Of a stretch of 64,000 nucleotides of DNA, positions 1-64,000 are shown piece by piece. How positions within the stretch are numbered: the stretch's first letter is position 1; each line of letters starts with the position of its first letter. The notes below the pieces were generated by a model. It saw nothing but the letters and a program-made list of their open reading frames with translations, had not been told where the DNA came from and ran no database searches. The DNA lies in contig NZ_KE384560.1 of the NCBI RefSeq assembly GCF_000426725.1, forward strand, positions 310,001 to 374,000, read 5' to 3'. Made by a program: the position numbers and the translations under genes. This DNA comes from Sporocytophaga myxococcoides DSM 11118 (GTDB lineage Bacteria; Bacteroidota; Bacteroidia; Cytophagales; Cytophagaceae).

Positions 1-8
1 AATTTTTG

Positions 9-1200
9 ATGAAAAGTCGTGAAGAAAGAATAAAAGAACAGGAAAAGCTATTGGGAATCTTTGATGAGGTTAAAGAGGTGTTGATGAAAACTCCCGGAGT
101 TATTAACGTAGCCATTGGTTTAAAGCAAAAATCCGGTAAGCTGACAGATGAGATAGTTTTTCAAGTTTTTGTAGAGAACAAAAAAGATATTAATTCTTTA
201 AGTCCTGAAGAAGTAATTCCGAATGAAATCAATGGAATAAAAACAGATGTTTTAAAGGTGCCGAAAGGCAAAGCAAAGTCTGATCCCTCAGCGCACAGCC
301 CCATTCGGGGTGGTATACAGATTGGCAATGGCAAAGGTAAAGTAGGAACACTTGGTTGGTTTGGAAGACTGACCAGTGACAATAGCCTCGTTCTTCTTAC
401 TAATGAACATGTATTATATTCCAATGGCAGCGGGGTATATGAGAATTTGATTTACTTTATCACTGCCGCGATTGCAGTTATAGGTAGTCAGGTCCAAAAA
501 GTTGGCAGAACTTCAGGACTTACAAAAGGAATTATATCCAGCTGATGATGAAACTTATAAAATTAATGGAGTAAAATTAGCCTTTTCAGATGCAGGAGAT
601 TCCGGTTCCATTATAATTGATGAGCATATTAATATCGTCGGATTGCTTTGGGGAGGAGATCTGGATCTTCACAGTGATTATGATGTAACATTTGCCATAC
701 CAATTGTTAAAGTCCTTGATGCCCTTTCAAATTCCGGTCTTGAAACTACTCTTGAAAGTACTCCGGCAGTCAGATCAAAATTACAGGAACTACAATCTCC
801 TAAAGAAGTAGGAATAGATAAAGACATAAAGAGAAGATTACAGGAAAGTACACATGGTACTCTTGTAATGAGTTTGTTTGAAACCCACCAGAAAGAAATA
901 ATACATCTTATAAACCATAACAGAAAGGTAAAGATAGCCTGGCAAAGATTGCAAGGTCCTTCTTTTGTTGCTCATATGATGAATAGTTTGAATGATCCCA
1001 CCTATATAATTCCTAGAAAGGTCAAAGATATTTCACGACAAGACCTGATCATAAAAACTGCAGCTGTGATTAGGGAAGAGGGAAGCGAACTATTGCAAAA
1101 GGATATTGAAAAGCATTTAATTGATCTGCTTCAGTATACTTATGAACTAGATTCAATTGAAGGCCTTTTAAAAAAGGTTCAGGAAAATGCTCCGGCATAA
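9..1200 (+). pseudogene. Trypsin-like (S1 fold) serine protease, frameshifted
   Basis: Two overlapping frames together read as one protein. The first frame (to 545) has an N-terminal alpha/beta region (GVINVAIGLK...LTDEIVFQVFV) and then a trypsin-like core with the catalytic-His motif LTNEHVL (His near residue 135). The second frame (from about 544) continues with YKINGVKLAFSDAGDSGS, holding the catalytic-Ser motif GDSGS. Treating one base near 543 as extra joins ...TKGIIS to DDETYKING without loss, so a one-base frameshift is the simplest explanation. The Asp region is also abnormal: FITAAIAVIG stands where D-A-A-I-A is expected, and the His-to-Asp spacing is short, suggesting an earlier deletion. 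I start at the ATG at 9; the frame is open to the window edge, so the true start could lie upstream. Probably inactive. A sequencing error could explain the frameshift but not the missing Asp. Confidence 0.7.
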
Positions 1201-1242
1201 ATAAATAGTCAAACCAAATGAAGATCTGAATAAGATGGGGGG

Positions 1243-1430
1243 TATACAGAAGAAGAACTTGCTCGTCTGCATCGGGAAGCAGAGGAAGAGCTAAAAAAAT
1301 TCCAGGTGTAGTGAGCGTAGGGTTTGGAGTCAAAGAAAGCTCTGGAAATCTCACAGACGAAATTGCATTTAGGGTTTATGTATACGAAAAGAAAAGCAAG
1401 GGTGAAATTGTGTTGAGCAAAGTATTCTAA
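1243..1430 (+). pseudogene. Remnant of a paralog of the upstream protease N-terminal domain
   Basis: Translation from 1243 gives YTEEELARLHREAEEELKK and, after a shift of frame at the seven-A run 1293-1299, IPGVVSVGFGVKESSG followed by NLTDEIAFRVYVYEKK. This parallels PGVINVAIGLKQKSGKLTDE and IVFQVFVENKK in the protease just upstream. One additional A in the run would restore the frame. Similarity fades near 1403 and a stop follows at 1428-1430. It is therefore a truncated and frameshifted second copy of the same N-terminal domain, about 40 bp after the first gene. The similarity was read by eye, but the matching order PGV-(S/N)V-G-K-SG-LTDEI-F-V-V is clear. Confidence 0.6.
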
Positions 1431-1589
1431 TAAAAGGGTTTTGCCTGTACCGGTCAGCCCAGCTAGAACAACTAAGTTAGATGAAAAAAAGACATCTTTT
1501 AGGGAGAAATATGTTCCAGAACTCACTTTCGCTTTCAAAGAAACTCTGAGAACCCCAAACGAGCTAGGCTCGGCCAGTGATAAACAGAA
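1411..1589 (-). pseudogene. Gene scrap with a P-loop (Walker A) motif
   Basis: On the minus strand an open stretch reads SLAEPSSFGVLRVSLKAKVS and, further on, NLVVLAGLTGTGKTLLLEYF. It contains a good Walker A motif (GLTGTGKT). It has no ATG start, and the part below about 1411 runs into the opposite-strand protease-domain remnant. I read it as a fragment of a P-loop NTPase left by rearrangement. The VVLAGLTGTGKT context resembles the P-loop of tRNA 2-selenouridine synthase (MnmH), but I cannot confirm this. Confidence 0.25.
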
Positions 1590-2374
1590 TTGATCCTTCT
1601 AATAACTACACGTTAACATACTAGAGACTCATTATTCAACTTTATAAAGATGGTGTATTCTCTTTTCGGACCAAACCCGATACCGCACATGCGATTGAAT
1701 ACTGACATAGCAATAATAACAGTTTAATACTTAAGGCAAAAGGAATATTGTTTTTTTGTGAATAGGTCCCCCATGGTTGGGATTATGGATCTAAGTTTCT
1801 ATAAATAGAATATATTTTAAATAAAGGTTTTAGATTAACAAGATATCCTTAATTAAGAAATCTCCTCTGGAGCCGCTACCTGGAAATTCTTTTACAATAC
1901 CTTTTTTAGTTTTATAAGCAATAAATTATTACCTGCTTTTTTTTATTGGGATTCAATCAAAAATTATTATCTGGTTCGGATTGAGAGGTAAGTGGGTCTT
2001 ATAATTTATTATTTGGTAAGTGTTTGATTTTTAGATGCATTTATTCGTAAAAATCGTAAATTTATTTTTGAATTATCACTTAAAAGCAAGAAATTAATGT
2101 CAGATTTTATGTGCCAATGCGTACAAAAATCTTGATTGCATAAGAATTTCTTGTTTAATCTTTGAAGTACTTCAATATCCGATTTTACTTTTTGTTCAAA
2201 AGTATATCCAGTTATATGAAGGGGAGACGTATAACTGGTATTACTTGAATAAAATTCTTAGCGAATTCTAAAAAAATATTCAGGGGGGCGAGAAAAGTTG
2301 GTTTCATACAATGCTTTCACATTGGATAAACCAGCTTATTTTCGGTATTAATATTTTCTATCTGAAAAAAATCT
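1590..2374. other. Gene-free AT-rich stretch
   Basis: About 785 bp in which I see no credible coding frame on either strand. It follows the decayed protease remnants and leads into the kinase-like gene at 2375, so it probably holds decayed sequence plus the promoter of that gene. No clear terminator, tRNA or repeat was found. Confidence 0.5.
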
Positions 2375-3208
2375 ATGGATATTTTGGATTATAAGGACAT
2401 AAAGCTTATTCATGCTTCTTTTAATTTCTCTCTTTGGGAAGCATGCAGAATTAAAGATAACAAACGAGTTTTGTTACAACGAAATGCTCTATTTCCAAAG
2501 GAAAGAAGTAAGGAACTGGATTTTTTTTCTCTGGTAGACGGTTTTCAATCTTCATTGCCAACTATAGTTGAAGCTGACGGACAAACACTTTTAGTATTGG
2601 AGTACTTCAATGGACAGACTTTGCCTCTCCAGAATTTATTTGCCTCTACTAATATTGCTGAAAAGATTAAAATATGCATTAGTCTCGCAAAGCTCCTTGA
2701 GAAAATTCACGACAATAAAATCATACACAATCATTTTGCTCCTTATAATATATTATTGTCTGCTGATTTTGAAGAAGCAAGGATCTTTGATTTTTCAAAT
2801 GCCTCTTTTTATAATGAACAGAATCAGCATAATAGCAGAATAAATGATTCCACTTTCCTGAGTTATATTTCACCAGAGCTTACAGGTAAGGTAGGCAAAC
2901 TGGCAGATTACAGAAGTGATTTATATTCTCTTGGAGTGATGTTCTATGAACTGTTCAGTGGGGTGAGTCCTTTTTATTCAGAAGATCCTTATCAGATGAT
3001 TCATTTTCATCTGGCCAAAAGGCCTGTTCCTCTAAATGAATTGATTAATGGTATCCCTGAATCATTGTCACAGATTGTTCAAAAACTTTTAAATAAAGAT
3101 CAGGAAAGCAGATATCAAACTGCTATTGGGCTTCGATATGACCTTGAAAGATGTCATAATGAATTGAAAAACGGATTTATAGAATCTTTTTTTAATTGGA
3201 AGCCATGA
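2375..3208 (+). CDS. Protein-kinase-like N-terminal module (degenerate kinase), split from the downstream histidine kinase
   Basis: 277 aa with the outline of a Ser/Thr protein kinase of the type that begins the very large bacterial kinase/ATPase/histidine-kinase proteins. The C-lobe is clear: a DFG-like FDFSNAS, an APE-like SYISPELTGK, and DYRSDLYSLGVMFYELFSG. Two catalytic positions are changed. The VAIK lysine region reads RVLLQRN (Gln in place of Lys), and the HRD loop reads IIHNHFAPYNILL (His in place of the catalytic Asp). It therefore looks like a pseudokinase. The frame ends at 3208 just after a run of seven T (3188-3194). Removing one T gives GFIESFLIGSHDVVLKLPDQ, which continues straight into the next protein. 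This is most likely the 5' part of one gene of about 1975 codons interrupted by a one-base frameshift, real or a sequencing error. Confidence 0.8.
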   Translation: MDILDYKDIKLIHASFNFSLWEACRIKDNKRVLLQRNALFPKERSKELDFFSLVDGFQSSLPTIVEADGQTLLVLEYFNGQTLPLQNLFASTNIAEKIKICISLAKLLEKIHDNKIIHNHFAPYNILLSADFEEARIFDFSNASFYNEQNQHNSRINDSTFLSYISPELTGKVGKLADYRSDLYSLGVMFYELFSGVSPFYSEDPYQMIHFHLAKRPVPLNELINGIPESLSQIVQKLLNKDQESRYQTAIGLRYDLERCHNELKNGFIESFFNWKP

Positions 3209-3212
3209 TGTA

Positions 3213-6200
3213 GTGCTCAAGTTGCCGGATCAGTTATTTGGCCGCGAAACAGAGATCGATAAAATTAAGAATCTGCTGGAACAGGCAAGTAACGGAGAGA
3301 AAGTAATATGCTTGGTCTCTGGTATGTCAGGGAGTGGAAAGAGTAGTCTTATCAGGCATATCCATGAGCAGCATGTTGAGTCGGGATTTTTTCTACAGGC
3401 TAAATCAAACCAATTTGATCAGAATTATCCTTATTCTGTTTTCATTCAGATAATCACAGATTTTGTTAATGCCGTTCTTAGAGAAAACGAATCTGTTATA
3501 AAAAGTTATGGTTCAAAAATCCGGGATCAGATTGGTGGTTCAGGCAAGGTTCTTACAGACCTTGTTCCGGAACTTGAACTTATTATAGGTAAACAACAAG
3601 ACGTGACAACATTGCCAATGGCAGAAAGCGGAAAAAGGTTTTCTTATACAATGAGAAAATTCTTTAAAATTATTTCTGCTGATGGGGCAAAGGTGATTGT
3701 CTTTTTTGATGACCTTCAATGGCTGGATAAATCTTCTTTTGATCTTTTGATCGAAGTATTGAGTGAAAAGGATATCAATAACATAATATTTATTGGTGCA
3801 ATCCGGGAAGAAGAACCTAGAGAGGTAAGAAACAATTTGCTATTTAAACTGAGTGAAATCAATGAGAAGTACCACCTGATCTCCATTGCAGACTTAAGTA
3901 ATATTGCAATTGAAGAATATGTGGCTACGACTTTGAAGCTTCCCGCTGAAGATGTTGCCAGTCTTGCTCAGGTAGTTTATGCAAAGACTTCAGGAAATCC
4001 ATTTTTTGCAAGTGAATTTTTAAGATCCATAGTAAAACAGAAGTTATTACGCTTTGATACAAGGTGGGTTTGGGATCTGGACGAAATTAAGTCTATCAAA
4101 ATTTCTGATAATGCTGTAAAATTTATAGAATCCAAATTAAAAGGATTGCCGGATGATACAAGCCGGTTATTGCAGATAGCATCCTGCCTTGGAAGTAAAT
4201 TTAACCCGCGCATATTACAGATTATCCTCCCGATGTCCCTCGAAAGGATAAAGAGTAAACTGGATATGGCTTTTGAAGAAAATCTGCTTATCAAATCAGG
4301 CAATGATTATCGCTTTTCCCACGATGGTATTCAGCAAGCTGCCAATGCATTGATTTCAGATCCTCAGAAAATGCATCTGCAGATTGCCAGGAGCTTCAAA
4401 GCAAGAATGAACTCTGAGGAGCTGGAAAGTCATTTGCTGGATTTGGTATATCATTATAACTTTTCAATTCAACTTGTATTTGATGAAGATGAAAAGTTTT
4501 TCCTTTCTCAGCAGAATTACAAAGCTGCAAAGAAAATGAAGACCAGTGCGGCGTTTCAACCTTTTTATGAATTTTCCCGAAATGCAACATTGCTTCTTTC
4601 CTCTAACAAATGGAAGGTCAATACGCCTCACACTGCAGATATATATTCATTATATGCAGAAGCTGCTTATCTCACTGGGAATTTTGAAGAGATGGAGATA
4701 GCAATAGAAGAGATTCTTGCTAATTATGAATTTCAGGATAAAAAGATAAAGGTATATGAAATTCGTATCCTGGCCTATATCGCTCAATCCAGACTGAAGG
4801 AGGCAATTGATATAGGTTTATATGTATTGGGTTTGCTCGATATTAAAATTCCAGGAGCGCCTGGTAAACTAAAGGTACTTGCAGAACTCGTGAAGGTGGT
4901 CGCCTATCTGAAAATTTCCGGAGAGGACCTCTTAACAGAAAAACATCATCTGAACGATGACAGAATCTATTCTGCGATAAGAATCATTTGTTCTGTAGGG
5001 GCGGCTGCTTATAATTCAGACCCTAACCTATATGCATTGCTTTCATGCAAAGCATTTGAATTGATAATCAGAAACGGTCATTGTGAATATTCAGGATTTA
5101 TATGCGCAAGCTTCGGTTCTCTGCTCATTGGGGGATTGGGTAAAATCAATTTTGGTTATAAAATTGGAAATTCTGCAGGTGCATTGTTGCTGAAACATGG
5201 AAATAATGTTCTGAAATGTAAGACTGTTTTTTTAGTGCACAATTTTGTGATGCATTGGAAGCATCATTTACGTGAATCACTTCAACCTCTTTCTGAAAGT
5301 TCTGAAATAGGACTGGAGACAGGAGATACGGAATATTCTGCTTATTGTATTTTTGTATATAATTTCAATGCTTTTTTTTGCGGCCTTCAATTGGATGAGT
5401 TGAAGAAGATAATGCTTGATAATTTTAGTGTAGTTCAGAGTATAAAACATAAGATGCCCATCATTCAACATGGGATATATACTCAAACTGTATTTAATCT
5501 GACAAGCAATGACGCAAATCCTCTCGAATTTAAAGGCGAGTTTTTTAATGAGAAGGAGATGCTAAATCTTTTATACTCAGAGAAAGTTGAAACATCACTT
5601 TTTGAATTTCATCTCTGCAAGATGTACCTGCATTACCTTTTTGGAAATATAAATGAATCAAGGGGACACGCGCATGAAGCAAAGATGAGGTTGTCGAATG
5701 TAATAGGGAGTTCGCTCAACCTCGTTTTTTATTTTTATGATTCTCTGAGTATTGCCGCAGCATTGGAAATTACTGGCCGTAACAATAAATCGATTTTATT
5801 GGGGGCTCTACATTCAAACCTTAAAAAACTGAAGGCCATAGCTGAAAATGCGCCTATGAATGGCCTTCATAAATATTATCTGGTAAAAGCTGAACTTCTG
5901 AAGTTAAAAGGGAAGTCAGAAGATGCTATAGGGTGTTATCAAAAAGCTATAGAGCTGGCTAAAAGCAACAGATATCTTAATGAAGAGGCCTTAGGTTATG
6001 AACTGTTGGCTAAATTTTATTTCAGGTCAAAGAACTATATTTTTTATGAAAGCTTCCTTACGAAGGCTATCGAGCTTTATAGTCTATGGGGTGCAAAATC
6101 TAAGGTAAGCGCATTGCGCAAAAGTGCAGATGCTAAGTTTCAGGATACAAAGGAATTATTCTCTTTGGAAAATGAAAAGCTGATTTTGCACAGTCTTTTA

Positions 6201-8303
6201 AAATCTGCATCAGTTCTTTCTGAGGAGATTGTTCAGGAAAAACTTTTCAGGAAGCTGATAAAAATTATTATGGAGCATGGAGGGGCTCATAAAGCGGGAT
6301 TTTTTATCAGTACACCAGAAAGATTGAAGCTGGTTGCCTTTGGTGATATGGATAAATATGAAGTTGATACCAGCGGATTAGTAACAAATCACAATGAATT
6401 ATTCCCGGATGGGATCATTGGGTTTGCATCAAGAAAAAAAGAAACTATTATCCTTAAAGATGCATCTACAGATGTGTTATTCAGTAAAGATCCATATATT
6501 TTAAAATTCAAACCTAAAAGCATTATTGCATTTCCACTGATCGATCAGGGTAAGCTGGAAGGTATGTTGTATCTGGAGAATAACCTTACTGCAAATATAT
6601 TTTCGGCAAGAACTATTGAATTTTTAAAAATATTATCAGGCCAATTGACTATCTCTTTACGAAACTCAAGGTTTTATGAAGCATTGGAAGGTGAAGTACT
6701 GGCAAGAACCAAAGAGCTGACAGATGCCAATCTGCTCTTGACCAAACAAGGAGAAGAGATTTTTAAGCAGAATACCTTGCTTAAAGAAGCCAGAGACAGG
6801 GCAGAAGAATCATTAAAAGTTAAAGAAGATTTCCTTTCTTTAATGAGCCATGAAATACTTACTCCTCTGAATGTGATTCTTGGATTTACAGATTTACTGA
6901 TGCTGGACAAATCTTCTGGTCCTTTACATGATAATATCAGAAAGATTAAAATAGCCACAAGTACTTTACTGTCTCTTATTAATGATATACTTTATTCTGC
7001 ACGTATCGGTTCAGACAAAATAATGCTTGTTGAAGAAGATTTTGATCTTCATGAACTAATGATGGGGGTGCGGCTCATGTTCCATGACATGATTACCTCC
7101 AAGGGCCTGGAGTTTGTTTTTAATATGGATCCTTCCGTTCCTCATGATATTTGCGGAGATAAAAATAAACTGAATCAGATTCTGATCAACCTTATTGGCA
7201 ATGCTGTAAAATTTACCCATAAGGGAAAGATAGAAGTAAATGTACGCACAGCAAAGGCATCAGAAGATTTCATCTATCTTGAATTTTCAGTTTCAGATAC
7301 AGGAATCGGCATTGAAGAAGATAAACAGGATGCAATATTTCAAGAGTTTACGCAAGCCTCAAGTAATATCTCTAAAAATTACGGCGGAAGTGGGTTAGGA
7401 CTAACCATAGTACAAAAATTAGTCAAATTGTATGATGGAGATATAAAGGTTCAAAGCGCTTTTAATAAAGGATCTGTTTTTAAATTTAATATAAAACTTA
7501 AATGGCTTTCAGGTAAGTCTAGAGGAAAAACTTTTAATACTAATTCCGGCATACTCAGGGGTAAGAGAATTTTACTTGTAGATGATGAACCTTTAAATCT
7601 TGAACTGGCGGGAGAAATTTTGAAGAAAAGAGAAGCAGAAGTCTCTTCGACTGTCAGTAGCTTTCAAGCTATTGAAATGATTAAAAATCATGATTATGAT
7701 ATTGTGGTTACTGACTTGAAAATGGCTGAAATGAGTGGAGCAGAATTGTGTAAGTTCATTAGGAGGAGTTTGTCATTCCCTAAGAACCAGATACCTGTTC
7801 TTGTGCTTACGGCTCATATTTTTAAACAAAAAGATATACTTGCGGAAGAGGCAGGCGTCAATGATGTAGTATACAAACCTGTAAATGCTGCTGAGCTAGT
7901 GACAGCAGTTTGTAAGTTGATCGGGCATTCTGAGCTGCTTGACGATGATCTGACTGCCTTGATCCATGAGGATCAAGGCAATGCCTTCCCTTATCTATCA
8001 TCCATCTTTCAAGATCGGGAAATTTTTAACAAACACCTGAACAAACATATAGGTAAACTGGAATTATATAATGAGACTTTTGCTGATAATATCAATAAGA
8101 TAGATTTTAAATCCCTTGCGTTGACGATTCATAGTATATACAATGTTTTAAATGCGCTAGATATCAAAAATCTCAATGATCAGCTAAAAAAGACTGAAGA
8201 AGTGTTTGAAAATACTGAGGCTTTAAGTAGTCTGCTTTATGCAGAATGTGGTAAGCTGCGAGAATCATTTTCTGATTTAATGAAACAAACAAATGAAAAT
8301 TAA
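3213..8303 (+). CDS. Giant ATPase-TPR-GAF-histidine kinase-receiver protein
   Basis: 1696 aa, no transmembrane segments. Domains in order: FGRE entry motif and an AAA/STAND-type ATPase (Walker A SGMSGSGKSS near 36-44, Walker B VIVFFDDLQWLD near 161-172); a long helical TPR-like region (about 400-980); a GAF-like domain (about 990-1150); a coiled coil; HisKA with SHEILTPLN (His near 1212); HATPase with LINLIGNAVKF, DTGIGI and GGSGLGL; a receiver domain with VDDEP, VVTDLKM (Asp near 1500) and the KPV lysine; and a C-terminal four-helix segment with TIHSIYN that may be an HPt domain (His near 1638). The GTG at 3213 is an artificial start: the frame is open upstream and in-frame codons before it (LIGSHDVV) match the expected link to the kinase-like module. 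It overlaps the next response-regulator gene by 11 bp, so the two are translationally linked. Confidence 0.85.
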   Translation: MLKLPDQLFGRETEIDKIKNLLEQASNGEKVICLVSGMSGSGKSSLIRHIHEQHVESGFFLQAKSNQFDQNYPYSVFIQIITDFVNAVLRENESVIKSYGSKIRDQIGGSGKVLTDLVPELELIIGKQQDVTTLPMAESGKRFSYTMRKFFKIISADGAKVIVFFDDLQWLDKSSFDLLIEVLSEKDINNIIFIGAIREEEPREVRNNLLFKLSEINEKYHLISIADLSNIAIEEYVATTLKLPAEDVASLAQVVYAKTSGNPFFASEFLRSIVKQKLLRFDTRWVWDLDEIKSIKISDNAVKFIESKLKGLPDDTSRLLQIASCLGSKFNPRILQIILPMSLERIKSKLDMAFEENLLIKSGNDYRFSHDGIQQAANALISDPQKMHLQIARSFKARMNSEELESHLLDLVYHYNFSIQLVFDEDEKFFLSQQNYKAAKKMKTSAAFQPFYEFSRNATLLLSSNKWKVNTPHTADIYSLYAEAAYLTGNFEEMEIAIEEILANYEFQDKKIKVYEIRILAYIAQSRLKEAIDIGLYVLGLLDIKIPGAPGKLKVLAELVKVVAYLKISGEDLLTEKHHLNDDRIYSAIRIICSVGAAAYNSDPNLYALLSCKAFELIIRNGHCEYSGFICASFGSLLIGGLGKINFGYKIGNSAGALLLKHGNNVLKCKTVFLVHNFVMHWKHHLRESLQPLSESSEIGLETGDTEYSAYCIFVYNFNAFFCGLQLDELKKIMLDNFSVVQSIKHKMPIIQHGIYTQTVFNLTSNDANPLEFKGEFFNEKEMLNLLYSEKVETSLFEFHLCKMYLHYLFGNINESRGHAHEAKMRLSNVIGSSLNLVFYFYDSLSIAAALEITGRNNKSILLGALHSNLKKLKAIAENAPMNGLHKYYLVKAELLKLKGKSEDAIGCYQKAIELAKSNRYLNEEALGYELLAKFYFRSKNYIFYESFLTKAIELYSLWGAKSKVSALRKSADAKFQDTKELFSLENEKLILHSLLKSASVLSEEIVQEKLFRKLIKIIMEHGGAHKAGFFISTPERLKLVAFGDMDKYEVDTSGLVTNHNELFPDGIIGFASRKKETIILKDASTDVLFSKDPYILKFKPKSIIAFPLIDQGKLEGMLYLENNLTANIFSARTIEFLKILSGQLTISLRNSRFYEALEGEVLARTKELTDANLLLTKQGEEIFKQNTLLKEARDRAEESLKVKEDFLSLMSHEILTPLNVILGFTDLLMLDKSSGPLHDNIRKIKIATSTLLSLINDILYSARIGSDKIMLVEEDFDLHELMMGVRLMFHDMITSKGLEFVFNMDPSVPHDICGDKNKLNQILINLIGNAVKFTHKGKIEVNVRTAKASEDFIYLEFSVSDTGIGIEEDKQDAIFQEFTQASSNISKNYGGSGLGLTIVQKLVKLYDGDIKVQSAFNKGSVFKFNIKLKWLSGKSRGKTFNTNSGILRGKRILLVDDEPLNLELAGEILKKREAEVSSTVSSFQAIEMIKNHDYDIVVTDLKMAEMSGAELCKFIRRSLSFPKNQIPVLVLTAHIFKQKDILAEEAGVNDVVYKPVNAAELVTAVCKLIGHSELLDDDLTALIHEDQGNAFPYLSSIFQDREIFNKHLNKHIGKLELYNETFADNINKIDFKSLALTIHSIYNVLNALDIKNLNDQLKKTEEVFENTEALSSLLYAECGKLRESFSDLMKQTNEN

Positions 8304-8994
8304 AACACTCATAATTGATGATCAGGAAGAAGTAATAGATATACTGAGTGACTTGGTTAAAGAGCATTGTAAAGATCTTGAAATTTCAGGTACAGCCTCT
8401 GATCCTCTAGAGGCGATGAAAATGATTGAAACCTTATCTCCTGAATTGATTTTCCTCGATATAAAAATGCCCGGGCTTTCAGGATTTGAATTGCTGAAGA
8501 AAGCTACCAGAAACTTTGACGTGGTAATAATATCTGCACATAAGGAATATGGTCCTGAAGCCTACTCCAATGGAGCCATACATTATTTGCTAAAACCTTT
8601 TGAGGTTGATAAACTGATTGAGGCTGTTGAACGCGTCTGTGAAAAGAAAGCATCTGCAGATCCTGATGTGGTTATTTCTAAAGGAAGAATAAGAATTCCG
8701 GATAGCGAAGGTTTTTATGTGGTTCCCATTGCAGATATAATAAGATTTCAGGCAAGTGGCAACTATACTGAAGTATTTACTGTAAAAGGTCAATATATGA
8801 CAACAAAAACTTTAGGTATATATGAAGTTAAACTTAAAGGATATGATTTTATAAGGGTACACAACAAGCACCTTATAAACAGCAATTACGTAGTCAGATA
8901 TATTAAAGGGAAATCAGGAATTGCAGTTATGTCAGACGATACTTGTATCGATATATCCAGAAGAAAAAAAGATGAATTTTTGAAATCTATTTAA
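8293..8994 (+). CDS. LytTR-family response regulator
   Basis: 233 aa. N-terminal receiver domain (about 1-120) with acidic residues IDDQEE, phosphoacceptor Asp in LIFLDIKMPGLSG, the conserved Ser/Thr in VVIISAHKEYG and Lys in LLKPFEV. C-terminal LytTR DNA-binding domain (about 135-233) with IRFQASGNYTEVFT and FIRVHNKHLINSNYVV, typical of AlgR/AgrA/LytR-type regulators. The start overlaps the end of the giant histidine kinase by 11 bp, so this is its probable partner. Its targets are unknown; the catalase-like/DyP genes start 37 bp downstream in the same direction and may be co-transcribed. LytTR regulators usually bind paired direct repeats, which I did not locate. Confidence 0.9.
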   Translation: MKIKTLIIDDQEEVIDILSDLVKEHCKDLEISGTASDPLEAMKMIETLSPELIFLDIKMPGLSGFELLKKATRNFDVVIISAHKEYGPEAYSNGAIHYLLKPFEVDKLIEAVERVCEKKASADPDVVISKGRIRIPDSEGFYVVPIADIIRFQASGNYTEVFTVKGQYMTTKTLGIYEVKLKGYDFIRVHNKHLINSNYVVRYIKGKSGIAVMSDDTCIDISRRKKDEFLKSI

Positions 8995-9031
8995 GCAAAA
9001 TTTTTCATTCGAACCTTTAACGTTATTAACA

Positions 9032-10051
9032 ATGGAAAGCACAGAGGGATACTTAAAAGATGACGAGAAAAAAAAGTATACTGAAGATGATATCAAGTAT
9101 ACCGATAAGCTCGTAGAACTGCTGGAAAAAGAGTTATCCAGGTTATCTAAGCAAGATTATTCCAGAAGAATATTCAGTCCGATGATGCACGCATTCCTTG
9201 AAGCTGAATTCGTTGTTGATACTAATCTTCCTCAAGAGTTAAGGGTTGGATTATTTGAGAAACCGGGTGAAAAATTTGTCGCGAAAATGCGTTATGCAAG
9301 TGCTTACAGAAAAAACAAAATTATTAAAAAAGATGTGAGGACGCTTGCTATACGCGTATATCATAAAGATCGTGAGATCAATCAGGATTTCCTGCTGGGA
9401 AGCTCTCCTCATTTCAGATCCAGAACAGTTAAACAAACTTATCTCGGACTTAAGCTTCTTTTCAGCGGTGGACTGATGATACTTTTAGGCATCATAATAT
9501 GGCCCTATGTAGCACTGATGGCACTCAAGTCAAGAAAGAAAACCTTAGATCTCTTTAATATTCCTTTTTATAGTCAGACCGCCTATACTTTTGGAAATGA
9601 GAAAACGCTTGTCAAATACATTGTTAAACCTAAGGAAGAATATGAATTTCTGAACTATCCTGACTACGATCATCCGGACTATTTGAAGAATGTCATGAAG
9701 AAAAGATTCCATAGTCTGCAGTTTGGTCAAAAGGTAATTCTTGATGTATATCTTCAGTTCCAAACTCCTGAAGATACTAAACCTGAAGATCCTGTAGTAG
9801 TATGGAATGGACCTCTGACACATGTTGCTACTATTAGAATTCCAAAACAGGTATTTGATACAAAGGAAAGAGTTCAAGAAGGACAGGATATGGAATATAA
9901 TGTAGGGAACAGTTTACCAGAGCATAAATATTTCGGTGCAATGAATTGGGCAAGACACGTTATTTATGAGAAACTTGCAGAGTATAGACGAAATGTGCGT
10001 GAGCGTCAGCTAAAAAAGGAGAGTAAAGAGAAAGATCTCAAATTAGTATGA
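9032..10051 (+). CDS. Catalase-like protein with a hydrophobic segment
   Basis: 339 aa with weak but ordered resemblance to the heme catalase superfamily, SrpA/catalase-like branch. Seen in order: an early MMHAFLEAEFVV (His53, where catalases have the distal His), GLFEKPGEKFVAKMRYA, DVRTLAIRVY, FYSQTAYTFGNEKTLVKY, PLTHVATIRIPKQVF, and the C-terminal NSLPEHKYFGAMNWARHVIY that matches the HRPLGAINRAR block of the family. The canonical proximal Tyr in an RxxxY setting is not visible, so heme binding and catalase activity are uncertain. A strongly hydrophobic stretch at about 136-165 suggests membrane association, which is unusual for catalases. Its stop overlaps the next start by 4 bp (ATGA), and a DyP peroxidase follows one gene later. 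This points to peroxide or lipid-peroxide chemistry; lipoxygenase-like alternatives cannot be excluded. Confidence 0.6.
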   Translation: MESTEGYLKDDEKKKYTEDDIKYTDKLVELLEKELSRLSKQDYSRRIFSPMMHAFLEAEFVVDTNLPQELRVGLFEKPGEKFVAKMRYASAYRKNKIIKKDVRTLAIRVYHKDREINQDFLLGSSPHFRSRTVKQTYLGLKLLFSGGLMILLGIIIWPYVALMALKSRKKTLDLFNIPFYSQTAYTFGNEKTLVKYIVKPKEEYEFLNYPDYDHPDYLKNVMKKRFHSLQFGQKVILDVYLQFQTPEDTKPEDPVVVWNGPLTHVATIRIPKQVFDTKERVQEGQDMEYNVGNSLPEHKYFGAMNWARHVIYEKLAEYRRNVRERQLKKESKEKDLKLV

Positions 10052-11349
10052 AAGACATTGATTATAAATTATCAAATCAAAAGTCTTTTAATGCTGTTGC
10101 AGAAATAATGCATGGCAGAGAGAAAGCTCTGAAGGAGCTGCTTAAATTGGGTATGAAAAAGATTTCGGGTTCTCTGAACCTGGACATCCATTTTTTTAGA
10201 TGGTTTCTGATCACAGGAGAAAATATTGTCCTTGATGAGTTTGATATTGCTTCAAAACCTGATCTGGAAAAGAGTTATCTGGTATTCTCCATGAATTATG
10301 ATGGAGATAAGGACACAGTTCTATTAAACCTCTATAAATTACTTGAAAGCTTTATAGATAAGATCTATTCGCTTTGCTATGGGTATACAAGTGAATCTGA
10401 TAGCCAAGCCTTTCTTTGTTATATAAAATCGAATGCAATAAAGGAGTCATTGTTCTGGGTTGGAAAACCAGGCTGGTCAGTTAAGAGGATTATAGCTGAA
10501 AGAAATCTTCGTTCTGAAGTTGAAAAGGAATTGAGTGTGCTTGATCCTTCAGAATTTCCTGAAAAAGCGGAGGCCATTCGGAATAAATATAAAGAGTCTA
10601 CTTTTAAATCCCATCCATGGTATAAAGTAATATGGACCTTAAGATTGATGTGGAGACTTTTAGTTTGTTTAGTTCTTGGTATAACATTCTCACCTGTGGG
10701 TATACTTTTTTCTTTATACCGGCAGTATATCGTGAAAGATGTGAAAGCAAAACCGTCTAAGGTTAATTATGATCATTATAAGAAGATTAGTAAAGAAGAG
10801 AATAATGTACTTCAGAATCAATTAAGTGTTCATGGGATATTAAAAAATTCTCCAACATGGATATGGTATTGGAAGTTTCAGGTATCACTCAGTCTTGCAA
10901 GGTTTTCAGGGGGGCGTAAACGAAGTGGAAAACTTGCAGGGATTGAAAGTATTCATTTTGTAAAATGGCTCATTATACCTAATAAATTTATTCATCCCGG
11001 GAAGAAGAAAGAGAAAATATTTCACTGTCTTTTTTTAAGTGATTATGATGGTACTTGGGAAAGCTACATCAGCGACTTTATTGACAGAGGAGCGCAGGCT
11101 ATCAATTTCAATTTTTCCAATATGAGAGGATATCCTAAAGTATCATTTTCTTTTAAAGGAGGAGCTTCCTCTGGTACTTCATTTAAGCCTTTGGTAAGAA
11201 AGAATCAGATAGAATGCCCGTTCTGGTATTCCGGATATGCAGATGTTGTGATGAAAGATAAATTGAGAAATGCATCTATTTCAGATGGAATACAAAAGGA
11301 AAAAATGAGTGATGCCGAGTTTCATCAATGGTTAAAGTTATTTGCTTGA
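10048..11349 (+). CDS. Unknown protein with an internal duplication flanking a membrane segment
   Basis: 433 aa, family not recognised. Two similar blocks flank a hydrophobic segment (about 195-225, rich in Leu/Trp/Val). Block A (about 46-113) runs DIHFFRWFLITG ... YLVFSMNYDGDKDTVLL. Block B (about 301-362) runs SIHFVKWLIIPN ... HCLFLSDYDGTWESYIS. Shared positions include IHF-(R/K)W, the YDG turn and a following amphipathic helix. This resembles a duplicated alpha/beta (ferredoxin-like) fold of the kind found in DyP peroxidases and dimeric alpha/beta-barrel proteins. It overlaps the catalase-like gene by 4 bp and lies 8 bp before the DyP gene, so all three are probably made together. Function unknown; it may anchor or assist the two oxidoreductase-like neighbours. 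Confidence 0.65.
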   Translation: MKDIDYKLSNQKSFNAVAEIMHGREKALKELLKLGMKKISGSLNLDIHFFRWFLITGENIVLDEFDIASKPDLEKSYLVFSMNYDGDKDTVLLNLYKLLESFIDKIYSLCYGYTSESDSQAFLCYIKSNAIKESLFWVGKPGWSVKRIIAERNLRSEVEKELSVLDPSEFPEKAEAIRNKYKESTFKSHPWYKVIWTLRLMWRLLVCLVLGITFSPVGILFSLYRQYIVKDVKAKPSKVNYDHYKKISKEENNVLQNQLSVHGILKNSPTWIWYWKFQVSLSLARFSGGRKRSGKLAGIESIHFVKWLIIPNKFIHPGKKKEKIFHCLFLSDYDGTWESYISDFIDRGAQAINFNFSNMRGYPKVSFSFKGGASSGTSFKPLVRKNQIECPFWYSGYADVVMKDKLRNASISDGIQKEKMSDAEFHQWLKLFA

Positions 11350-11357
11350 TCTAAAAC

Positions 11358-12893
11358 ATGAATCGTATGAAGGAAAACATTGCTAGTTCACAGTTTCAGG
11401 TTGAAGATATTCAATCGTTCATTTATCTGGGCTATAGAGACCTTAAATCTTCAGCGTACTTGTTATGTAGGTTTAATAAGGAAGCTATTGAAGAAGCAAG
11501 GAAATGGTTGAAGCATAATTTAAATTTTATTCAGACACTTGATAAAGACCTTGGAGAGAATGCTTTAAATATTGCTTTCACAAAAGAAGGGCTTGGAAAG
11601 CTTGGTATTGATAATGATGAATTACATACTTTTTCTATTCCTTTCATCGAAGGAATGACAGCAAGGCAAAAAATTCTTGGTGACTTTGAACAAAATGATC
11701 CTGCAAACTGGAAATGGGGAAATGAAAAGGAAGATAGTGCTGTTGATATGCTATTGTTGGTCTTTGGAAAAGATCCTGCTGCTCTTGAAAAGAAGATTGA
11801 TAGTCTGGAATTTAACAGTGATCACATCAACCTTGTTTACAGAGTAGATTCTGCTTTCAGGGATAAAGAACATTTTGGTTTTCGTGATGGAATTACTGAT
11901 GTTACTACAGAGGGCTTTCTAAGCCATTATCTCAACAGGCATCCGGATAATGAACATAGTGGTAAAGCTAAATTCTGGAATATCCATCGTGATGATGTAC
12001 TGAAAGATGGAGAAGTTCTTTTAGGTTATACAAATGAATATGATGAGAAATCAGAAAGCCCGCTCGTAAAGTTAGAAAGTAAATACCTCTCACACAATAG
12101 ATCAGACTCACAGACTTCGTTTAAAAGCGATTTCGGAAGAAATGGTACTTATCTTGTATTCAGACAACTCGACCAGGATGTAAGCTCTTTCTGGAGTTAT
12201 GCAGACGAGCAAGCAAAAGCATCAAATATAGAAGGAATGGATGCTCAATACATAGCATCTAAAATGGTAGGTCGCTTGCCGGATGGCACATCTTTTATCA
12301 GTAAAGATGAAAATATCAGTGGTTATGTAAAGGAAGACCCTGATGGGTTAAAATGTCCTTTCGCATCTCATGTACGAAGGTCTAACCCCCGTGATTCAAT
12401 GATCCAGGGTAAACCTGAAGAATCTTTAAAGGCGGTGCGCAATCATAGAATTATACGCAGGGGTAGATCATATGGTGTCGGCATAAGTGATGCTCGTGAT
12501 ATGAAGGAGTTTATAAAAGATGCAATAGCTGCTTCTTCTGTAGATAAAGGCAGTAGGGGGTTGAACTTCATATGTTTTAATGCTGACATTTCTCAGCAAT
12601 TTGAATTCATTCAGCAAAATTGGATTAATAACCCCAAATTTCTGGGATTATATAATGATCCAGATCCCTTGGTTGCTAGTCTCCCTGTAAATGGTAAAAC
12701 ATTTTCTATTCCTGATCAACCATTTAGAAAACGACTAGAATTGCAAAAGAATTTTGTGACAGTTGTAGGAGGAGCCTATTTTTTTATGCCTGGTTTAAAT
12801 GCGATCAGATATCTGGTGCACAAGGAATCTATAGTAAGCATAAGCAATGATGAGGGGAAATCATTTATTGATATTGGATTATCAATTTATTAG
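11358..12893 (+). CDS. DyP-type (dye-decolourising) heme peroxidase
   Basis: 511 aa. It has the DyP signature GFRDG (174-178, family GxxDG, whose Asp helps cleave peroxide), the proximal heme-ligand region ASHVRRSNPRD (His338), the RIIRRGRSYG block (about 364-373) with the conserved Arg, and the late GLNFICFNADISQQFEFIQQ helix typical of the family. The enzyme would reduce H2O2 or organic peroxides while oxidising an organic donor. No signal peptide is seen, so it is probably cytoplasmic. It is the last gene of a tight block with the catalase-like and duplicated membrane proteins (8 bp after the latter) and is followed by a strong terminator. A second in-frame ATG lies at 11367, so the start is uncertain by three codons. 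Confidence 0.9.
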   Translation: MNRMKENIASSQFQVEDIQSFIYLGYRDLKSSAYLLCRFNKEAIEEARKWLKHNLNFIQTLDKDLGENALNIAFTKEGLGKLGIDNDELHTFSIPFIEGMTARQKILGDFEQNDPANWKWGNEKEDSAVDMLLLVFGKDPAALEKKIDSLEFNSDHINLVYRVDSAFRDKEHFGFRDGITDVTTEGFLSHYLNRHPDNEHSGKAKFWNIHRDDVLKDGEVLLGYTNEYDEKSESPLVKLESKYLSHNRSDSQTSFKSDFGRNGTYLVFRQLDQDVSSFWSYADEQAKASNIEGMDAQYIASKMVGRLPDGTSFISKDENISGYVKEDPDGLKCPFASHVRRSNPRDSMIQGKPEESLKAVRNHRIIRRGRSYGVGISDARDMKEFIKDAIAASSVDKGSRGLNFICFNADISQQFEFIQQNWINNPKFLGLYNDPDPLVASLPVNGKTFSIPDQPFRKRLELQKNFVTVVGGAYFFMPGLNAIRYLVHKESIVSISNDEGKSFIDIGLSIY

Positions 12894-12954
12894 ATAAGAA
12901 CTTAATTTTTACCTGGAACCTTTATAGGTTAATTTTTACTTTGCGATTTTTAGC

Positions 12955-13014
12955 CCTGACAGATGACAAGTCTCAGTTTACTGGTACTTTGTCACCTGTC
13001 AGGATTTTTTTTAG
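12955..13014 (+). terminator. Rho-independent terminator after the DyP gene
   Basis: An inverted repeat with perfect 8-bp outer arms (CCTGACAG / CTGTCAGG), an imperfect inner extension (ATGACAAG / CTTTGTCAC), and a following run of eight T. It ends the 2.4-12.9 kb gene block. The rest of 12894-13203 holds only AT-rich sequence and presumably the promoter of the next gene. Confidence 0.85.
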
Positions 13015-13203
13015 ATTTTTTTCACTACACAAATAAAATTCTTATTAATCCTGTTTTTATAGCATACAGGCGAATTATTCCTGACGATGTTCTTAATAAT
13101 ATCATTCAATATTAAATGTACCCTGTAACTCCGAATAGATAAATAAATTGTTGGCAATAATATTTTTACTGACTAGTTCTATAGTCTGTAAAATATAATA
13201 GGT

Positions 13204-16200
13204 ATGATAAGCAAATATCCGTTTCGTCTTTTGTTTTTTGATAGGAGCAAGTGGGTATTTGCATTTATATTACTTTTTGTCTTATCCATAATTTCTGTAG
13301 TGGCTGAAGGCACAAAGGAATTAATGCCTAAATCCACAGATCATGGAGTGGTTCAGATATTCGATCGTTCAAGATTGTTTATGACGTACGATGCTCCAAA
13401 GGAAAACCGACTCAATATTCACATTTGCAAAGCTGGTGAAGTTATTTATTTTGGTTTTAATCAACCGGATGAAGACGTTTACTTCAAACTTAAAAGTCCG
13501 GATGGCACTGTGGTGATGGGGCCTACATTAATACCTGCCTCTGGTGCTGGTTTTATTGCAAACTACAATCAGGCGGTGGCTGGTCCTTTACAATTATCTG
13601 TGGGTGGTTATAATGCTTTGTCATATACGTCTCTTACAGATGGTGATTATTATATAGAATTTAATCCTGTTTCTCCGACAACTAAAACAGATTCAAAGAG
13701 ATACTTTGATTTGTTTGATATAACTGTTGCAGATGGAAATAAACCAAAGCCTGGCCGGCTATGGTCTTATACATGGGACATCAATACAACCGCTGCTGAC
13801 TACGCTTTTAACGGAAAGATGTATGTGCTCTCAACGGATAGTATTGTTACATCTATAGACTTCAATGGAATACAGCCTTTCGGTGCTACTATCAGCGCAA
13901 ATTCCAAAGGATGTACAAGTACCGGAATAGCTATTAATGACAGAGTGAGTAGAGTAGGTAATGTAACTTATCCAGAGTATAAAATATTTCTTAATGATCC
14001 TGATCCTGCTTGTTATCCAACAGGCACCTTTGGTAATTTTTTGCAAAAGCCATTTATAAGCGGTTGTGATCCTGATAATAGATGCATTAATATTAATGTA
14101 GATAAGCCCGGAAATATTGAAGTATTGCTGGAAATAAATGGCCAGGATGGCTATCAACCCAATTCGACGGATAGAATTATCTCAGCTTCTGTACAGAAAG
14201 GTGAGAATTGTATTAAGTGGAATACAAGAGATGGCAATGGAGATATAGTCCCTCCTGGAGCGTCAGTTGAAATAGAACTAAGTTACGGAAATGGAATAAC
14301 ACATCTTCCACTGTATGATGTCGAACATCATAAGAACGGTTATATTGTTGATCTTGTAAGGCCTATAGGCCCCAAGCCTCAATTGTTTTGGGATGACAGT
14401 CAACTCAAATCAGGAACTGCAACTGATGGACTTACCAACCTCATCGGGTGTACCAATGCAGGTGGATGTCATCAATGGAAAGACAGAGGAACAGACGATT
14501 GCAAAAACGAATGTCCAGAAACGATTAATACATGGTGGTACGCCCGAATGGTAAAGGAGAAGGTTGGTTATTTAGTCTCAGTTCCCAAGGTTGATGCAGA
14601 ATCTAGAAATAATCCAGGCGATATAAATGACACTCTTGTTTGTGTCAATATTTCTAGCTTTCAACTTAGTGGCACTTTAACAAATGCCTCAAGTGCCCAA
14701 TGGACTGGAGGGGACGGCGTATTTAATGCTTCTCGCGTTGGTCTTACCCCTATATATACACCTACTGTAGAGGAGAGAAATTGGGGGTCTGTTAAATTAT
14801 ATTTGAAATCGAATGCACAGATAAATTGTCCTTCTGCAATAGATTCCATGCTGATTCTTTTCAAAAGACTTCCTGAAGTAGATGCCGGTGATTCTCTCAT
14901 TTTATGCGAAACTACAAAAGTAATTGATTTGACTGGTGTTGTTAAAAATGCTACAAGTATTATCTGGTCGGGGGGGGACGGTGTTTTTGGGGATAAGAAT
15001 AAACTTGCAACATCATATACACCTTCTGCTTCTGAGTCAAAATCAAATTCCTTTCTGTTAAGACTTACTTCTGCCACTGCCTCGCCATGCCCTGATGTAT
15101 TTGATGAGGTTAAGATAATATATAAACGTGCTCCTACTGTTGAGGCAGGTTTGCCAATCTTTCTGTGTGCAGATATAGATTCTGTTATCATATCAGGGGG
15201 CAGTTTGAATGCTACCGGCTTAAAATGGAGTGGGGGAAAAGGCAGCTTTTCAAACGATACAAAGGCTCAAACTTATTACAGAATTAAACCAGATGAGAAG
15301 GCAGGTGATATAACCCTTAATTTAAAGGCAGAGGGAGAAGCTCCATGTGTTGCAGTTTCTGATGAAATTAAAATTTTGTTTAATCCTTTGCCTGATATAA
15401 ACGCTGGCAATGATTTAAACAGTTGTTCGGGTGATGTAGCTATTTTCGAATCAAAGTCTTCTCCAGCTTATTCTTATGAATGGATAGATGAAAAAGGCAT
15501 AGTAATTGGTAATGAGGCTACATTGAAAGTTACTTCTTCCGGAGATCGTACATATATTCTTATTGGAAAAGATAGTAAAGGATGTGTTTCTTCTGACACG
15601 GTAAAGCTCATAGCGAATTCAGTTCCGGTATTGAATCTACCAGCAGAAATTTGTCTGAACGATACTTTAAAGATCTATGCTAATTCACAATCAAATTCTT
15701 TTGCAGGAACCTATACCTGGAAAAAGGATGGAGAAGTCTTGCCGAGCAAAAACACATCTGTTATTAATGTATTTGAAGCAGGAGTCTATGAATTAGATTT
15801 TAAAAACGGAAATTGTAAAGCTTCAGGAAAGACGGTTGTATGGGCTCCTCCGGCTTTGACTGTCATTGATTCAATTGTTGAATGCGAAAATACAAAGGTT
15901 GTTTTAACCGCTAATAAGATTGAAAATGCCTCTTATATCTGGTCTCTTGATGGAGTCCAATTATCATCTACTACTTCCTCTATCGAAGCAATTTCTTCCA
16001 ACACAATTCAAAGATTTTTTGTAGAGGTAAAGGATACTCATGGTTGCAGGGATATAGACAGTCTCATGCTGGTAGGAATCCCAGTGCCAAAGATAATTGC
16101 TGAAGATACTGGAATTTGCCCTGGTAAAGATGTTGTGCTGGATCCTATTGTCAAAAATACTTATAACGTTATGCGTTTTCCAGTTGAATATACTTGGTAT

Positions 16201-16827
16201 GATAACGGTCAGGATATTGAAATTCATGATACAGTTTATCGCACTTCAAAAGCTGGAAATTATGAGGTTTCGGTGAAGGTTGGAACTTGTTATGATAAGA
16301 AATCTTTTTCAGTGAGAACTTTTTCTTATCCTACAAAATCACTTCCTGAATCAGTGAAGTTTTGCAAAGAAGAGTTCCAATTCTATGAGTTAACAGCAGG
16401 ACTTGGAAAAACATACTTGTGGCATGAGACAGGTGACACAACTCGCTCAATAAACATCGCATTGCCAGGAAGATATTCTGTTATGATTACCAATGAAAAT
16501 GGTTGTAGCATAGAAGACGCTACTGAAGTGCGTGAATTATGTCCTCCGAGACTATATATATCTAACTCATTTTCTCCAAATAAGGATGGGAAAAACGATA
16601 CTTATGATGTCTTTGGCGCAAATTTTACAAACTTTAGAATGCTCATCTTTAATAGATGGGGAGAAATAATTTTTGAAAGCAAGGATCGGAATGAAGTATG
16701 GGATGGTCAATATAGAGGAGAGCCTATACCTATTGGCGTTTATCCCTGGGTGATTACTTATGAGGGCGATTCGGAAGAGTACAAAGGCCCATATAAAATG
16801 GAAGGAAGCGTTACAATTGTTAGATAA
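13204..16827 (+). CDS. Large secreted protein with gliding-motility-associated C-terminal (T9SS type B) domain
   Basis: 1207 aa. An N-terminal hydrophobic signal (WVFAFILLFVLSIISVVAEG) is followed by a beta-rich head with several Cys, and from about residue 480 by repeated Ig/PKD-like modules; three similar units share a (Q/I/K)W(T/S)GG-(D/K)G core (QWTGGDGVF, IWSGGDGVF, KWSGGKGSF). The last ~95 residues form the CHU_C type B sorting domain: NSFSPNKDGKNDTYDV, MLIFNRWGEIIFES, VWDGQYRGEPIPIGVYPWVI. Such proteins cross the outer membrane through the type IX secretion system and are typically attached to or released from the cell surface. The next gene, 14 bp downstream, is a PorP/SprF-family protein; pairing of type B cargo with a PorP/SprF partner is well known (for example SprB with SprF). 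Adhesion or gliding is a reasonable inference, but the ligand is unknown. Confidence 0.88.
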   Translation: MISKYPFRLLFFDRSKWVFAFILLFVLSIISVVAEGTKELMPKSTDHGVVQIFDRSRLFMTYDAPKENRLNIHICKAGEVIYFGFNQPDEDVYFKLKSPDGTVVMGPTLIPASGAGFIANYNQAVAGPLQLSVGGYNALSYTSLTDGDYYIEFNPVSPTTKTDSKRYFDLFDITVADGNKPKPGRLWSYTWDINTTAADYAFNGKMYVLSTDSIVTSIDFNGIQPFGATISANSKGCTSTGIAINDRVSRVGNVTYPEYKIFLNDPDPACYPTGTFGNFLQKPFISGCDPDNRCININVDKPGNIEVLLEINGQDGYQPNSTDRIISASVQKGENCIKWNTRDGNGDIVPPGASVEIELSYGNGITHLPLYDVEHHKNGYIVDLVRPIGPKPQLFWDDSQLKSGTATDGLTNLIGCTNAGGCHQWKDRGTDDCKNECPETINTWWYARMVKEKVGYLVSVPKVDAESRNNPGDINDTLVCVNISSFQLSGTLTNASSAQWTGGDGVFNASRVGLTPIYTPTVEERNWGSVKLYLKSNAQINCPSAIDSMLILFKRLPEVDAGDSLILCETTKVIDLTGVVKNATSIIWSGGDGVFGDKNKLATSYTPSASESKSNSFLLRLTSATASPCPDVFDEVKIIYKRAPTVEAGLPIFLCADIDSVIISGGSLNATGLKWSGGKGSFSNDTKAQTYYRIKPDEKAGDITLNLKAEGEAPCVAVSDEIKILFNPLPDINAGNDLNSCSGDVAIFESKSSPAYSYEWIDEKGIVIGNEATLKVTSSGDRTYILIGKDSKGCVSSDTVKLIANSVPVLNLPAEICLNDTLKIYANSQSNSFAGTYTWKKDGEVLPSKNTSVINVFEAGVYELDFKNGNCKASGKTVVWAPPALTVIDSIVECENTKVVLTANKIENASYIWSLDGVQLSSTTSSIEAISSNTIQRFFVEVKDTHGCRDIDSLMLVGIPVPKIIAEDTGICPGKDVVLDPIVKNTYNVMRFPVEYTWYDNGQDIEIHDTVYRTSKAGNYEVSVKVGTCYDKKSFSVRTFSYPTKSLPESVKFCKEEFQFYELTAGLGKTYLWHETGDTTRSINIALPGRYSVMITNENGCSIEDATEVRELCPPRLYISNSFSPNKDGKNDTYDVFGANFTNFRMLIFNRWGEIIFESKDRNEVWDGQYRGEPIPIGVYPWVITYEGDSEEYKGPYKMEGSVTIVR

Positions 16828-16841
16828 TCGTCTTAAGTCAA

Positions 16842-17882
16842 ATGAGGTTGAGTATAAAGAATTTGTATTTGTCATTGAGCGCATTGATTACAATGATAGT
16901 TTTGTTTGTTGCCATAAATAATGCAACAGCACAGGATATTCAGTTTTCTCAGTTTTATGCTAATACTTTATATCTTAACCCCGCATTTGCAGGAAGTACT
17001 CATGATTTAAGAGGAGTACTGCATCAGCGGATCCAATGGCCTAAGCTTGAGGCTAAATACATAACATCTTCGGCGAGCCTTGATACCTACATCAAGAAAA
17101 CAAAAGGAGGTGTAGGGTTAATAGTCATGAAAGATTGGCAGGGAGCAAATACAATAAGTTCTACAGATATTGCGCTTCAATATGCTCAGGAAGTAGATTT
17201 TTCACCAAAATTTTCAATGAGGTTTGGTTTGCAGGGAGCATATGTTTCAAGAAATATCAACTATGCGCAGTTGACATTTCCTGACCAGTACACGGATGGT
17301 GGATATTCAGGCCTTGCCACTTCTGAAGATTTTGGTGCGAATCGAAAGAACTTCTTTGATCTTTCAGCTGGAACAGTTTTGTATTCGGATAAGCTATGGC
17401 TCGGAATTTCCGCTCATCATATAAATAATCCTAATCAGTCTTTTTATAATGAAGTAAGCAGACTGCCTGTTAAAATCGGAATTGTGGGCGGATATAAAAT
17501 AGAATTAGATGGAGGAGAAGCAAATAATGGAAATAAGACCAACAGGTATACTCTGACTCCTACCTTTTATTACAAAATGCAGGGGAAATCCGATCAGCTG
17601 GATCTTGGTATTTACGGGATGCGTGAAGACCTGATGGTGGGATTCTGGTATAGAGGTATTCCTGTAAAACATTATGAAAGAAACCTTCAGAATAATGAAT
17701 CCATGGTAGTGCTTTTGGGCTGGAGGATAAACAAATTAGTAGTTTCTTATAGCTACGATTTTACTATTTCCAAGCTGAATAACACACGGACAGGAGGTTC
17801 ACATGAATTCAATCTTACATACATTTATCCATTGCCACTGAAAAGAAAAATATATAAAAGACTTCCATGTCCTAAATTCTGA
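16842..17882 (+). CDS. PorP/SprF family type IX secretion membrane protein
   Basis: 346 aa. A signal sequence is followed by the family's opening block AQDIQFSQFYANTLYLNPAF and AGSTHDLRGVLHQRIQWP. The rest is an outer-membrane beta-barrel pattern with alternating hydrophobic residues, YKMQGKSDQLDLGIYGMRED and VVLLGWRINKLVVSYSYDFT near the end. PorP/SprF proteins are outer-membrane components needed for secretion or surface attachment of specific type B cargo. Its place 14 bp after a CHU_C cargo gene indicates an operon and that this cargo is its client. Confidence 0.9.
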   Translation: MRLSIKNLYLSLSALITMIVLFVAINNATAQDIQFSQFYANTLYLNPAFAGSTHDLRGVLHQRIQWPKLEAKYITSSASLDTYIKKTKGGVGLIVMKDWQGANTISSTDIALQYAQEVDFSPKFSMRFGLQGAYVSRNINYAQLTFPDQYTDGGYSGLATSEDFGANRKNFFDLSAGTVLYSDKLWLGISAHHINNPNQSFYNEVSRLPVKIGIVGGYKIELDGGEANNGNKTNRYTLTPTFYYKMQGKSDQLDLGIYGMREDLMVGFWYRGIPVKHYERNLQNNESMVVLLGWRINKLVVSYSYDFTISKLNNTRTGGSHEFNLTYIYPLPLKRKIYKRLPCPKF

Positions 17883-17913
17883 TCATTTTCCTTAGTATGA
17901 TCAGATATTTTTA
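17878..17913 (+). terminator. Probable terminator overlapping the porP-like stop codon
   Basis: Perfect 8-bp arms TCTGATCA / TGATCAGA enclose about 12 nt and are followed by TATTTTTAAATTTTTT. The left arm includes the stop codon. Confidence 0.6.
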
Positions 17914-18140
17914 AATTTTTTATGGATTTTTTCACTTAATAAAACTATTTTATCCCCTTGTGCTTTAATAGGTCAGTACTGAATGTGATTATTCTAATCT
18001 TATTTTAATATCTCCATCGCGTTACAGACCAGATCTGGCATGATGTCTGTTATATATGTCCTTCTTGAAGATGGAAGGTTTGAAGAGCTGTGGGAAGAAG
18101 GTCTAGTAGAAGTAATATGTTTAATTATAAGTGAAAAGTT

Positions 18141-20273
18141 ATGCTGTTTTTGTTTGATATTTCATTGCCATTTAAAGATCCTGTATTAGTATTCTCAGTG
18201 GTATTGTTTATCATATTCTTTGCCCCGATAGTACTCAAGAAGTTCAGGATTCCAGGCATCATAGGTCTTATTCTTTCAGGTGTGATTGTTGGTCCGAATG
18301 GTTTTAATCTTTTGTTGAGAAACTCGGGCATTGTCCTTTTCGGTACTGTAGGTCTTTTATATATCATGTTCCTTGCTGGACTGGAGATAGATTTGAATGA
18401 TTTTAAAAAGAACAGAAATAAGAGCTTAATTTTCGGTGGATTTACCTTCTTCATTCCTTTAACACTAGGTTCACTTGTATCTTATTATATTCTTCATTTG
18501 AATATTCAAGGTTCTGTTTTGCTAGCGAGTATGTTTGCATCTCATACCCTTGTTTCCTATCCTATAGCAAGTAAACTGGGCCTTACCAAAAAGCAAGCGG
18601 TAACCCTTGCCATTGGAGGTACTATCATTACGGATACAGCAGTATTATTATTGTTGGCAGTTATTACAGGTTCCGTAAGTGGTAATCTTGATACAGCTTT
18701 TTGGGTTAAGCTGTCTATATCCCTCGTAATATTTGGATTTATTGTACTCTATATCTTTCCAAAAGTTACCAAGTGGTTCTTTAAAAATGTTCAAGGAGAT
18801 GGAGGCGCACAATATATTTTTGTCTTAGGCATTGTATTCGGTGCGGCTTTTTTATCAGAGGTTGCCGGTGTAGAGCCTATTATCGGAGCTTTTCTGGCAG
18901 GTCTCTCTCTCAACAGACTGATACCTCACACATCACCTTTGATGAATAGAATTGAGTTCATTGGCAATACATTGTTTATTCCGTTTTTCCTTATCAGTGT
19001 TGGGATGATCGTAGATGTAAAAGTATTGTTCAATGGATATCAGGCTCTTTTTGTTGCAGGAGTATTGATTGTTCTTGCTTTATTCAGTAAGTGGGCCGCG
19101 GCGTTCATCACTCAGAAAATATTTAAGTTTTCTTCTATAGAAAGAAACTTAATTTTCGGATTAAGCAGTTCTCATGCTGCAGCGACACTTGCAGTTATAC
19201 TTGTAGGCTTTGACTTGAAGCTATTTGATGAAGCGATTCTTAATGGAACCATATTGCTCATTCTTGTTACCTGTATGGTCAGCTCATTTGTCACTGAAAG
19301 CGCAGGAAGGAAGTTGGCAATAGCAGAATCAAAAGGTGGTGAGGAGTATCATGAAATAGAAGAAAGAATCTTAATAGCCATAACAAATCCTGCATGCATT
19401 GAATCCAAAATTGATATGGCTGCAATGTTAAAGGAATCGGATAAGTCTAAACCTATCTATGCGGTGTCAGTTGTGAACGATGATGAAGAAGCAAGAGACA
19501 AGCTCATTCAAAATAGAAAGATGGTGGAAAAGGCAATAAAACACGCCGCTTCTGCAGAGAATAAACTTGAGGTTGTATCCAGGATAGATCTGAATATTGC
19601 GAATGGAATAGCGCGTGCAGTAAAAGAGCTGATGATTACCGAGATCATTATCGGCTGGCATGAAAAGAATACAACTACTGAAAAGTTGTTCGGTACGGTG
19701 CTTGAAAATCTTGTAGAACGTACCGATCAGATGATCATAGTATCCCGTTCACTGCAGCCTTTGAATACTATCAGTAAAATTTTCGTAATGGTTCCTCCAA
19801 ATGCTGAACTGGAGATTGGTTTCAAAAGATGGGTTCATATGGTGAAAAAGTTATCCAAGCAGATTAACAGCCAGGTGATTTTCTTTGGTGTGTCTGAATC
19901 CTTGCAACATTTGAAAAAAGCAGTAAATGAAAGTAAGCCAGGTATAGAGGCTGATTACAGAGGGTTTTCGGATTGGGATGATTTTCCATTTTTCTCTGGT
20001 CAGATAAATGAAGATGATCTCTTCATTGCGATTACAGCAAGAAAGGCTACTTTATCGCATACGATATTCATGGATTCTATTCCGAAAATTTTGCAAAGGC
20101 ATTTTGAAAAGAATAACTTCATGCTTGTCTATCCTGAGCAATTCAGTGAAGATCCTGAAAATAGAAATCTTCAGCTGGACGGGATGACGACCTCATTGAT
20201 AAGAGAAGACTTGCAAAGATTTAACAAGATTGGTAAGATTTTAAAAGGAGTTATAAAATGGCGCAAGAAATAA
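18141..20273 (+). CDS. CPA2-type cation:proton antiporter with C-terminal cytoplasmic domain
   Basis: 710 aa. The first ~390 residues contain about 12 hydrophobic segments of the Na+/H+ exchanger (KefB-like) fold. Visible blocks are FRIPGIIGLILSGVIVGPNG, LGLTKKQAVTLAIGGTIITD with the TD pair, EPIIGAFLAGLSLNRLIP and FFLISVGMIVD. Residues from about 410 form a soluble region resembling one or two universal-stress-protein-like domains (ERILIAITNP ... KIFVMVPPNAELE), not the TrkA-N domain of classical KefB/KefC. Likely role is Na+ or K+/H+ exchange at the inner membrane. The stop lies inside the start region of the DUF2809 gene, so translation is probably coupled. Confidence 0.88.
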   Translation: MLFLFDISLPFKDPVLVFSVVLFIIFFAPIVLKKFRIPGIIGLILSGVIVGPNGFNLLLRNSGIVLFGTVGLLYIMFLAGLEIDLNDFKKNRNKSLIFGGFTFFIPLTLGSLVSYYILHLNIQGSVLLASMFASHTLVSYPIASKLGLTKKQAVTLAIGGTIITDTAVLLLLAVITGSVSGNLDTAFWVKLSISLVIFGFIVLYIFPKVTKWFFKNVQGDGGAQYIFVLGIVFGAAFLSEVAGVEPIIGAFLAGLSLNRLIPHTSPLMNRIEFIGNTLFIPFFLISVGMIVDVKVLFNGYQALFVAGVLIVLALFSKWAAAFITQKIFKFSSIERNLIFGLSSSHAAATLAVILVGFDLKLFDEAILNGTILLILVTCMVSSFVTESAGRKLAIAESKGGEEYHEIEERILIAITNPACIESKIDMAAMLKESDKSKPIYAVSVVNDDEEARDKLIQNRKMVEKAIKHAASAENKLEVVSRIDLNIANGIARAVKELMITEIIIGWHEKNTTTEKLFGTVLENLVERTDQMIIVSRSLQPLNTISKIFVMVPPNAELEIGFKRWVHMVKKLSKQINSQVIFFGVSESLQHLKKAVNESKPGIEADYRGFSDWDDFPFFSGQINEDDLFIAITARKATLSHTIFMDSIPKILQRHFEKNNFMLVYPEQFSEDPENRNLQLDGMTTSLIREDLQRFNKIGKILKGVIKWRKK

Positions 20274-20683
20274 TTATGAAGCGGAACAGACTTTTGTATT
20301 TCTTTATTATTATAGCTCTTATATGTACAGGACTGGCTGCAAGGAAGTGGCAGATTTATTTACCTGATATGATCAATGTTTACCTGGGAGACGCGATTTG
20401 GGCTGCTATGATTTATTTTGGTATAGCCTTTATTTTCAACAGACGGAGCATGTCGTTTATTGCAATGCTTTCATTGACGTTTTGCTATTGTATCGAAGTA
20501 AGCCAGTTTTATCACGCACCTTGGATTGATGCAATAAGACATACCAGAATCGGCGCTCTTATTCTTGGATTTGCATTTTTGTGGAGCGATATTCTTGCTT
20601 ATACTTTGGGAATAAGCATATCATTTCTAGGTGAATACTTCTTTTTTAAAGGAAATAGGAAGGAAGTAAATGTTGTAGCTTAA
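20258..20683 (+). CDS. DUF2809 membrane protein
   Basis: 141 aa with four predicted membrane helices and the DUF2809 pattern: GLAARKW...LPDMINVYLGDAIWAAMIYF, a central CYCIEVSQFYHAPWIDAIR, and RIGALILGFAFLWSDILAYT. Function of the family is unknown. The ATG at 20258 is favoured over the internal ATG at 20276 because AAAAGGAG lies just upstream at good spacing, a clear Shine-Dalgarno site that is rare in this window. It overlaps the antiporter gene by 16 bp. Confidence 0.85.
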   Translation: MAQEIIMKRNRLLYFFIIIALICTGLAARKWQIYLPDMINVYLGDAIWAAMIYFGIAFIFNRRSMSFIAMLSLTFCYCIEVSQFYHAPWIDAIRHTRIGALILGFAFLWSDILAYTLGISISFLGEYFFFKGNRKEVNVVA

Positions 20684-20794
20684 TGCTACTCAATGTGTTA
20701 ATTCTATTCTTTAGTTTTTTATAAGGCACTTTTTCTGATTAATCATCGCTATAAACTTTAATGGGTTTTTAGACGTTTCTTTATATGCAAATCT

Positions 20795-20802
20795 TAATTT
20801 TG
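20795..20802 (+). promoter_or_regulatory. Possible Bacteroidota -7 element (TAATTTTG)
   Basis: Matches TAnnTTTG, the -7 consensus of the main Bacteroidota sigma factor, 19 nt before the MATE start. No good -33 TTTG was found at standard spacing, so this is tentative. Confidence 0.3.
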
Positions 20803-20821
20803 CAGCCTTTCAAATATAGAT

Positions 20822-22171
20822 ATGATATTCAGTGGTTGGTTTAGGGATAACCTAAAGGAGTATAAAGACACTATAAAGATTGCTTACCCTGTAGTTCTGA
20901 GTCAGTTCGGACATATTGCAGTTGGTGTTGCAGACAGCATTATGGTTGGTTCACTAGGCAGTATTCCACTTGCATCGGCTACATTTGCCTTCAGTGTATT
21001 CGTCCCATTTATGATGTTTGCGATAGGTCTGACCTATGGCATTTCCCCTTTGGTAGCCAAAGCCGATGGTGAACAGAATCATGAAGAAATAAGAAAGATT
21101 CTGAAACACAGTATTGTGTTGAATTTCGTAGCTGCAGTATTGCTGGCAGGAGGGTTGTTATTCGCTGCTCCGCTTTTGCAATATTTTCAACAGCCACAGG
21201 AGGTGCTATCACAGGCAATCCCTTTCTTTAAAATTCTTGTATGGTCGTTAGTACCCTTAATTTTATTTCAGATATGGAAACAGTTTGCAGAAGGACTTGC
21301 GATTACAAAACAAGCGATGTACATCACAGTAATTGCGAATGTAATGAATCTCTCGCTTAACTATCTTTTAATTCATGGTCACTATGGATTTCCTAAGCTT
21401 GGGACAAATGGTGCGGCTGTTGCTACTCTGATCTCAAGGATATTCATGGCAGTCACGATTTTCATATTTGTTATCAAATATTCCCGCACTAATATTTTCA
21501 TCATAGGATTACAAAAGATTAATTATTCTTTAAAGGAATTTAAAAGATTGTTTAGGGTAAGTATTGCTGTTGGTTCTCAGCTTGCTTTTGAAACCGGGGC
21601 ATTTGGAATGGCTGCTATTATGATTGGTTGGTTAGGTGCTTCGGAAATGGCAGCACATCATATTGCATTAAATATGGCAGCAGTAAGTTATATGGGGGCA
21701 ACAGGAATAGGTGCAGCTGCGACTGTGCGTGTTGGAAATGAATTGGGAAGAAAAGATTATCATGCTGTTCGAAACGCGGGAAAAGCAGCATTTCATCTTG
21801 TTGTGATTTACATGAGCTTCTGTGCTTTAGTGTTTGTGCTATTCCGACATGACCTGCCTTGGTTTTATATCAATGAAGAGCCTATCTGTAAAATGGCTGC
21901 ATCGCTCTTATTGATCAGTGCATTTTTCCAATTGTCTGATGGTATTCAGGTAGTTTATCTTGGAGCCCTCCGCGGAATTGAAGATGTGAAGATGCCTACA
22001 GCTATTGCCTTGCTGGCTTATTGGGTTATAGCCTTGCCATTAGGGTATCTACTTGCGTTTCCGCTTAACATGGGAGTAGAAGGTGTTTGGTATGGACTTT
22101 TGATAGGACTTACTGTTGCAGCGGTGTTGCTGTATTATAGGTTTGAGAAGAAGTCGAAGGAGTTGATATAG
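20822..22171 (+). CDS. MATE family multidrug/cation efflux transporter (NorM-like)
   Basis: 449 aa with 12 hydrophobic segments in the two-bundle MATE arrangement. N-half blocks include AYPVVLSQFGHIAVGVADSI and MVGSLGSIPLASATFAFSVF; the C-half repeats the theme with SQLAFETGAFGMAAIMIGWL and TGIGAAATVRVGNELGRKD, the NELG element being typical. It exports drugs or organic cations in exchange for Na+ or H+. It stands alone between the antiporter/DUF2809 pair and the accessory patch, and a perfect inverted repeat follows. Confidence 0.93.
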   Translation: MIFSGWFRDNLKEYKDTIKIAYPVVLSQFGHIAVGVADSIMVGSLGSIPLASATFAFSVFVPFMMFAIGLTYGISPLVAKADGEQNHEEIRKILKHSIVLNFVAAVLLAGGLLFAAPLLQYFQQPQEVLSQAIPFFKILVWSLVPLILFQIWKQFAEGLAITKQAMYITVIANVMNLSLNYLLIHGHYGFPKLGTNGAAVATLISRIFMAVTIFIFVIKYSRTNIFIIGLQKINYSLKEFKRLFRVSIAVGSQLAFETGAFGMAAIMIGWLGASEMAAHHIALNMAAVSYMGATGIGAAATVRVGNELGRKDYHAVRNAGKAAFHLVVIYMSFCALVFVLFRHDLPWFYINEEPICKMAASLLLISAFFQLSDGIQVVYLGALRGIEDVKMPTAIALLAYWVIALPLGYLLAFPLNMGVEGVWYGLLIGLTVAAVLLYYRFEKKSKELI

Positions 22172-22217
22172 GCATTGGAGAGGTCGGATGTTTATAGATA
22201 ATAATACCTGAAAATAT

Positions 22218-22242
22218 TATACGACCCCGATCGGGTCGTATA
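22218..22242. terminator. Perfect 10-bp inverted repeat, probable bidirectional terminator
   Basis: TATACGACCC / GGGTCGTATA with a 5-nt loop, between the MATE gene (+) and the converging unknown gene (-). On the plus strand a T-run follows about 13 nt after the stem. It could instead be an operator, but the position between convergent genes favours termination. Confidence 0.55.
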
Positions 22243-22289
22243 AGTGAAATCAACTTTTTTGTACATTTATTTTATCACCTGAATTATCC

Positions 22290-22832
22290 TTATTTGACTT
22301 TCGATTGTTTTTCTTTGTTGTTTTTATTCCTCATCATTAAAATTGCGCCCATTGTAGCCCCCACTCCAGCTGAGCTATCAATATTGGTATAATATCCAAC
22401 TATTCCTGCTGGAATCCCAATCACTATCGCCCCGACAAGAGCCCATCCAATTAATCTAAAAGTATTGCTTTTAGTATCTACTAATGCTTGGATGTTATTT
22501 TCTGTCAAATCCTTTCCCGTATAGATGTTAACCTCAAAATTTGAAATAAATGTATCCCAAAGTTTCTCCTCCTTCCAAGTCACGATCTGTCCAATTGTAT
22601 TTACATTGATTGTTGAATGAATTGTCGGACCATCAAACCTTATTTGGATTTCGCTTTTCCATTTTAATGAATTAAAAGTTAGAAAATTCTGGAACAATGA
22701 ACCTCTTTTATAAATCATATATTCATCAGATTCTCTTGTTAAAATAAAGCCATTCTTAGAGAAATAATTCCTAGTTAAATTTTTATTAATGGATAATTCA
22801 TTGCTGGTTAAAATGGTAATTTCTTTTTTCAT
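22290..22832 (-). CDS. Unknown protein with two C-terminal membrane segments
   Basis: 180 aa, not recognised. The N-terminal ~120 residues are soluble with alternating hydrophobic residues, including FFSKNGFILTRESDEYMIYK-like and WKSEIQIRFDGPTIHSTINV-like stretches, which suggests a small beta-rich domain. Two Gly/Ala-rich hydrophobic helices follow (about 128-149, LIGWALVGAIVIGIPAGIVG, and about 152-166), then a Lys-rich tail. It lies alone in a small accessory patch, so it may have been acquired. The start is the ATG at 22832. Confidence 0.6.
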   Translation of the reverse strand: MKKEITILTSNELSINKNLTRNYFSKNGFILTRESDEYMIYKRGSLFQNFLTFNSLKWKSEIQIRFDGPTIHSTINVNTIGQIVTWKEEKLWDTFISNFEVNIYTGKDLTENNIQALVDTKSNTFRLIGWALVGAIVIGIPAGIVGYYTNIDSSAGVGATMGAILMMRNKNNKEKQSKVK

Positions 22833-23056
22833 TCCTATTAATTTAAAATATAATTACACCTGCCAATACTCTTCAAAGTTTCGTTCGAAACGTTCTTCAA
22901 TTTGTGATGACAGTCTAACCTAAATTTCTTTTTCCTTTTGTTCTCCTTTTGCCATAGCAAAGTAAATATATCTTCCCGTCTTTGAATAAATTGAGCTTAT
23001 CTGACATTTCAGAACATATTTTGATAATGCGTAAATTTGCCTTTTGACATCAATTT

Positions 23057-23096
23057 GGTGCAATTATGACGCAATTGGTGCAATTATGGTGCAATT
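23057..23096. repeat. Short direct repeats of GGTGCAATTATG with GCAATT about every 10 bp
   Basis: GGTGCAATTATG occurs at 23057 and 23077, and GGTGCAATT at 23088. The core GCAATT occurs four times at 23060, 23071, 23080 and 23091, about one helical turn apart. It sits right after the stop of the truncated regulator gene and about 225 bp upstream of the unknown membrane protein gene. It may be a protein-binding array or simple slippage. Confidence 0.45.
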
Positions 23097-23524
23097 CAAA
23101 ATTTATAGAAGGCACCTGCTCCTTTGGCTTTAGATGATTTTAGAATCTTCTTTTCAACAAGTTCTGTTAAATCTCTTGTAGCAGTCATTCTTGCCATTCC
23201 GGTTAATTCTTGATATTCTTTATTGGAAATCTTCCCATTCTTTTTCACGTATTCAACCACTTTAATTTGCCTTTCATTCAATCCAAGCCTAACAAGATAA
23301 TCTGCATTCAGAATGTCTTTGATAATTGTAAGCAGGAACCCGCCATCCTGTTCTTTCATTTCAGGTTCTTGAAGTTCTGCTGCTTTGCAACTGTCAATGA
23401 TCTTGATAGTACCTCTTCCCCAAGCGTCAATATATCCGCCTTTGAAACAAACGTCAGCAATAATGGGATTTCTAGGTCTTGAAGCATGAGGGCGCTTTAA
23501 TGCCTCCAGTGTTAATCCTTCCAT
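23096..23524 (-). pseudogene. C-terminal remnant of an AlbA_2-type ATP-binding transcriptional regulator
   Basis: 142 aa matching only the C-terminal part of the large family of AlbA_2/HATPase_c_4 proteins often annotated as ATP-binding proteins or RecG-like helicases. Seen: LKRPHASRPRNPIIADVCF, YIDAWGRGTIKIIDSCKAAE and a winged-helix end LNERQIKVVEYVKKNGKISN ... ELTGMARMTATRDLTELVEK. Just before the ATG the frame reads IKKINIWNEGSL, matching the family's IWNPG block, and then meets a stop. Full-length members are usually 400-500 aa, so the N-terminal two thirds are missing. The ATG at 23524 is therefore probably not a native start. Confidence 0.75.
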
Positions 23525-23556
23525 AAGGGAACCTTCGTTCCATATATTGATCTTTT

Positions 23557-23631
23557 TTATTCATGCTTCTCAATTTTTTCTTCACAAGAAAAAAATAAGA
23601 GCAATAGAATGATTAGGTTAAATCTATACAT
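23557..23631 (-). pseudogene. Lipoprotein signal-peptide fragment (24 codons)
   Basis: From the ATG at 23631 the frame reads MYRFNLIILLLLFFSCEEKI and stops four residues later. This is a complete lipoprotein leader with a lipobox-like LFFSC. The stop falls at the point where the truncated regulator reading frame begins on the same strand. It looks like the 5' end of a lipoprotein gene joined to the 3' end of an unrelated gene by deletion. Confidence 0.4.
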
Positions 23632-23744
23632 TTTCTGACCAGCTAACTTGATTAATCTAAAAAATTATCTATCCACATTTTACTTACCTCTTTTAAAAGA
23701 GTCATTTAAAAATAGTATTCAAGATGTTCATTTCACAACCGCAA

Positions 23745-23783
23745 TAAAAAAAGCCCCGAAGTTAATTTCCTCCGGGGCTTTTT
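23745..23783 (-). terminator. Terminator after lspA
   Basis: AAAAAAGCCCCGAAG ... CCTCCGGGGCTTTTT forms a strong GC stem with flanking A and T runs, 20-60 bp after the lspA stop, ending the ileS-lspA unit. The symmetric A/T flanks mean it could work in both directions. Confidence 0.85.
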
Positions 23784-23802
23784 ATTGAAATATTTTTAAA
23801 GT

Positions 23803-24429
23803 TTAGTTCTCAGCTTTCTCCGTAACAGATTCTTCTTTGCCGGTATCTTTAAAGAACCTTTTCTGCCAGATAAGTATAATACATACTCCAACAAATATAG
23901 CTGCATCAGCGATATTGAATATAGGCCAGAATGCATAGTGTTCTCCTCCGAATATAGGAATCCACTCTGGAAGTCTGCCTTCCCAGATATCGATATAGAA
24001 CATATCTATTACCTGTCCATGAAACCATGGTGTACTTGCGCCATCAGGAGCATTGTTCAGTAATACTCCATAAAATGTGCTGTCTATTACATTTCCAATA
24101 GCACCTCCAAGTATTAAAGCTATACACCAAAGCATACCAGGAGCCATCTCTTTTTTTGCAAGGCGATATAAATACACCGAAATAGCAACCATGGCAATGA
24201 TTCTGAACAAGCTCAGAATAAGCTTTCCATATGGAGAACCTAGTTCAAAGCCAAAAGCCATACCTGGATTGGTAGTGTAGTAAAGCTTAAACCAATCATC
24301 AAAGATTCTTATTTGACCGGGATAACCGAAGTCCATTTTAAAATGAACCAAAAGCTTTACAAGCTGATCCAGAACAATAACTCCCAGAGTAAGGAAGTAG
24401 TACTTATAGTATTTATACTGAAGGGCCAT
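23803..24429 (-). CDS. lspA: Lipoprotein signal peptidase (signal peptidase II)
   Basis: 208 aa, four membrane helices. This inner-membrane aspartyl protease removes the signal peptide of prolipoproteins. Family motifs: VLDQLVKLLV, TNPGMAFG, GGAIGNVIDSTFYG (first catalytic Asp) and FNIADAAIFVGV (second catalytic Asp). It is longer than the E. coli enzyme (164 aa) because of an insert around HGQVIDMFYIDIWEGRLPEW, usual in Bacteroidota. It starts 16 bp after the ileS stop, the classic ileS-lspA order. Confidence 0.95.
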   Translation of the reverse strand: MALQYKYYKYYFLTLGVIVLDQLVKLLVHFKMDFGYPGQIRIFDDWFKLYYTTNPGMAFGFELGSPYGKLILSLFRIIAMVAISVYLYRLAKKEMAPGMLWCIALILGGAIGNVIDSTFYGVLLNNAPDGASTPWFHGQVIDMFYIDIWEGRLPEWIPIFGGEHYAFWPIFNIADAAIFVGVCIILIWQKRFFKDTGKEESVTEKAEN

Positions 24430-24445
24430 GCCTCTTTTATAGTTT

Positions 24446-27400
24446 TTAAAGTTCGATTTTCATTATAAGCTGATGCTCGTCCATATCAACAAGCTTGCCA
24501 TCTTTCAGATTTTCTGTAAGGACAAGAGATAATGCCTGAGTTTCGCTGCAGATATATTCTTTGTTTGCGAGCAACGCATTATCTATCAACTCATCTTTCT
24601 TCTGAATAGTGATTTTGATTTTGTCCTGAACTTCCAGCCCCATGTCTTTTCTCATGTTCTGTACTCTGTTCACAACATCTCTGGCAATACCTTCTTTTTT
24701 AAGCTCTTCCGTAATAGTAATGTCGAGGGCCACGGTAACACCGTCTTCACTTGCCACAGACCATCCCGGAATATCTTCAGAAGAGATTTCTACATCTTCT
24801 AAAGTGATCTGAACAATATCACCAGTAAGCTTTATTTTGAAAGCATTTTCTTTCTCAAGCTTCTGGATATCATCCTGAGTCATTGCAGTGATGGCAGCTC
24901 CAACTTCTTTTAATCTCGGACCGTATTCTTTTCCAAGTTTCTTGAAGTTTGGCTTGATCTTTTTAACTACCACTCCTGATGTATCTTCGATATATTCGAT
25001 CTTCTTGATGTTAACCTCAGAAAGGATCAGATCTTCAACGGCAACTATTCTGTTTTTGTATTCCTGGTTTAATACCGGGATCAATAATCTTGAAAGTGGC
25101 TGTCTTACTTTTATTGTATGACCTTTTCTCAAAGAGTGAACAAGAGAAGAAATCCTTTGTGCCAATGACATTCTTTCTTCAAGATCAAGATCGATCTGTT
25201 TCTCATCTGCAACAGGGAATTGGCTTAAATGGATACTTGCGACTTTTTCTTTTCCACTTACTTCATTCAGGTCAAGGAATATTTTCTCTGAATAGAAAGG
25301 AGCAATCGATGCAGATAGTTTTGCAATCGTTAGAAGACAAGTATAAAGCGTCTGATAAGCAGCAATCTTATCTTCGTTGTATTCACCTTTCCAGAAACGC
25401 TTTCTGTTAAGACGTACATACCAGTTGCTCAGATCATCAACAACAAAGTCCTGAATCTCTCTACCTGCTTTCGTTGGTTCATATTCTGCATAGGCTTCAT
25501 CTACTTTTTTGATCAGGGTATTAAGCCTTGAAATGATCCATCTGTCACTTTCTGTTCTTTTGTTTAAAGGAACCTCAGCTTCTTTAAAGGTAAAGTTGTC
25601 AAGATTTGAATACAGTGCAAAGAACGAGTAAGTGTTCTGAAGCGTTCCGAAGAATCTTCTTTGAACCTCTGTAACCCCGTCAATATTGAATTTCAGGTTA
25701 TCCCAAGGAGGTGCGTTAACGATCATATACCATCTTGTCGCATCCGGTCCGAACTGACCGATGGTCTCAAATGGATTGATCACGTTCCCAACTCTCTTGG
25801 ACATCTTAGCTCCGTTTTTGTCCAATACAAGACCGTTTGCTATTACATTTTTAAATGCAACAGAATCATTCAGCATTACTGCTATTGCATGTAGTGTAAA
25901 GAACCAACCTCTTGTCTGGTCAACTCCTTCAGCGATGAAGTCTGCAGGGAAGTTATTGTCAAATACATCCTTGTTCTCAAACGGATAGTGCCATTGCGCA
26001 TAAGGCATAGCACCTGAATCAAACCAAACGTCAATCAGGTCTGTCTCACGAATCATCGGTTTGCCAGACTCACTCACCAATACGATCTGATCAACATAAG
26101 GACGGTGCAAGTCTTCAATCGATTTAAGATTGTAGATCTTTGTATTAAATTCCCTTTCCTTTTGAGCCAGAGTGCCAGCGGTGATATTAAGCGCTTTATT
26201 GGCTTTCTGGATTTCCTCGTTCAGCTCTTGAAGAGATCCGATACATTTTTCTTCTTTTCCATCCTCTGTTCTCCAGATAGGAAGGGGAGTTCCCCAGTAT
26301 CTTGATCTGGAAAGGTTCCAGTCTACAAGGTTTTCCAGCCAGTTACCAAAACGTCCGGTACCGGTGCTTGCTGGCTTCCAGTTGATGGTTTTATTCAATT
26401 CAACCAATCTGTCTTTTACAGCAGTTGTTTTAATAAACCAGGAATCAAGCGGATAGTAAAGAACAGGTTTGTCTGTTCTCCAGCAGTGAGGGTAGGAGTG
26501 TTCGTATTTCTCAACCTTAAACGCTTTGTTTTCTGTTTTAAGCTTGATACCGATTCTTTCATCTACAGATAGATATTTGTCGCGGCCCTGTTTCTTTCTC
26601 TCTTCTTCTTTTTCAGCCTCAGACAGGTAAGCTTCTTTTACAAATTCTCCCGGAAAATCTGTTACTTCAATTACAAATTTTCCTCTTTTATCAACAAGTG
26701 GTAATTGATTGCCTTCATCGTCTTTAACAGTGATTGCAGGAACACCAGCAAGTTTTGCAACTCTAGCATCGTCTGCACCAAAGGTAGGAGCGATGTGAAC
26801 GATACCTGTACCATCTTCAGTACTTACAAAGTCTCCAGGTATTACTCTGAAGGCCTTATCAGCTTCTTCCGGCTGCACATAAGGCAGAAGCTGCTCATAT
26901 CTGATACCAACAAGTTCTTTTCCTTTAACTTCTTTTAAAGTTTGGAAAGGAATATTTTTATCTCCCTCTTTAAAGTCTTCCAGCTTCAGCTCTGCATTTT
27001 TAGCACTGAAGTATTTTCCTGCAAGATCTTTCGCAAGGATAACAATACCTGCCTTAAATGTATAAGGGTTAAATGTTTTTACAGCGACATAGGTTATGTT
27101 TTCGCCAACTGCAAGAGCACTGTTCGATGGAAGCGTCCAGGGAGTGGTCGTCCATGCAAGGAAATAGGTCTGATCCACATCTGCATCAGATATTCCCAAA
27201 AGACTTTTTACTTTTTCCTTAGAGCTGTCCGCTACTTTAAACTGAGCAACGGCTGATGTATCTCGTACATCTTTGTAAGTACCCGGCTGATTCAACTCGT
27301 GAGAGCTAAGTCCTGTGCCTGCAGCAGGAGAGTATGGCTGAATGGTATATCCTTTATACAAAAAGCCTTTTTTGTAAAGCTCTTTCAAAAGGTACCATAC

Positions 27401-27874
27401 AGACTCTATGTATTCTTTTTCAAACGTGATATAAGGATTGTCAAGGTCAACCCAATAACCCATCTTTTCAGTAAGGTCATCCCACTGTGATTTATATTTC
27501 ATCACAGCTTCGCGGCATTTCTGATTGTATTCTTCTACAGATATTTTTTTACCGATATCTTCTTTAGTGATACCAAGCTCTTTCTCAACCTGAAGCTCAA
27601 CCGGAAGACCGTGTGTATCCCAGCCTCCTTTTCTTTTTACCTGAAATCCTTTTAATGTTTTATAGCGGCAGAAAATATCCTTTACGGTTCTTGCCATTAC
27701 GTGGTGAATACCGGGAGTACCATTTGCAGAAGGAGGACCTTCATAAAATGTAAAACTTGGAGCACCTTCTCTGCTCGTTACGGATTGTTCGAAAACCTTA
27801 TGCTGCTTCCAGTAAGAAAGTACTTCTTCTCCTACTTTTGCAAGATCGACGTTCTTGTATTCCCTGTACTTCAC
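24446..27874 (-). CDS. ileS: Isoleucyl-tRNA synthetase
   Basis: 1142 aa, class I aminoacyl-tRNA synthetase that charges tRNA-Ile and edits valine. The HIGH-type signature is in GPPSANGTPGIHHVMART (near 46-62) and the KMSKS-type loop is GAKMSKRVGNV (near 690). The editing domain lies between, with WTTTPWTLPSNSALAVG and DGTGIVHIAPTFGADD. The C-terminal anticodon-binding region includes DLSNWYVRLNRKRFWKG. The length and HHVM form are typical of the long Bacteroidota IleS. The start is GTG at 27874; the upstream frame has no ATG. It is co-transcribed with lspA. Confidence 0.96.
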   Translation of the reverse strand: MKYREYKNVDLAKVGEEVLSYWKQHKVFEQSVTSREGAPSFTFYEGPPSANGTPGIHHVMARTVKDIFCRYKTLKGFQVKRKGGWDTHGLPVELQVEKELGITKEDIGKKISVEEYNQKCREAVMKYKSQWDDLTEKMGYWVDLDNPYITFEKEYIESVWYLLKELYKKGFLYKGYTIQPYSPAAGTGLSSHELNQPGTYKDVRDTSAVAQFKVADSSKEKVKSLLGISDADVDQTYFLAWTTTPWTLPSNSALAVGENITYVAVKTFNPYTFKAGIVILAKDLAGKYFSAKNAELKLEDFKEGDKNIPFQTLKEVKGKELVGIRYEQLLPYVQPEEADKAFRVIPGDFVSTEDGTGIVHIAPTFGADDARVAKLAGVPAITVKDDEGNQLPLVDKRGKFVIEVTDFPGEFVKEAYLSEAEKEEERKKQGRDKYLSVDERIGIKLKTENKAFKVEKYEHSYPHCWRTDKPVLYYPLDSWFIKTTAVKDRLVELNKTINWKPASTGTGRFGNWLENLVDWNLSRSRYWGTPLPIWRTEDGKEEKCIGSLQELNEEIQKANKALNITAGTLAQKEREFNTKIYNLKSIEDLHRPYVDQIVLVSESGKPMIRETDLIDVWFDSGAMPYAQWHYPFENKDVFDNNFPADFIAEGVDQTRGWFFTLHAIAVMLNDSVAFKNVIANGLVLDKNGAKMSKRVGNVINPFETIGQFGPDATRWYMIVNAPPWDNLKFNIDGVTEVQRRFFGTLQNTYSFFALYSNLDNFTFKEAEVPLNKRTESDRWIISRLNTLIKKVDEAYAEYEPTKAGREIQDFVVDDLSNWYVRLNRKRFWKGEYNEDKIAAYQTLYTCLLTIAKLSASIAPFYSEKIFLDLNEVSGKEKVASIHLSQFPVADEKQIDLDLEERMSLAQRISSLVHSLRKGHTIKVRQPLSRLLIPVLNQEYKNRIVAVEDLILSEVNIKKIEYIEDTSGVVVKKIKPNFKKLGKEYGPRLKEVGAAITAMTQDDIQKLEKENAFKIKLTGDIVQITLEDVEISSEDIPGWSVASEDGVTVALDITITEELKKEGIARDVVNRVQNMRKDMGLEVQDKIKITIQKKDELIDNALLANKEYICSETQALSLVLTENLKDGKLVDMDEHQLIMKIEL

Positions 27875-28264
27875 TTTGTTAATTATTTCTTTAATTCTTA
27901 AAAATTCTAATTCAAGAGTCGGATGTCTTAGTCTGCTTTTTCAGACATTTTTCAATGTCACTGCAAGCAGCAACTCATTGTAAATAAATGCATTTGTCTG
28001 ATCGTCAGATTTGGCATCCCCTTGTATCTTCAGGATCAGTTATATATAACCTGTTTTGAAGAACGCAAAGGTAATCAATTTTAGGTTAAATGAGCTTTTT
28101 GAACAGAATTGATCACATTTTTTAACCATTTTCAGGTTAAAATGGTGCAATTAAAGTGATGGGCTTCCGTAATTGGGATAAGTGTTTTGAGAATGGGAGA
28201 GGGGAGTTTTAAATTTCAAACCTGTTAATTTAATTTAAGTATTTGATTTTTAATAGATAAATGC
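27875..28264. promoter_or_regulatory. ileS upstream region with possible -7 element
   Basis: 390 bp without a gene. On the minus strand, TACCTTTG (plus-strand 28066-28073) matches TAnnTTTG and would give a leader of about 190 nt before ileS. No good -33 match at standard spacing was seen. I did not recognise a riboswitch or T-box. Confidence 0.35.
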
Positions 28265-29110
28265 CTAATTGGCGCTTTTCTTTTTTTTACTTTCTTTAAA
28301 CGCTGTTGGATGTGAATTGGCGGGATCCTGCCTTAAAAGTTGTACAAGAATCTGGTATAGCTGGGGAACTTCTACCCTGAATTCTTCCGGCTTCTCGAAA
28401 AAATATTCTACAGATACAGCAAATAACTCTTCAATGTTAGTTGCAGCGTATTTACGGATAAAGTGCGTTTTATCTTTTTTGATTTCGTTTATTTCTGTTT
28501 TCCCTATTTTGAAAAAGCGCACAAGATCTTTGTAATCAAACAGACTATTCCCTTCAAAATCATCATCATCGTCATACATGTCTGCAAGTTTTACAGCATG
28601 TGCCATTTCGTGAAGGCCAACATTCAGGCCATCATCGGGGATTTCATAACCTTTCTGAAAATGCTGCCATGACAATACAATTGCGCCATCTGTCTGCACT
28701 TCACCTACATGATGAAGGTTAGTGATTTTTGAAAAATACCGGGTCGGGTAAATATAGAAACGGCTGAAATGCCTCAATTTAACAGGGCGAAGTCCAAAGG
28801 TTAGCTGAACAAAGCAAGCACCGATCATAATTTTCATTTCTTCGGTGATGTTCATACCTCCCTGAGGATAGAATTTTTTATTTAAAAGAAAAAACTTAAC
28901 TCTCCTCTGAAATTTTAATTTGTTTTCTGAAGAGAGCTTTTGATAATAACGAAAGTTGAATTCTAAAATATGAATCTGGACGGGATTAAGTTTCACAAAC
29001 CTTGTCAAGATCCATTCTCCAAGACTCAATATTTTACCTCCTATAGTTTCATATAGAAAGATGCATGTTGTAATCAGAAATATAATTATAAATAAAGCCG
29101 CCAAGACCAT
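28265..29110 (-). CDS. MtfA-like zinc peptidase (M90 family), membrane-anchored
   Basis: About 281 aa from the ATG at 29110 (a TTG at 29125 is an alternative). The N-terminus is a hydrophobic helix (VLAALFIIIFLITTCIFLYE). The rest matches MtfA/DUF980: FVQLTFGLRPVKLRHFSRFY, GEVQTDGAIVLSWQHFQKGY, and the zinc motif GLHEMAHAVKLAD (HExxH) with a distal IEELFAVSVEYFFEKPEEF that supplies the third Glu ligand. E. coli MtfA is a Mlc-inactivated aminopeptidase; Bacteroidota homologs with an N-terminal helix are of unknown role. A paralog lies at 33926-34873. Confidence 0.88.
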   Translation of the reverse strand: MVLAALFIIIFLITTCIFLYETIGGKILSLGEWILTRFVKLNPVQIHILEFNFRYYQKLSSENKLKFQRRVKFFLLNKKFYPQGGMNITEEMKIMIGACFVQLTFGLRPVKLRHFSRFYIYPTRYFSKITNLHHVGEVQTDGAIVLSWQHFQKGYEIPDDGLNVGLHEMAHAVKLADMYDDDDDFEGNSLFDYKDLVRFFKIGKTEINEIKKDKTHFIRKYAATNIEELFAVSVEYFFEKPEEFRVEVPQLYQILVQLLRQDPANSHPTAFKESKKKKSAN

Positions 29111-29267
29111 AAAGATTTCCTTCAAGATAGGGAATTCTGAGCTATGTTTCAGAGCCTGTCTTTTTTATTTAAGAAAAAAGAAATTAGAAATGTTTCGGAA
29201 ATTTTGCCAGTTGATTTCTTCCTTATGGAAGGTGACTTCTGGTGCCTGGTTAGTAAAGATTTACATA

Positions 29268-29298
29268 AAAAAAGGGCTTTTTATTAAAAAGCCCTTTC
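29268..29298 (-). terminator. Terminator after the secreted metalloprotease gene
   Basis: AAAGGGCTTTTT / AAAAAGCCCTTT, nearly perfect 12-bp arms, with a T-run on the minus strand. Located 27-57 bp past the stop of the gene ending at 29325. Confidence 0.85.
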
Positions 29299-29324
29299 AG
29301 GAATTAAATTAAATTGGTAAAACT

Positions 29325-31895
29325 TTATTTAACTATTTTATGTGTATAGCTTCCGCTTTCTGCTATAATGTTTACGATGTAAATTCCGCTTTTCAGATTG
29401 TCTCCGACAATAACTTCAGTAACATTCTGCCCTTCACCTGAAGCTACTTCTCTGCCTGTCATGTCGATCACCTTAAAAGATGTAATTGTTTCTTTTGTAT
29501 CTAATGAAACAGCAGTTTGATTTCCGTCCGGAAGAGATACCGCCATTACTGCAGCCCGCGTTCCGCAGCCTGTTGTCGAAACTATCTTCGTATATTGCAA
29601 GCTATAAGGATAGGTTGTATAGCTTAGTAAAGCAGTCACAGTTACCGATGGAGCAGCATATTGACCAAATGTTACATCGAAGTATTTTCTGTCATAGTAG
29701 CTAAAGTAAACAGTAGCATCCGAATTGGTATATGCTGTAATATTTACTGGATTAGGATATTCTGCATACACCTGGAAGTTATAAGGAATTCCTTTGGCAA
29801 CACATGTAGGCCCTGATAATCCGTAAGGTAATACTGTAAATGAATTAACAGCTGAAAACTTACGGCCATTTCTGTTGTCTACCGCCTCTGCTTTTATGTT
29901 ATAAACTCCCGGCAGATAGGTGTCAATATAGGCTGAATAGGGTGCCATATAATCAACCCCGACTATTGTATTGTCTTTATAGAAATAAACCGCAGTGATT
30001 GTTCCATCATTATCATAGGCATCTGCGGTTGCTACAATTGAGTACCTCGGGTCAAGAATAATTCCGTTTGCCGGATAAGTTATAGAAACAACAGGTAATT
30101 GATTGGCTGGGGCAACAAGGACTGAAACTGTATAATAATTTTGCCCGCCATGATTGTCAAAAGCCACTGCTTTAAATGTTCTCGTTCCACCTGGAGCATT
30201 GTTATAGACAAGAGAATATGGTGCATTGATATCTGATCCCAGGAATGTTGTTCCATCATAAAAGTCAACTCTCGTTACAGTGCCGTCAGCATCACTTGCA
30301 CTAGCTGATATTGTAATAGGTGTTCCGATAAGGATATCAGCACCTTCTGATGGAGCGGTAATAGATACAGTAGGTATTTTGTTGTTTACAGAATTACTTA
30401 TTCCTCCTACCAGAGAATAATATCCAAGGGAACCATAATCTGAGTATCCATCTGTTGCCGGGTCTCCATACCCAACACCATCTACAATTAGGAAATATGT
30501 TCCGGCAGGAACTAATGTATCTATAAAAGCATTTAATCCTTCCAGATCAGATACAGCAATGGTATTACCTGCAGAGTTTTTGAGTGTAAGGGAAATGTCA
30601 AGGTTTGGATAGTATGGATCCGGATTTGCAGCTATTTGTACACTTCCACCTAAGGTAGTAAAATAGAAATAGTCGACGTCCTCTCTTTTTTCAATGATGC
30701 CATTATTTTCTAATGGAGAAACGAAGCCTGCGCTATTATAAGTAAGTTGTTTCGCAAGGGAAGGGATGTTACCGCTTTCATCTGTTTTGAACGAAAAGCC
30801 GTTGGTAGATGAGATGACCGCAATATCATCCTGATAAGCGTTCGTAGCACCGCTGTATTCTCCTTTACTGAATTGTACCACACTTTTGTAATAACCTGTT
30901 CCCATGATAGGAGCCCAATATCCGTGTCCATGGTAATAATCATCATAAGGCTCATTTATGCCATCGTGATAAAGGCCCAGCGTATGACCTATTTCATGGG
31001 AGCCGCATTCTCCTGCATATTTAGAGGTAGCAAGAAAAACCCAGCATGGGGTATCAACATTCATAGGAAAAGAACCGATGCGGGCATATCCTCCATATCC
31101 CGGAGCAGCATCAGTGGTAGGAGTGAATATTACCCGTACTCTTTTGTTTATTGGAGTAGCCAAAAAGACAGTCGAATCGGTGGTGATATTAAGATTAAAT
31201 GGTCTGTAATCTTCACTTATTAATCTCCATGCTTGTTCTATTTCTGTTTCATTTAGCTCAGAAGGTAAAGCATCTATCGGTAGACCTCCATTCCAGTATG
31301 GATCTACGACATATTGTCCATCGAAGTCAAGGTATACGACATATTCTGAGGAAGGAAAACTTTGAAGGTCATATACGTATGATCCCTGAGGAGCTACAAA
31401 AGATGAAGAAGCCTGAGGACCTGCTTCTGCAGGTACTGCTGTTTCTATACAGATAACCTTGTTAATATCAACCTCTTTTGCATATACTTGCTCATTTTTG
31501 GTATAATACTCATAAGCTTTTTTCTCATTAAGCAAGAGTACCTCTCCTTTCAGTTTATCTTCCTCAAATGTCAGGTTAAAGGTAGATTTTGGGTTGTCTT
31601 TAATTTTACCTGCAATTGTATTAGAACTCCCTGAAGTCTTGTCATAATGTACATCGACATTAAGCTTCTTGTCATTAGACAATGGGAGTATAGTTGGAGT
31701 ACTTTTCCTTTTCTTGTTAGACGATTTGAATTGTTGTTTAAATTCAGATACAGAACCAACAAATGTCCCTTCATTGTCTGTACTCTGTGCATTTGCAACA
31801 GAGAATGTAATGAGGATTGAAAGGGATAAGAGAATTTTTTTCGCCAGTGAGCTAGGATGGGGTTCCGGCAGTAGTCTTGGAATAGCTTTTAGCAT
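29325..31895 (-). CDS. Secreted zinc metalloprotease with Ig-like repeats and T9SS type A sorting domain
   Basis: 856 aa. A signal peptide ends near AKKILLSLSILITFSVANAQ. The catalytic part carries the metzincin-type motif GSHEIGHTLGLYHDG (HExxHxxGxxH, three His ligands) near residue 300, preceded by VVYLDFDGQYV. A pre-peptidase-like beta domain (DVDYFYFTTLGGSVQIA) follows. Then come two bacterial Ig-like modules, PTVSITAPSEGADILIGTPI... and PVVSITYPANGIILDP..., each with a VDFYDG or VYFYKD core. The last ~75 residues are a type A sorting domain: FKVIDMTGREVAS, ... LKSGIYIVNIIAESGSYTHK. The protein should be exported by Sec, passed through T9SS and act extracellularly on proteins. It is monocistronic. 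Confidence 0.9.
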   Translation of the reverse strand: MLKAIPRLLPEPHPSSLAKKILLSLSILITFSVANAQSTDNEGTFVGSVSEFKQQFKSSNKKRKSTPTILPLSNDKKLNVDVHYDKTSGSSNTIAGKIKDNPKSTFNLTFEEDKLKGEVLLLNEKKAYEYYTKNEQVYAKEVDINKVICIETAVPAEAGPQASSSFVAPQGSYVYDLQSFPSSEYVVYLDFDGQYVVDPYWNGGLPIDALPSELNETEIEQAWRLISEDYRPFNLNITTDSTVFLATPINKRVRVIFTPTTDAAPGYGGYARIGSFPMNVDTPCWVFLATSKYAGECGSHEIGHTLGLYHDGINEPYDDYYHGHGYWAPIMGTGYYKSVVQFSKGEYSGATNAYQDDIAVISSTNGFSFKTDESGNIPSLAKQLTYNSAGFVSPLENNGIIEKREDVDYFYFTTLGGSVQIAANPDPYYPNLDISLTLKNSAGNTIAVSDLEGLNAFIDTLVPAGTYFLIVDGVGYGDPATDGYSDYGSLGYYSLVGGISNSVNNKIPTVSITAPSEGADILIGTPITISASASDADGTVTRVDFYDGTTFLGSDINAPYSLVYNNAPGGTRTFKAVAFDNHGGQNYYTVSVLVAPANQLPVVSITYPANGIILDPRYSIVATADAYDNDGTITAVYFYKDNTIVGVDYMAPYSAYIDTYLPGVYNIKAEAVDNRNGRKFSAVNSFTVLPYGLSGPTCVAKGIPYNFQVYAEYPNPVNITAYTNSDATVYFSYYDRKYFDVTFGQYAAPSVTVTALLSYTTYPYSLQYTKIVSTTGCGTRAAVMAVSLPDGNQTAVSLDTKETITSFKVIDMTGREVASGEGQNVTEVIVGDNLKSGIYIVNIIAESGSYTHKIVK

Positions 31896-32096
31896 ATTAG
31901 TTATGGTTAGTTGATAATTTTATGCTAAGGAAGGGACATTAAAAATGATCGTCAGTTACAAAAGTTACATATGCTTTAAAAAAATGAAAGTTTAGTGGTC
32001 AGTGGGATGCGGGTTCCAGAAGGATATAACGCATCTGTTTGATTTTCACATCTTCTTGATTGGACTTTACGTGAATTTAGTTGCACTTATAAAAAT

Positions 32097-32126
32097 AAAA
32101 AGACCAACTTATTAGGTTGGTCTTTT
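32097..32126 (-). terminator. Terminator after the cold-shock gene
   Basis: AAAAGACCAAC ... GTTGGTCTTTT: a stem of about 11 bp with loop TTATTAG, 50-80 bp after the cold-shock stop codon. Confidence 0.8.
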
Positions 32127-32174
32127 CCTACAATTACTAAAGCTTTAAAGAATATATTCCTTTAAGGGGATTTC

Positions 32175-32366
32175 TTAGTTTACTAATTGAACGTTCACGG
32201 CATTCATGCCTTTTCTACCTTTTTCCAGATCAAATTTAACTTGATCGTTTTCACGAATTTCGTCTATAAGACCTGAAGAGTGAACGAAGATGTCCTCACC
32301 GGACTCTGCTGATTTAATAAACCCAAAACCTTTTGAGTTATTAAAAAATTTAACTGTTCCTTGCAT
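32175..32366 (-). CDS. Cold-shock domain protein (CspA family)
   Basis: 63 aa, a single OB fold that binds single-stranded RNA/DNA and melts RNA structure. The RNP1 motif is KGFGFIK and the RNP2 motif is DIFVHSS; MQGTVKFFNNSKGFGFIKS is the standard opening. Length is normal for the family. It has its own terminator and an AT-rich 5' leader with the gene at 33260 upstream. A larger cold-shock-domain protein lies about 1 kb away at 33318-33773. Confidence 0.95.
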   Translation of the reverse strand: MQGTVKFFNNSKGFGFIKSAESGEDIFVHSSGLIDEIRENDQVKFDLEKGRKGMNAVNVQLVN

Positions 32367-32474
32367 TATTATGTATTTATGAAATTAAAAACATTTTCAA
32401 CGGTAAAATGTTCAAAATGCACCTACATTTTTTTTCTTTTACTGTAATTTAATTTTAAAACCGTTTCAAGCGCT

Positions 32475-33218
32475 TTATTTTAGGATTTCAAAGTCTATAT
32501 GAAAATGATCATCATGGAGACTATTAATCAAAGGGGTAAGGCTATTGACGAGGTAAATATTACTTTGCTTTAATTTTTTCCCGTGAGGGGTAGCAAAAAT
32601 AAGATTTTTAAATTCAGTTTTGATAATTACTTTCTGAATTTTATATCCATTATTTCTTGCGGATGTTTCGAGGGAGAGAATTTGGCGGGCAACCAGATCA
32701 AAATCAATGGAAATGCTCTTATCTCCGCTGTATTTCCCTTCATTGTCAAAATCCAGCCAATAATGACTTGCTCCAATTGTATCTAGCTTATAAAAGACCA
32801 TGTTGTCCTTCATTAAAGGCATCATGAAATCTATGCTTAAGCCATTCTGATGTGTTCTGTGAGGGAAAATTTCACCACCATTTTTATTGCTGCATTCCAT
32901 GATGAAAAATTTCCTATTGGGAATTTCTTTCTCAAGCTGCTCGTAAGAACTTATCACAACAGTCCTTATCTTATCATTCAAGAATGCGCGATTGTTGATA
33001 TAACTAGAAGTATCAAAGTATTGATAATTGGTTCCCTGAAAAGGGAATAATTTTCCGTTTATCAAAGTTCCACCAGATACTGTGCCAGTGGAAGTGCTTG
33101 GAGTACTATTTTCTTTATTACCAGATAAATATACTTTTATCCTGTCGGAAGAATGACCTTGCCCAAATACAGAATTGCAGAAGCATACCAGCAACAGGAG
33201 TTGAAAAAGCTTACTCAT
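32475..33218 (-). CDS. MepA-like murein endopeptidase (peptidase M74)
   Basis: 247 aa from the ATG at 33218, chosen because it gives a clean signal peptide, MSKLFQLLLLVCFCNSVFG; an upstream TTG at 33260 would hide it. Zinc motifs of M74 are visible: HRTHQNGLSIDFMMP (HxxHxxGxxxD type) near the middle, an internal HYWLDFDNEG, and a C-terminal SLHDDHFHIDFEIL. The enzyme would cut D-Ala-meso-DAP cross-links in peptidoglycan in the periplasm. E. coli MepA is similar in core size. The start follows a gap of about 100 bp after the cold-shock-domain gene, so they might share a transcript. Confidence 0.85.
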   Translation of the reverse strand: MSKLFQLLLLVCFCNSVFGQGHSSDRIKVYLSGNKENSTPSTSTGTVSGGTLINGKLFPFQGTNYQYFDTSSYINNRAFLNDKIRTVVISSYEQLEKEIPNRKFFIMECSNKNGGEIFPHRTHQNGLSIDFMMPLMKDNMVFYKLDTIGASHYWLDFDNEGKYSGDKSISIDFDLVARQILSLETSARNNGYKIQKVIIKTEFKNLIFATPHGKKLKQSNIYLVNSLTPLINSLHDDHFHIDFEILK

Positions 33219-33317
33219 AAAAGTTCTTATTTCTATGAGAAGCTCATTTGCAAAATTCAAGCCTGAATGTTTATATCGAAAGAGTATAAGCAGTTGGGTA
33301 AGTATTTTGAACTCCGA

Positions 33318-33773
33318 TTATGATTTTTTTACGCTGACGGCATTGAGGCCTTTTGGCGTATTGATAGTTTCAAAAGTTACTCTGTCGTTTTCCTTTATTG
33401 GTTCCTTGATGCCATTGATGTGCACAAATATGCTTTCCTGGGTTTCCAGATCCTTGATAAATCCATATCCTTTAGATTCATTAAAAAAGGTTACTTTGCC
33501 CTTTCTGAGAGGTTTCGGCTCATTGCTGTTCAGGTTTCTAGCTACACCGATCTGTATGTCATCCTGATTAATGACAGTTTTCTTTTTATTCGGGTCTGGA
33601 GGAACTGATGTAATGTTTCCATTTTCATCAACATAAGCCATCATATCCTCAAGGCTTTGACCTTTGCTGGAATGAGCTTTACGTTCTTTACTTTTCTCTT
33701 CCTTTTCTTTCTTCTTTTGCTGTTTTTTCTTTTCTACTTCTTTTTTGTTAAACGTTTCTTGAGATTTACCCAT
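33318..33773 (-). CDS. Cold-shock domain protein with a Lys/Glu-rich N-terminal extension
   Basis: 151 aa. Residues 1-45 are a highly charged Lys/Glu/Gln segment, probably disordered or coiled coil. A linker with MMAYVDENGNITSVPPDP follows. The C-terminal ~65 residues form a cold-shock domain: KGKVTFFNESKGYGFIKD, ESIFVHINGI, and GLNAVSVKKS at the end. Proteins with a basic extension plus a cold-shock domain are common in Bacteroidota, and an RNA-binding role is likely. Confidence 0.9.
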   Translation of the reverse strand: MGKSQETFNKKEVEKKKQQKKKEKEEKSKERKAHSSKGQSLEDMMAYVDENGNITSVPPDPNKKKTVINQDDIQIGVARNLNSNEPKPLRKGKVTFFNESKGYGFIKDLETQESIFVHINGIKEPIKENDRVTFETINTPKGLNAVSVKKS

Positions 33774-33925
33774 AATTTATTTTCAAATATTTAATGTTGG
33801 CAACTTTGTGAAGAGTTCTAATCTGAATATATCCGGTTGAAATTGGACTAAGAATGCAAGCCTTTTTTTAGAAGATTGTTCAGAATTAATCACAAAAATA
33901 CAAGTTTTTTATGATTTGTATAAAT

Positions 33926-34873
33926 TTAACTATTTTTCCTGCCTTTTACAAAAAGGCTTTTCGTAAAAGAAGCTTTAGCCTTTAATGTTTTAAGGTTTGG
34001 CAATTCTTTTATGGCCTGGTTCAGCAAAAGCATAAGCTTTCTGTTTTCCGGCGGATAAAAATAGAATTTCGCATTTTGAAGCGTTTTGCCAGGATCTTGT
34101 TTCAATAACTTTGAAAGTGACTCATAGAGCGCTGGTAACTGCAATCTAAACTCTTCAGGCTTTTCAAAGAAATATTCTACACATACGGCAAAAAACTCAT
34201 CTTCATTGTTAAAAGCATATGGTCTGAGGAATCTGGTTTTACCCGTTTTAATTTTCTTTAACTCCTGACGACTTATTTTCCCCCATTCTTTTAGGCTCTC
34301 GTGATCAAGCAACTCTTGTTGATGATGATGAAGAGCATCTTCTATCTTCAATGCATGAGCCATTTCGTGCAACCCCAGGTTAAATCCATCTTCTGGCCTT
34401 TTGTAACCATAAAGGAAATCCTCCCATGAAAAAGCTATAAATCCGCTAAGGCTCACTTCGCCTTTGTGCCTCTTGCCGTTTGAAGATTGATAGTGAGAAG
34501 GGTATATCAATATTTTAGGAAAGCTTACAAATCTTACCGGGGCAAAGCCGAAAGTTAACTGAACGCCGCATGCAGCTATAAGTATTTGCATTTCCTCCGT
34601 AACCTGAGGAATTCCTTTTGGAATAAATTCCTTATGGAGAAGAAAATTCCGTACCCTTTTTTCAAAATCTATTTTTTGATTTCCGGAAAGATCTCTATAG
34701 TACTTGAAATTTTTGAGAAGAATATCTCTTTGTTTTCTTGAAAGTCTTTTATTGATGCTGATTGTTTCCAGAAAGGGATTTATGATAAGTGCATACAAGC
34801 CGAGGCTAAACGTGCCAAATAAAAATACTGCGATGCCTAGTATATAAAAGGTAACTGTTATATATGTTTCCAA
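33926..34873 (-). CDS. MtfA-like zinc peptidase, second copy
   Basis: 315 aa, a paralog of the protein at 28265-29110. Shared blocks: an N-terminal membrane helix (VTFYILGIAVFLFGTFSLGL), GVQLTFGFAPVRFVSFPKIL, HKGEVSLSGFIAFSWEDFLY, the zinc motif NLGLHEMAHALKIED, and DEFFAVCVEYFFEKPEEF. It has a longer C-terminal tail. No ATG lies near the expected N-terminus, so the TTG at 34873 is the likely start. Substrate unknown. Confidence 0.87.
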   Translation of the reverse strand: METYITVTFYILGIAVFLFGTFSLGLYALIINPFLETISINKRLSRKQRDILLKNFKYYRDLSGNQKIDFEKRVRNFLLHKEFIPKGIPQVTEEMQILIAACGVQLTFGFAPVRFVSFPKILIYPSHYQSSNGKRHKGEVSLSGFIAFSWEDFLYGYKRPEDGFNLGLHEMAHALKIEDALHHHQQELLDHESLKEWGKISRQELKKIKTGKTRFLRPYAFNNEDEFFAVCVEYFFEKPEEFRLQLPALYESLSKLLKQDPGKTLQNAKFYFYPPENRKLMLLLNQAIKELPNLKTLKAKASFTKSLFVKGRKNS

Positions 34874-35122
34874 GTCTTAAACCTTTAAGTTAATAAGACC
34901 CGCAGACGCGAGTTTTTGTTTTAAAAGCTGAAAGGAGCTGAAAGCAAATGCGAAAAGCTTAAAGCTGTTCTCTCCGAAAGACGACTTTGATATAAGTCTT
35001 ACTTTTGTGGAATTGAGTTTATTTTAACCAGATATAATTTAACTCTATTCTTTGAAAAGGAGAAACTTTTGGTCGAAAAGTGAAATTTTGGTGGGTTAAA
35101 AGTTAGAAGTGATTAAAAAATA

Positions 35123-35168
35123 CCTCATCCCTAACCCTTCTCCTTCGAGAAAAGGATTTAAGATGAGG
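35123..35168. repeat. Dispersed palindromic element, copy 1
   Basis: CCTCATC at one end pairs with GATGAGG at the other. The inner part runs CTAACCCTTCTC ... GAGAAAAGG. A related element lies at 38441-38476 and shares CTCATCC-TAA-CCTTCTCC. Such short palindromes often occur in many copies in bacterial genomes. Confidence 0.45.
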
Positions 35169-35200
35169 TCTTTTCATATTGGCGAAAAAGATGAATAAAA

Positions 35201-35226
35201 AAAGGAGGCACAAAATGCCTCCCTTC
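35201..35226 (-). terminator. Terminator after glyS
   Basis: AAAGGAGGCA / TGCCTCCCTT around CAAAA, with T-rich sequence on the minus strand (plus-strand AATAAAAAAA just before), about 30 bp after the glyS stop. Confidence 0.75.
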
Positions 35227-35253
35227 CACTTAAAACGTATTACCTAATTATTT

Positions 35254-36732
35254 TCAAACCAATTGCTCAAGGATTCTCTTGAATGAAGTGGCTTTTCTTA
35301 TTTTCTTTCTTAACTCGCTGATAGGAACTCTCTCTTGCTCCATAGTATCACGATAACGAATAGTCACCATGTTATCATTCAGTGTATCATAATCTACTAC
35401 TATGCAGAAAGGTGTTCCTATTAAGTCCTGACGAGTGTATCTTTTTCCGATAGCATCTCTTTCTTCATAGATCACATTCATATCCATTCTAAGCTCTTTG
35501 AAGATTTCCTGGGCTTTCTCCGGTAGACCATCTTTTTTTACAAGAGGGAATATTGCTGCTTTCACAGGAGCTAATGCAGGATGCAGTTTCAGATAAACTC
35601 TTTCTTTCTGATTTTCGCCTTCGCCCACAGTTTCTTCTGTATATGCATTGCAAAGAACTGCCAGGAATGCTCTGTCGGCTCCGACTGAAGTTTCCACAAC
35701 ATATGGCACGTAGTTTTTATTCAGTTCATTGTCGAAGTATTGAAGCTTCTTCTTTGAAAATTTTTCATGACTCCCAAGGTCAAAGTCAGTTCTTGAATGG
35801 ATACCTTCAATTTCTTTAAATCCGAAAGGAAACTCATATTCGATATCTACAGCAGCATTAGCGTAGTGAGCAAGCTTCTCATGATTGTGGAACTTCAGCT
35901 TGCCTTCGGGTAAACCGATTGCTTTGTGCCATTTCAATCTAACTTGTTTCCACTCTTCATACCATTTCATCTCTTCGCCCGGACGAATGAAAAACTGCAT
36001 TTCCATTTGTTCGAATTCCCTCATACGGAAGGTAAACTGACGGGCAACTATTTCATTTCTGAAAGCTTTACCAATCTGAGCAATACCAAAAGGAATTTTC
36101 ATTCTTCCTGTTTTCTGAACGTTCAGGAAGTTTACAAATATACCCTGAGCGGTCTCAGGTCTTAGATAAATTGTACTTGAATCTTCTGCAACAGCACCAA
36201 CCTGAGTTGAAAACATAAGGTTGAACTGTCTTACTTCTGTCCAGTTAGATGTTCCTGAAACCGGACATTTTATTTTTTCAGCTATGATAAGCTCCTGCAC
36301 GCCTTTCAGATCATTCGCTTCAAGAAGACGAGCGAGTGATTTCACCAAAGCATCACCTTTGGCTTTATCTCCATTCTTTTCGTATTCCGCTGCTTTATCT
36401 TCAACAAGTACGTCGGCTCTATATCTCTTTTTGGAATCTTTGTTGTCGATCATCGGATCGCTGAAGCCATCCACGTGACCTGAAGCTTTCCAAGTGGTTG
36501 GGTGCATGAATATTGCAGCATCTATACCTACCACATTATCATTCATCTGAGTCATGGCTTTCCACCATGCAGCTTTGATGTTGTTTTTTAGTTCAACTCC
36601 GTTTTGTCCGTAATCATAAACAGCCTGAAGACCGTCATAGATTTCACTTGAAGGAAATACAAATCCGTATTCTTTCGCATGTGAAATGATATTTTTAAAG
36701 GTGTTTTCTATCGTCGCACTTACTTTTTCCAT
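35254..36732 (-). CDS. glyS: Glycyl-tRNA synthetase, homodimeric type
   Basis: 492 aa class II synthetase of the single-subunit (alpha2) GlyQS kind, not the alpha/beta type of E. coli. Motifs: FVFPSSEIYDGLQAVYDYGQ at the N-terminus, STIYLRPETAQGIFVNF with motif 2 in FRNEIVARQFTFRMREFEQM, HSRTDFDLGSHEKF, and VVETSVGADRAFLAVL of motif 3. The C-terminal anticodon-binding domain starts near APVKAAIFPL. Start is the ATG at 36732. It is followed by its own terminator. Upstream lies the 21-bp repeat array, so its promoter probably sits in 36733-36874. Confidence 0.96.
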   Translation of the reverse strand: MEKVSATIENTFKNIISHAKEYGFVFPSSEIYDGLQAVYDYGQNGVELKNNIKAAWWKAMTQMNDNVVGIDAAIFMHPTTWKASGHVDGFSDPMIDNKDSKKRYRADVLVEDKAAEYEKNGDKAKGDALVKSLARLLEANDLKGVQELIIAEKIKCPVSGTSNWTEVRQFNLMFSTQVGAVAEDSSTIYLRPETAQGIFVNFLNVQKTGRMKIPFGIAQIGKAFRNEIVARQFTFRMREFEQMEMQFFIRPGEEMKWYEEWKQVRLKWHKAIGLPEGKLKFHNHEKLAHYANAAVDIEYEFPFGFKEIEGIHSRTDFDLGSHEKFSKKKLQYFDNELNKNYVPYVVETSVGADRAFLAVLCNAYTEETVGEGENQKERVYLKLHPALAPVKAAIFPLVKKDGLPEKAQEIFKELRMDMNVIYEERDAIGKRYTRQDLIGTPFCIVVDYDTLNDNMVTIRYRDTMEQERVPISELRKKIRKATSFKRILEQLV

Positions 36733-36874
36733 AGTTGCAAAGATATGTAAATGATTTGTATAATAGGAAATCCGACTTTACAGATTTTTAAGTCGGACTT
36801 GATAAATAATCTCTAAATACTTTTTATCGGTAAGAAAAAGTCTCTTTGACAGTCAATGGAATGCTTCAAATTCC

Positions 36875-37145
36875 TCACAGAATATTCTTGGAATCCCACG
36901 GACTTTCGGTGGAGCTCCACGGGTTTTCTGTGGAGGCCCACGAAAGGTGCAGGGCTCCCCACAGAAGAGTCAGGAGTTTCCACGGATATTCGTATGGTCC
37001 CACGGACTTTCGGTGAGGCTCCACGGGTTTTCTGTGGGGACCCACGAAAGGTGCAGAGCTCCCCACAGAAGAGTCAGGAGTTCCCACGAATATCCTGATG
37101 AGCTCCACAGACTTGAGGTGGGCTTCCCCGAATTTCCTGTGGGAC
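36875..37145. repeat. Array of thirteen ~21-bp units in a five-unit higher-order repeat
   Basis: Units begin, with few exceptions, with CCAC and are 21 bp long (two are 20 bp). Unit starts: 36875, 36896, 36917, 36938, 36959, 36980, 37000, 37021, 37042, 37063, 37084, 37105, 37126. Neighbouring units differ, but the block of units 2-6 is repeated as units 7-11 about 104 bp later; the first four pairs differ at only 6 of 84 positions. Units 12-13 begin a third, degenerate block. GTGG often ends a unit next to the CCAC of the following one (for example GTGGAGCTCCAC at 36909-36920), so hairpins can form. It is GC-richer than its surroundings and lies between glyS (-) and hemH (+), that is, between two 5' ends. 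I see no credible gene: open frames exist only because 21 is a multiple of 3, and the 20-bp units shift them. Confidence 0.9.
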
Positions 37146-37323
37146 GGATTAGGAATACTCTTTGGAGTTCAATTTTCCTTATGGAGCTTTTGTGTGTCAT
37201 CAACCTGCTCCATTAAAAATCCTTTAAATCACTACAATCAAACACTTGACCGTAACTACTAATGAGTTAATTATCACTGGTATTTTTTTAATGCTTAATC
37301 CCAGTTAAATTTCCTGCTTTTAG

Positions 37324-37331
37324 TATTTTTG
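37324..37331 (+). promoter_or_regulatory. TAnnTTTG motif just before hemH
   Basis: TATTTTTG matches the Bacteroidota -7 consensus but ends only 4 nt before the hemH ATG. If real, the transcript would have almost no leader. No matching -33 element was seen. Confidence 0.25.
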
Positions 37332-37335
37332 CCGC

Positions 37336-38358
37336 ATGAATAAAGTAAAGAAAACAGCAGTTTTCCTAATTAATCTGGGAACTCCTGATAGTCCGTCAGT
37401 TCCAGATGTCAGAAAATATTTAAGGGAGTTTTTGATGGATAGAAGGGTAATTGATATTCCATTTCTTAACCGTTGGTTCCTGATTAATTTTATAATTGCT
37501 CCTTTCAGAGCGCCCAAATCTGCAAAAGTTTATAAAGAGTTATGGACAGCCGAAGGTTCACCTTTATTAACTTACGGTCTTGAGGTTCAAAAGCTTTTAC
37601 AAGCGAAGTTGGATGAAAATTTCCAGGTTTTTTTCGGTATGAGGTATCAAAACCCATCGATAGAAAAGGCTGTAAAAGAAATGGAAGGGAAGGGCTTTGA
37701 AAAGATTGTGATTTTGCCTCTTTTCCCTCAATATGCTAGCGCATCTACAGGTTCAGCCGTGGAAAAAGCAATGGAATACATCAATAAATGGGAAGTAATT
37801 CCGGAAATTAAAATCGTAGCAAATTTTCCTAATCATCCATTGTTCATTAAGGGCTTTGCTGAAATCGGAAGAAAATATCTGGAAAAGGATAAGTTTGACC
37901 ATGTCATTTTTACTTACCATGGACTTCCTGAAAGACAAATTAAAAAATCAGCAGTGCAGAGTTATTGTCAGCTGAACGATAAATGCTGCTCAAAATACCA
38001 TTCCAAAAATTATTACTGTTACAGGGCGCAATGCTATGAAACAACACGTCATCTGGTGAAGGAACTTGGTCTTGAAGAAGGGACTTACTCAGTTGCATTT
38101 CAATCAAGACTAGGGAAGACTCCATGGATCAAGCCATATACAGATGATCTTATAAAAGAGCTGGGAGCGAAAGGAGTAAAAAGGGTATTGGCATTTTCTC
38201 CTTCATTTGTCGCAGACTGTTTGGAAACTACTATTGAAGGTGGAGTCGAATACAGAGATATGTTTAAAGAACATGGTGGAGAACACTGGCAGTTGGTTGA
38301 AAGTCTCAACAATCATCCACTATGGATTGAATGTATGGAAGACCTGGTTCTGAATTAA
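37336..38358 (+). CDS. hemH: Ferrochelatase
   Basis: 340 aa. Inserts Fe2+ into protoporphyrin IX, the last step of protoheme synthesis (coproporphyrin-dependent variants exist). Motifs: VFLINLGTPDSPSVPDVRKY, LPLFPQYASASTGSA, the catalytic-His block FTYHGLPERQIKK, FQSRLGKTPWIKPYTDD and ADCLETTIEGGVEYRD. A Cys-rich segment CCSKYHSKNYYCYRAQCYET in the middle could help bind a metal. Single gene with its own terminator. Heme made here would serve peroxidases such as the DyP at 11.4 kb. Confidence 0.96.
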   Translation: MNKVKKTAVFLINLGTPDSPSVPDVRKYLREFLMDRRVIDIPFLNRWFLINFIIAPFRAPKSAKVYKELWTAEGSPLLTYGLEVQKLLQAKLDENFQVFFGMRYQNPSIEKAVKEMEGKGFEKIVILPLFPQYASASTGSAVEKAMEYINKWEVIPEIKIVANFPNHPLFIKGFAEIGRKYLEKDKFDHVIFTYHGLPERQIKKSAVQSYCQLNDKCCSKYHSKNYYCYRAQCYETTRHLVKELGLEEGTYSVAFQSRLGKTPWIKPYTDDLIKELGAKGVKRVLAFSPSFVADCLETTIEGGVEYRDMFKEHGGEHWQLVESLNNHPLWIECMEDLVLN

Positions 38359-38373
38359 CCACATTGGTTCTGG

Positions 38374-38421
38374 AGGATTGGATAGATAGTATGTTTTATT
38401 TTTATCCAATCCTTCTTTTTT
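38374..38421 (+). terminator. Terminator after hemH
   Basis: AGGATTGGATA / TATCCAATCCT, perfect 11-bp arms with an 18-nt loop, followed by TCTTTTTT. Confidence 0.85.
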
Positions 38422-38440
38422 CTTGCAAGTCTAAAAAAAA

Positions 38441-38476
38441 ACTCATCCTAAGTCCTTCTCCGGAAGGAGAAGGACT
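38441..38476. repeat. Dispersed palindromic element, copy 2
   Basis: AGTCCTTCTCC / GGAGAAGGACT around GGAA is a perfect 11-bp hairpin (38451-38476), preceded by ACTCATCCTA. The flank and arm sequence resemble the element at 35123-35168. It lies between the hemH terminator and the 3' end of rsmI. Confidence 0.5.
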
Positions 38477-38546
38477 TTAATTCACAAAAAAATATAAGTA
38501 TTTACTACTTTAATGTTTGTTGGTGAAATCTAACTTCATGATTTGT

Positions 38547-39236
38547 TTATTCGTCTTCCCTTCCAGCAACAATCATCACAATTTCACCTTTCACTGTCTT
38601 TTGAGAAAAATGCTCTTTTATTTCTTGCAAAGTACCATTGACTGTCTCTTCATATAATTTTGTAAGCTCTCTGGATACAGAAGCTTTTCTTTCCGATCCA
38701 AACACCTCTTCAAACTGCTCCAGAGTTTTTAATAAACGGTGTGGAGATTCATAAAAAATCATTGTACGTTCTTCAGGAATCAGGCTTTGCAGACGGGTAT
38801 GTCTTCCTTTTTTATGAGGGAGGAAACCTTCAAAGGTAAATCTGTCTGATGGCAGTCCTGATTTGACAAGTGCAGGAACAAAAGCGGTAGGGCCGGGAAG
38901 ACATTCCACCTCTATACCATATTTAAGCGATTCTCTTACCAATAAAAAACCAGGATCGGATATGGAAGGTGTTCCTGCATCAGAAATGAGCGCAACAATC
39001 TGACCTTCCTTTATTTTATTCACAATACCTTCAACAGCTTTATGCTCATTAAAAATATGATAGCTCTGGAGTCGATTGTTAATTTCGTAATGTTTCAATA
39101 GGTGGCCGCTTGTTCTGGTATCTTCTGCAAGGATAATATCAGCCTCTTTAAGAATTCTTAAGGCTCTTAGAGTAATATCCTCAAGATTGCCTATAGGGGT
39201 GGGTACTAAAATTAATTTTCCCTTTTTTTCTTCCAT
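38547..39236 (-). CDS. rsmI: 16S rRNA (cytidine-2'-O)-methyltransferase
   Basis: 229 aa tetrapyrrole-methylase-fold enzyme that methylates the ribose of C1402 in 16S rRNA. Motifs: LILVPTPIGNLEDITLRAL, ADIILAEDTRTSGHLLKHY, VALISDAGTPSISDPGF, ECLPGPTAFVPALVKSG, and FYESPHRLLKTLE. Length is slightly short because the C-terminal helical extension of E. coli RsmI (286 aa) is missing, as is common in Bacteroidota. The ATG abuts the TAG of the upstream pterin dehydratase gene, so the two are co-translated. Confidence 0.95.
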   Translation of the reverse strand: MEEKKGKLILVPTPIGNLEDITLRALRILKEADIILAEDTRTSGHLLKHYEINNRLQSYHIFNEHKAVEGIVNKIKEGQIVALISDAGTPSISDPGFLLVRESLKYGIEVECLPGPTAFVPALVKSGLPSDRFTFEGFLPHKKGRHTRLQSLIPEERTMIFYESPHRLLKTLEQFEEVFGSERKASVSRELTKLYEETVNGTLQEIKEHFSQKTVKGEIVMIVAGREDE

Positions 39237-39470
39237 CTAATTAATTAGCCGATCAATTGCCTCGGCAAGTTTTCTGTCTTTTTCTGTTATCTTATTTCCT
39301 GCGCTGTGCGTTGTCAGCTGAATATGAACTTTATTCCAGGAATTGGACCAATCCGGATGATGATCCATTTTTTCCGCCACAAGAGCCACTCGTGTCATAA
39401 AGGCAAAAGCTTCAGAGAAGTTTTTAAATGTAAAGGTCTGTTCCAGTTTGTTATCTTTTTCCTGCCACAT
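39237..39470 (-). CDS. Pterin-4a-carbinolamine dehydratase
   Basis: 77 aa. Matches the PCD/DCoH family, which dehydrates 4a-hydroxytetrahydrobiopterin. The core [20 protein letters not shown] and [19 protein letters not shown] carries the catalytic HHPDW...TTH...T..D pattern, and [18 protein letters not shown] is the N-terminal helix. It is slightly shorter than most members because the N-terminal beta strand is minimal. Its stop codon abuts the rsmI start. In bacteria without phenylalanine hydroxylase the role of PCD may be in molybdopterin or folate metabolism; no hydroxylase gene is in this window. Confidence 0.9.
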
Positions 39471-39719
39471 AAAATATTTATTTTTTTAAGTGAAACTTTA
39501 ATATCGGGTCAAACCAATTTACAGGTGTGAAGTTAGAAATATTGATTTGAAAAGCAGAGGCGTTGTCAAAATTTAAGGTATTTCAATTGGAGAAAATTAT
39601 GGGAAGGATGTAATTTCATCCCTCTATGAAAAAAAAATCCAAAGAATCTTAATGTAAAGGAAATAATCTTTCCAGGATTAATGTTTAATATTCTGAATCA
39701 TTAAAAGGACTTAAATATT

Positions 39720-40415
39720 TTGCCAAACTTTCACGAAATACTGTCAGACGGAGGTCCGGTTTATGCAGAAACCAATCTGAGCAACATTATTGCTGAACCT
39801 TGGAATGCCCTTTCTTCATTGGCGTTTCTGATTCCGGTTGTTATATGGCTTATAAGAATTCAGGGGAATTACAAAAAGCATGCATTTCTTACTTTTTGTC
39901 TCCCACTCCTATTTTTAGGAGGTCTTGGAAGCACTCTGTTTCATGCCTTCAGAGCTTCTTCACTTTTGCTTCAGCTTGATGTACTTCCAATTGTATTACT
40001 GACATTTTCTGTAAGTGTATATTTCTGGTACAGAATTTTAAAAACCTGGTGGAAGATCACTCTTGCCATGGCTCCCTTTATTCTCGTAAGGCTTTTCATT
40101 TATAAGCTTGTAACACTTTCCGGCCATGACCTTATCAATCTGAATTATTTTGTTACCGGAGTAATGATATTTTTGCCTTGTATCATTCTGTTAATTAAAA
40201 CTAAATTTGTGGGCATTACAGATTTAATTTTGTCCTGTCTGCTGATGATTCTGGCTCTTTATTTTAGGGGAGTGGATTCCGGAAACTTTACCCTTTTGCC
40301 GATGGGAACTCACTGGCTTTGGCATGTAGCGTCTGCTGCAGGTAGTGGATTTTTAGGGAAATACCTTTATGATCTGAACTCAAAACATTTACAGTCAATA
40401 GAAAATAAAATTTGA
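39720..40415 (+). CDS. Ceramidase-like (CREST superfamily) membrane hydrolase
   Basis: 231 aa with about seven hydrophobic segments. It shows the CREST signature: Ser and His in GLGSTLFHAFRAS, an Asp in LLQLDVLPIVLL, and a C-terminal HWLWH within LLPMGTHWLWHVASA, with an early EPWNALSSLAFLIP. In alkaline ceramidases these residues bind zinc and cut amides of sphingolipids. Bacteroidota make sphingolipids and sulfonolipids, so a lipid amide substrate is plausible but unproven. No ATG is available: the frame has a stop at 39702-39704 and the first usable start is TTG at 39720, about 8 nt after AAAAGGAC. Confidence 0.7.
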   Translation: MPNFHEILSDGGPVYAETNLSNIIAEPWNALSSLAFLIPVVIWLIRIQGNYKKHAFLTFCLPLLFLGGLGSTLFHAFRASSLLLQLDVLPIVLLTFSVSVYFWYRILKTWWKITLAMAPFILVRLFIYKLVTLSGHDLINLNYFVTGVMIFLPCIILLIKTKFVGITDLILSCLLMILALYFRGVDSGNFTLLPMGTHWLWHVASAAGSGFLGKYLYDLNSKHLQSIENKI

Positions 40416-40570
40416 CAATAAGATTAATTTTGATTGGGAAAACTTATTTTTGTAAATGTCTGTATTGAGGTGAATCTCAGTTCCTTTTAATCGCAGAGGT
40501 CAACTTTTTGCATTTTTTCTTCTTTGTGCATCATGAATTTTCGTAAACCATTTTTATAAACAAATCTATT

Positions 40571-41518
40571 ATGAGAAAACTTTACTTTCTTTTTTTTATC
40601 TGTTTCCTGTTTCCCTTTTTGACCTTCTCTATTTCTCCGGAAGAAGAAGAAGAGGCAATGGAAGACACTCTTTCGACAATGTTGTATCTTGACAGTCTTG
40701 AAAATAGCTTTAAATATCAGACTGGGCTGGTGAAAATTAAGGATTATGCTACGATAAAAGTCCCCGCAGGTTTTAAATTTCTCGATGCAGAACAGAGTAT
40801 TTATGTATTACATTCTTTATGGGGTAACCCAGAGGATCCAACCATATTGGGATTACTTTTTCCTGAAGATATGGGCCCAATGCATCCGGATAGCTGGGCA
40901 ATTTCTGTAGAATATTCTGAAGAGGGACACATAGACGATGATGATGCAGAAGATATTGACTACGATGAGTTGTTGGCAGAAATGAAAAAGGATGCGGAAT
41001 CTGCAAATCCTGGCCGAATTCAAGATGGTTACGAACCTATTCATTTGATAGGCTGGGCTGCGAAACCTTACTACGATGCAGAAAATAAAAAACTTCATTG
41101 GGCAAAAGAAATCCAGTTTGGAGACAGTGCCACGGGAGTTAATACCTTGAATTACAACATAAGGATTTTAGGGAGAAAAGGGTATCTGGTGCTTAATGCG
41201 ATTGGAGGCATGTCTCAGCTTGGAGCTATTAACAAAGATATTGATAAGGTACTTTCAAGTGTTGAGTTTACTGAAGGATATAAATATTCTGATTTTAATC
41301 CGGAAATGGATAAAGTAGCAGCTTATGGAATTGGGGGGCTGGTTGCAGGAAAAGTCCTTGCTAAAGTCGGATTCTTCGGAATCCTGGCAAAGTTTGGTAA
41401 AGTAATTATTCTTGGTATCGGCGCTGCATTTACTTTTATCTGGAAATTCTTTTCAGGAAGAAAGAAAAGTAAAGCAGACGAACAACCAGAAAATAACGGG
41501 CAACCCAATATATCTTAA
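40571..41518 (+). CDS. DUF2167 membrane protein
   Basis: 315 aa. A signal peptide or anchor (KLYFLFFICFLFPFLTFS) is followed by an acidic stretch and then the DUF2167 region: KIKDYATIKVPAGFKFLDAE, LGLLFPEDMGPMHPDSWAIS, and HLIGWAAKPYYDAENKKLHW. Near the end are Gly/Ala-rich hydrophobic helices (about 252-296) and a Lys-rich tail. The family is of unknown function; members are inner-membrane proteins with a periplasmic domain. It stands alone, with a bidirectional terminator after it. Confidence 0.85.
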   Translation: MRKLYFLFFICFLFPFLTFSISPEEEEEAMEDTLSTMLYLDSLENSFKYQTGLVKIKDYATIKVPAGFKFLDAEQSIYVLHSLWGNPEDPTILGLLFPEDMGPMHPDSWAISVEYSEEGHIDDDDAEDIDYDELLAEMKKDAESANPGRIQDGYEPIHLIGWAAKPYYDAENKKLHWAKEIQFGDSATGVNTLNYNIRILGRKGYLVLNAIGGMSQLGAINKDIDKVLSSVEFTEGYKYSDFNPEMDKVAAYGIGGLVAGKVLAKVGFFGILAKFGKVIILGIGAAFTFIWKFFSGRKKSKADEQPENNGQPNIS

Positions 41519-41530
41519 AAAAAATATTGT

Positions 41531-41560
41531 GGAGTTGTAGGTTTCAGAACCTACAGCTCC
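41531..41560. terminator. Bidirectional terminator between convergent genes
   Basis: GGAGTTGTAGGTT / AACCTACAGCTCC with a TCAG loop: 13-bp arms with one G-U pair, between the DUF2167 gene (+) and the T9SS protein gene (-). Confidence 0.7.
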
Positions 41561-41614
41561 ATTAATTATAGCATTCTGTTTTCAGAAAGGGTGCTTATCT
41601 GATTGCCGAGCAGG

Positions 41615-42385
41615 TCAATTTTTTATTACTTTAATTGTCCCGATAGCACTGTCTTTTCTCAGGGTCAGGATATATAGTCCTTCCGGTAAATTCGATATAT
41701 CGGCAGCCTGAGTTTCGGTAGCTGACAGGACAACCCTTCCAGATGTATTATAGATACAAAGCTCATCTACTTTATCCTTTAGTATCAATGATGAGGTTAC
41801 GATATTGCTTCCTAAAATTTTAGTGATCCTTAAGTCAGCTATTCCATTCACCTCGTAAATAAGTTCAATCTCGTCAAAAGAAAAATCGCTGTTGTCCTGT
41901 CCGGAAAATTCTATCAAAATGGATTTGACTTGACCTGTATTTTCATATGATATAGGAATCTCTATGTTAGTGAATGATTCTGCATCAGCTAAAGTTGATA
42001 CACCACTTCCAATGATATCACTATCGTTTATTGGTTCATATGCTCCCATTGAAATTATTTTTACATAGACCCTTCCTCCATTACCCTTATACCAAAAAGA
42101 TAATTTAGATGGTTTTGCATCAAAGGCAGCGTTATACTTCAGTACGCCTCTTCCCAGAATATGCGCACCAAATCCGGTTTTCCCGTCATCATCTCTAAGA
42201 AGGAGGCCGGAACAGACTTCATCAGGATCGAAACAACTTAATGATGCCATCCAATTTCCCCCAGGTTTTTTTCTGCCAGTATTATCGTCAAATACCCAAT
42301 TTTCGAAATTTGAATTTTCAATTTGTTGGGCAGAAAGATTTAATGAAGCCAATAGCAATGCAATAAGTAGTAATTGCTTTCTCAT
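41615..42385 (-). CDS. Secreted T9SS type A protein, paralog 1
   Basis: 256 aa. Signal peptide RKQLLLIALLLASLNLSAQ, then a jelly-roll-like beta domain opening with IENSNFENWVFDD and containing KLSFWYKGNGGRVYVKI and an acidic NSDFSFDEIELIYE, typical of carbohydrate-binding-like or PCMD-like folds. The C-terminal ~70 residues are a type A sorting domain (LCIYNTSGRVVLSATE ... LPEGLYILTLRKD ... GTIKVIKN). It is the most divergent of three tandem paralogs reaching to 44468. No catalytic motif is visible; the ligand is unknown. The next upstream paralog has its own terminator, so each gene appears to be a separate transcription unit. Confidence 0.85.
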   Translation of the reverse strand: MRKQLLLIALLLASLNLSAQQIENSNFENWVFDDNTGRKKPGGNWMASLSCFDPDEVCSGLLLRDDDGKTGFGAHILGRGVLKYNAAFDAKPSKLSFWYKGNGGRVYVKIISMGAYEPINDSDIIGSGVSTLADAESFTNIEIPISYENTGQVKSILIEFSGQDNSDFSFDEIELIYEVNGIADLRITKILGSNIVTSSLILKDKVDELCIYNTSGRVVLSATETQAADISNLPEGLYILTLRKDSAIGTIKVIKN

Positions 42386-42520
42386 AGAGTATCCTTATCA
42401 GATGTAAATGCAGATAGTAGTAACAGAAGTCAATAATAACTGTAATAAAGGGAGAATTCCAGTTAAATAAAGGTAATTTTCTTTTAAAAAAGATTTGACC
42501 AACTTAAAAATATAAAGCTA

Positions 42521-42552
42521 AAAAGGCTGCCTGATTAGGGGCAGCCTTTTTT
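42521..42552 (-). terminator. Terminator after paralog 2
   Basis: AAAAGGCTGCC / GGCAGCCTTTT with a short loop (TGATTAGG), followed on the minus strand by a T-rich tail, 28-60 bp past the stop at 42580. Confidence 0.85.
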
Positions 42553-42579
42553 ATTGAATGAATGTTTGTATAAAGTAAT

Positions 42580-43401
42580 TTATTTCTTAATTACTTTTAT
42601 TGTTCCCATAGAATTACCTTTTTTCAAAGTTACCATGTAAAGACCTTCTGGAAGACTTGAAAAATCAGCAGCCTGAGTATTTGTAACATTTAATACCTGT
42701 ACACCTGAAGTATTGTAAACGTTAAGTTCTTCAACAGATTCTTTAAGGTTTAGGGAAGATGTAATGACGTTGCTTCCGATAATCTGAGTCATTTGTTTGT
42801 CAGAAAGGCCGGCAAGTCCATATGAAAGTTGTACATCATCAATGATAAAGTAATCATCCGCAGTAAGTTCTTCTTCCTCACCGAAAGTAAATGCCAGGTA
42901 AAAATGATCATGTGTTTTGCCTTGAACATAGGAAATTGGGAATTCGGCCTTCTTAAAATCTCCGGAAGTGTTAGCTTCAATTCCACCGGCACCTACCTCA
43001 TCTGCATTTTCATCTTCGAAGAAATCTCCTGATGATAAGAAAGCATTAGCTGATACATTTTTTGTTGATTTATACCAGAAGGTAACTTTTTCAGGTTTAT
43101 CAGAAAATACGTCACCATAAAGCAATGGTAATGTATTAAATTCTTCTGTTTGGGAGTCCTTTCTTGTAATTACTTTTACCGCAAAACCTGAATGCCCTTG
43201 TGATTTCTCAAAAAACAGGACGCACGAATTAAATTCTTGAAATGTTGCACAGATGGAAGGTGCAATCCAATCCTTAGGTTCAACAATGTCAAACTCCGCG
43301 TTGGTTTCCCAGATTTCGAAATCTGAATTTGGTAATTGAGATTGAGCAGAAAGACTAAATGCAGTAAATAGTGAAGCAATAAACAGTAATTGTTTTTTCA
43401 T
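42580..43401 (-). CDS. Secreted T9SS type A protein, paralog 2
   Basis: 273 aa. Signal peptide MKKQLLFIASLFTAFSLSAQ is identical to that of paralog 3. The beta domain begins LPNSDFEIWETNAEF, includes KVTFWYKSTKNVSANAFLSS and ends with YFIIDDVQLSYGLAGLSDKQ. The type A sorting domain reads LNVYNTSGVQVLNVTNTQA ... LPEGLYMVTLKKGNSMG, ending in KVIKK. Much of the 3' end is identical at nucleotide level to that of paralog 3 (a 47-bp identical stretch around 42604-42650). Role unknown, probably an extracellular binding protein. Confidence 0.87.
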   Translation of the reverse strand: MKKQLLFIASLFTAFSLSAQSQLPNSDFEIWETNAEFDIVEPKDWIAPSICATFQEFNSCVLFFEKSQGHSGFAVKVITRKDSQTEEFNTLPLLYGDVFSDKPEKVTFWYKSTKNVSANAFLSSGDFFEDENADEVGAGGIEANTSGDFKKAEFPISYVQGKTHDHFYLAFTFGEEEELTADDYFIIDDVQLSYGLAGLSDKQMTQIIGSNVITSSLNLKESVEELNVYNTSGVQVLNVTNTQAADFSSLPEGLYMVTLKKGNSMGTIKVIKK

Positions 43402-43596
43402 AAGGTCATTGGTTTTATTTTAGAATTAAAAATTTTATCAAAAGACTCCTTAAGTTAAAAAGGAGAATTAAAATTGGTGGATAATGTAAAAGTAACTTAA
43501 GGATAGGATTTGTTATAATTTTGTTAAATCTGATCCCTCCTTTTAAGGAATATTATTGAAAAAGTTCAATAAAATATATCTTACCTATATTTATAA

Positions 43597-43626
43597 AAAA
43601 GCTACCTCTACGCAGAGGTAGCTTTT
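43597..43626 (-). terminator. Terminator after paralog 3
   Basis: AAAAGCTACCTCT / AGAGGTAGCTTTT around ACGC, perfect arms, 30-60 bp past the stop at 43656. Confidence 0.85.
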
Positions 43627-43655
43627 AAATGAGTTAGAGGAAATGTTAGAGTAAT

Positions 43656-44468
43656 TTATTTCTTTATCACCTTCATAGTACCCATAGAATTACCTTTTTT
43701 CAAAGTTACCATGTAAAGACCTTCTGGTAGCGTTGAAAAATCAGCAGTCTGAGTATTTGAAGCATTGAATACCTGTGTTCCGGAAGTGTTGTAAACGTTA
43801 AGTTCTTCAACAGTTTCTTTAAGGTTTAGAGAAGACGTAACAATGTTGCTTCCGATAATCTGCGCCATTTGTTTTTCAGATAGTCCGGCAACACCGTAGC
43901 TAAGAGAAACATCATCAATAACAAAATAATCATCAGTAGTAAGTTCCTGTTCTCCCAAAGTAAAAACAACTCCAACACTATCAGTAGCATCATCATTGTT
44001 ATATGTCAATGGAATTTCCACTTTTGTGAAGGATGAAACAGGGGCCAAAATAGATTGTCCATAACCAGTTGCATCTGTTAGCTCATCTACATTTAGAGGT
44101 TCTCCCTTAGTGACGATAATACCTGCAGTCAATGGTTTAGTAGACTTATAATAAAAAGTCATTTTTGTAGGTTTAGATGAAAGTGCATTATCGTAAAAAA
44201 GAGGCATTGCAGATGGGCCGTCGCCATGATCTTCAGCTTGTATTTTAGCTCCATAGCCGGTTACTCCTTCTGTTTTAGAAAGATAAACAGCGCATTCTTT
44301 CAGGTCTCCAAATTCTAAACAAAATGAAAATGTGAACCAGTTGCCTGTAGGAACTTCAATTCCATCTTCATCTGTTTCCCAAGATTCAAAACCAGGGTTT
44401 TCAAGTTGTTGAGCAGAAAGACTAAATGCGGTAAAAAGTGAAGCAATAAACAGTAGTTGTTTTTTCAT
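43656..44468 (-). CDS. Secreted T9SS type A protein, paralog 3
   Basis: 270 aa. Same plan as paralog 2: identical 20-residue signal peptide, LENPGFESWETDEDG opening, KMTFYYKSTKPLTAGIIVTK, YFVIDDVSLSYGVAGLSEKQ, and the type A sorting domain LNVYNTSGTQVFNASNTQT ... LPEGLYMVTLKKGNSMG. The middle of the beta domain differs more than either end, suggesting that the secreted function varies while the export signals are kept the same. It is first of the three in transcription order, with about 310 bp of regulatory sequence upstream shared with the divergent NtrC-type gene. Confidence 0.87.
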   Translation of the reverse strand: MKKQLLFIASLFTAFSLSAQQLENPGFESWETDEDGIEVPTGNWFTFSFCLEFGDLKECAVYLSKTEGVTGYGAKIQAEDHGDGPSAMPLFYDNALSSKPTKMTFYYKSTKPLTAGIIVTKGEPLNVDELTDATGYGQSILAPVSSFTKVEIPLTYNNDDATDSVGVVFTLGEQELTTDDYFVIDDVSLSYGVAGLSEKQMAQIIGSNIVTSSLNLKETVEELNVYNTSGTQVFNASNTQTADFSTLPEGLYMVTLKKGNSMGTMKVIKK

Positions 44469-44780
44469 AGATTATTTGTTTTGATTATACTATTAATGAA
44501 AAATTAGAAAATTCTAAGCTCCCTCTTTCAGGAGAATTATAGTTAAAAGCTTATACTTTAAATGTCTCTTAATTGATTTGGTTTAGTAAAGTTTTGTTAA
44601 AAAATCCGGCCAATTCATAAAAGATTATTGAAAAAATACAATATATAAAAAGCCTTATCGTATCTTATATCAGCAAGTTAAGAAATTTTGATTTAAAGTG
44701 CTAAGCTAATAGTGCATTAACCTTTTCTGAATTTGATATTTTTTTTTAAATTTAAAGATCATTAAAGACTAATAATTGGT
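44469..44780. other. Divergent regulatory gap
   Basis: 312 bp of very AT-rich sequence between the start of T9SS paralog 3 (-) and the NtrC-type regulator (+). It must hold both promoters, but I could not identify a convincing TAnnTTTG or sigma-54 (GG-N10-GC) site by eye. Confidence 0.4.
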
Positions 44781-46133
44781 TTGAAACACATACTAGTTAT
44801 AGATGACGATCCTGTATTCCGCATAATGCTGGAAACATTTCTTACCAAGAATAATTTCTTAGTTACTTCTGTGGGGACTTCTTCTGATGCCCTTAGAACT
44901 ATAAAAAAAACACTTTTTTCCCTTTGTCTGGTAGACCTCAGATTACCCGATATCAATGGTCTCGAGCTTCTTAAAGAAATAAAAAATCTGACTCCGGACC
45001 TGCCTTTAATTTTAATGACAAGTTTTGTAGATGTCAGAACTGCAGTAAAAGCTATAAAGTCGGGTGCTTATGAGTATATCACAAAACCTGTTAATACAGA
45101 TGAACTGATTGTTGCCATTCAATCAGCTTTAAAATCAGAAAATAAAGTTTCCAAGGAACCATCAACCGAAGAAGATACTTCATTTTACCATTATGGGAAA
45201 AGTAAGTCCTCTCTTGAAACATTAAAAGCAATAGAACTTGTTGCTCCTACAAATCTTTCAGTACTAATTAATGGAGAAAGCGGGACGGGAAAAGAATTTG
45301 CTGCTAGGCTAATTCATGCAAGGAGCAAGCGAAGTAAAAAGCCTTTTGTAGCAATTGATTGCGGAGTTTTGTCTGCGGAACTTGGGCCGAGCGAATTGTT
45401 TGGTCATGTAAAAGGTGCATTTACAGGTGCAGGATTTGATAAAACAGGTCATTTTGAACTAGCAGATGGAGGATCAATTTTCCTGGATGAAATTGGTAAT
45501 TTATCAATGGAAGTTCAGGTAATGTTGCTACGGGTTATTCAGGAAAGACAAATAAGAAGAGTAGGGGCAGGAAAGAGCCAGGAAATAGATGTGCGAATCA
45601 TAGCTGCAACTAACGATAACCTTAAAGATTCGGTTGCCAAAGGCTTGTTTCGTGAGGACCTTTATCACAGATTAAATGAATTCTCAGTTTCAGTCCCTTC
45701 CCTTAGAGAACGCAAAGAAGATATTGAAGGCTTTATTCTCAAATTTATGAAGGATGCCAATAAAGAATTGGGAAAATCTATTGAGGGCTTTTCAAAGGAA
45801 GCAATGGATATAATGGTAAAATACTCATGGCCTGGTAACTTAAGAGAGTTAAAAAATGTAGTAAAGAAAACTGTTTTGATGACAGACTCTGCCGGCCAAT
45901 CAGTCATTTCTCCTGAAATTATTCCTTATGAATTAAGAGTGTCAAATGGTTCAGCAGGTGAGCACACCTTTGGAGGATACGATCTGAAAGCTGCAAGTTT
46001 AAAACAGGAAAGGGAATACATTCTCAGTGTTCTGGAAAAAGTTAAATATAATAAATCCAGTGCTGCCAGAATATTAAATATAGACAGAAAGACACTCTAT
46101 AATAAACTTAAACTTTTTAATATAGATATTTAA
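44781..46133 (+). CDS. NtrC-family sigma-54-dependent response regulator
   Basis: 450 aa. Receiver domain (about 1-115) with IDDDP, Asp52 in LVDLRLPDING, Thr/Ser in LMTSF and Lys102 in YITKPV. AAA+ activator domain (about 140-370) with Walker A GESGTGKE (165-172), the sigma-54-contacting GAFTGA loop (212-217), Walker B GSIFLDEIGN and an arginine-rich FREDLYHRLNEF. The C-terminal Fis-type helix-turn-helix is SSAARILNIDRKTLYNKLKL. It activates sigma-54 promoters on phosphorylation. The start is TTG at 44781; an in-frame stop lies 15 bp further upstream and no ATG fits. It converges on a hybrid histidine kinase whose stop codon overlaps its own, making that kinase a candidate partner. Confidence 0.93.
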   Translation: MKHILVIDDDPVFRIMLETFLTKNNFLVTSVGTSSDALRTIKKTLFSLCLVDLRLPDINGLELLKEIKNLTPDLPLILMTSFVDVRTAVKAIKSGAYEYITKPVNTDELIVAIQSALKSENKVSKEPSTEEDTSFYHYGKSKSSLETLKAIELVAPTNLSVLINGESGTGKEFAARLIHARSKRSKKPFVAIDCGVLSAELGPSELFGHVKGAFTGAGFDKTGHFELADGGSIFLDEIGNLSMEVQVMLLRVIQERQIRRVGAGKSQEIDVRIIAATNDNLKDSVAKGLFREDLYHRLNEFSVSVPSLRERKEDIEGFILKFMKDANKELGKSIEGFSKEAMDIMVKYSWPGNLRELKNVVKKTVLMTDSAGQSVISPEIIPYELRVSNGSAGEHTFGGYDLKAASLKQEREYILSVLEKVKYNKSSAARILNIDRKTLYNKLKLFNIDI

Positions 46134-48724
46134 GATTGGGTTATTTTTGCTTTTTCTCTGAGTAGATTATCTATCTGTATTTTCCCTTTATAATTAATTT
46201 TATTAACCATTTCCTCTACCAAAACTTCATCCGGGCGCTCTTTTAGTTCAAGGTAGTTTTCAAGTTCTTTCAAAAGCTCTGTAAGTTCCTGATTTTTCAA
46301 GTGGCCAAAGCCAGGAATCATTTTGTGAGCAGCAAATTTTATTTTCCCCCAATCTTTATCTTTTGAGTATCCTTCAAGATTTTCTATTTGTGAAGAGGCC
46401 GATTGAATGAAGGTATCTATCATTACAGAAAGGGCTTGTATGTCTCCGTCAGAAAACTTAATAAAATCCTCAAGAATGTTTTCCTGATTGGTTGTTAATT
46501 CCTCTTCTTTAGATAAAATGTTTTCCTTATCTGAGTGCGGAACAAACTGATAAATTGCCTCAGCCAGCTCATCCTCTTTGAATGGTTTAAGAACAACTGC
46601 ATCAAAACTGCTTTGGGCTTTCTGAAGTGCATCCTTTACTACATTGGCAGTGGTGGCAATAACAGGAATTTTTTTGAGGTCTTTATGATTCTTTAATTTT
46701 TTGACAAGATCAAAACCGCTCATACCAGGCATATGCACATCTGTAATGATGATGTCAAATGGTTCCTGCAGCGCTGCGGAGAAGGCTTCTTCCCCATTGG
46801 ACACAAGTTTGGCTTTCATATTCCATTTTGAAATAATGGTATGAAAGAGCAATAAGTTAAACTCATCATCTTCAGCAATCAGTATCTTCAGATCCTTAAA
46901 GCTACCAAAGGCAGTAAACTTTGGCTTTGTAACCTGGATGTACTCTTCTGCGGAAATTTCATAATCAATAAAGAAATGAAATTCGGACCCTGAACCCAGC
47001 ACGCTTTTAACTCTTATTTCTCCTCCCTGCATTTCCACTAATTTTTTGCAAATAGCAAGTCCCAAGCCCGATCCTCCGAATTTCCTCGTAATGCTTGAAT
47101 CGCCTTGATTAAATGATTCAAAGATTGAATGTATCTTGTCAGGAGATATTCCAATACCGGTATCAGTAACAACTATGCTTACTCTGCACTTATTATTTTC
47201 CAGTGCCAAAGCTGAGCAATGAAGCTGAACCTTGCCTTCTTCTGTAAACTTAAGTGCATTGCTTACCAGATTGTAAATTATTTGTTTCAATCTTAACGGA
47301 TCACCATTGAGAAATGGGTAGTTGATATTTTCATCATTAAAGGAAAATAAAAGCTCTTTCTCTGCAGCTTTTAAGAAGAAAGAATCATAAACGTTTTCAA
47401 TGATATCTTTTAGATTGAAAACCGTTTTTTCAAACTCTATCTTCCCAGATTCTATTCTTGAAATATCAAGTATATCATTCACCAGCAACAAAAGGTGCGA
47501 AGTGGAATTGTTGATTGCTTGCAGAAAATATTTCTGTCTGTTAAGTAAGTTAGTTTGTGAAAGCTGTTCTGTAAAACCCAGAATAGAGTTCAGAGGTGTT
47601 CTGATTTCATGGCTCATGGTTGCAAGGAAAAGTTCTTTTGTCCGGGCAAGATCTTCTGCCTGTGTTTTTGCATCCATAAGTTGATTCTTGTGAAAATTAC
47701 TTCTTTTAACATCACCCATAATCATTAAGCTGAAAATCAAGATGGAGGCTATTCCTATGATGCCCAATGAAAATATCTTTATCAAAGATTCTTTTACTAC
47801 TCCTTTTGCCTTGGTAATATTTGCGTCAGTCCTTTTCTGCTCTTTGTTTTTTAGGTTTATGATGATTTCACGAATTTTTTCTATGAGGAGATTGTCATTT
47901 TCAATAATTTCTGATTCATTTTGAGCAAGTAGTTGCTGAGATTTTAAATCTTCATTTTTGAGGTGAGAAATTATTTGTACTACTGTCTCTTTTTTTTGAA
48001 GCGCAGGCTCCTTTTCATTTTTTATAGTATCTATAATAGTATTGGTTTCTCGAAATACAGTAGGAGTTTGTGCGATTACAGGAAGCGTATCTTCTTTTAC
48101 TTTTCTTCGGAAAATTTTTTTTACAGAATTCAATAAAGATTTTTTACCGGCATCATTCTCTTTTAATTCCAGATCCTTTTCTGCTGAATCTTCAGTTGGT
48201 GCCGCCTGCTGAATGATTTTAGTAGTAACTATTTTCTTTGTAACTATATATTGAGGACTGTCAGGATTAGCATATAGTTTACGAAGAAGACTGGCTGGTA
48301 TGCTGGCTTCAGGTTTTTTTTCAAAAAGCTTTATTAATTTCTGATGATGCTTCTTTTTCTCTTCCCATAAAAAAGTCATGTTGTTAAGATCCGCCTCTTC
48401 TACACTTAGAGCTTGACTGAGGTTTTTTAGAGAGTCCAGATCATTTTCAACTTCTTTACAATAATTGGAATAGTGATCAAGATAAGTACTGTCTTTTGTT
48501 ACAGAGTAAGCTCTGATATTGTTTTCTATACCGGAAAGGTCCGCCAGAATATCATTAAGCTTTATGATCTTAGTGTCAGGCTTTGATAAAAAGTTAAGAG
48601 AATATGTAAGGTCTTTAAAAGACTGAAATACGGTGATTCCTGCAATTAACGCTACTATAACTGCGGATCCGAATCCTAAAAGAATTTTAGTGCGAATGGA
48701 TGATTTGAATTTTTTGGCATCCAT
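46130..48724 (-). CDS. Membrane hybrid histidine kinase with receiver and HPt domains
   Basis: 864 aa. Transmembrane helix 1 at about 13-33; a periplasmic region with helical pattern (CHASE3-like start, NDILADLSGIENNIRAYSVT) interrupted by a long charged, low-complexity part (about 160-270); transmembrane helix 2 near 315-335. HisKA has MSHEIRTPLNSILGF (His near 370), HATPase has LVSNALKF, DTGIGI and GGSGLGLAI. The receiver has IAEDDEF and IIITDVHMPGMSG (Asp near 660), with KPF. The C-terminal HPt has FAAHKMIPGFGHL (His near 798). It is a full phosphorelay in one protein. The final receiver-like step may be the convergent NtrC-type regulator; the stop codons of the two genes share the sequence TTAA. 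Confidence 0.93.
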   Translation of the reverse strand: MDAKKFKSSIRTKILLGFGSAVIVALIAGITVFQSFKDLTYSLNFLSKPDTKIIKLNDILADLSGIENNIRAYSVTKDSTYLDHYSNYCKEVENDLDSLKNLSQALSVEEADLNNMTFLWEEKKKHHQKLIKLFEKKPEASIPASLLRKLYANPDSPQYIVTKKIVTTKIIQQAAPTEDSAEKDLELKENDAGKKSLLNSVKKIFRRKVKEDTLPVIAQTPTVFRETNTIIDTIKNEKEPALQKKETVVQIISHLKNEDLKSQQLLAQNESEIIENDNLLIEKIREIIINLKNKEQKRTDANITKAKGVVKESLIKIFSLGIIGIASILIFSLMIMGDVKRSNFHKNQLMDAKTQAEDLARTKELFLATMSHEIRTPLNSILGFTEQLSQTNLLNRQKYFLQAINNSTSHLLLLVNDILDISRIESGKIEFEKTVFNLKDIIENVYDSFFLKAAEKELLFSFNDENINYPFLNGDPLRLKQIIYNLVSNALKFTEEGKVQLHCSALALENNKCRVSIVVTDTGIGISPDKIHSIFESFNQGDSSITRKFGGSGLGLAICKKLVEMQGGEIRVKSVLGSGSEFHFFIDYEISAEEYIQVTKPKFTAFGSFKDLKILIAEDDEFNLLLFHTIISKWNMKAKLVSNGEEAFSAALQEPFDIIITDVHMPGMSGFDLVKKLKNHKDLKKIPVIATTANVVKDALQKAQSSFDAVVLKPFKEDELAEAIYQFVPHSDKENILSKEEELTTNQENILEDFIKFSDGDIQALSVMIDTFIQSASSQIENLEGYSKDKDWGKIKFAAHKMIPGFGHLKNQELTELLKELENYLELKERPDEVLVEEMVNKINYKGKIQIDNLLREKAKITQS

Positions 48725-48780
48725 AGTAAATGAAGATTAGTCAAGTTTAAAGTTACTTAATTTTTTCTTCTGTTGTGTCT

Positions 48781-48845
48781 GATAAAAAATAAAGCCATCG
48801 CTTAGGATGGCCTTATTCAATCATAATTAAAGGGGACTAAAAAAA
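48781..48845 (-). terminator. Conserved 3' element plus hairpin terminator of the 52-codon gene
   Basis: Directly after the stop, the minus strand reads TTTTTTTAGTCCCC, then TTTAATTATGATT, then a stem (GGCCATCC ... GCGATGGC) and a T-run. The same order and most bases recur after the next short gene at 49190-49256. Confidence 0.6.
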
Positions 48846-49004
48846 TTATCTTTGAGCCTTCACCATTTCTGGTCTGACTTTAACTTCTTTGGGTTCAATA
48901 TGGGACTTTAAAATAATCTGCTGTACCTTATAGCGCTCTTTCATTTGAATTCTTCTCATTAACGTCCCAAATGAAAAGGCTGCAACTACACTTGATCCCA
49001 GCAT
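48846..49004 (-). CDS. Short putative membrane peptide (52 aa)
   Basis: From the ATG at 49004 to the TAA at 48846-48848 the frame encodes MLGSSVVAAFSFGTLMRRIQ, then MKERYKVQQIILKSHIEPKE and a tail ending in KAQR. A short hydrophobic segment followed by a basic cytoplasmic-type tail suggests a single-pass membrane peptide. Support for a real gene is its position before a conserved 3' element shared with the neighbouring small gene, and codon use like its neighbours. Function unknown; an RNA-only function of this unit is an alternative. Confidence 0.45.
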   Translation of the reverse strand: MLGSSVVAAFSFGTLMRRIQMKERYKVQQIILKSHIEPKEVKVRPEMVKAQR

Positions 49005-49189
49005 TTATATTTATTTTAATGGCCTTGCTATACTACTTATAGAAAAAACGTGCCACAAATGTATGTTGCTATTATTCAGTTGTTTGTATTTCTAATCAAA
49101 TTTTAATGTGTGGAAAAAAGCTACAATCTGTGGAGTTTGAATACAGTTTGGTAAAGTTTGTGGAAAGTATTCATTCAAAAGAACTAATT

Positions 49190-49256
49190 TTTAATAAAAA
49201 AATAAAGTCATCCGTGGATGACTTCATTTAATCAAAATTAAGGGGGACTTAAAAAA
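49190..49256 (-). terminator. Conserved 3' element plus hairpin terminator of the 62-codon gene
   Basis: On the minus strand the stop is followed by GTTTTTTAAGTCCCCC, TTAATTTTGATT and the stem GAAGTCATCC / GGATGACTT with a T-run. It aligns along nearly its whole length with 48781-48845. Confidence 0.65.
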
Positions 49257-49445
49257 CTATTTTTTAGATTTTGTAGAGTCACTTACTTCTGGATTGCTTG
49301 CTACAGGCTTAGCTTTTTGTGCTTTCTTAGTTGTATCAGTTAAAATTCCAGATTGTCCTTTAAGACTTACACTATTCTGAGCTTTGCTTAAAAATACAAC
49401 ACCAGAGAATGCAACAACGAAAGCAACGGCAGTTAACTTTTTCAT
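49257..49445 (-). CDS. Small secreted peptide (62 aa)
   Basis: MKKLTAVAFVVAFSGVVFLS followed by KAQ is a clear Sec signal peptide with cleavage likely after SKA. The mature part is about 38 residues, rich in Ser, Thr, Lys and Pro (SVSLKGQSGILTDTTKKAQK), without Cys and ending in SKK. Not recognised as any family. It shares its 3' untranslated element with the short gene at 48846-49004 and has its own 5' region of about 250 bp. It may be a periplasmic or extracellular peptide. Confidence 0.6.
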   Translation of the reverse strand: MKKLTAVAFVVAFSGVVFLSKAQNSVSLKGQSGILTDTTKKAQKAKPVASNPEVSDSTKSKK

Positions 49446-49696
49446 AATAATTATAGGTTTTAAGGTAATAAATAAATTAATAACAGTCTGATATTAGAAA
49501 AATATGCCAACTTTATATGATGTTGTTAATGAGGTGTTTGTATTTTTGCCTGACTTGAAAATTCGTTGAAAAACACCCCAACATGAGGATTTGGGAAACG
49601 TCGAACTAACAAAATTTATTTAATGTTTTGGGAGAGAGAAAACAAAGGGACCTACACTCAGACCTTACATAATGGAACTAAAAAAATCAGTCTTCT

Positions 49697-49993
49697 ATGG
49701 AATTATTTCACGATAATATTCAGCATAAATTTGTCCTAACCCACGATGGAAAAGAGTTTTCAACCAGCTATAGGATGCTGGGGCATAAATTCTGGGATTT
49801 TTATTACACCACAATACCGAATGCCGAAATTGATGAATCAGGGAAAGAGATTCTCCTGAATTATGTACTCGATTTTGTCAAAGCAAATCATATTAAGATA
49901 AGGGCAACCTGTCTCTCTGTTCAAGAGTTTTTGGTCAATCATAAATACCTTAAAGAGGTTTTATATCACCCATATAATTTAAACCATGCATAA
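49697..49993 (+). CDS. Small GNAT-like (YjdJ/NATD1-type) protein
   Basis: 98 aa. The pattern matches the compact GCN5-related family: an N-terminal strand pair (HKFVLTHDGKEFSTSYRMLG), FYYTTIPNAEIDESGKEILL with the family's T-x-(V/I)-P, a helix ILLNYVLDFVKANHIKI, and RATCLSVQEFLVNHKYLKEV, corresponding to the family's P-x-C-x-(Y/F)V-x-x-(Y/F) ending. The glycine-rich acetyl-CoA loop (RGxGIA) is replaced by EIDESGKEI, so binding of acetyl-CoA is doubtful. A single gene. Confidence 0.5.
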   Translation: MELFHDNIQHKFVLTHDGKEFSTSYRMLGHKFWDFYYTTIPNAEIDESGKEILLNYVLDFVKANHIKIRATCLSVQEFLVNHKYLKEVLYHPYNLNHA

Positions 49994-50066
49994 AAATATA
50001 GGGAAGAGTAATATGTGAATTGCGGCTTTCCTTCCATATAGATTGCAATTGCATTAAAATAGAAAT

Positions 50067-50098
50067 AAAAAAGGCAGTCTGAAATTCAGGCTGCCTCT
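50067..50098 (-). terminator. Terminator after the Rrf2 gene
   Basis: AGGCAG-CTGAA / TTCAG-CTGCCT hairpin, about 30-60 bp past the stop at 50125, with T-run on the minus strand. Also positioned to end the + strand gene at 49993. Confidence 0.7.
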
Positions 50099-50124
50099 TC
50101 TTAGTTTAAAGAAATAAAGAATAT

Positions 50125-50556
50125 TTAAGCTTTTAAACTGTCTTCTCTTTGGATAATGTCTTGTAAGGTACTTTCTTTTAAAATTTTTAAAGTGTTATCC
50201 CTTACTTCTCTGATAATATCTCTGAATCCACATAAAGTTTCATCAACACACTCATCACATCTTTCGTAATATTTAATGCTGACACAAGGAAGGAGTGCAA
50301 TGGCTCCGTCAAACAAACGGATAATATTGGCAAGATCTACTTCTTCTGGCTTTTTTATCAAATAATAGCCACCACCTTTTCCTTTTTTGCTATTTAAAAT
50401 GCCAGCATTTTTGAGCTCTAAAAGTATAGCCTCCAGAAATTTCTGAGGAATACGTTCAGTTTTGGAAATGTCACTAATAAGAATTGGTCCTTTCTGGAAC
50501 TCTTTTGCTAGTTTGGTGAGGGCCTTGATAGCGTACCTTGTCTTTTTGGATAGCAT
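50125..50556 (-). CDS. Rrf2-family transcriptional regulator
   Basis: 143 aa winged-helix regulator. Opening MLSKKTRYAIKALTKLAKEF and recognition region ISDISKTERIPQKFLEAILL are typical, followed by the wing GILNSKKGKGGGYYLIKKPE. The C-terminal part carries Cys residues in LLPCVSIKYYERCDECVDE and TLCGF, in the position of the iron-sulfur cluster ligands of IscR/NsrR/RsrR, although four rather than three Cys occur here. It may sense Fe-S status, redox or NO. It is divergent from the gap leading to def; targets are unknown. Confidence 0.92.
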   Translation of the reverse strand: MLSKKTRYAIKALTKLAKEFQKGPILISDISKTERIPQKFLEAILLELKNAGILNSKKGKGGGYYLIKKPEEVDLANIIRLFDGAIALLPCVSIKYYERCDECVDETLCGFRDIIREVRDNTLKILKESTLQDIIQREDSLKA

Positions 50557-50795
50557 TATCTATAAACTCTATATGCTTTATTATAATTCAAAAATGCAAA
50601 AAAAACTTATGATTGTTCAGGTCGGCTGTCGATTTTTTTGAACTATATATCTATTAAAAAAGGAAAATAAGGGAACTATTCTGAATTTCTTCAGATTTAT
50701 TATTTAATTTGAAGGTTGAATCTTGCTATTTTCCAAACAAAATTTGAAGATTCAAGTTTACTTTAATCGCAAGGTCCCCAGGTAAAAAAGTAGCT

Positions 50796-50835
50796 AAAGC
50801 AGGCAGTCTTCTCCCGACTGCCTGCTTTGTTTTTT
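50796..50835 (+). terminator. Strong orphan Rho-independent terminator
   Basis: AAAGCAGGCAGT / ACTGCCTGCTTT, perfect 12-bp arms with a 9-nt loop, then GTTTTTT. The nearest upstream gene on the plus strand ends 800 bp away, past another terminator. Confidence 0.85.
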
Positions 50836-50933
50836 GGATAGGATACCATTAAACCAATAATTGAGAATTTTTAAATTTTATAAATTGTTGTTTTCTAAAA
50901 AGAATTTCCAAGGGAATTCTATGGTGGATTGGT

Positions 50934-50941
50934 TATATTTG
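50934..50941 (+). promoter_or_regulatory. Possible -7 element of def (TATATTTG)
   Basis: Matches TAnnTTTG and lies 18 nt before the def ATG, a plausible position. No clear -33 TTTG. Confidence 0.35.
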
Positions 50942-50959
50942 TTTTTGCATTAATAATTT

Positions 50960-51508
50960 ATGATATACCCTATAGTAGCTTACGGTGACCCGGTATTGAA
51001 GAAGCGGGCTGTTGATTTTGAAAAAGGAACTGATTTGAAGCAATTAGTTGCTGATATGTTTGAGACTATGTACAACGCTAATGGAGTTGGGTTGGCTGGT
51101 CCGCAAATTGGGCTTAATCAAAGAATATTTGTAGTTGACGGAAGTCCGATGGAAGAAGGGTTGGATGATTTCAAAAAAGCTTTTATAAATCCAGAAATTA
51201 TAGAGGAAACCGGTGAAGATTGGCCATATGATGAGGGCTGCCTGAGTATTCCAGGGGTCAGGTCTGAGGTCTTCAGACCATTTCAGTTAACTATCCGCTA
51301 TTTTGATGAAAACTGGGTGGAGCGTGAAGAAACTTACGAGGGCATCAGGGCTAGAATAATCCAACATGAATATGATCACATAGAAGGTGTTCTGTTTGTT
51401 GATCATCTTTCTTCTATTAAAAAGAGACTCATGAAAAATAAACTTACTAATATTAGTAAGGGGATTGTGGATGTTTCCTATAAAATGAAGTTTCCAGTTA
51501 AAAAATAA
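50960..51508 (+). CDS. def: Peptide deformylase
   Basis: 182 aa. Removes the formyl group from the N-terminal Met of new proteins. Motif 1 is NGVGLAGPQIG (the usual GLAAPQ has Gly for the second Ala), motif 2 is EGCLSIPG, whose Cys binds the metal, and motif 3 is QHEYDHIEG (HExDH). It starts with MIYPIVAYGDPVLKKRA. The aminotransferase gene follows after 1 bp, so the two form an operon. Confidence 0.95.
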   Translation: MIYPIVAYGDPVLKKRAVDFEKGTDLKQLVADMFETMYNANGVGLAGPQIGLNQRIFVVDGSPMEEGLDDFKKAFINPEIIEETGEDWPYDEGCLSIPGVRSEVFRPFQLTIRYFDENWVEREETYEGIRARIIQHEYDHIEGVLFVDHLSSIKKRLMKNKLTNISKGIVDVSYKMKFPVKK

Positions 51509-51509
51509 C

Positions 51510-52661
51510 ATGATTACAAAAAGTACGGGATCCAAGCTGCCTGACATCGGTACGACAATCTTTACGATTATGTCACAGATGGCCAGAGATTATAATGCTA
51601 TTAATCTTGCACAGGGTTTTCCGGATTTTAAATGTTCAAACGACCTGGTCGACTTGGTTACCTTTTATATGAAAAAAGGCTTTAATCAGTATGCTCCAAT
51701 GACCGGTGTTCAGGTTTTAAGAGAAAAAATAGCTGTTAAGTCAAAAGAGTTGTATGGAGCTTCAGTTGATCCTGATAAAGAAGTCACTCTTACCTGTGGT
51801 GCCACAGAGGCTTGTTATACCGCTATTACATCGATCGTAAAACCAGGTGATGAAGTAATCATTTTTGAACCAGCGTTTGATTGTTATATCCCTGCCATCC
51901 AGCTTTCCGGTGGCAAGCCTGTATTTATTGAATTGCAATATCCTGACTATAAAATAGACTGGGATCTGGTAAGAAAAAAGATCACTGAAAAAACCTCTCT
52001 GATTATAATAAATTCCCCCCACAATCCTACGGGGGCAATAATATCAAAACAAGATATTGACGCTTTAACCGAGCTCGTCAGAGATACAGATATCACTATA
52101 CTAAGCGATGAGGTATATGAGCATATCATATTTGACAGAGCTGAGCATCATAGCTTTTTGAAATATCCTGAGTTGAGAGAAAGAAGCTTTGTGATCAGTT
52201 CTTTTGGTAAGACTTATCACACCACCGGTTGGAGAATGGGATATTGTATCGCCCCAGAGCATCTTTCAACTGAATTCAGAAAAGTCCATCAGTACAATAC
52301 GTTCAGTGTACCTACTCCCATGCAGTATGCCCTTGCTGATTTCCTGGAGAAAAAAGAAGAGTATCTTGGATTGCCTGATTTTTATCAAAGAAAGAGAGAT
52401 TTGTTTCTGAATCTTATGAGTAGGTCCAGGTTTAAAGGAATACCATCTTCAGGAACATATTTTCAATTGATGAATTTCGGAGATATTGCCAATGAGTCTG
52501 ATGTTGATTTCGCTGCAAGGCTCACAAGAGAATCAGGAGTTGCCTGCATACCGATTTCCGTTTTTTATCACACCAAAAAAGATGACAGCATTATAAGGTT
52601 TTGCTTTGCTAAAGAAGATGAAACCCTTGAAAACGCCGCGAGAAAGCTATGCAGGATCTGA
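51510..52661 (+). CDS. PLP-dependent aminotransferase (YbdL/kynurenine aminotransferase type)
   Basis: 383 aa, class I fold. PLP Lys lies in SSFGKTYHTTGWRMGY; NSPHNPTGAIISKQDI holds the conserved Asn; DEVYEHIIFD holds the Asp that pairs with the PLP nitrogen; IRFCFAKEDETLENA supplies the substrate-carboxylate Arg. The opening INLAQGFPDFKCSNDLVDLV and YAPMTGVQVLREKIA fit the methionine/glutamine aminotransferases (YbdL, KAT, MtnE-like). It is followed, with a 13-bp overlap, by an omega-amidase-type gene. Such a pair carries out glutamine-dependent transamination of 2-oxo acids such as 4-methylthio-2-oxobutanoate. It starts 1 bp after def. Confidence 0.9.
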   Translation: MITKSTGSKLPDIGTTIFTIMSQMARDYNAINLAQGFPDFKCSNDLVDLVTFYMKKGFNQYAPMTGVQVLREKIAVKSKELYGASVDPDKEVTLTCGATEACYTAITSIVKPGDEVIIFEPAFDCYIPAIQLSGGKPVFIELQYPDYKIDWDLVRKKITEKTSLIIINSPHNPTGAIISKQDIDALTELVRDTDITILSDEVYEHIIFDRAEHHSFLKYPELRERSFVISSFGKTYHTTGWRMGYCIAPEHLSTEFRKVHQYNTFSVPTPMQYALADFLEKKEEYLGLPDFYQRKRDLFLNLMSRSRFKGIPSSGTYFQLMNFGDIANESDVDFAARLTRESGVACIPISVFYHTKKDDSIIRFCFAKEDETLENAARKLCRI

Positions 52662-53428
52662 AGATAACTCTGGTTCAAACACCTCTTTTCTGGAAAAATA
52701 GTGGGGCTAACCTTGCCATGCTTGAAGAGAAGCTCTGGCAGATGAAAGAGCAATCTGATCTTATTATCCTTCCGGAAATGTTTACTACAGGTTTTTCGAT
52801 GGATGCGGCTGAACTTGCCGAACCCATGAACCTGACTGCTTTTAAATGGATGAAGCAGATGGCTGCGCAAAAGAAAGCTGTCATTACTGGAAGTGTTATA
52901 ATCAAGGAGGGGGATAAATTTCATAATCGTCTGATTTGGATGGAGCCAGACGGAAGTTTTGATGCATATGACAAAAGGCATCTCTTCAGAATGGCTGGTG
53001 AAGACAAGGTGTACACGGCTGGAATTAAAAAACTCATTAAAGAAATAAAAGGCTGGAAAATTTGTCCTTTAGTCTGTTATGATCTTAGATTTCCAGTATT
53101 TAGCAGAAACCGTCAAAATGAATATGATCTTCTGATATATGTAGCAAACTGGCCTGCTGCAAGAAATGTAGCATGGAAAACTCTTTTAAGGGCAAGGGCT
53201 ATCGAAAATATATCTTATGTGGCTGGAGTAAACAGGATAGGGACTGATGGAAAAGATTTGGAGTATTCAGGAGATAGTGCAGTGATTGGTCCTGTTGGTG
53301 AATATATTGAAGAGCTTAATGATCGTGAAGAGCTTAAAACAATAACATTAAGCGCAGAGCATTTAAATGCATTCCGGCAAAAATTCCCTGCTCATCTGGA
53401 TGCCGATTCATTTGAGCTTGAGCTTTGA
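52649..53428 (+). CDS. Omega-amidase / YafV-type carbon-nitrogen hydrolase
   Basis: 259 aa nitrilase-superfamily enzyme. The Glu-Lys-Cys triad is visible as Glu in IILPEMFTTGFSM, Lys in YDKRHLFRM and Cys in CPLVCYDLRFPVF; NWPAARNVAWKTLLRARAIE is the conserved helix seen in YafV and Nit2. The reaction is deamidation of 2-oxoglutaramate (and 2-oxosuccinamate) to 2-oxoglutarate and ammonia. This completes transamination with glutamine by the overlapping aminotransferase, making it irreversible; a role in methionine salvage is likely. Its 3' end overlaps the converging gene at 53392 by 37 bp. Confidence 0.92.
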   Translation: MQDLKITLVQTPLFWKNSGANLAMLEEKLWQMKEQSDLIILPEMFTTGFSMDAAELAEPMNLTAFKWMKQMAAQKKAVITGSVIIKEGDKFHNRLIWMEPDGSFDAYDKRHLFRMAGEDKVYTAGIKKLIKEIKGWKICPLVCYDLRFPVFSRNRQNEYDLLIYVANWPAARNVAWKTLLRARAIENISYVAGVNRIGTDGKDLEYSGDSAVIGPVGEYIEELNDREELKTITLSAEHLNAFRQKFPAHLDADSFELEL

Positions 53429-53808
53429 ATGAAAGCAATTAAGTCCTGAACATTTGGATTCTTAATTTTAGCAAATGATTTTAAAGAAGCCAGCATTTTT
53501 TCAACGATCGCATGTTCTCCAATTAAAATTGCAGTCAGATATTCTTTTGATCTCAGTAATGTTTCGCAGAAGGGAATAATTCCCTTAGAGACATTGTCCA
53601 AAGCCTCTATGATAACCAATGTATTTTTATTCTCTTTCTTATTTTCTTCCAGAATTTTCGAAAAGTACCCGTAAAGAACAGCATCACTGTAATTGTCAAA
53701 ATCAAAAAAAGTTGCAGAGGGAAATTGCTCTTTAAGGCTGGTTAGTAATGTATTTCCATATTGAAAATCCTGACCAGAAGAAATTGAAAAGAAAATGATT
53801 GTATTCAT
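53392..53808 (-). CDS. Unknown small protein, Rossmann-like opening
   Basis: 138 aa, not recognised. It starts with a strand followed by a glycine- and serine-containing loop (NTIIFFSISSGQDFQYGNTL), and has internal strands (NTLVIIEAL and YLTAILIGEHA), consistent with a small alpha/beta fold. Its 3' end runs 37 bp into the omega-amidase gene on the other strand, which is tolerable for a real gene. Codon use resembles its neighbours. It diverges from murF, sharing an intergenic region of about 70 bp. Confidence 0.5.
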   Translation of the reverse strand: MNTIIFFSISSGQDFQYGNTLLTSLKEQFPSATFFDFDNYSDAVLYGYFSKILEENKKENKNTLVIIEALDNVSKGIIPFCETLLRSKEYLTAILIGEHAIVEKMLASLKSFAKIKNPNVQDLIAFIQSSSSNESASR

Positions 53809-53879
53809 GGTTAATTTGAAAACAAAGTAATTTTAAATACCGTTTTTGCCTAACTTGCCCTTTAAGTTTGTTAGAAGAT

Positions 53880-55163
53880 ATGGAAATAAATCAAATTTAT
53901 CAGAAATATAAAGAAACACGTTCAGTTTCTACAGATACAAGAAAGATTGAAAAGGACTGCATGTTTTTTGCCCTGAAAGGTCCTAATTTTAATGGTAATA
54001 CTTTTGCTGAAGAAGCCTTGAAACAAGGTGCAAAATATGCAGTAATTGATGAAGCTCAGTTCAAAAAGGATGATAGATTTATCCTTGTAGAAGATGTATT
54101 GGCAGCATTGCAGCAGCTGGCAAATTTTCACAGAAAGCAACTTGCCATACCAATCGTTGCGATAACCGGATCGAATGGGAAAACGACAACTAAAGAGCTT
54201 GTCAATGCAGTGCTTGCAAAAAAGTATAAAACCTATGCAACAAGAGGCAACCTTAACAATCACATAGGAATCCCTCTGACACTTCTGGCAATGGATGAAA
54301 CCATAGAATTGGGCATTGTTGAAATGGGGGCAAATCATCAGAAAGAAATTGAAGGGTATTGCAAGATTGCGGAGCCTGATTTTGGTTTGATCACCAATAT
54401 CGGAAAGGCTCACTTGGAAGGGTTCGGAGGCGAGGAAGGCGTTAAGAAGGGGAAAGGAGAGTTGTACGACTATTTGCTGGGTTCGGGAAAAAATATATTC
54501 CTGAACACGAATGATGAGATATTGAAAAGCATTTCAAAGTTTTCAGCTCCTGTAACTTATCCAAATAAAGGTAATTTTTATGAATGCTCATTTATAGACG
54601 CTTCACCTTTTATCCGATTCAAAACGGAGGATGGAACAGTTGTAAATACACAACTTTTAGGTGCTTATAACTTCCCTAACATTGCTGGGGCGCTTTGTAT
54701 AGGTAAGTATTTCAAGGTTCCTGCCGAATCCGCCAATGAGGCTATTGCCTCCTATAATCCTGAAAACAATCGTTCACAGGTAATCAAAAAGGAAGATCTT
54801 ACGCTTATATTGGATGCCTACAATGCTAATCCTTCAAGTATGAAGGCAGCTATAGAAAACTTTGCGGCCATGTCTACTGCCAATAAGAAGGTTATGGTAT
54901 TGGGAGATATGTTTGAACTAGGAGAGCAAAGTGAAGGGGAGCATAGAAACCTTGGTAAGCTAATAGGGGCCCTTCAATTTGACTCTGTATTCCTTTGCGG
55001 AAAGATGATGAAGTATGCTTCTGAAGAATTGAAGTCAGCAAAATATTTTTCTGAAAAAGCTGAACTGGAGAAGTTTGTAGAAGGAAATAAACTAAAGGAT
55101 TCTACTATACTTATCAAAGGGTCAAGAGGTATGGGGCTTGAAACATTAGTCAGACTCATTTGA
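53880..55163 (+). CDS. murF: UDP-N-acetylmuramoyl-tripeptide--D-alanyl-D-alanine ligase
   Basis: 427 aa. Adds D-Ala-D-Ala to UDP-MurNAc-tripeptide, the last cytoplasmic step of peptidoglycan precursor synthesis. The ATP loop is ITGSNGKTTTKELV, followed by GNLNNHIGIPLTLLAMD, VEMGANHQKEIEGY, ITNIGKAHLEGFGG, ILDAYNANPSSMKAA, VLGDMFELGEQS and ILIKGSRGMGLE. The ATG at 53880 (MEINQIYQKYKET) is chosen over a TTG at 53868. A TAAGTTTG motif ending 9 nt before that ATG could be its -7 element. It diverges from the unknown gene at 53392. Confidence 0.95.
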   Translation: MEINQIYQKYKETRSVSTDTRKIEKDCMFFALKGPNFNGNTFAEEALKQGAKYAVIDEAQFKKDDRFILVEDVLAALQQLANFHRKQLAIPIVAITGSNGKTTTKELVNAVLAKKYKTYATRGNLNNHIGIPLTLLAMDETIELGIVEMGANHQKEIEGYCKIAEPDFGLITNIGKAHLEGFGGEEGVKKGKGELYDYLLGSGKNIFLNTNDEILKSISKFSAPVTYPNKGNFYECSFIDASPFIRFKTEDGTVVNTQLLGAYNFPNIAGALCIGKYFKVPAESANEAIASYNPENNRSQVIKKEDLTLILDAYNANPSSMKAAIENFAAMSTANKKVMVLGDMFELGEQSEGEHRNLGKLIGALQFDSVFLCGKMMKYASEELKSAKYFSEKAELEKFVEGNKLKDSTILIKGSRGMGLETLVRLI

Positions 55164-55259
55164 GTCTGACTAATTTCTTGTATCAATTATTGCAGACTGC
55201 AAAGTTTAAGCCCACTTTAAATTGATCTTTAAATCTATACCTTATGATTATAGCATGCC

Positions 55260-56891
55260 TTATTTCTCTTCCATAAAAGGATACCTGTAATCTGTCGGTG
55301 GATTAAAATTTTCCTTTATCACTCTCGGGGAAACCCATCTTACAAGATTCAGCATAGAACCAGCTTTGTCGTTGGTACCAGAAGCCCTTGCGCCTCCAAA
55401 GGGCTGTTGGTTTACTACAGCTCCTGTTGGTTTGTCATTAATGTAAAAATTACCCGCAGCATTATAAAGCACTTTTTTCGCAAGGTTAATTGCATTATTG
55501 TCTTCAGCAAACACCGCCCCTGTAAGGGCATAGGGAGATGTTGTATTAGCGGTTCCCAGTATAGCCTCAAACTTGCTGCCTTCATAAAGATAAATAGTAA
55601 GCACAGGTCCGAAGATCTCTTCACACATGGTTACATATTTTGGGTTTTTCGCGAGGATTACCGTTGGCTGTATAAAATATCCTTTCGACTTGTCGAACGT
55701 TCCGCCAAAGAGAACTTCCGCTTCCTCACTCTTCTTTGCCTTTGTTATATATGAAGTAATTTTGTCAAAAGCCTTTTCATCAATCACTGCATTGATAAGA
55801 TTGGTGAAGTCTTCAACAGGTCCTGTCTTTATTTCTGCCAGGTCTTTTGCCATAAGATCTTTTACCTCTGGCCAAAGTTCCGCCGGAATATATGCTCTGG
55901 ATGCTGCAGAACATTTTTGCCCCTGGTATTCAAATGCTCCTCTTACAAGTGCTGTAGATAGCGCCTTTATATTGCAGGAAGAATGTGCGATTACAAAATC
56001 CTTTCCACCGGTTTCACCAACTATTCTAGGGTAAGATTTATATCTTCCGATATTTTCTCCTATTGTTTTCCATATAGTCTGAAATACCTTTGTACTGCCT
56101 GTAAAATGAATACCTCCGAAATCAGGATGTGAAAATATTACTTCTCCTGCTACGGGACCATCTACAAAGATCATGTTAATGACCCCATCAGGAAGACCGG
56201 CTTCCCTGAAGATTTCCATAAGGATATTTGCAGAATATATTTGAGTAAAGGCAGGTTTCCACACTACAGTATTTCCCATCAGAGCTGGTGCTGCTGGAAG
56301 GTTTCCGGCTATTGCTGTAAAGTTGAAAGGCGTAAGCGCGAATACAAAACCCTCTAGTGGTCTGTATTCAATATGATTTTTTACACCCTCAGGAGAAAAA
56401 GGCTGGACCTTATAAATATCCTGCATGAACGTTACATTAAATCGCAAAAAGTCAATCATTTCGCAGGCAGAATCAATCTCTGCCTGATAGACATTTTTGG
56501 ATTGGCCCAACATGGTAGCCGCATTTAGCTTTGCCCTATATGGACCGGAGACTAAGTCCGCAGCTTTCAGGAATATCTGAGCACGATCTTCCGGAGATTT
56601 CATTGCCCAGCTTTCCTTTGCTGTCATGGCAGATTTTATAGCCTTGTTGACATGATCACTTGATCCCTCATAAAAATAACCAAGCGTATGTTGGTGATCA
56701 TGCGGAGGCGTAATTTTCTTCTTAGTGTCGGTTTTAAAAGCCTTGCCTCCGATGATCATCGGTATATCCAATACCTTGGACCTTGCATCTTTTATTGCCT
56801 CTATTAATCGTGCTCGTTCCGGAGAGCCGGGCTCATAGTCACAGGTACTTTCATTAATAGCAATGTAGTTTTCAAGATCAAAGGTTTCCAT
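55260..56891 (-). CDS. pruA: L-glutamate gamma-semialdehyde dehydrogenase
   Basis: 543 aa NAD-dependent aldehyde dehydrogenase that oxidises glutamate semialdehyde (from proline via P5C) to glutamate. The length and the conserved opening of the P5CDH1 branch are present. Key blocks: IHFTGSTKVFQTIWKTIG (cofactor), IVGETGGKDFVIAHSSC (Glu), EYQGQKCSAASRAYIP (catalytic Cys), and CEEIFGPVLTIYLYE. It is the last of three closely spaced genes: YjjG-like phosphatase 11 bp before it and ferredoxin 7 bp before that. No proline dehydrogenase gene lies in the window. Confidence 0.95.
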   Translation of the reverse strand: METFDLENYIAINESTCDYEPGSPERARLIEAIKDARSKVLDIPMIIGGKAFKTDTKKKITPPHDHQHTLGYFYEGSSDHVNKAIKSAMTAKESWAMKSPEDRAQIFLKAADLVSGPYRAKLNAATMLGQSKNVYQAEIDSACEMIDFLRFNVTFMQDIYKVQPFSPEGVKNHIEYRPLEGFVFALTPFNFTAIAGNLPAAPALMGNTVVWKPAFTQIYSANILMEIFREAGLPDGVINMIFVDGPVAGEVIFSHPDFGGIHFTGSTKVFQTIWKTIGENIGRYKSYPRIVGETGGKDFVIAHSSCNIKALSTALVRGAFEYQGQKCSAASRAYIPAELWPEVKDLMAKDLAEIKTGPVEDFTNLINAVIDEKAFDKITSYITKAKKSEEAEVLFGGTFDKSKGYFIQPTVILAKNPKYVTMCEEIFGPVLTIYLYEGSKFEAILGTANTTSPYALTGAVFAEDNNAINLAKKVLYNAAGNFYINDKPTGAVVNQQPFGGARASGTNDKAGSMLNLVRWVSPRVIKENFNPPTDYRYPFMEEK

Positions 56892-56902
56892 AGTATAAGG
56901 TT

Positions 56903-57598
56903 TTATAAAACTTTATAAAGTTCGCTCAGGCAGGTAATTTCGTTTTCAGGTACAAAAGAATTGCTTCTTTGCTTGGGATTAAACCAAATATAAGGCATCC
57001 CTGCATTCATTGCACCTGTTATATCAGCATCCCAATCGTCACCGATCATGATGCTGTCGCTATTGGTTGCACTGGTTACTTTAAATGCATAATCAAATAT
57101 CTTCACGTCAGGTTTTTTAAATCCGCAGATTTCTGAATTAATGACAATCGGGAAATATTTGCTAAGCCCGGAGGTTTCCAGCTTTATGTGCTGCGTCTCC
57201 TTGAAACCGTTGGTGATGATATGTAGCTGATATTTATTTTTAAGATATTCAAGTACTTCAAGGGCAAATGGAAAAACATTTCCCTTGGCTGGACAAATGG
57301 AAAGAAACTGTTCATTGATTTTTTCAGGGACAAATTTCTCCGAAAGTCCTAATTTGTTAAAGGTCAGAATAAATCTTTTATCCCTGATGATCTCCTTGGT
57401 TATAGTGCCAGCATTGTAGTCTTTCCAGAGAGATTCATTGATCTCCGTATAGACTTCAAAGAAATCATTACAGGAGAAGGAGTTGAATGAATGCATTTGA
57501 TGCAGCTCATACAACTCCCTTAATGTTTCAAAACAATTTTTATCGAAATCCCATAGGGTGTGGTCCAGATCGAAAAAAATGTGTTTCAGGTGATTCAT
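56903..57598 (-). CDS. HAD-family nucleotidase, YjjG type
   Basis: 231 aa. HAD motif I is FFDLDHTLWDFDKNC, with the nucleophile Asp and the WDF typical of YjjG/YfnB; motif II is HIITNGFKETQ; motif III Lys lies in ICGFKKPDVKIFDY; motif IV is MIGDDWDADITGAMNAGM. YjjG hydrolyses noncanonical pyrimidine nucleoside monophosphates (house-cleaning). It sits between the ferredoxin (7 bp) and pruA (11 bp) genes in an apparent operon. Confidence 0.9.
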   Translation of the reverse strand: MNHLKHIFFDLDHTLWDFDKNCFETLRELYELHQMHSFNSFSCNDFFEVYTEINESLWKDYNAGTITKEIIRDKRFILTFNKLGLSEKFVPEKINEQFLSICPAKGNVFPFALEVLEYLKNKYQLHIITNGFKETQHIKLETSGLSKYFPIVINSEICGFKKPDVKIFDYAFKVTSATNSDSIMIGDDWDADITGAMNAGMPYIWFNPKQRSNSFVPENEITCLSELYKVL

Positions 57599-57605
57599 AA
57601 TGTAT

Positions 57606-57911
57606 TTAGAAGTTTAGCTTAAGGCGCTCAACAGGTCTGTCGTTTACGATATGCTCGTCAAATATTTCTTTAACATCTTCAGGCTGAACGTTGCCATAAA
57701 ATATACCTTCAGGGTAGACCACAACTGCAGGACCGAAAGCGCAAACGTCAAAACATCCGGCTCTTTGAGCTCTTACTTCAGAGTTGAGTTTGTTGTCCTT
57801 TACAAGTTTTTTGAACTCTTCAACCAGTTCCATACCACGTTTTTCGCCGCAGCATTTTTTTCCTTCTTCTTTCTGGTTAGTACAAATAAATATATGTTTT
57901 TTATATTTCAT
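57606..57911 (-). CDS. Thioredoxin-like [2Fe-2S] ferredoxin
   Basis: 101 aa. It has the thioredoxin-fold ferredoxin pattern: KKHIFICTNQ with a first Cys, KKCCGEKRGMEL with more Cys, and AGCFDVCAFGPAVVVYPEG with two Cys and the G-P-x-x-x-x-Y-P turn, ending in VNDRPVERLKL. This matches the stand-alone relatives of NuoE and Azotobacter FdI-like ferredoxins that hold one [2Fe-2S] cluster. The partner reductase or oxidase is not identifiable here. It begins a set of three tightly spaced genes. Confidence 0.92.
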   Translation of the reverse strand: MKYKKHIFICTNQKEEGKKCCGEKRGMELVEEFKKLVKDNKLNSEVRAQRAGCFDVCAFGPAVVVYPEGIFYGNVQPEDVKEIFDEHIVNDRPVERLKLNF

Positions 57912-57996
57912 CCTGGTATAATCCTGTTTTTGGGGTTGTTTTTTAGAAATTTATTTTTCGTGGAAGATAATCAATAAAATAAATAAAATTTGTCTT

Positions 57997-58398
57997 CTAA
58001 AGTTCAGGCAGGTGATATATTTTTAGCTTGTTGTGTAATTTCCTGACTGCAAGTTCGTTGTTGGAGTACAGCGTTCTGTATTCCTCCTGATCTTTAAGTA
58101 ATAATGGGTCTTTTTCAAGGAAAGTAAATAACTGAGCAATTATTTCATAATATGTTTCATTGATGAAATAATATGCCCACTGGTCTACCTTCTTGTATCT
58201 CAGCACTCCGGAATTCTTAAGGGTGCTTAATTGACGGCTGGTCTTGGTCTGAGTAAAATCAAGAATGAGTTCCAGATCTGAAATGCACATTTCTTTATTC
58301 CTGAATATGAGGTTCATGATCCGGATTCTGGATTCGTCGCTGAAGGCTTTGAAAATTTCAGCGCCGATTTTGAGATCAAAATGTTTAAGACGAATCAT
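57997..58398 (-). CDS. ArsR-type helix-turn-helix regulator
   Basis: 133 aa winged helix-turn-helix: FKAFSDESRIRIMNLIFRNK, CISDLELILDFTQTKTSRQL, STLKNSGVLRYKKVDQWAYY. It has a single Cys at the position where metal-sensing ArsR proteins show ELCVCDL, so arsenic-type metal sensing is unlikely. An additional C-terminal stretch of about 45 residues is unusual for minimal ArsR proteins. It ends 85 bp before the ferredoxin gene, so it could be the first gene of that operon and its regulator. Confidence 0.9.
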   Translation of the reverse strand: MIRLKHFDLKIGAEIFKAFSDESRIRIMNLIFRNKEMCISDLELILDFTQTKTSRQLSTLKNSGVLRYKKVDQWAYYFINETYYEIIAQLFTFLEKDPLLLKDQEEYRTLYSNNELAVRKLHNKLKIYHLPEL

Positions 58399-58561
58399 AA
58401 ATTTTAAAATACAAATTTAAATAAAAGCACGCTAATTGAGTACAACGATGATCTTTTCGATTAAATATAAAAAGTTGACTAGCAGAAATTTATTTTTTGA
58501 TGTATCTAGCATTTAGAAATTACGTAAAGAGGTAAAGAAAGAGAAGACCCTGAAATTTAAG

Positions 58562-60439
58562 ATGAGAAAGATTGTTTTGATAGCTTTTCTGATTTCACTT
58601 ATAGGCAGTATAGGATATGCATATGCCTTGCCCGTGGATTCAGTGAAAGTTGTTGTGATTGATGAGAAGGATAAACCTGTTTCAGCTGCTAAGATCTCCA
58701 TCGAAGGGAGCAAATTTTTTTTAACTAACAAATCAGGACTATTCAAATTCAGACCTGCTAAGGAGCTTGAGATGCCTATTAAGGTTGTTCTTGACAAAGC
58801 AGGCTTTGTAATCGACGAATATATTTTTTACGAAGAAGACAAAGAAATTGAAATAAGAGTCAAGAAGAATGAATATTTCCTTAAGGAGTTAATCATAAAG
58901 CTTTTAAATGATTCCGGCTCTGTTATGGCCAATCACATACTTGAGTATGCAGGAGAGGAATATCATACAGATAAAAAGGGAATTGCCCGAATTCCTAAAA
59001 AGAGGTTTGTCCCTGAAGATTTCATGGTTGACGGTTATAATCTTGATAAAATCAACTTTGCGGAAAAGGAGCAGACTTATGTATTGACTCTGATGCCTGA
59101 AGTAGTTGAATTACCAAAGCCTGCTCTGACAGACAATACTAAAGATACCATGAGTATGGAAAGCATTCTGGCTCTTACCCAGGAGCAGCTAGATTCCATG
59201 ATTTTTGATCAGTATAAAGAGGAGTTTGAAAAGATATCTGCTGAAATAGTTGAAGAGCGGAGAAGATTGGTTGAAAGCAATTCCAAAATCAGAGATGAGA
59301 TTGACCATATCACCAATAAGCTTAGAAACGAAAAAAACCTGACGGATGAACAAAGAGGGGAATTACAGAAATATGTAAGTAAGCTTGAAAGGTCACTTAT
59401 TGAAAACTCTCTTGCATACAACAAGGCAGAAGAAAAGACTATGTCTTTTATAGAACGTCTTAAGTTTATCATCATGCAGAAGGATTCTATCAATTACATC
59501 GCGATAAGGAAACTTCAGGCAGCAGAAAGACAAAGAATACAGGCAGAGAAGAAGGTTAAAAGAACGATTATAATTTCCAGTATCATTGCGGTTGCTTTAC
59601 TATTGCTTGCGGTGGTATTCTATTCTATTGCCAGAAAGATGAGAAGGCAGAAAAAGCAACTTGAATTATCTAACGGTGAGTTAGGTGATATTAAAGATAC
59701 GCTGTCTGAGAAATTAATAGAAAGTGATAAGCAGAAAGCAATGATAGAGGAGCAGAATCAGCAGCTTGACATGTTTGTATACAAAGCTTCTCATGATATT
59801 AAAGGTCCGCTGAAATCACTTCTTGGGCTTTCCAAACTTGGACTTACAAGTGTGAAAGATGAAAATTCGCTTGAGCTATTTACCCACATCCATAAGAGTA
59901 TTACCAAACTAGACAAGCTGGTTTCTGATTTATTATTCCTTTCAAAAGCTAAGAAAGTTGAAATTAATAACTCAAAAATTAATGTAAGCGGATTAGTGCA
60001 GGAGGTAGTGAACAGCTATAAAAACATAGAGGGATATGGAAATGTAAATATTGATATTGAAATTCCTGAAACAATTGATTTCACTTCAGATTATAATCTG
60101 TTTTATTCTGTAGTTCAGAATTTTGTTGAGAATGCGATCAAATATGCTGATAACAGCAAAGGTGATAAATATCTTAAAATAAGCGCCAGCTCAGATGATG
60201 AAAAGACGGAGTTCAGGTTTGAAGATAATGGGATGGGGATTGAGCCGGAGCATTTGCCTAAGATATTTGATATGTTTTATAAAATAAGCGAAAACTCTGC
60301 AGGTTCAGGTCTTGGCTTATATATAGTCAAATACAATGTTGAAAGACTTGGCGGTATTATAAAAGTAGAAAGCGAATTGAATAAGGGGTCTGTTTTCGTA
60401 CTTGAGTTTAAAAAAACTGCCGAATTGGTTCTAAATTAA
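58562..60439 (+). CDS. Membrane sensor histidine kinase with carboxypeptidase-like regulatory domain
   Basis: 625 aa. Signal peptide RKIVLIAFLISLIGSIGYAYA; an extracellular or periplasmic part with a beta-sandwich like the carboxypeptidase regulatory domain (DSVKVVVIDEKDKPVSAAKI); a Glu/Lys-rich coiled coil at about 210-330; one membrane helix near 336-358; a second coiled coil; HisKA with YKASHDIKGPLKSLLGL (His near 411); HATPase with FYSVVQNFVENAIKYAD, DNGMGI and GSGLGLYIV. It lacks a receiver. No response regulator is adjacent, so it is an orphan kinase. A strong hairpin follows the gene. Confidence 0.92.
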   Translation: MRKIVLIAFLISLIGSIGYAYALPVDSVKVVVIDEKDKPVSAAKISIEGSKFFLTNKSGLFKFRPAKELEMPIKVVLDKAGFVIDEYIFYEEDKEIEIRVKKNEYFLKELIIKLLNDSGSVMANHILEYAGEEYHTDKKGIARIPKKRFVPEDFMVDGYNLDKINFAEKEQTYVLTLMPEVVELPKPALTDNTKDTMSMESILALTQEQLDSMIFDQYKEEFEKISAEIVEERRRLVESNSKIRDEIDHITNKLRNEKNLTDEQRGELQKYVSKLERSLIENSLAYNKAEEKTMSFIERLKFIIMQKDSINYIAIRKLQAAERQRIQAEKKVKRTIIISSIIAVALLLLAVVFYSIARKMRRQKKQLELSNGELGDIKDTLSEKLIESDKQKAMIEEQNQQLDMFVYKASHDIKGPLKSLLGLSKLGLTSVKDENSLELFTHIHKSITKLDKLVSDLLFLSKAKKVEINNSKINVSGLVQEVVNSYKNIEGYGNVNIDIEIPETIDFTSDYNLFYSVVQNFVENAIKYADNSKGDKYLKISASSDDEKTEFRFEDNGMGIEPEHLPKIFDMFYKISENSAGSGLGLYIVKYNVERLGGIIKVESELNKGSVFVLEFKKTAELVLN

Positions 60440-60506
60440 AAATCAGGTCCGGAAACTGAAGATAGGGGGCTTCTTCTGCTATTCCATGAACTGATAAAAA
60501 ATCGTT

Positions 60507-60540
60507 AAGATCTGTACTGACTAAGCTTAGTACAGATCTT
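60507..60540 (+). terminator. Hairpin after the histidine kinase gene
   Basis: AAGATCTGTACT / AGTACAGATCTT, perfect 12-bp arms around GACTAAGCTT, followed by CATTATTTTC, a weak T-tract. Confidence 0.6.
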
Positions 60541-60594
60541 CATTATTTTCATATAAAGACATATTTTAACTGATTGAAAAATAATCATACAAGC

Positions 60595-63500
60595 ATGAAA
60601 GCTTTGGTATGTGCTAAAATATCGAGGTCAGTAGGTCTGGCATTTCTAATTTTCTTTTTTCTTGTTACCAATGCAAGAGGAGCGAACTTTTATTCTGTTT
60701 CCGCAGGTGCATGGGAAACTCCTTCAAATTGGGTGACCGATGCTTGTGGGGGATCTGCCACTGCATCAGGAATTCCGCAAGCTAGCGATAATGTTTTTAT
60801 CTGCTCTGCAGTTATACTCAGTTCCACAGTTACTGTAAATGATCTTACAATAAATGCAAGTGGAAATCTGAGTTTTGCAGCTTCAACTATCAGCAATCTA
60901 ACAGTATCTGGAAATCTGACTGTGAATTCCGGGGGAACTTTCCAGGCTGTAGCAGGGACCATAACTCATACGCTTAATCTGGCAGGATCATTTACCAATA
61001 ATGGATCAGTTGATTTCTGGAAAAGTACTACAAGTAATGTCTCTCTGATTTTTAATGGCGGTGGCAATACCGTTGTCTCCGGTAGCGGGACATGGAATCT
61101 ATTTGCTGTTACAATGAATAAATCCGCAAGGCTTTCGGTCTTTGAAGTACAGGCACCAGCATTTTTTACAAACTTCAATTCCGGAGTCTGGACCCTCACT
61201 CAGGGAACATATTTTCATAATTGTAACAGGACATTTAATATGGCCTCTGCTACTCCAGACTTTACAATCAATACCAATACGATTGTTAAAGTAGCGAATG
61301 GTACTTTGAATATTGCGGCCGCCGGGAATCATCTTTTGCTTCAGGGGGGGCTTGAAATTACAGGGGGGACAGTTAATGTCGGGAGGACAAATGGAACTTC
61401 TCCAAATAGTTTAAGATACAGTCAGTCTGGAGGAAATATTCCTTATATAAAAATTACAGGAGGCCTTTTAAATTCCTATCAGGGTATCAATTCTTTTGAT
61501 GATGGGGCTGCCGCTAACTATCCTTTTTCTTTTGATATGAGCGGAGCGACTAGTACAGTTACTTTAAATACCGGTGCTGCTCAGCCCAGCAGAGAATCAT
61601 TCAAGGTTACAGATGTTGCAGGTAGTATATTTAAAATGACTGAAGGCTTAATCACTTTTTCAAGACGTAATGGAGGGGCCAGGTCTGATTTTGCAGTATG
61701 CGGGACTAATGGAACTGTTACTTCATCAGGAGGAACAGTACAATTTGGTACATCCGTATCTGTCGCTGAAGTTTATACTTTTACACCATTTGCGAATAAT
61801 ACACTTCCAAATTTTAGCGTTTCAGGGCCAGCAAATCAAAATGTAATTTTGAGACCTTCTAGTGCCGGAAATTTCAGACTTCTCAGCTTATATATTGATG
61901 CGGGTAAAACTTTTGATGTAAGTTCTACTGGCGATGTAAACGATGGTCGTACCATGACTTTGACAGGCAGCAATCTTAGTGGTTATGCTTTTTTTGATAA
62001 TAACAATGAAGCAGCAGATCATTTTCTTTATAGGCAAGGAACGGTTGTTGTAACAAGTAGCGCAACAATAAGAACCAATGCGGCTGCTGCGGATCTATCT
62101 ATTCGAAGATTTTACAGTTTGAGTTTTGCATTCCCTAACCAAAATATTAAAATAGACAATGATTTTGGGGTTAACTGGGTTTTGACATTTAATGGAGGGG
62201 TACTTGATGCTTCTAACAGAAATATTTATTTGTATCACAGTGCTCCATTGTCTATTACAGCAGGAAGCACAATCACTCTTTCAAATTTAGTTTTTAATCG
62301 TGGCAGTGCTCAGGACTTGCCCGGGTATGATTATAACTGTACTATCTTAGCACTGGCAAATGGAACACAGATAAAGCAAAAAGGCAAAGTATCTTGCCTT
62401 AACTTGAAGATTACCGGAAACATGGTTTCAGGAGTTTCATATACAAATGTAGACAATGATGATAGTCTTCATGTAAGAGGAGATATTGATATTGGTTGTT
62501 CTGGTTGCAGTAATTCTACAGCATCATCCACAGACTTTTTTTCTGCAATAATAACAGTCGATGGAAATTTTAATCTGAATACAAATGGCTATGTTAACAC
62601 ACAGGCACCGATTATTAGAGTTGGAGGAGACTGGAATAACACTAGTACAAATGGCACTGCTTTTAGCGAAAACCTGAGTACTGTTATTTTTATTGGCAGT
62701 GGAAAAAATCAGATAAAATGCACTGCAACCGGGGGAGAAATATTTTACAATTTGGCTATTAACAAAAACGGTAAAGATTCTTTAGTTTCTGTAGTTAGTG
62801 TTTCTAATTCACTTGCATTTACCAATGGGAAATTTATTTCCTCAGCTACAAATTTAATGATAATCAGGTCGGGAGCCACTGTTTCTGGAGCTTCACATGC
62901 TAGTCACGTTAATGGTCCTGTCCAAAAAAACGGATCGGGAACATTTGATTTTCCTATTGGTGATGGAACCTATTACAGACCTATGGGCATTACAACTGGA
63001 GGAAGTGGAGATATTTTTATTGCGCAATATTTCAATCAGGGAGCTAAGCAACCTGACTATAATTTTGCAAGTAAAGGACCAGGAGTTCAAGAAGTAAGCA
63101 ACTGCGAATATTGGAATTTGAAAAGAGAGGCTGGTTCAAGTCAACCCAGGGTAAGGTTATCATATGGTGCTGGAAAATGTGAGTTATTATCTGAATATAC
63201 CACATATAAAGTTACCTATTGGAGCTCTTCCCAATGGATAGACCTGGGAAGAGGAGGAGCATTGACAAGTGGAAATGCAACAAGTGGATTTGTCGAAAGT
63301 ACTGGCCAGGTGAGTTCCTTCGGTATTTTTACTTTGCAATCCTGTCTCAAACCTATCGTAGCTAAAAGCGGGGCTACAAACTTCTGTCTTGGGAAATCTG
63401 TTACCCTTACGTCAAATGTTGCAACAACATATATCTGGGCGCCAGGTGGTCAGACAACGAATGCAATCACTGTTTCAACTGCCGGAACCTATACTGTAAC

Positions 63501-64000
63501 TACTACAACAGCTACCGGTTGCACTGCGACTTCCGAACCAATCACTGTTACCGTAAATTCATTACCTGCCCAACCAACCACTACGACAGTTTCTCCAAGT
63601 CCGATATGTGACTCTGCAGTTGTTACATTGACCGCTTCAGGTCCATCAGGTATTAGTGATTACAGGTGGTATAATGATAATGTAACTGCAACATCCTTTG
63701 CAGGTGGACCTTCTTATACAACACCTTCTAAAATTAAAGCCAACAGAACATTTTATGTTACTTCATACGATGGCAATGGATGTGAAAGCACTCCAAGAAC
63801 AGCTGTGAATGTTAATATTACTGCATCTCCTCCTGTTCCGACTTCAGCGGATGCATTTATATGTGATCCGGGAGAAATTATATTGACTGCCGGTGGTTCT
63901 GCCGGTGGGTATATATGGTATGACGTCGATCAGGCAGGTACCCCTGTTTATTATGGTTCCAATTTTGTTATTCCTAATCTTACCGCTACTAAAATTTATT
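60595..64000 (+). CDS. Very large secreted repeat protein, 3' end outside the window
   Basis: An uninterrupted frame of at least 1135 codons from the ATG at 60595 to the last base. A basic N-terminus and hydrophobic LAFLIFFFLVTNARG act as signal peptide. Residues up to about 770 are Asn/Gly/Thr/Ser-rich with many short beta-strand turns (LTVSGNLTVNSGGTF, SGGNIPYIKITGG), like a beta-solenoid. From about 925 onwards Ig-like modules follow, such as FCLGKSVTLTSNVATTYIW and ICDSAVVTLTASGPSGISDY, each with paired Cys. Such proteins in Cytophagales normally end with a T9SS sorting domain, which would lie beyond the window. It is probably an adhesin or surface-associated protein. Only shadow frames were previously predicted here on the other strand. 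Confidence 0.85.
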   Translation, partial: MKALVCAKISRSVGLAFLIFFFLVTNARGANFYSVSAGAWETPSNWVTDACGGSATASGIPQASDNVFICSAVILSSTVTVNDLTINASGNLSFAASTISNLTVSGNLTVNSGGTFQAVAGTITHTLNLAGSFTNNGSVDFWKSTTSNVSLIFNGGGNTVVSGSGTWNLFAVTMNKSARLSVFEVQAPAFFTNFNSGVWTLTQGTYFHNCNRTFNMASATPDFTINTNTIVKVANGTLNIAAAGNHLLLQGGLEITGGTVNVGRTNGTSPNSLRYSQSGGNIPYIKITGGLLNSYQGINSFDDGAAANYPFSFDMSGATSTVTLNTGAAQPSRESFKVTDVAGSIFKMTEGLITFSRRNGGARSDFAVCGTNGTVTSSGGTVQFGTSVSVAEVYTFTPFANNTLPNFSVSGPANQNVILRPSSAGNFRLLSLYIDAGKTFDVSSTGDVNDGRTMTLTGSNLSGYAFFDNNNEAADHFLYRQGTVVVTSSATIRTNAAAADLSIRRFYSLSFAFPNQNIKIDNDFGVNWVLTFNGGVLDASNRNIYLYHSAPLSITAGSTITLSNLVFNRGSAQDLPGYDYNCTILALANGTQIKQKGKVSCLNLKITGNMVSGVSYTNVDNDDSLHVRGDIDIGCSGCSNSTASSTDFFSAIITVDGNFNLNTNGYVNTQAPIIRVGGDWNNTSTNGTAFSENLSTVIFIGSGKNQIKCTATGGEIFYNLAINKNGKDSLVSVVSVSNSLAFTNGKFISSATNLMIIRSGATVSGASHASHVNGPVQKNGSGTFDFPIGDGTYYRPMGITTGGSGDIFIAQYFNQGAKQPDYNFASKGPGVQEVSNCEYWNLKREAGSSQPRVRLSYGAGKCELLSEYTTYKVTYWSSSQWIDLGRGGALTSGNATSGFVESTGQVSSFGIFTLQSCLKPIVAKSGATNFCLGKSVTLTSNVATTYIWAPGGQTTNAITVSTAGTYTVTTTTATGCTATSEPITVTVNSLPAQPTTTTVSPSPICDSAVVTLTASGPSGISDYRWYNDNVTATSFAGGPSYTTPSKIKANRTFYVTSYDGNGCESTPRTAVNVNITASPPVPTSADAFICDPGEIILTAGGSAGGYIWYDVDQAGTPVYYGSNFVIPNLTATKIY

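Follow-up and report, generated by a model that had tools for sequence, protein, structure and literature searches.

The array between glyS and hemH

The window analysed here, by which we mean the whole stretch of 64,000 nucleotides from contig NZ_KE384560.1 of Sporocytophaga myxococcoides DSM 11118, carries an array of short palindromic units in the gap between the genes for glycine--tRNA ligase and ferrochelatase. The features of the locus, in window coordinates, are the following.

35254..36732, minus strand: flanking gene glyS, glycine--tRNA ligase (NCBIfam)
36874..37145, no strand: whole array, 13 contiguous palindromic units with class I arms (CCCAC/GTGGG) (segmentation, lag statistics, TRF)
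36895..36998, no strand: first five-unit block, 104 bp (TRF, segmentation, lag statistics)
36909..36920, no strand: GTGGAGCTCCAC, the sole perfect 12-bp palindrome, across the junction of two units
36979..36998, no strand: the single 20-bp unit, which pulls the mean period below 21 bp (segmentation, spacing counts)
36999..37102, no strand: second five-unit block, 104 bp, with 12 differences from the first (block comparison)
37103..37145, no strand: last two units, which keep the unit grammar but are no block copy (23 of 44 bases differ)
37336..38358, plus strand: flanking gene hemH, ferrochelatase (NCBIfam)

With glyS on the minus strand and hemH on the plus strand, the array sits between two 5' ends, as the initial annotation of this DNA had described. 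The array it reported is real, lies where it was placed and exceeds chance by far, although several details needed correction. Segmentation yields twelve units of 21 bp and one of 20 bp, in agreement with the 13 units of 20-21 bp first counted, and the class consensus of these units is CCCACGGAA-N-TTCCGTGGG-NN. The motif CCAC, said to open nearly all units, is present in 11 of the 13, but at unit positions 2-5. Perfect palindromes had been described at unit edges; one is there, GTGGAGCTCCAC at 36909, and the array has no other of at least 12 bp. Palindromy belongs to the unit consensus. The G+C content is 0.57 in 36900-37099 and falls to 0.29-0.33 in the immediately flanking 100-bp windows, in line with the first remark that the array is GC-richer than its surroundings.

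The array matches itself at 0.743 for lag 104 and at 0.496 for lag 21, compared with about 0.25 in dinucleotide shuffles (15 and 9 sd above them, respectively), and the highest self-match in 200 shuffles over lags 10 to 129 was 0.38. TRF reports a 104-bp period with 1.9 copies at 36894-37093. The five-unit block of about 104 bp had been thought to recur 2.5 times; we count about two blocks, because 23 of the 44 bases in the presumed third half differ. The two blocks have 5 differences in their first 84 bp, where 6 had been counted, and 12 over the full 104 bp.

A family of arrays in the genus

A search of the host genome and its relatives, suggested with the original description, turned up 23 arrays of the same plan in the four examined genomes of the genus: nine in the host (G000) and five, eight and one in the related genomes G001, G002 and G003. 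Complete arrays have 7-18 units each, and two of the nine in the host are split by an insertion sequence (IS) over contig ends. Used as a query on the host genome, the window array (A1) retrieved two further arrays at E < 0.01, and its matches in other genomes, G002 excepted, are short (16-27 bp). Searches with profiles built from the units, of which R1 represents class I, R2 is broad and R3 represents class III, completed the list.

The scan with R1 and the scan with R3 both covered 241 genomes of the order, with the best 26 candidates per genome scored. In the 237 genomes outside the genus these scans, under strict filters, found no array, and weak arrays elsewhere may be missed because of the stricter filters and the restriction to the best 26 candidates. 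The only matches outside the genus at E 0.01 were single weak ones in G112 (R1) and G222 (R3), and neither turned out to be an array on inspection. The same holds for weak places in G011, G020 and G023, inspected in a closer look at 17 genomes with up to 150 candidates. In a 400-kb sample of G000 there was no further array; the top-scoring unit chain among its twenty 20-kb pieces reached 17.5, compared with 204 for the C12 array, the fifth of G001, which has 15 units by segmentation. A weak R3 match in that sample (L292) was not an array. The perfect unit CCCACGGAANTTCCGTGGG occurs in public collections in 24 stretches of genome_contigs and 5 of viral_contigs, none of them an array: they reach at most 5 half-sites per 300 bp, whereas nine class I arrays have 11-17 and A5 has 6. 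The window array gave no match to plasmids and phages. A generic phase statistic for array finding responded strongly to A1-A3, missed weaker arrays and was dropped.

Among the open-access matches listed, the literature holds no description of such arrays in the genus or the order, and to our knowledge satellite-like DNA is little known in bacteria. Within the genomes scanned, the window array is one member of a family of palindromic arrays, intergenic and non-coding, that is specific to the genus.

Unit plan, arm classes and order of units

Units across the family follow one plan, palindromic by consensus: a 5-bp arm, a 9-bp core GGA(A)-N-TTCC, a second 5-bp arm and a 2-bp linker. The core is common to the units and the arms are exchangeable. 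Class I arms read CCCAC (as in the window array), class II arms AGCAC, and class III arms AGCCT mixed with CTCCT/CTTCT. By eye, AGC-type and CTY-type units alternate in runs of about 2-6 in class II and III arrays.

The order of units was compared with 400 column shuffles in each of 13 arrays (p uncorrected throughout). Direct block repetition was found at p <= 0.02 in seven of the 13, at lag 5 in A1, A2 and C1, lag 9 in A6, lag 8 in D2, lag 6 in C2 and lag 1 in A3; the host array A2 (L002) has a 104-bp five-unit block of its own. Divergence of units followed by block duplication, the history proposed initially, fits the window array; the repeats of other arrays span 8 or 9 units. Mirrored unit order was found at p <= 0.015 in four of the 13 arrays (A2, C1, A6 and D2) and is probably a trace of array growth; the window array has none by the same shuffles (p=0.33).

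Spacing and the helical repeat

When shortening and lengthening were penalised equally, spacings in 11 arrays were 21 bp in 122 cases, 20 bp in 19, 22 bp in one and other values in seven, and 12 further stretches gave 130 of 21 bp, 17 of 20 bp and none of 22 bp. Slips of spacing thus number 36 to 20 bp and one to 22 bp. Averaged across 15 representatives, the spacing comes to 20.88 bp (sd of array means 0.05), which gives each half-unit 10.44 bp, close to the B-DNA helical repeat of 10.4-10.5 bp. Since units slip from 21 to 20 bp and almost never to 22 bp, the mean stays at about 20.9 bp, two turns of B-DNA, and the earlier statement that the period equals two helical turns holds for the family. 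At least one 20-bp spacing is present in 21 of the 23 stretches, the exceptions being L192 (18 units) and the short C19-end piece. The 20-bp units are no more evenly placed than by chance, A2 excepted, and some are common to related arrays by descent. An array can be described as a string of half-sites of about 10.4 bp in alternating orientation, two of which make one 19-bp palindrome, and this step places successive half-sites on one face of B-DNA.

Sequence constraint and folding

The one ortholog group with enough change to be testable comprises A4, B2 and C1 with the dispersed copy B3. In this group, 55 polarised substitutions cost 37.6 bits, compared with 79.1 (sd 14.5) expected (p=0.0034). 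The mean bits by branch are -0.41, -0.65 and -0.52, and -1.51 for A4 compared with -1.33 at random; taken by itself, the A4 branch (9 substitutions) gives no sign of constraint. Array identity between C1 and A4 is 82%, with 81% over 89 flank sites, and between A4 and B2 it is 94%, with 97% over 109 flank sites. The array thus changes at about the same rate as its flanks, yet its half-site consensus survives better than expected by chance. A neutral simulation gave 186 observed against 98 ± 13 expected, a contrast that is overstated because one living array served as the ancestor, and for this reason the claim of constraint is based on the polarised-substitution test.

The window array has a folding energy below that of dinucleotide shuffles (z -5.7 on both strands). 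Compared with column-shuffled arrays, 16 of 20 stretches fold better (z <= -2 on at least one strand), the others being A1, B1, D1 and L197; for A1, the window array, the difference is weak (z -1.9 and -1.0). C1 folds as one long hairpin. Covarying base pairs, a feature of structured RNAs, were found neither within units nor in the A4/B2/C1/B3 group: 71.5% of cells are paired between the arms of a unit compared with 73.2% after shuffling, and the RNAalifold covariation term of the group alignment is unfavourable (+1.12). Changed long-range pairs stay paired about as random substitution predicts, since none of 12 comparisons, whose power is low, lies more than 1.5 sd above expectation and nine lie slightly above it. 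Rfam gave no match for 36700-37400 of the window at E 1, nor did any of 20 array loci reach the gathering score. As the half-site consensus is kept and long-range pairs persist at only about the chance rate, the array sequence is probably read as double-stranded half-sites.

Genomic position and turnover

The arrays are intergenic wherever flanks were called. Both neighbours were callable, using simple ORF calls, at 16 arrays, and are divergent at A1, B1, B3, L193, L194 and L196, convergent at A2, A3, D2 and L195, and co-directional at A4, B2, A5, A6, D1 and C2.

Of the four genomes, G000 and G002 have an array in the glyS-hemH gap (A1 and B1), and G001 and G003 have none there. A1 and B1 cannot be aligned beyond the unit grammar; their local scores of 25 and 44 (forward and reverse) compare with up to 87 in other non-orthologous class I pairs, so that they are not shown to be one array. 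In the same two genomes, A4 and B2 are 94% identical. The A3 gap has no array in the other three species. Both sides of the A2 gap were found only in G002, where there is no array, and the stretches of this locus read in G001 and G003 have none either. Neither the A2 nor the A3 gap is a clean empty site, and the search for target site duplications found no such site at A1 either. Upstream of a gene that we take, by eye and from its context, to be mgtE, G002 is longer than G000 by 125 bp, which is exactly six units, with TAAGCAC at both junctions in G002 and a single TAAGCGC in G000; G001 and G003 are without this stretch. The D1 site fits a gain or loss of units.

B3 is a dispersed copy of the C1 type of array; the arrays agree at about 76% of 340 sites, and their flanks do not match (35%). 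The homologous upstream flanks of one paralogous gene family carry A4 of class I, L192 of class II, and L194 and L196 of class III, so that the arm class differs while the homologous position stays. A comparison of 561 flank pairs among 17 arrays found no shared leader or tail; only pairs upstream of one gene family score high (52-65), followed by a pair at 34, with a null maximum of 33.

The paralogous family downstream of arrays has an N-terminus like NNGYLPKADKEKAIWLKNF; examples are L031 550-1263 (minus strand), L239 1552-2256 (plus strand), L192 and L194. Two members were searched and gave no match in Pfam or NCBIfam.

Insertion sequences in arrays

The two split arrays of G000 are interrupted by an IS3-like element that entered the core of a unit. 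Its ends read TGTSTCGTCCT, and its first ORF carries HTH_Tnp_1 (Pfam, eight flanking proteins searched). The element lies at the arrays in these places.

L188 735-1056: IS3-like element
L189 536-848: IS3-like element
L190 1-350: IS3-like element
L191 654-745: IS3-like element

Judged against intact relatives, entry duplicated 3 bp, AGC in one case and GGT in the other. Contigs of G000 end inside the element at 4 of the 30 ends of its 15 large contigs, and these are the only ends with an array. Among 15 matches to the right end of the element in the four genomes, three abut an array, one more is an IS remnant beside an array and the rest do neither; by our estimate, the nine arrays of G000, at about 300 bp each, take up about 0.04% of its 6.34 Mb. 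Several other copies of this element lie beside AAGTC-N-GACTT palindromes (L274, L269 and L278), and for this reason the element may prefer palindromes in general. REPs are targets of IS3-family elements, according to the relevant passages of PMC1525189. The arrays matter for genome evolution and assembly as entry points of an IS, two of these entries being contig breaks of the draft.

Comparison with known systems

CRISPR arrays have periodic, partly palindromic repeats. Here the whole unit repeats with no spacers, so that the identical repeats and unique spacers of CRISPR are missing and its exclusion in the initial annotation stands. Tandem multi-operator and iteron arrays consist of repeated protein sites in helical phase. 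The present arrays share with them sites in helical register and the conservation of half-sites (in one ortholog group, p=0.0034), but are several per chromosome, are rapidly rewritten in sequence and have a binding that is putative.

REP/BIME sequences, as far as described in the pertinent parts of three sources (PMC2817692, PMC3733652, PMC1525189), likewise have intergenic palindromic units of 20-40 bp with neighbours in opposite orientation, are lineage-specific and are targets of IS3-family elements. Genomes usually hold more than 100 REPs in the account of PMC2817692, compared with 1-9 arrays here, and the array consensus is, by eye, without the GTAG or CGTC end tag given in PMC3733652. 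In contrast to REPs, the arrays are made of contiguous units locked at about 20.9 bp with exchangeable arms.

BrickBuilt belongs to Porphyromonas gingivalis, which, like the host of the array, we take to be one of the Bacteroidota. The portions of PMC4596501 that concern us describe it as a minisatellite-MITE of contiguous 23-nt tandem repeats without spacers, with 19 copies, always intergenic, that gain or lose whole units between strains; contiguous tandem repeats and changes in unit number are found in our arrays too. Our units differ in being palindromic and 20.9 bp long, the 17 arrays compared have no shared leader, tail or terminal inverted repeat, and two arrays are IS-split, which those portions report for no BrickBuilt copy. 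The anatomy of the arrays resembles a BIME or a multi-operator array, and we file them under neither REP/BIME nor BrickBuilt, since they lack the end tag and the copy number of REPs and the leader and tail of BrickBuilt.

Interpretation of the arrays

We give a probability of roughly 0.5 to the reading that these are helix-phased, multi-site protein-binding DNA arrays with satellite-like turnover, the binding being predicted from sequence. It is supported by the same plan in 23 arrays, their spacing, the retention of half-sites, the lack of covariation and the occurrence of all gene orientations. Weighing against it are a constraint test confined to one ortholog group, with an A4 branch that departs from the rest, 20-bp units that are unevenly placed outside A2, missing from two of the 23 stretches and partly shared by descent, and the nine of 12 pair comparisons that lie slightly above expectation. 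The half-site would be read as double-stranded DNA by a putative dimeric (helix-turn-helix-like) or architectural protein, which would bind in series along one face and may assemble, at about 7-18 dimers per array (about 150-380 bp), into a cooperative filament or scaffold. As in satellite DNA, the arrays would be rewritten by unequal exchange and by template switching from one palindrome to another, which would leave arms alike within an array and different between arrays. A bound array might shape local chromosome structure, insulate genes from each other or only titrate the protein. The initial annotation had offered a protein-binding array or a structured RNA among its options. The former appears to be the best of those options, considering helix phasing, retained half-sites and the irrelevance of transcription direction, and the latter is disfavoured.

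The better folding than column-shuffled sequence in 16 of 20 stretches is not explained by phasing alone and counts against the protein-binding reading. It would suit a selfish foldback satellite without host function, whose palindromes would grow in number and become mirrored through template switching and unequal exchange, with grammar and mirrored order as by-products of multiplication. Mirrored order in four and direct block repetition in seven of 13 arrays, the differing presence of arrays between species and the exact six-unit difference point the same way, and we regard this explanation as possible, if doubtful. It is opposed by the half-site consensus, kept better than under random substitution (p=0.0034), by spacings that shorten and do not lengthen, which slippage alone does not predict, and by the window array, which lacks mirrored order. 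A palindromic mobile element that is non-autonomous and depends on a transposase, in the way that RAYTs move REPs or IS transposases move MITEs, would account for the dispersed copy B3 with its unmatched flanks and agrees with the intergenic location of the arrays and the entry of an IS into them. We consider it unlikely, as flanks share no leader or tail, neither A2 nor A3 has a clean empty site, and in the one clean pair the difference is six units within a seed already present.

A transcribed, structured multi-hairpin RNA could explain the folding of the window array on both strands (z -5.7) and the long hairpin of C1. However, the two strands fold about equally, the arrays have no fixed orientation to genes, Rfam gave no match, no covariation was found within units or by RNAalifold, and pairs in the one ortholog group are kept at about the random rate, which makes this explanation highly improbable. 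A repeat coding for heptapeptides has still less to commend it and scarcely seems credible: 21 is a multiple of 3, and nine of the 23 stretches have at least one stop-free frame, among them the window array (plus strand), but 14 have none, the 20-bp units shift the frame, and A4 has no open frame whereas its orthologues B2 and C1 have one each. A conserved coding frame, one of the two findings that the initial annotation said would refute it, does not emerge from these stretches, and the other, a lack of similar arrays, is contradicted by those found in the host and in its three relatives.

A broader form of the protein-binding reading is that the arrays are a new chromosomal element, a satellite with one half-site per helical turn in alternating orientation, in which arms are rewritten while the grammar is kept, together with a predicted filament-forming protein. 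This we put forward as speculative and rather unlikely; if true, bacteria would have a counterpart of the fast turnover seen in eukaryotic satellites and the proteins that bind them. Across a genus, these arrays preserve the phase of B-DNA and a palindromic half-site while their letters are rewritten, which makes a reader protein, and its coevolution with arm classes, testable.

Other observations at array loci

The intergenic region of B3 is crowded by other short dispersed repeats (L035 1051-1115, 1165-1244 and 1708-1860), which have dozens of matches in G000 and G003. At the A3 locus (L003 1734-1774; gaps L151-L153), a palindromic simple repeat ACTTTCA/TGAAAGT is found in all four species. 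Beside array C2, a gene on the minus strand (L037 293-1087) encodes a single protein that combines a nucleotidyltransferase (Polbeta) domain with a HEPN domain, the two domains that characterise HEPN-MNT toxin-antitoxin systems.
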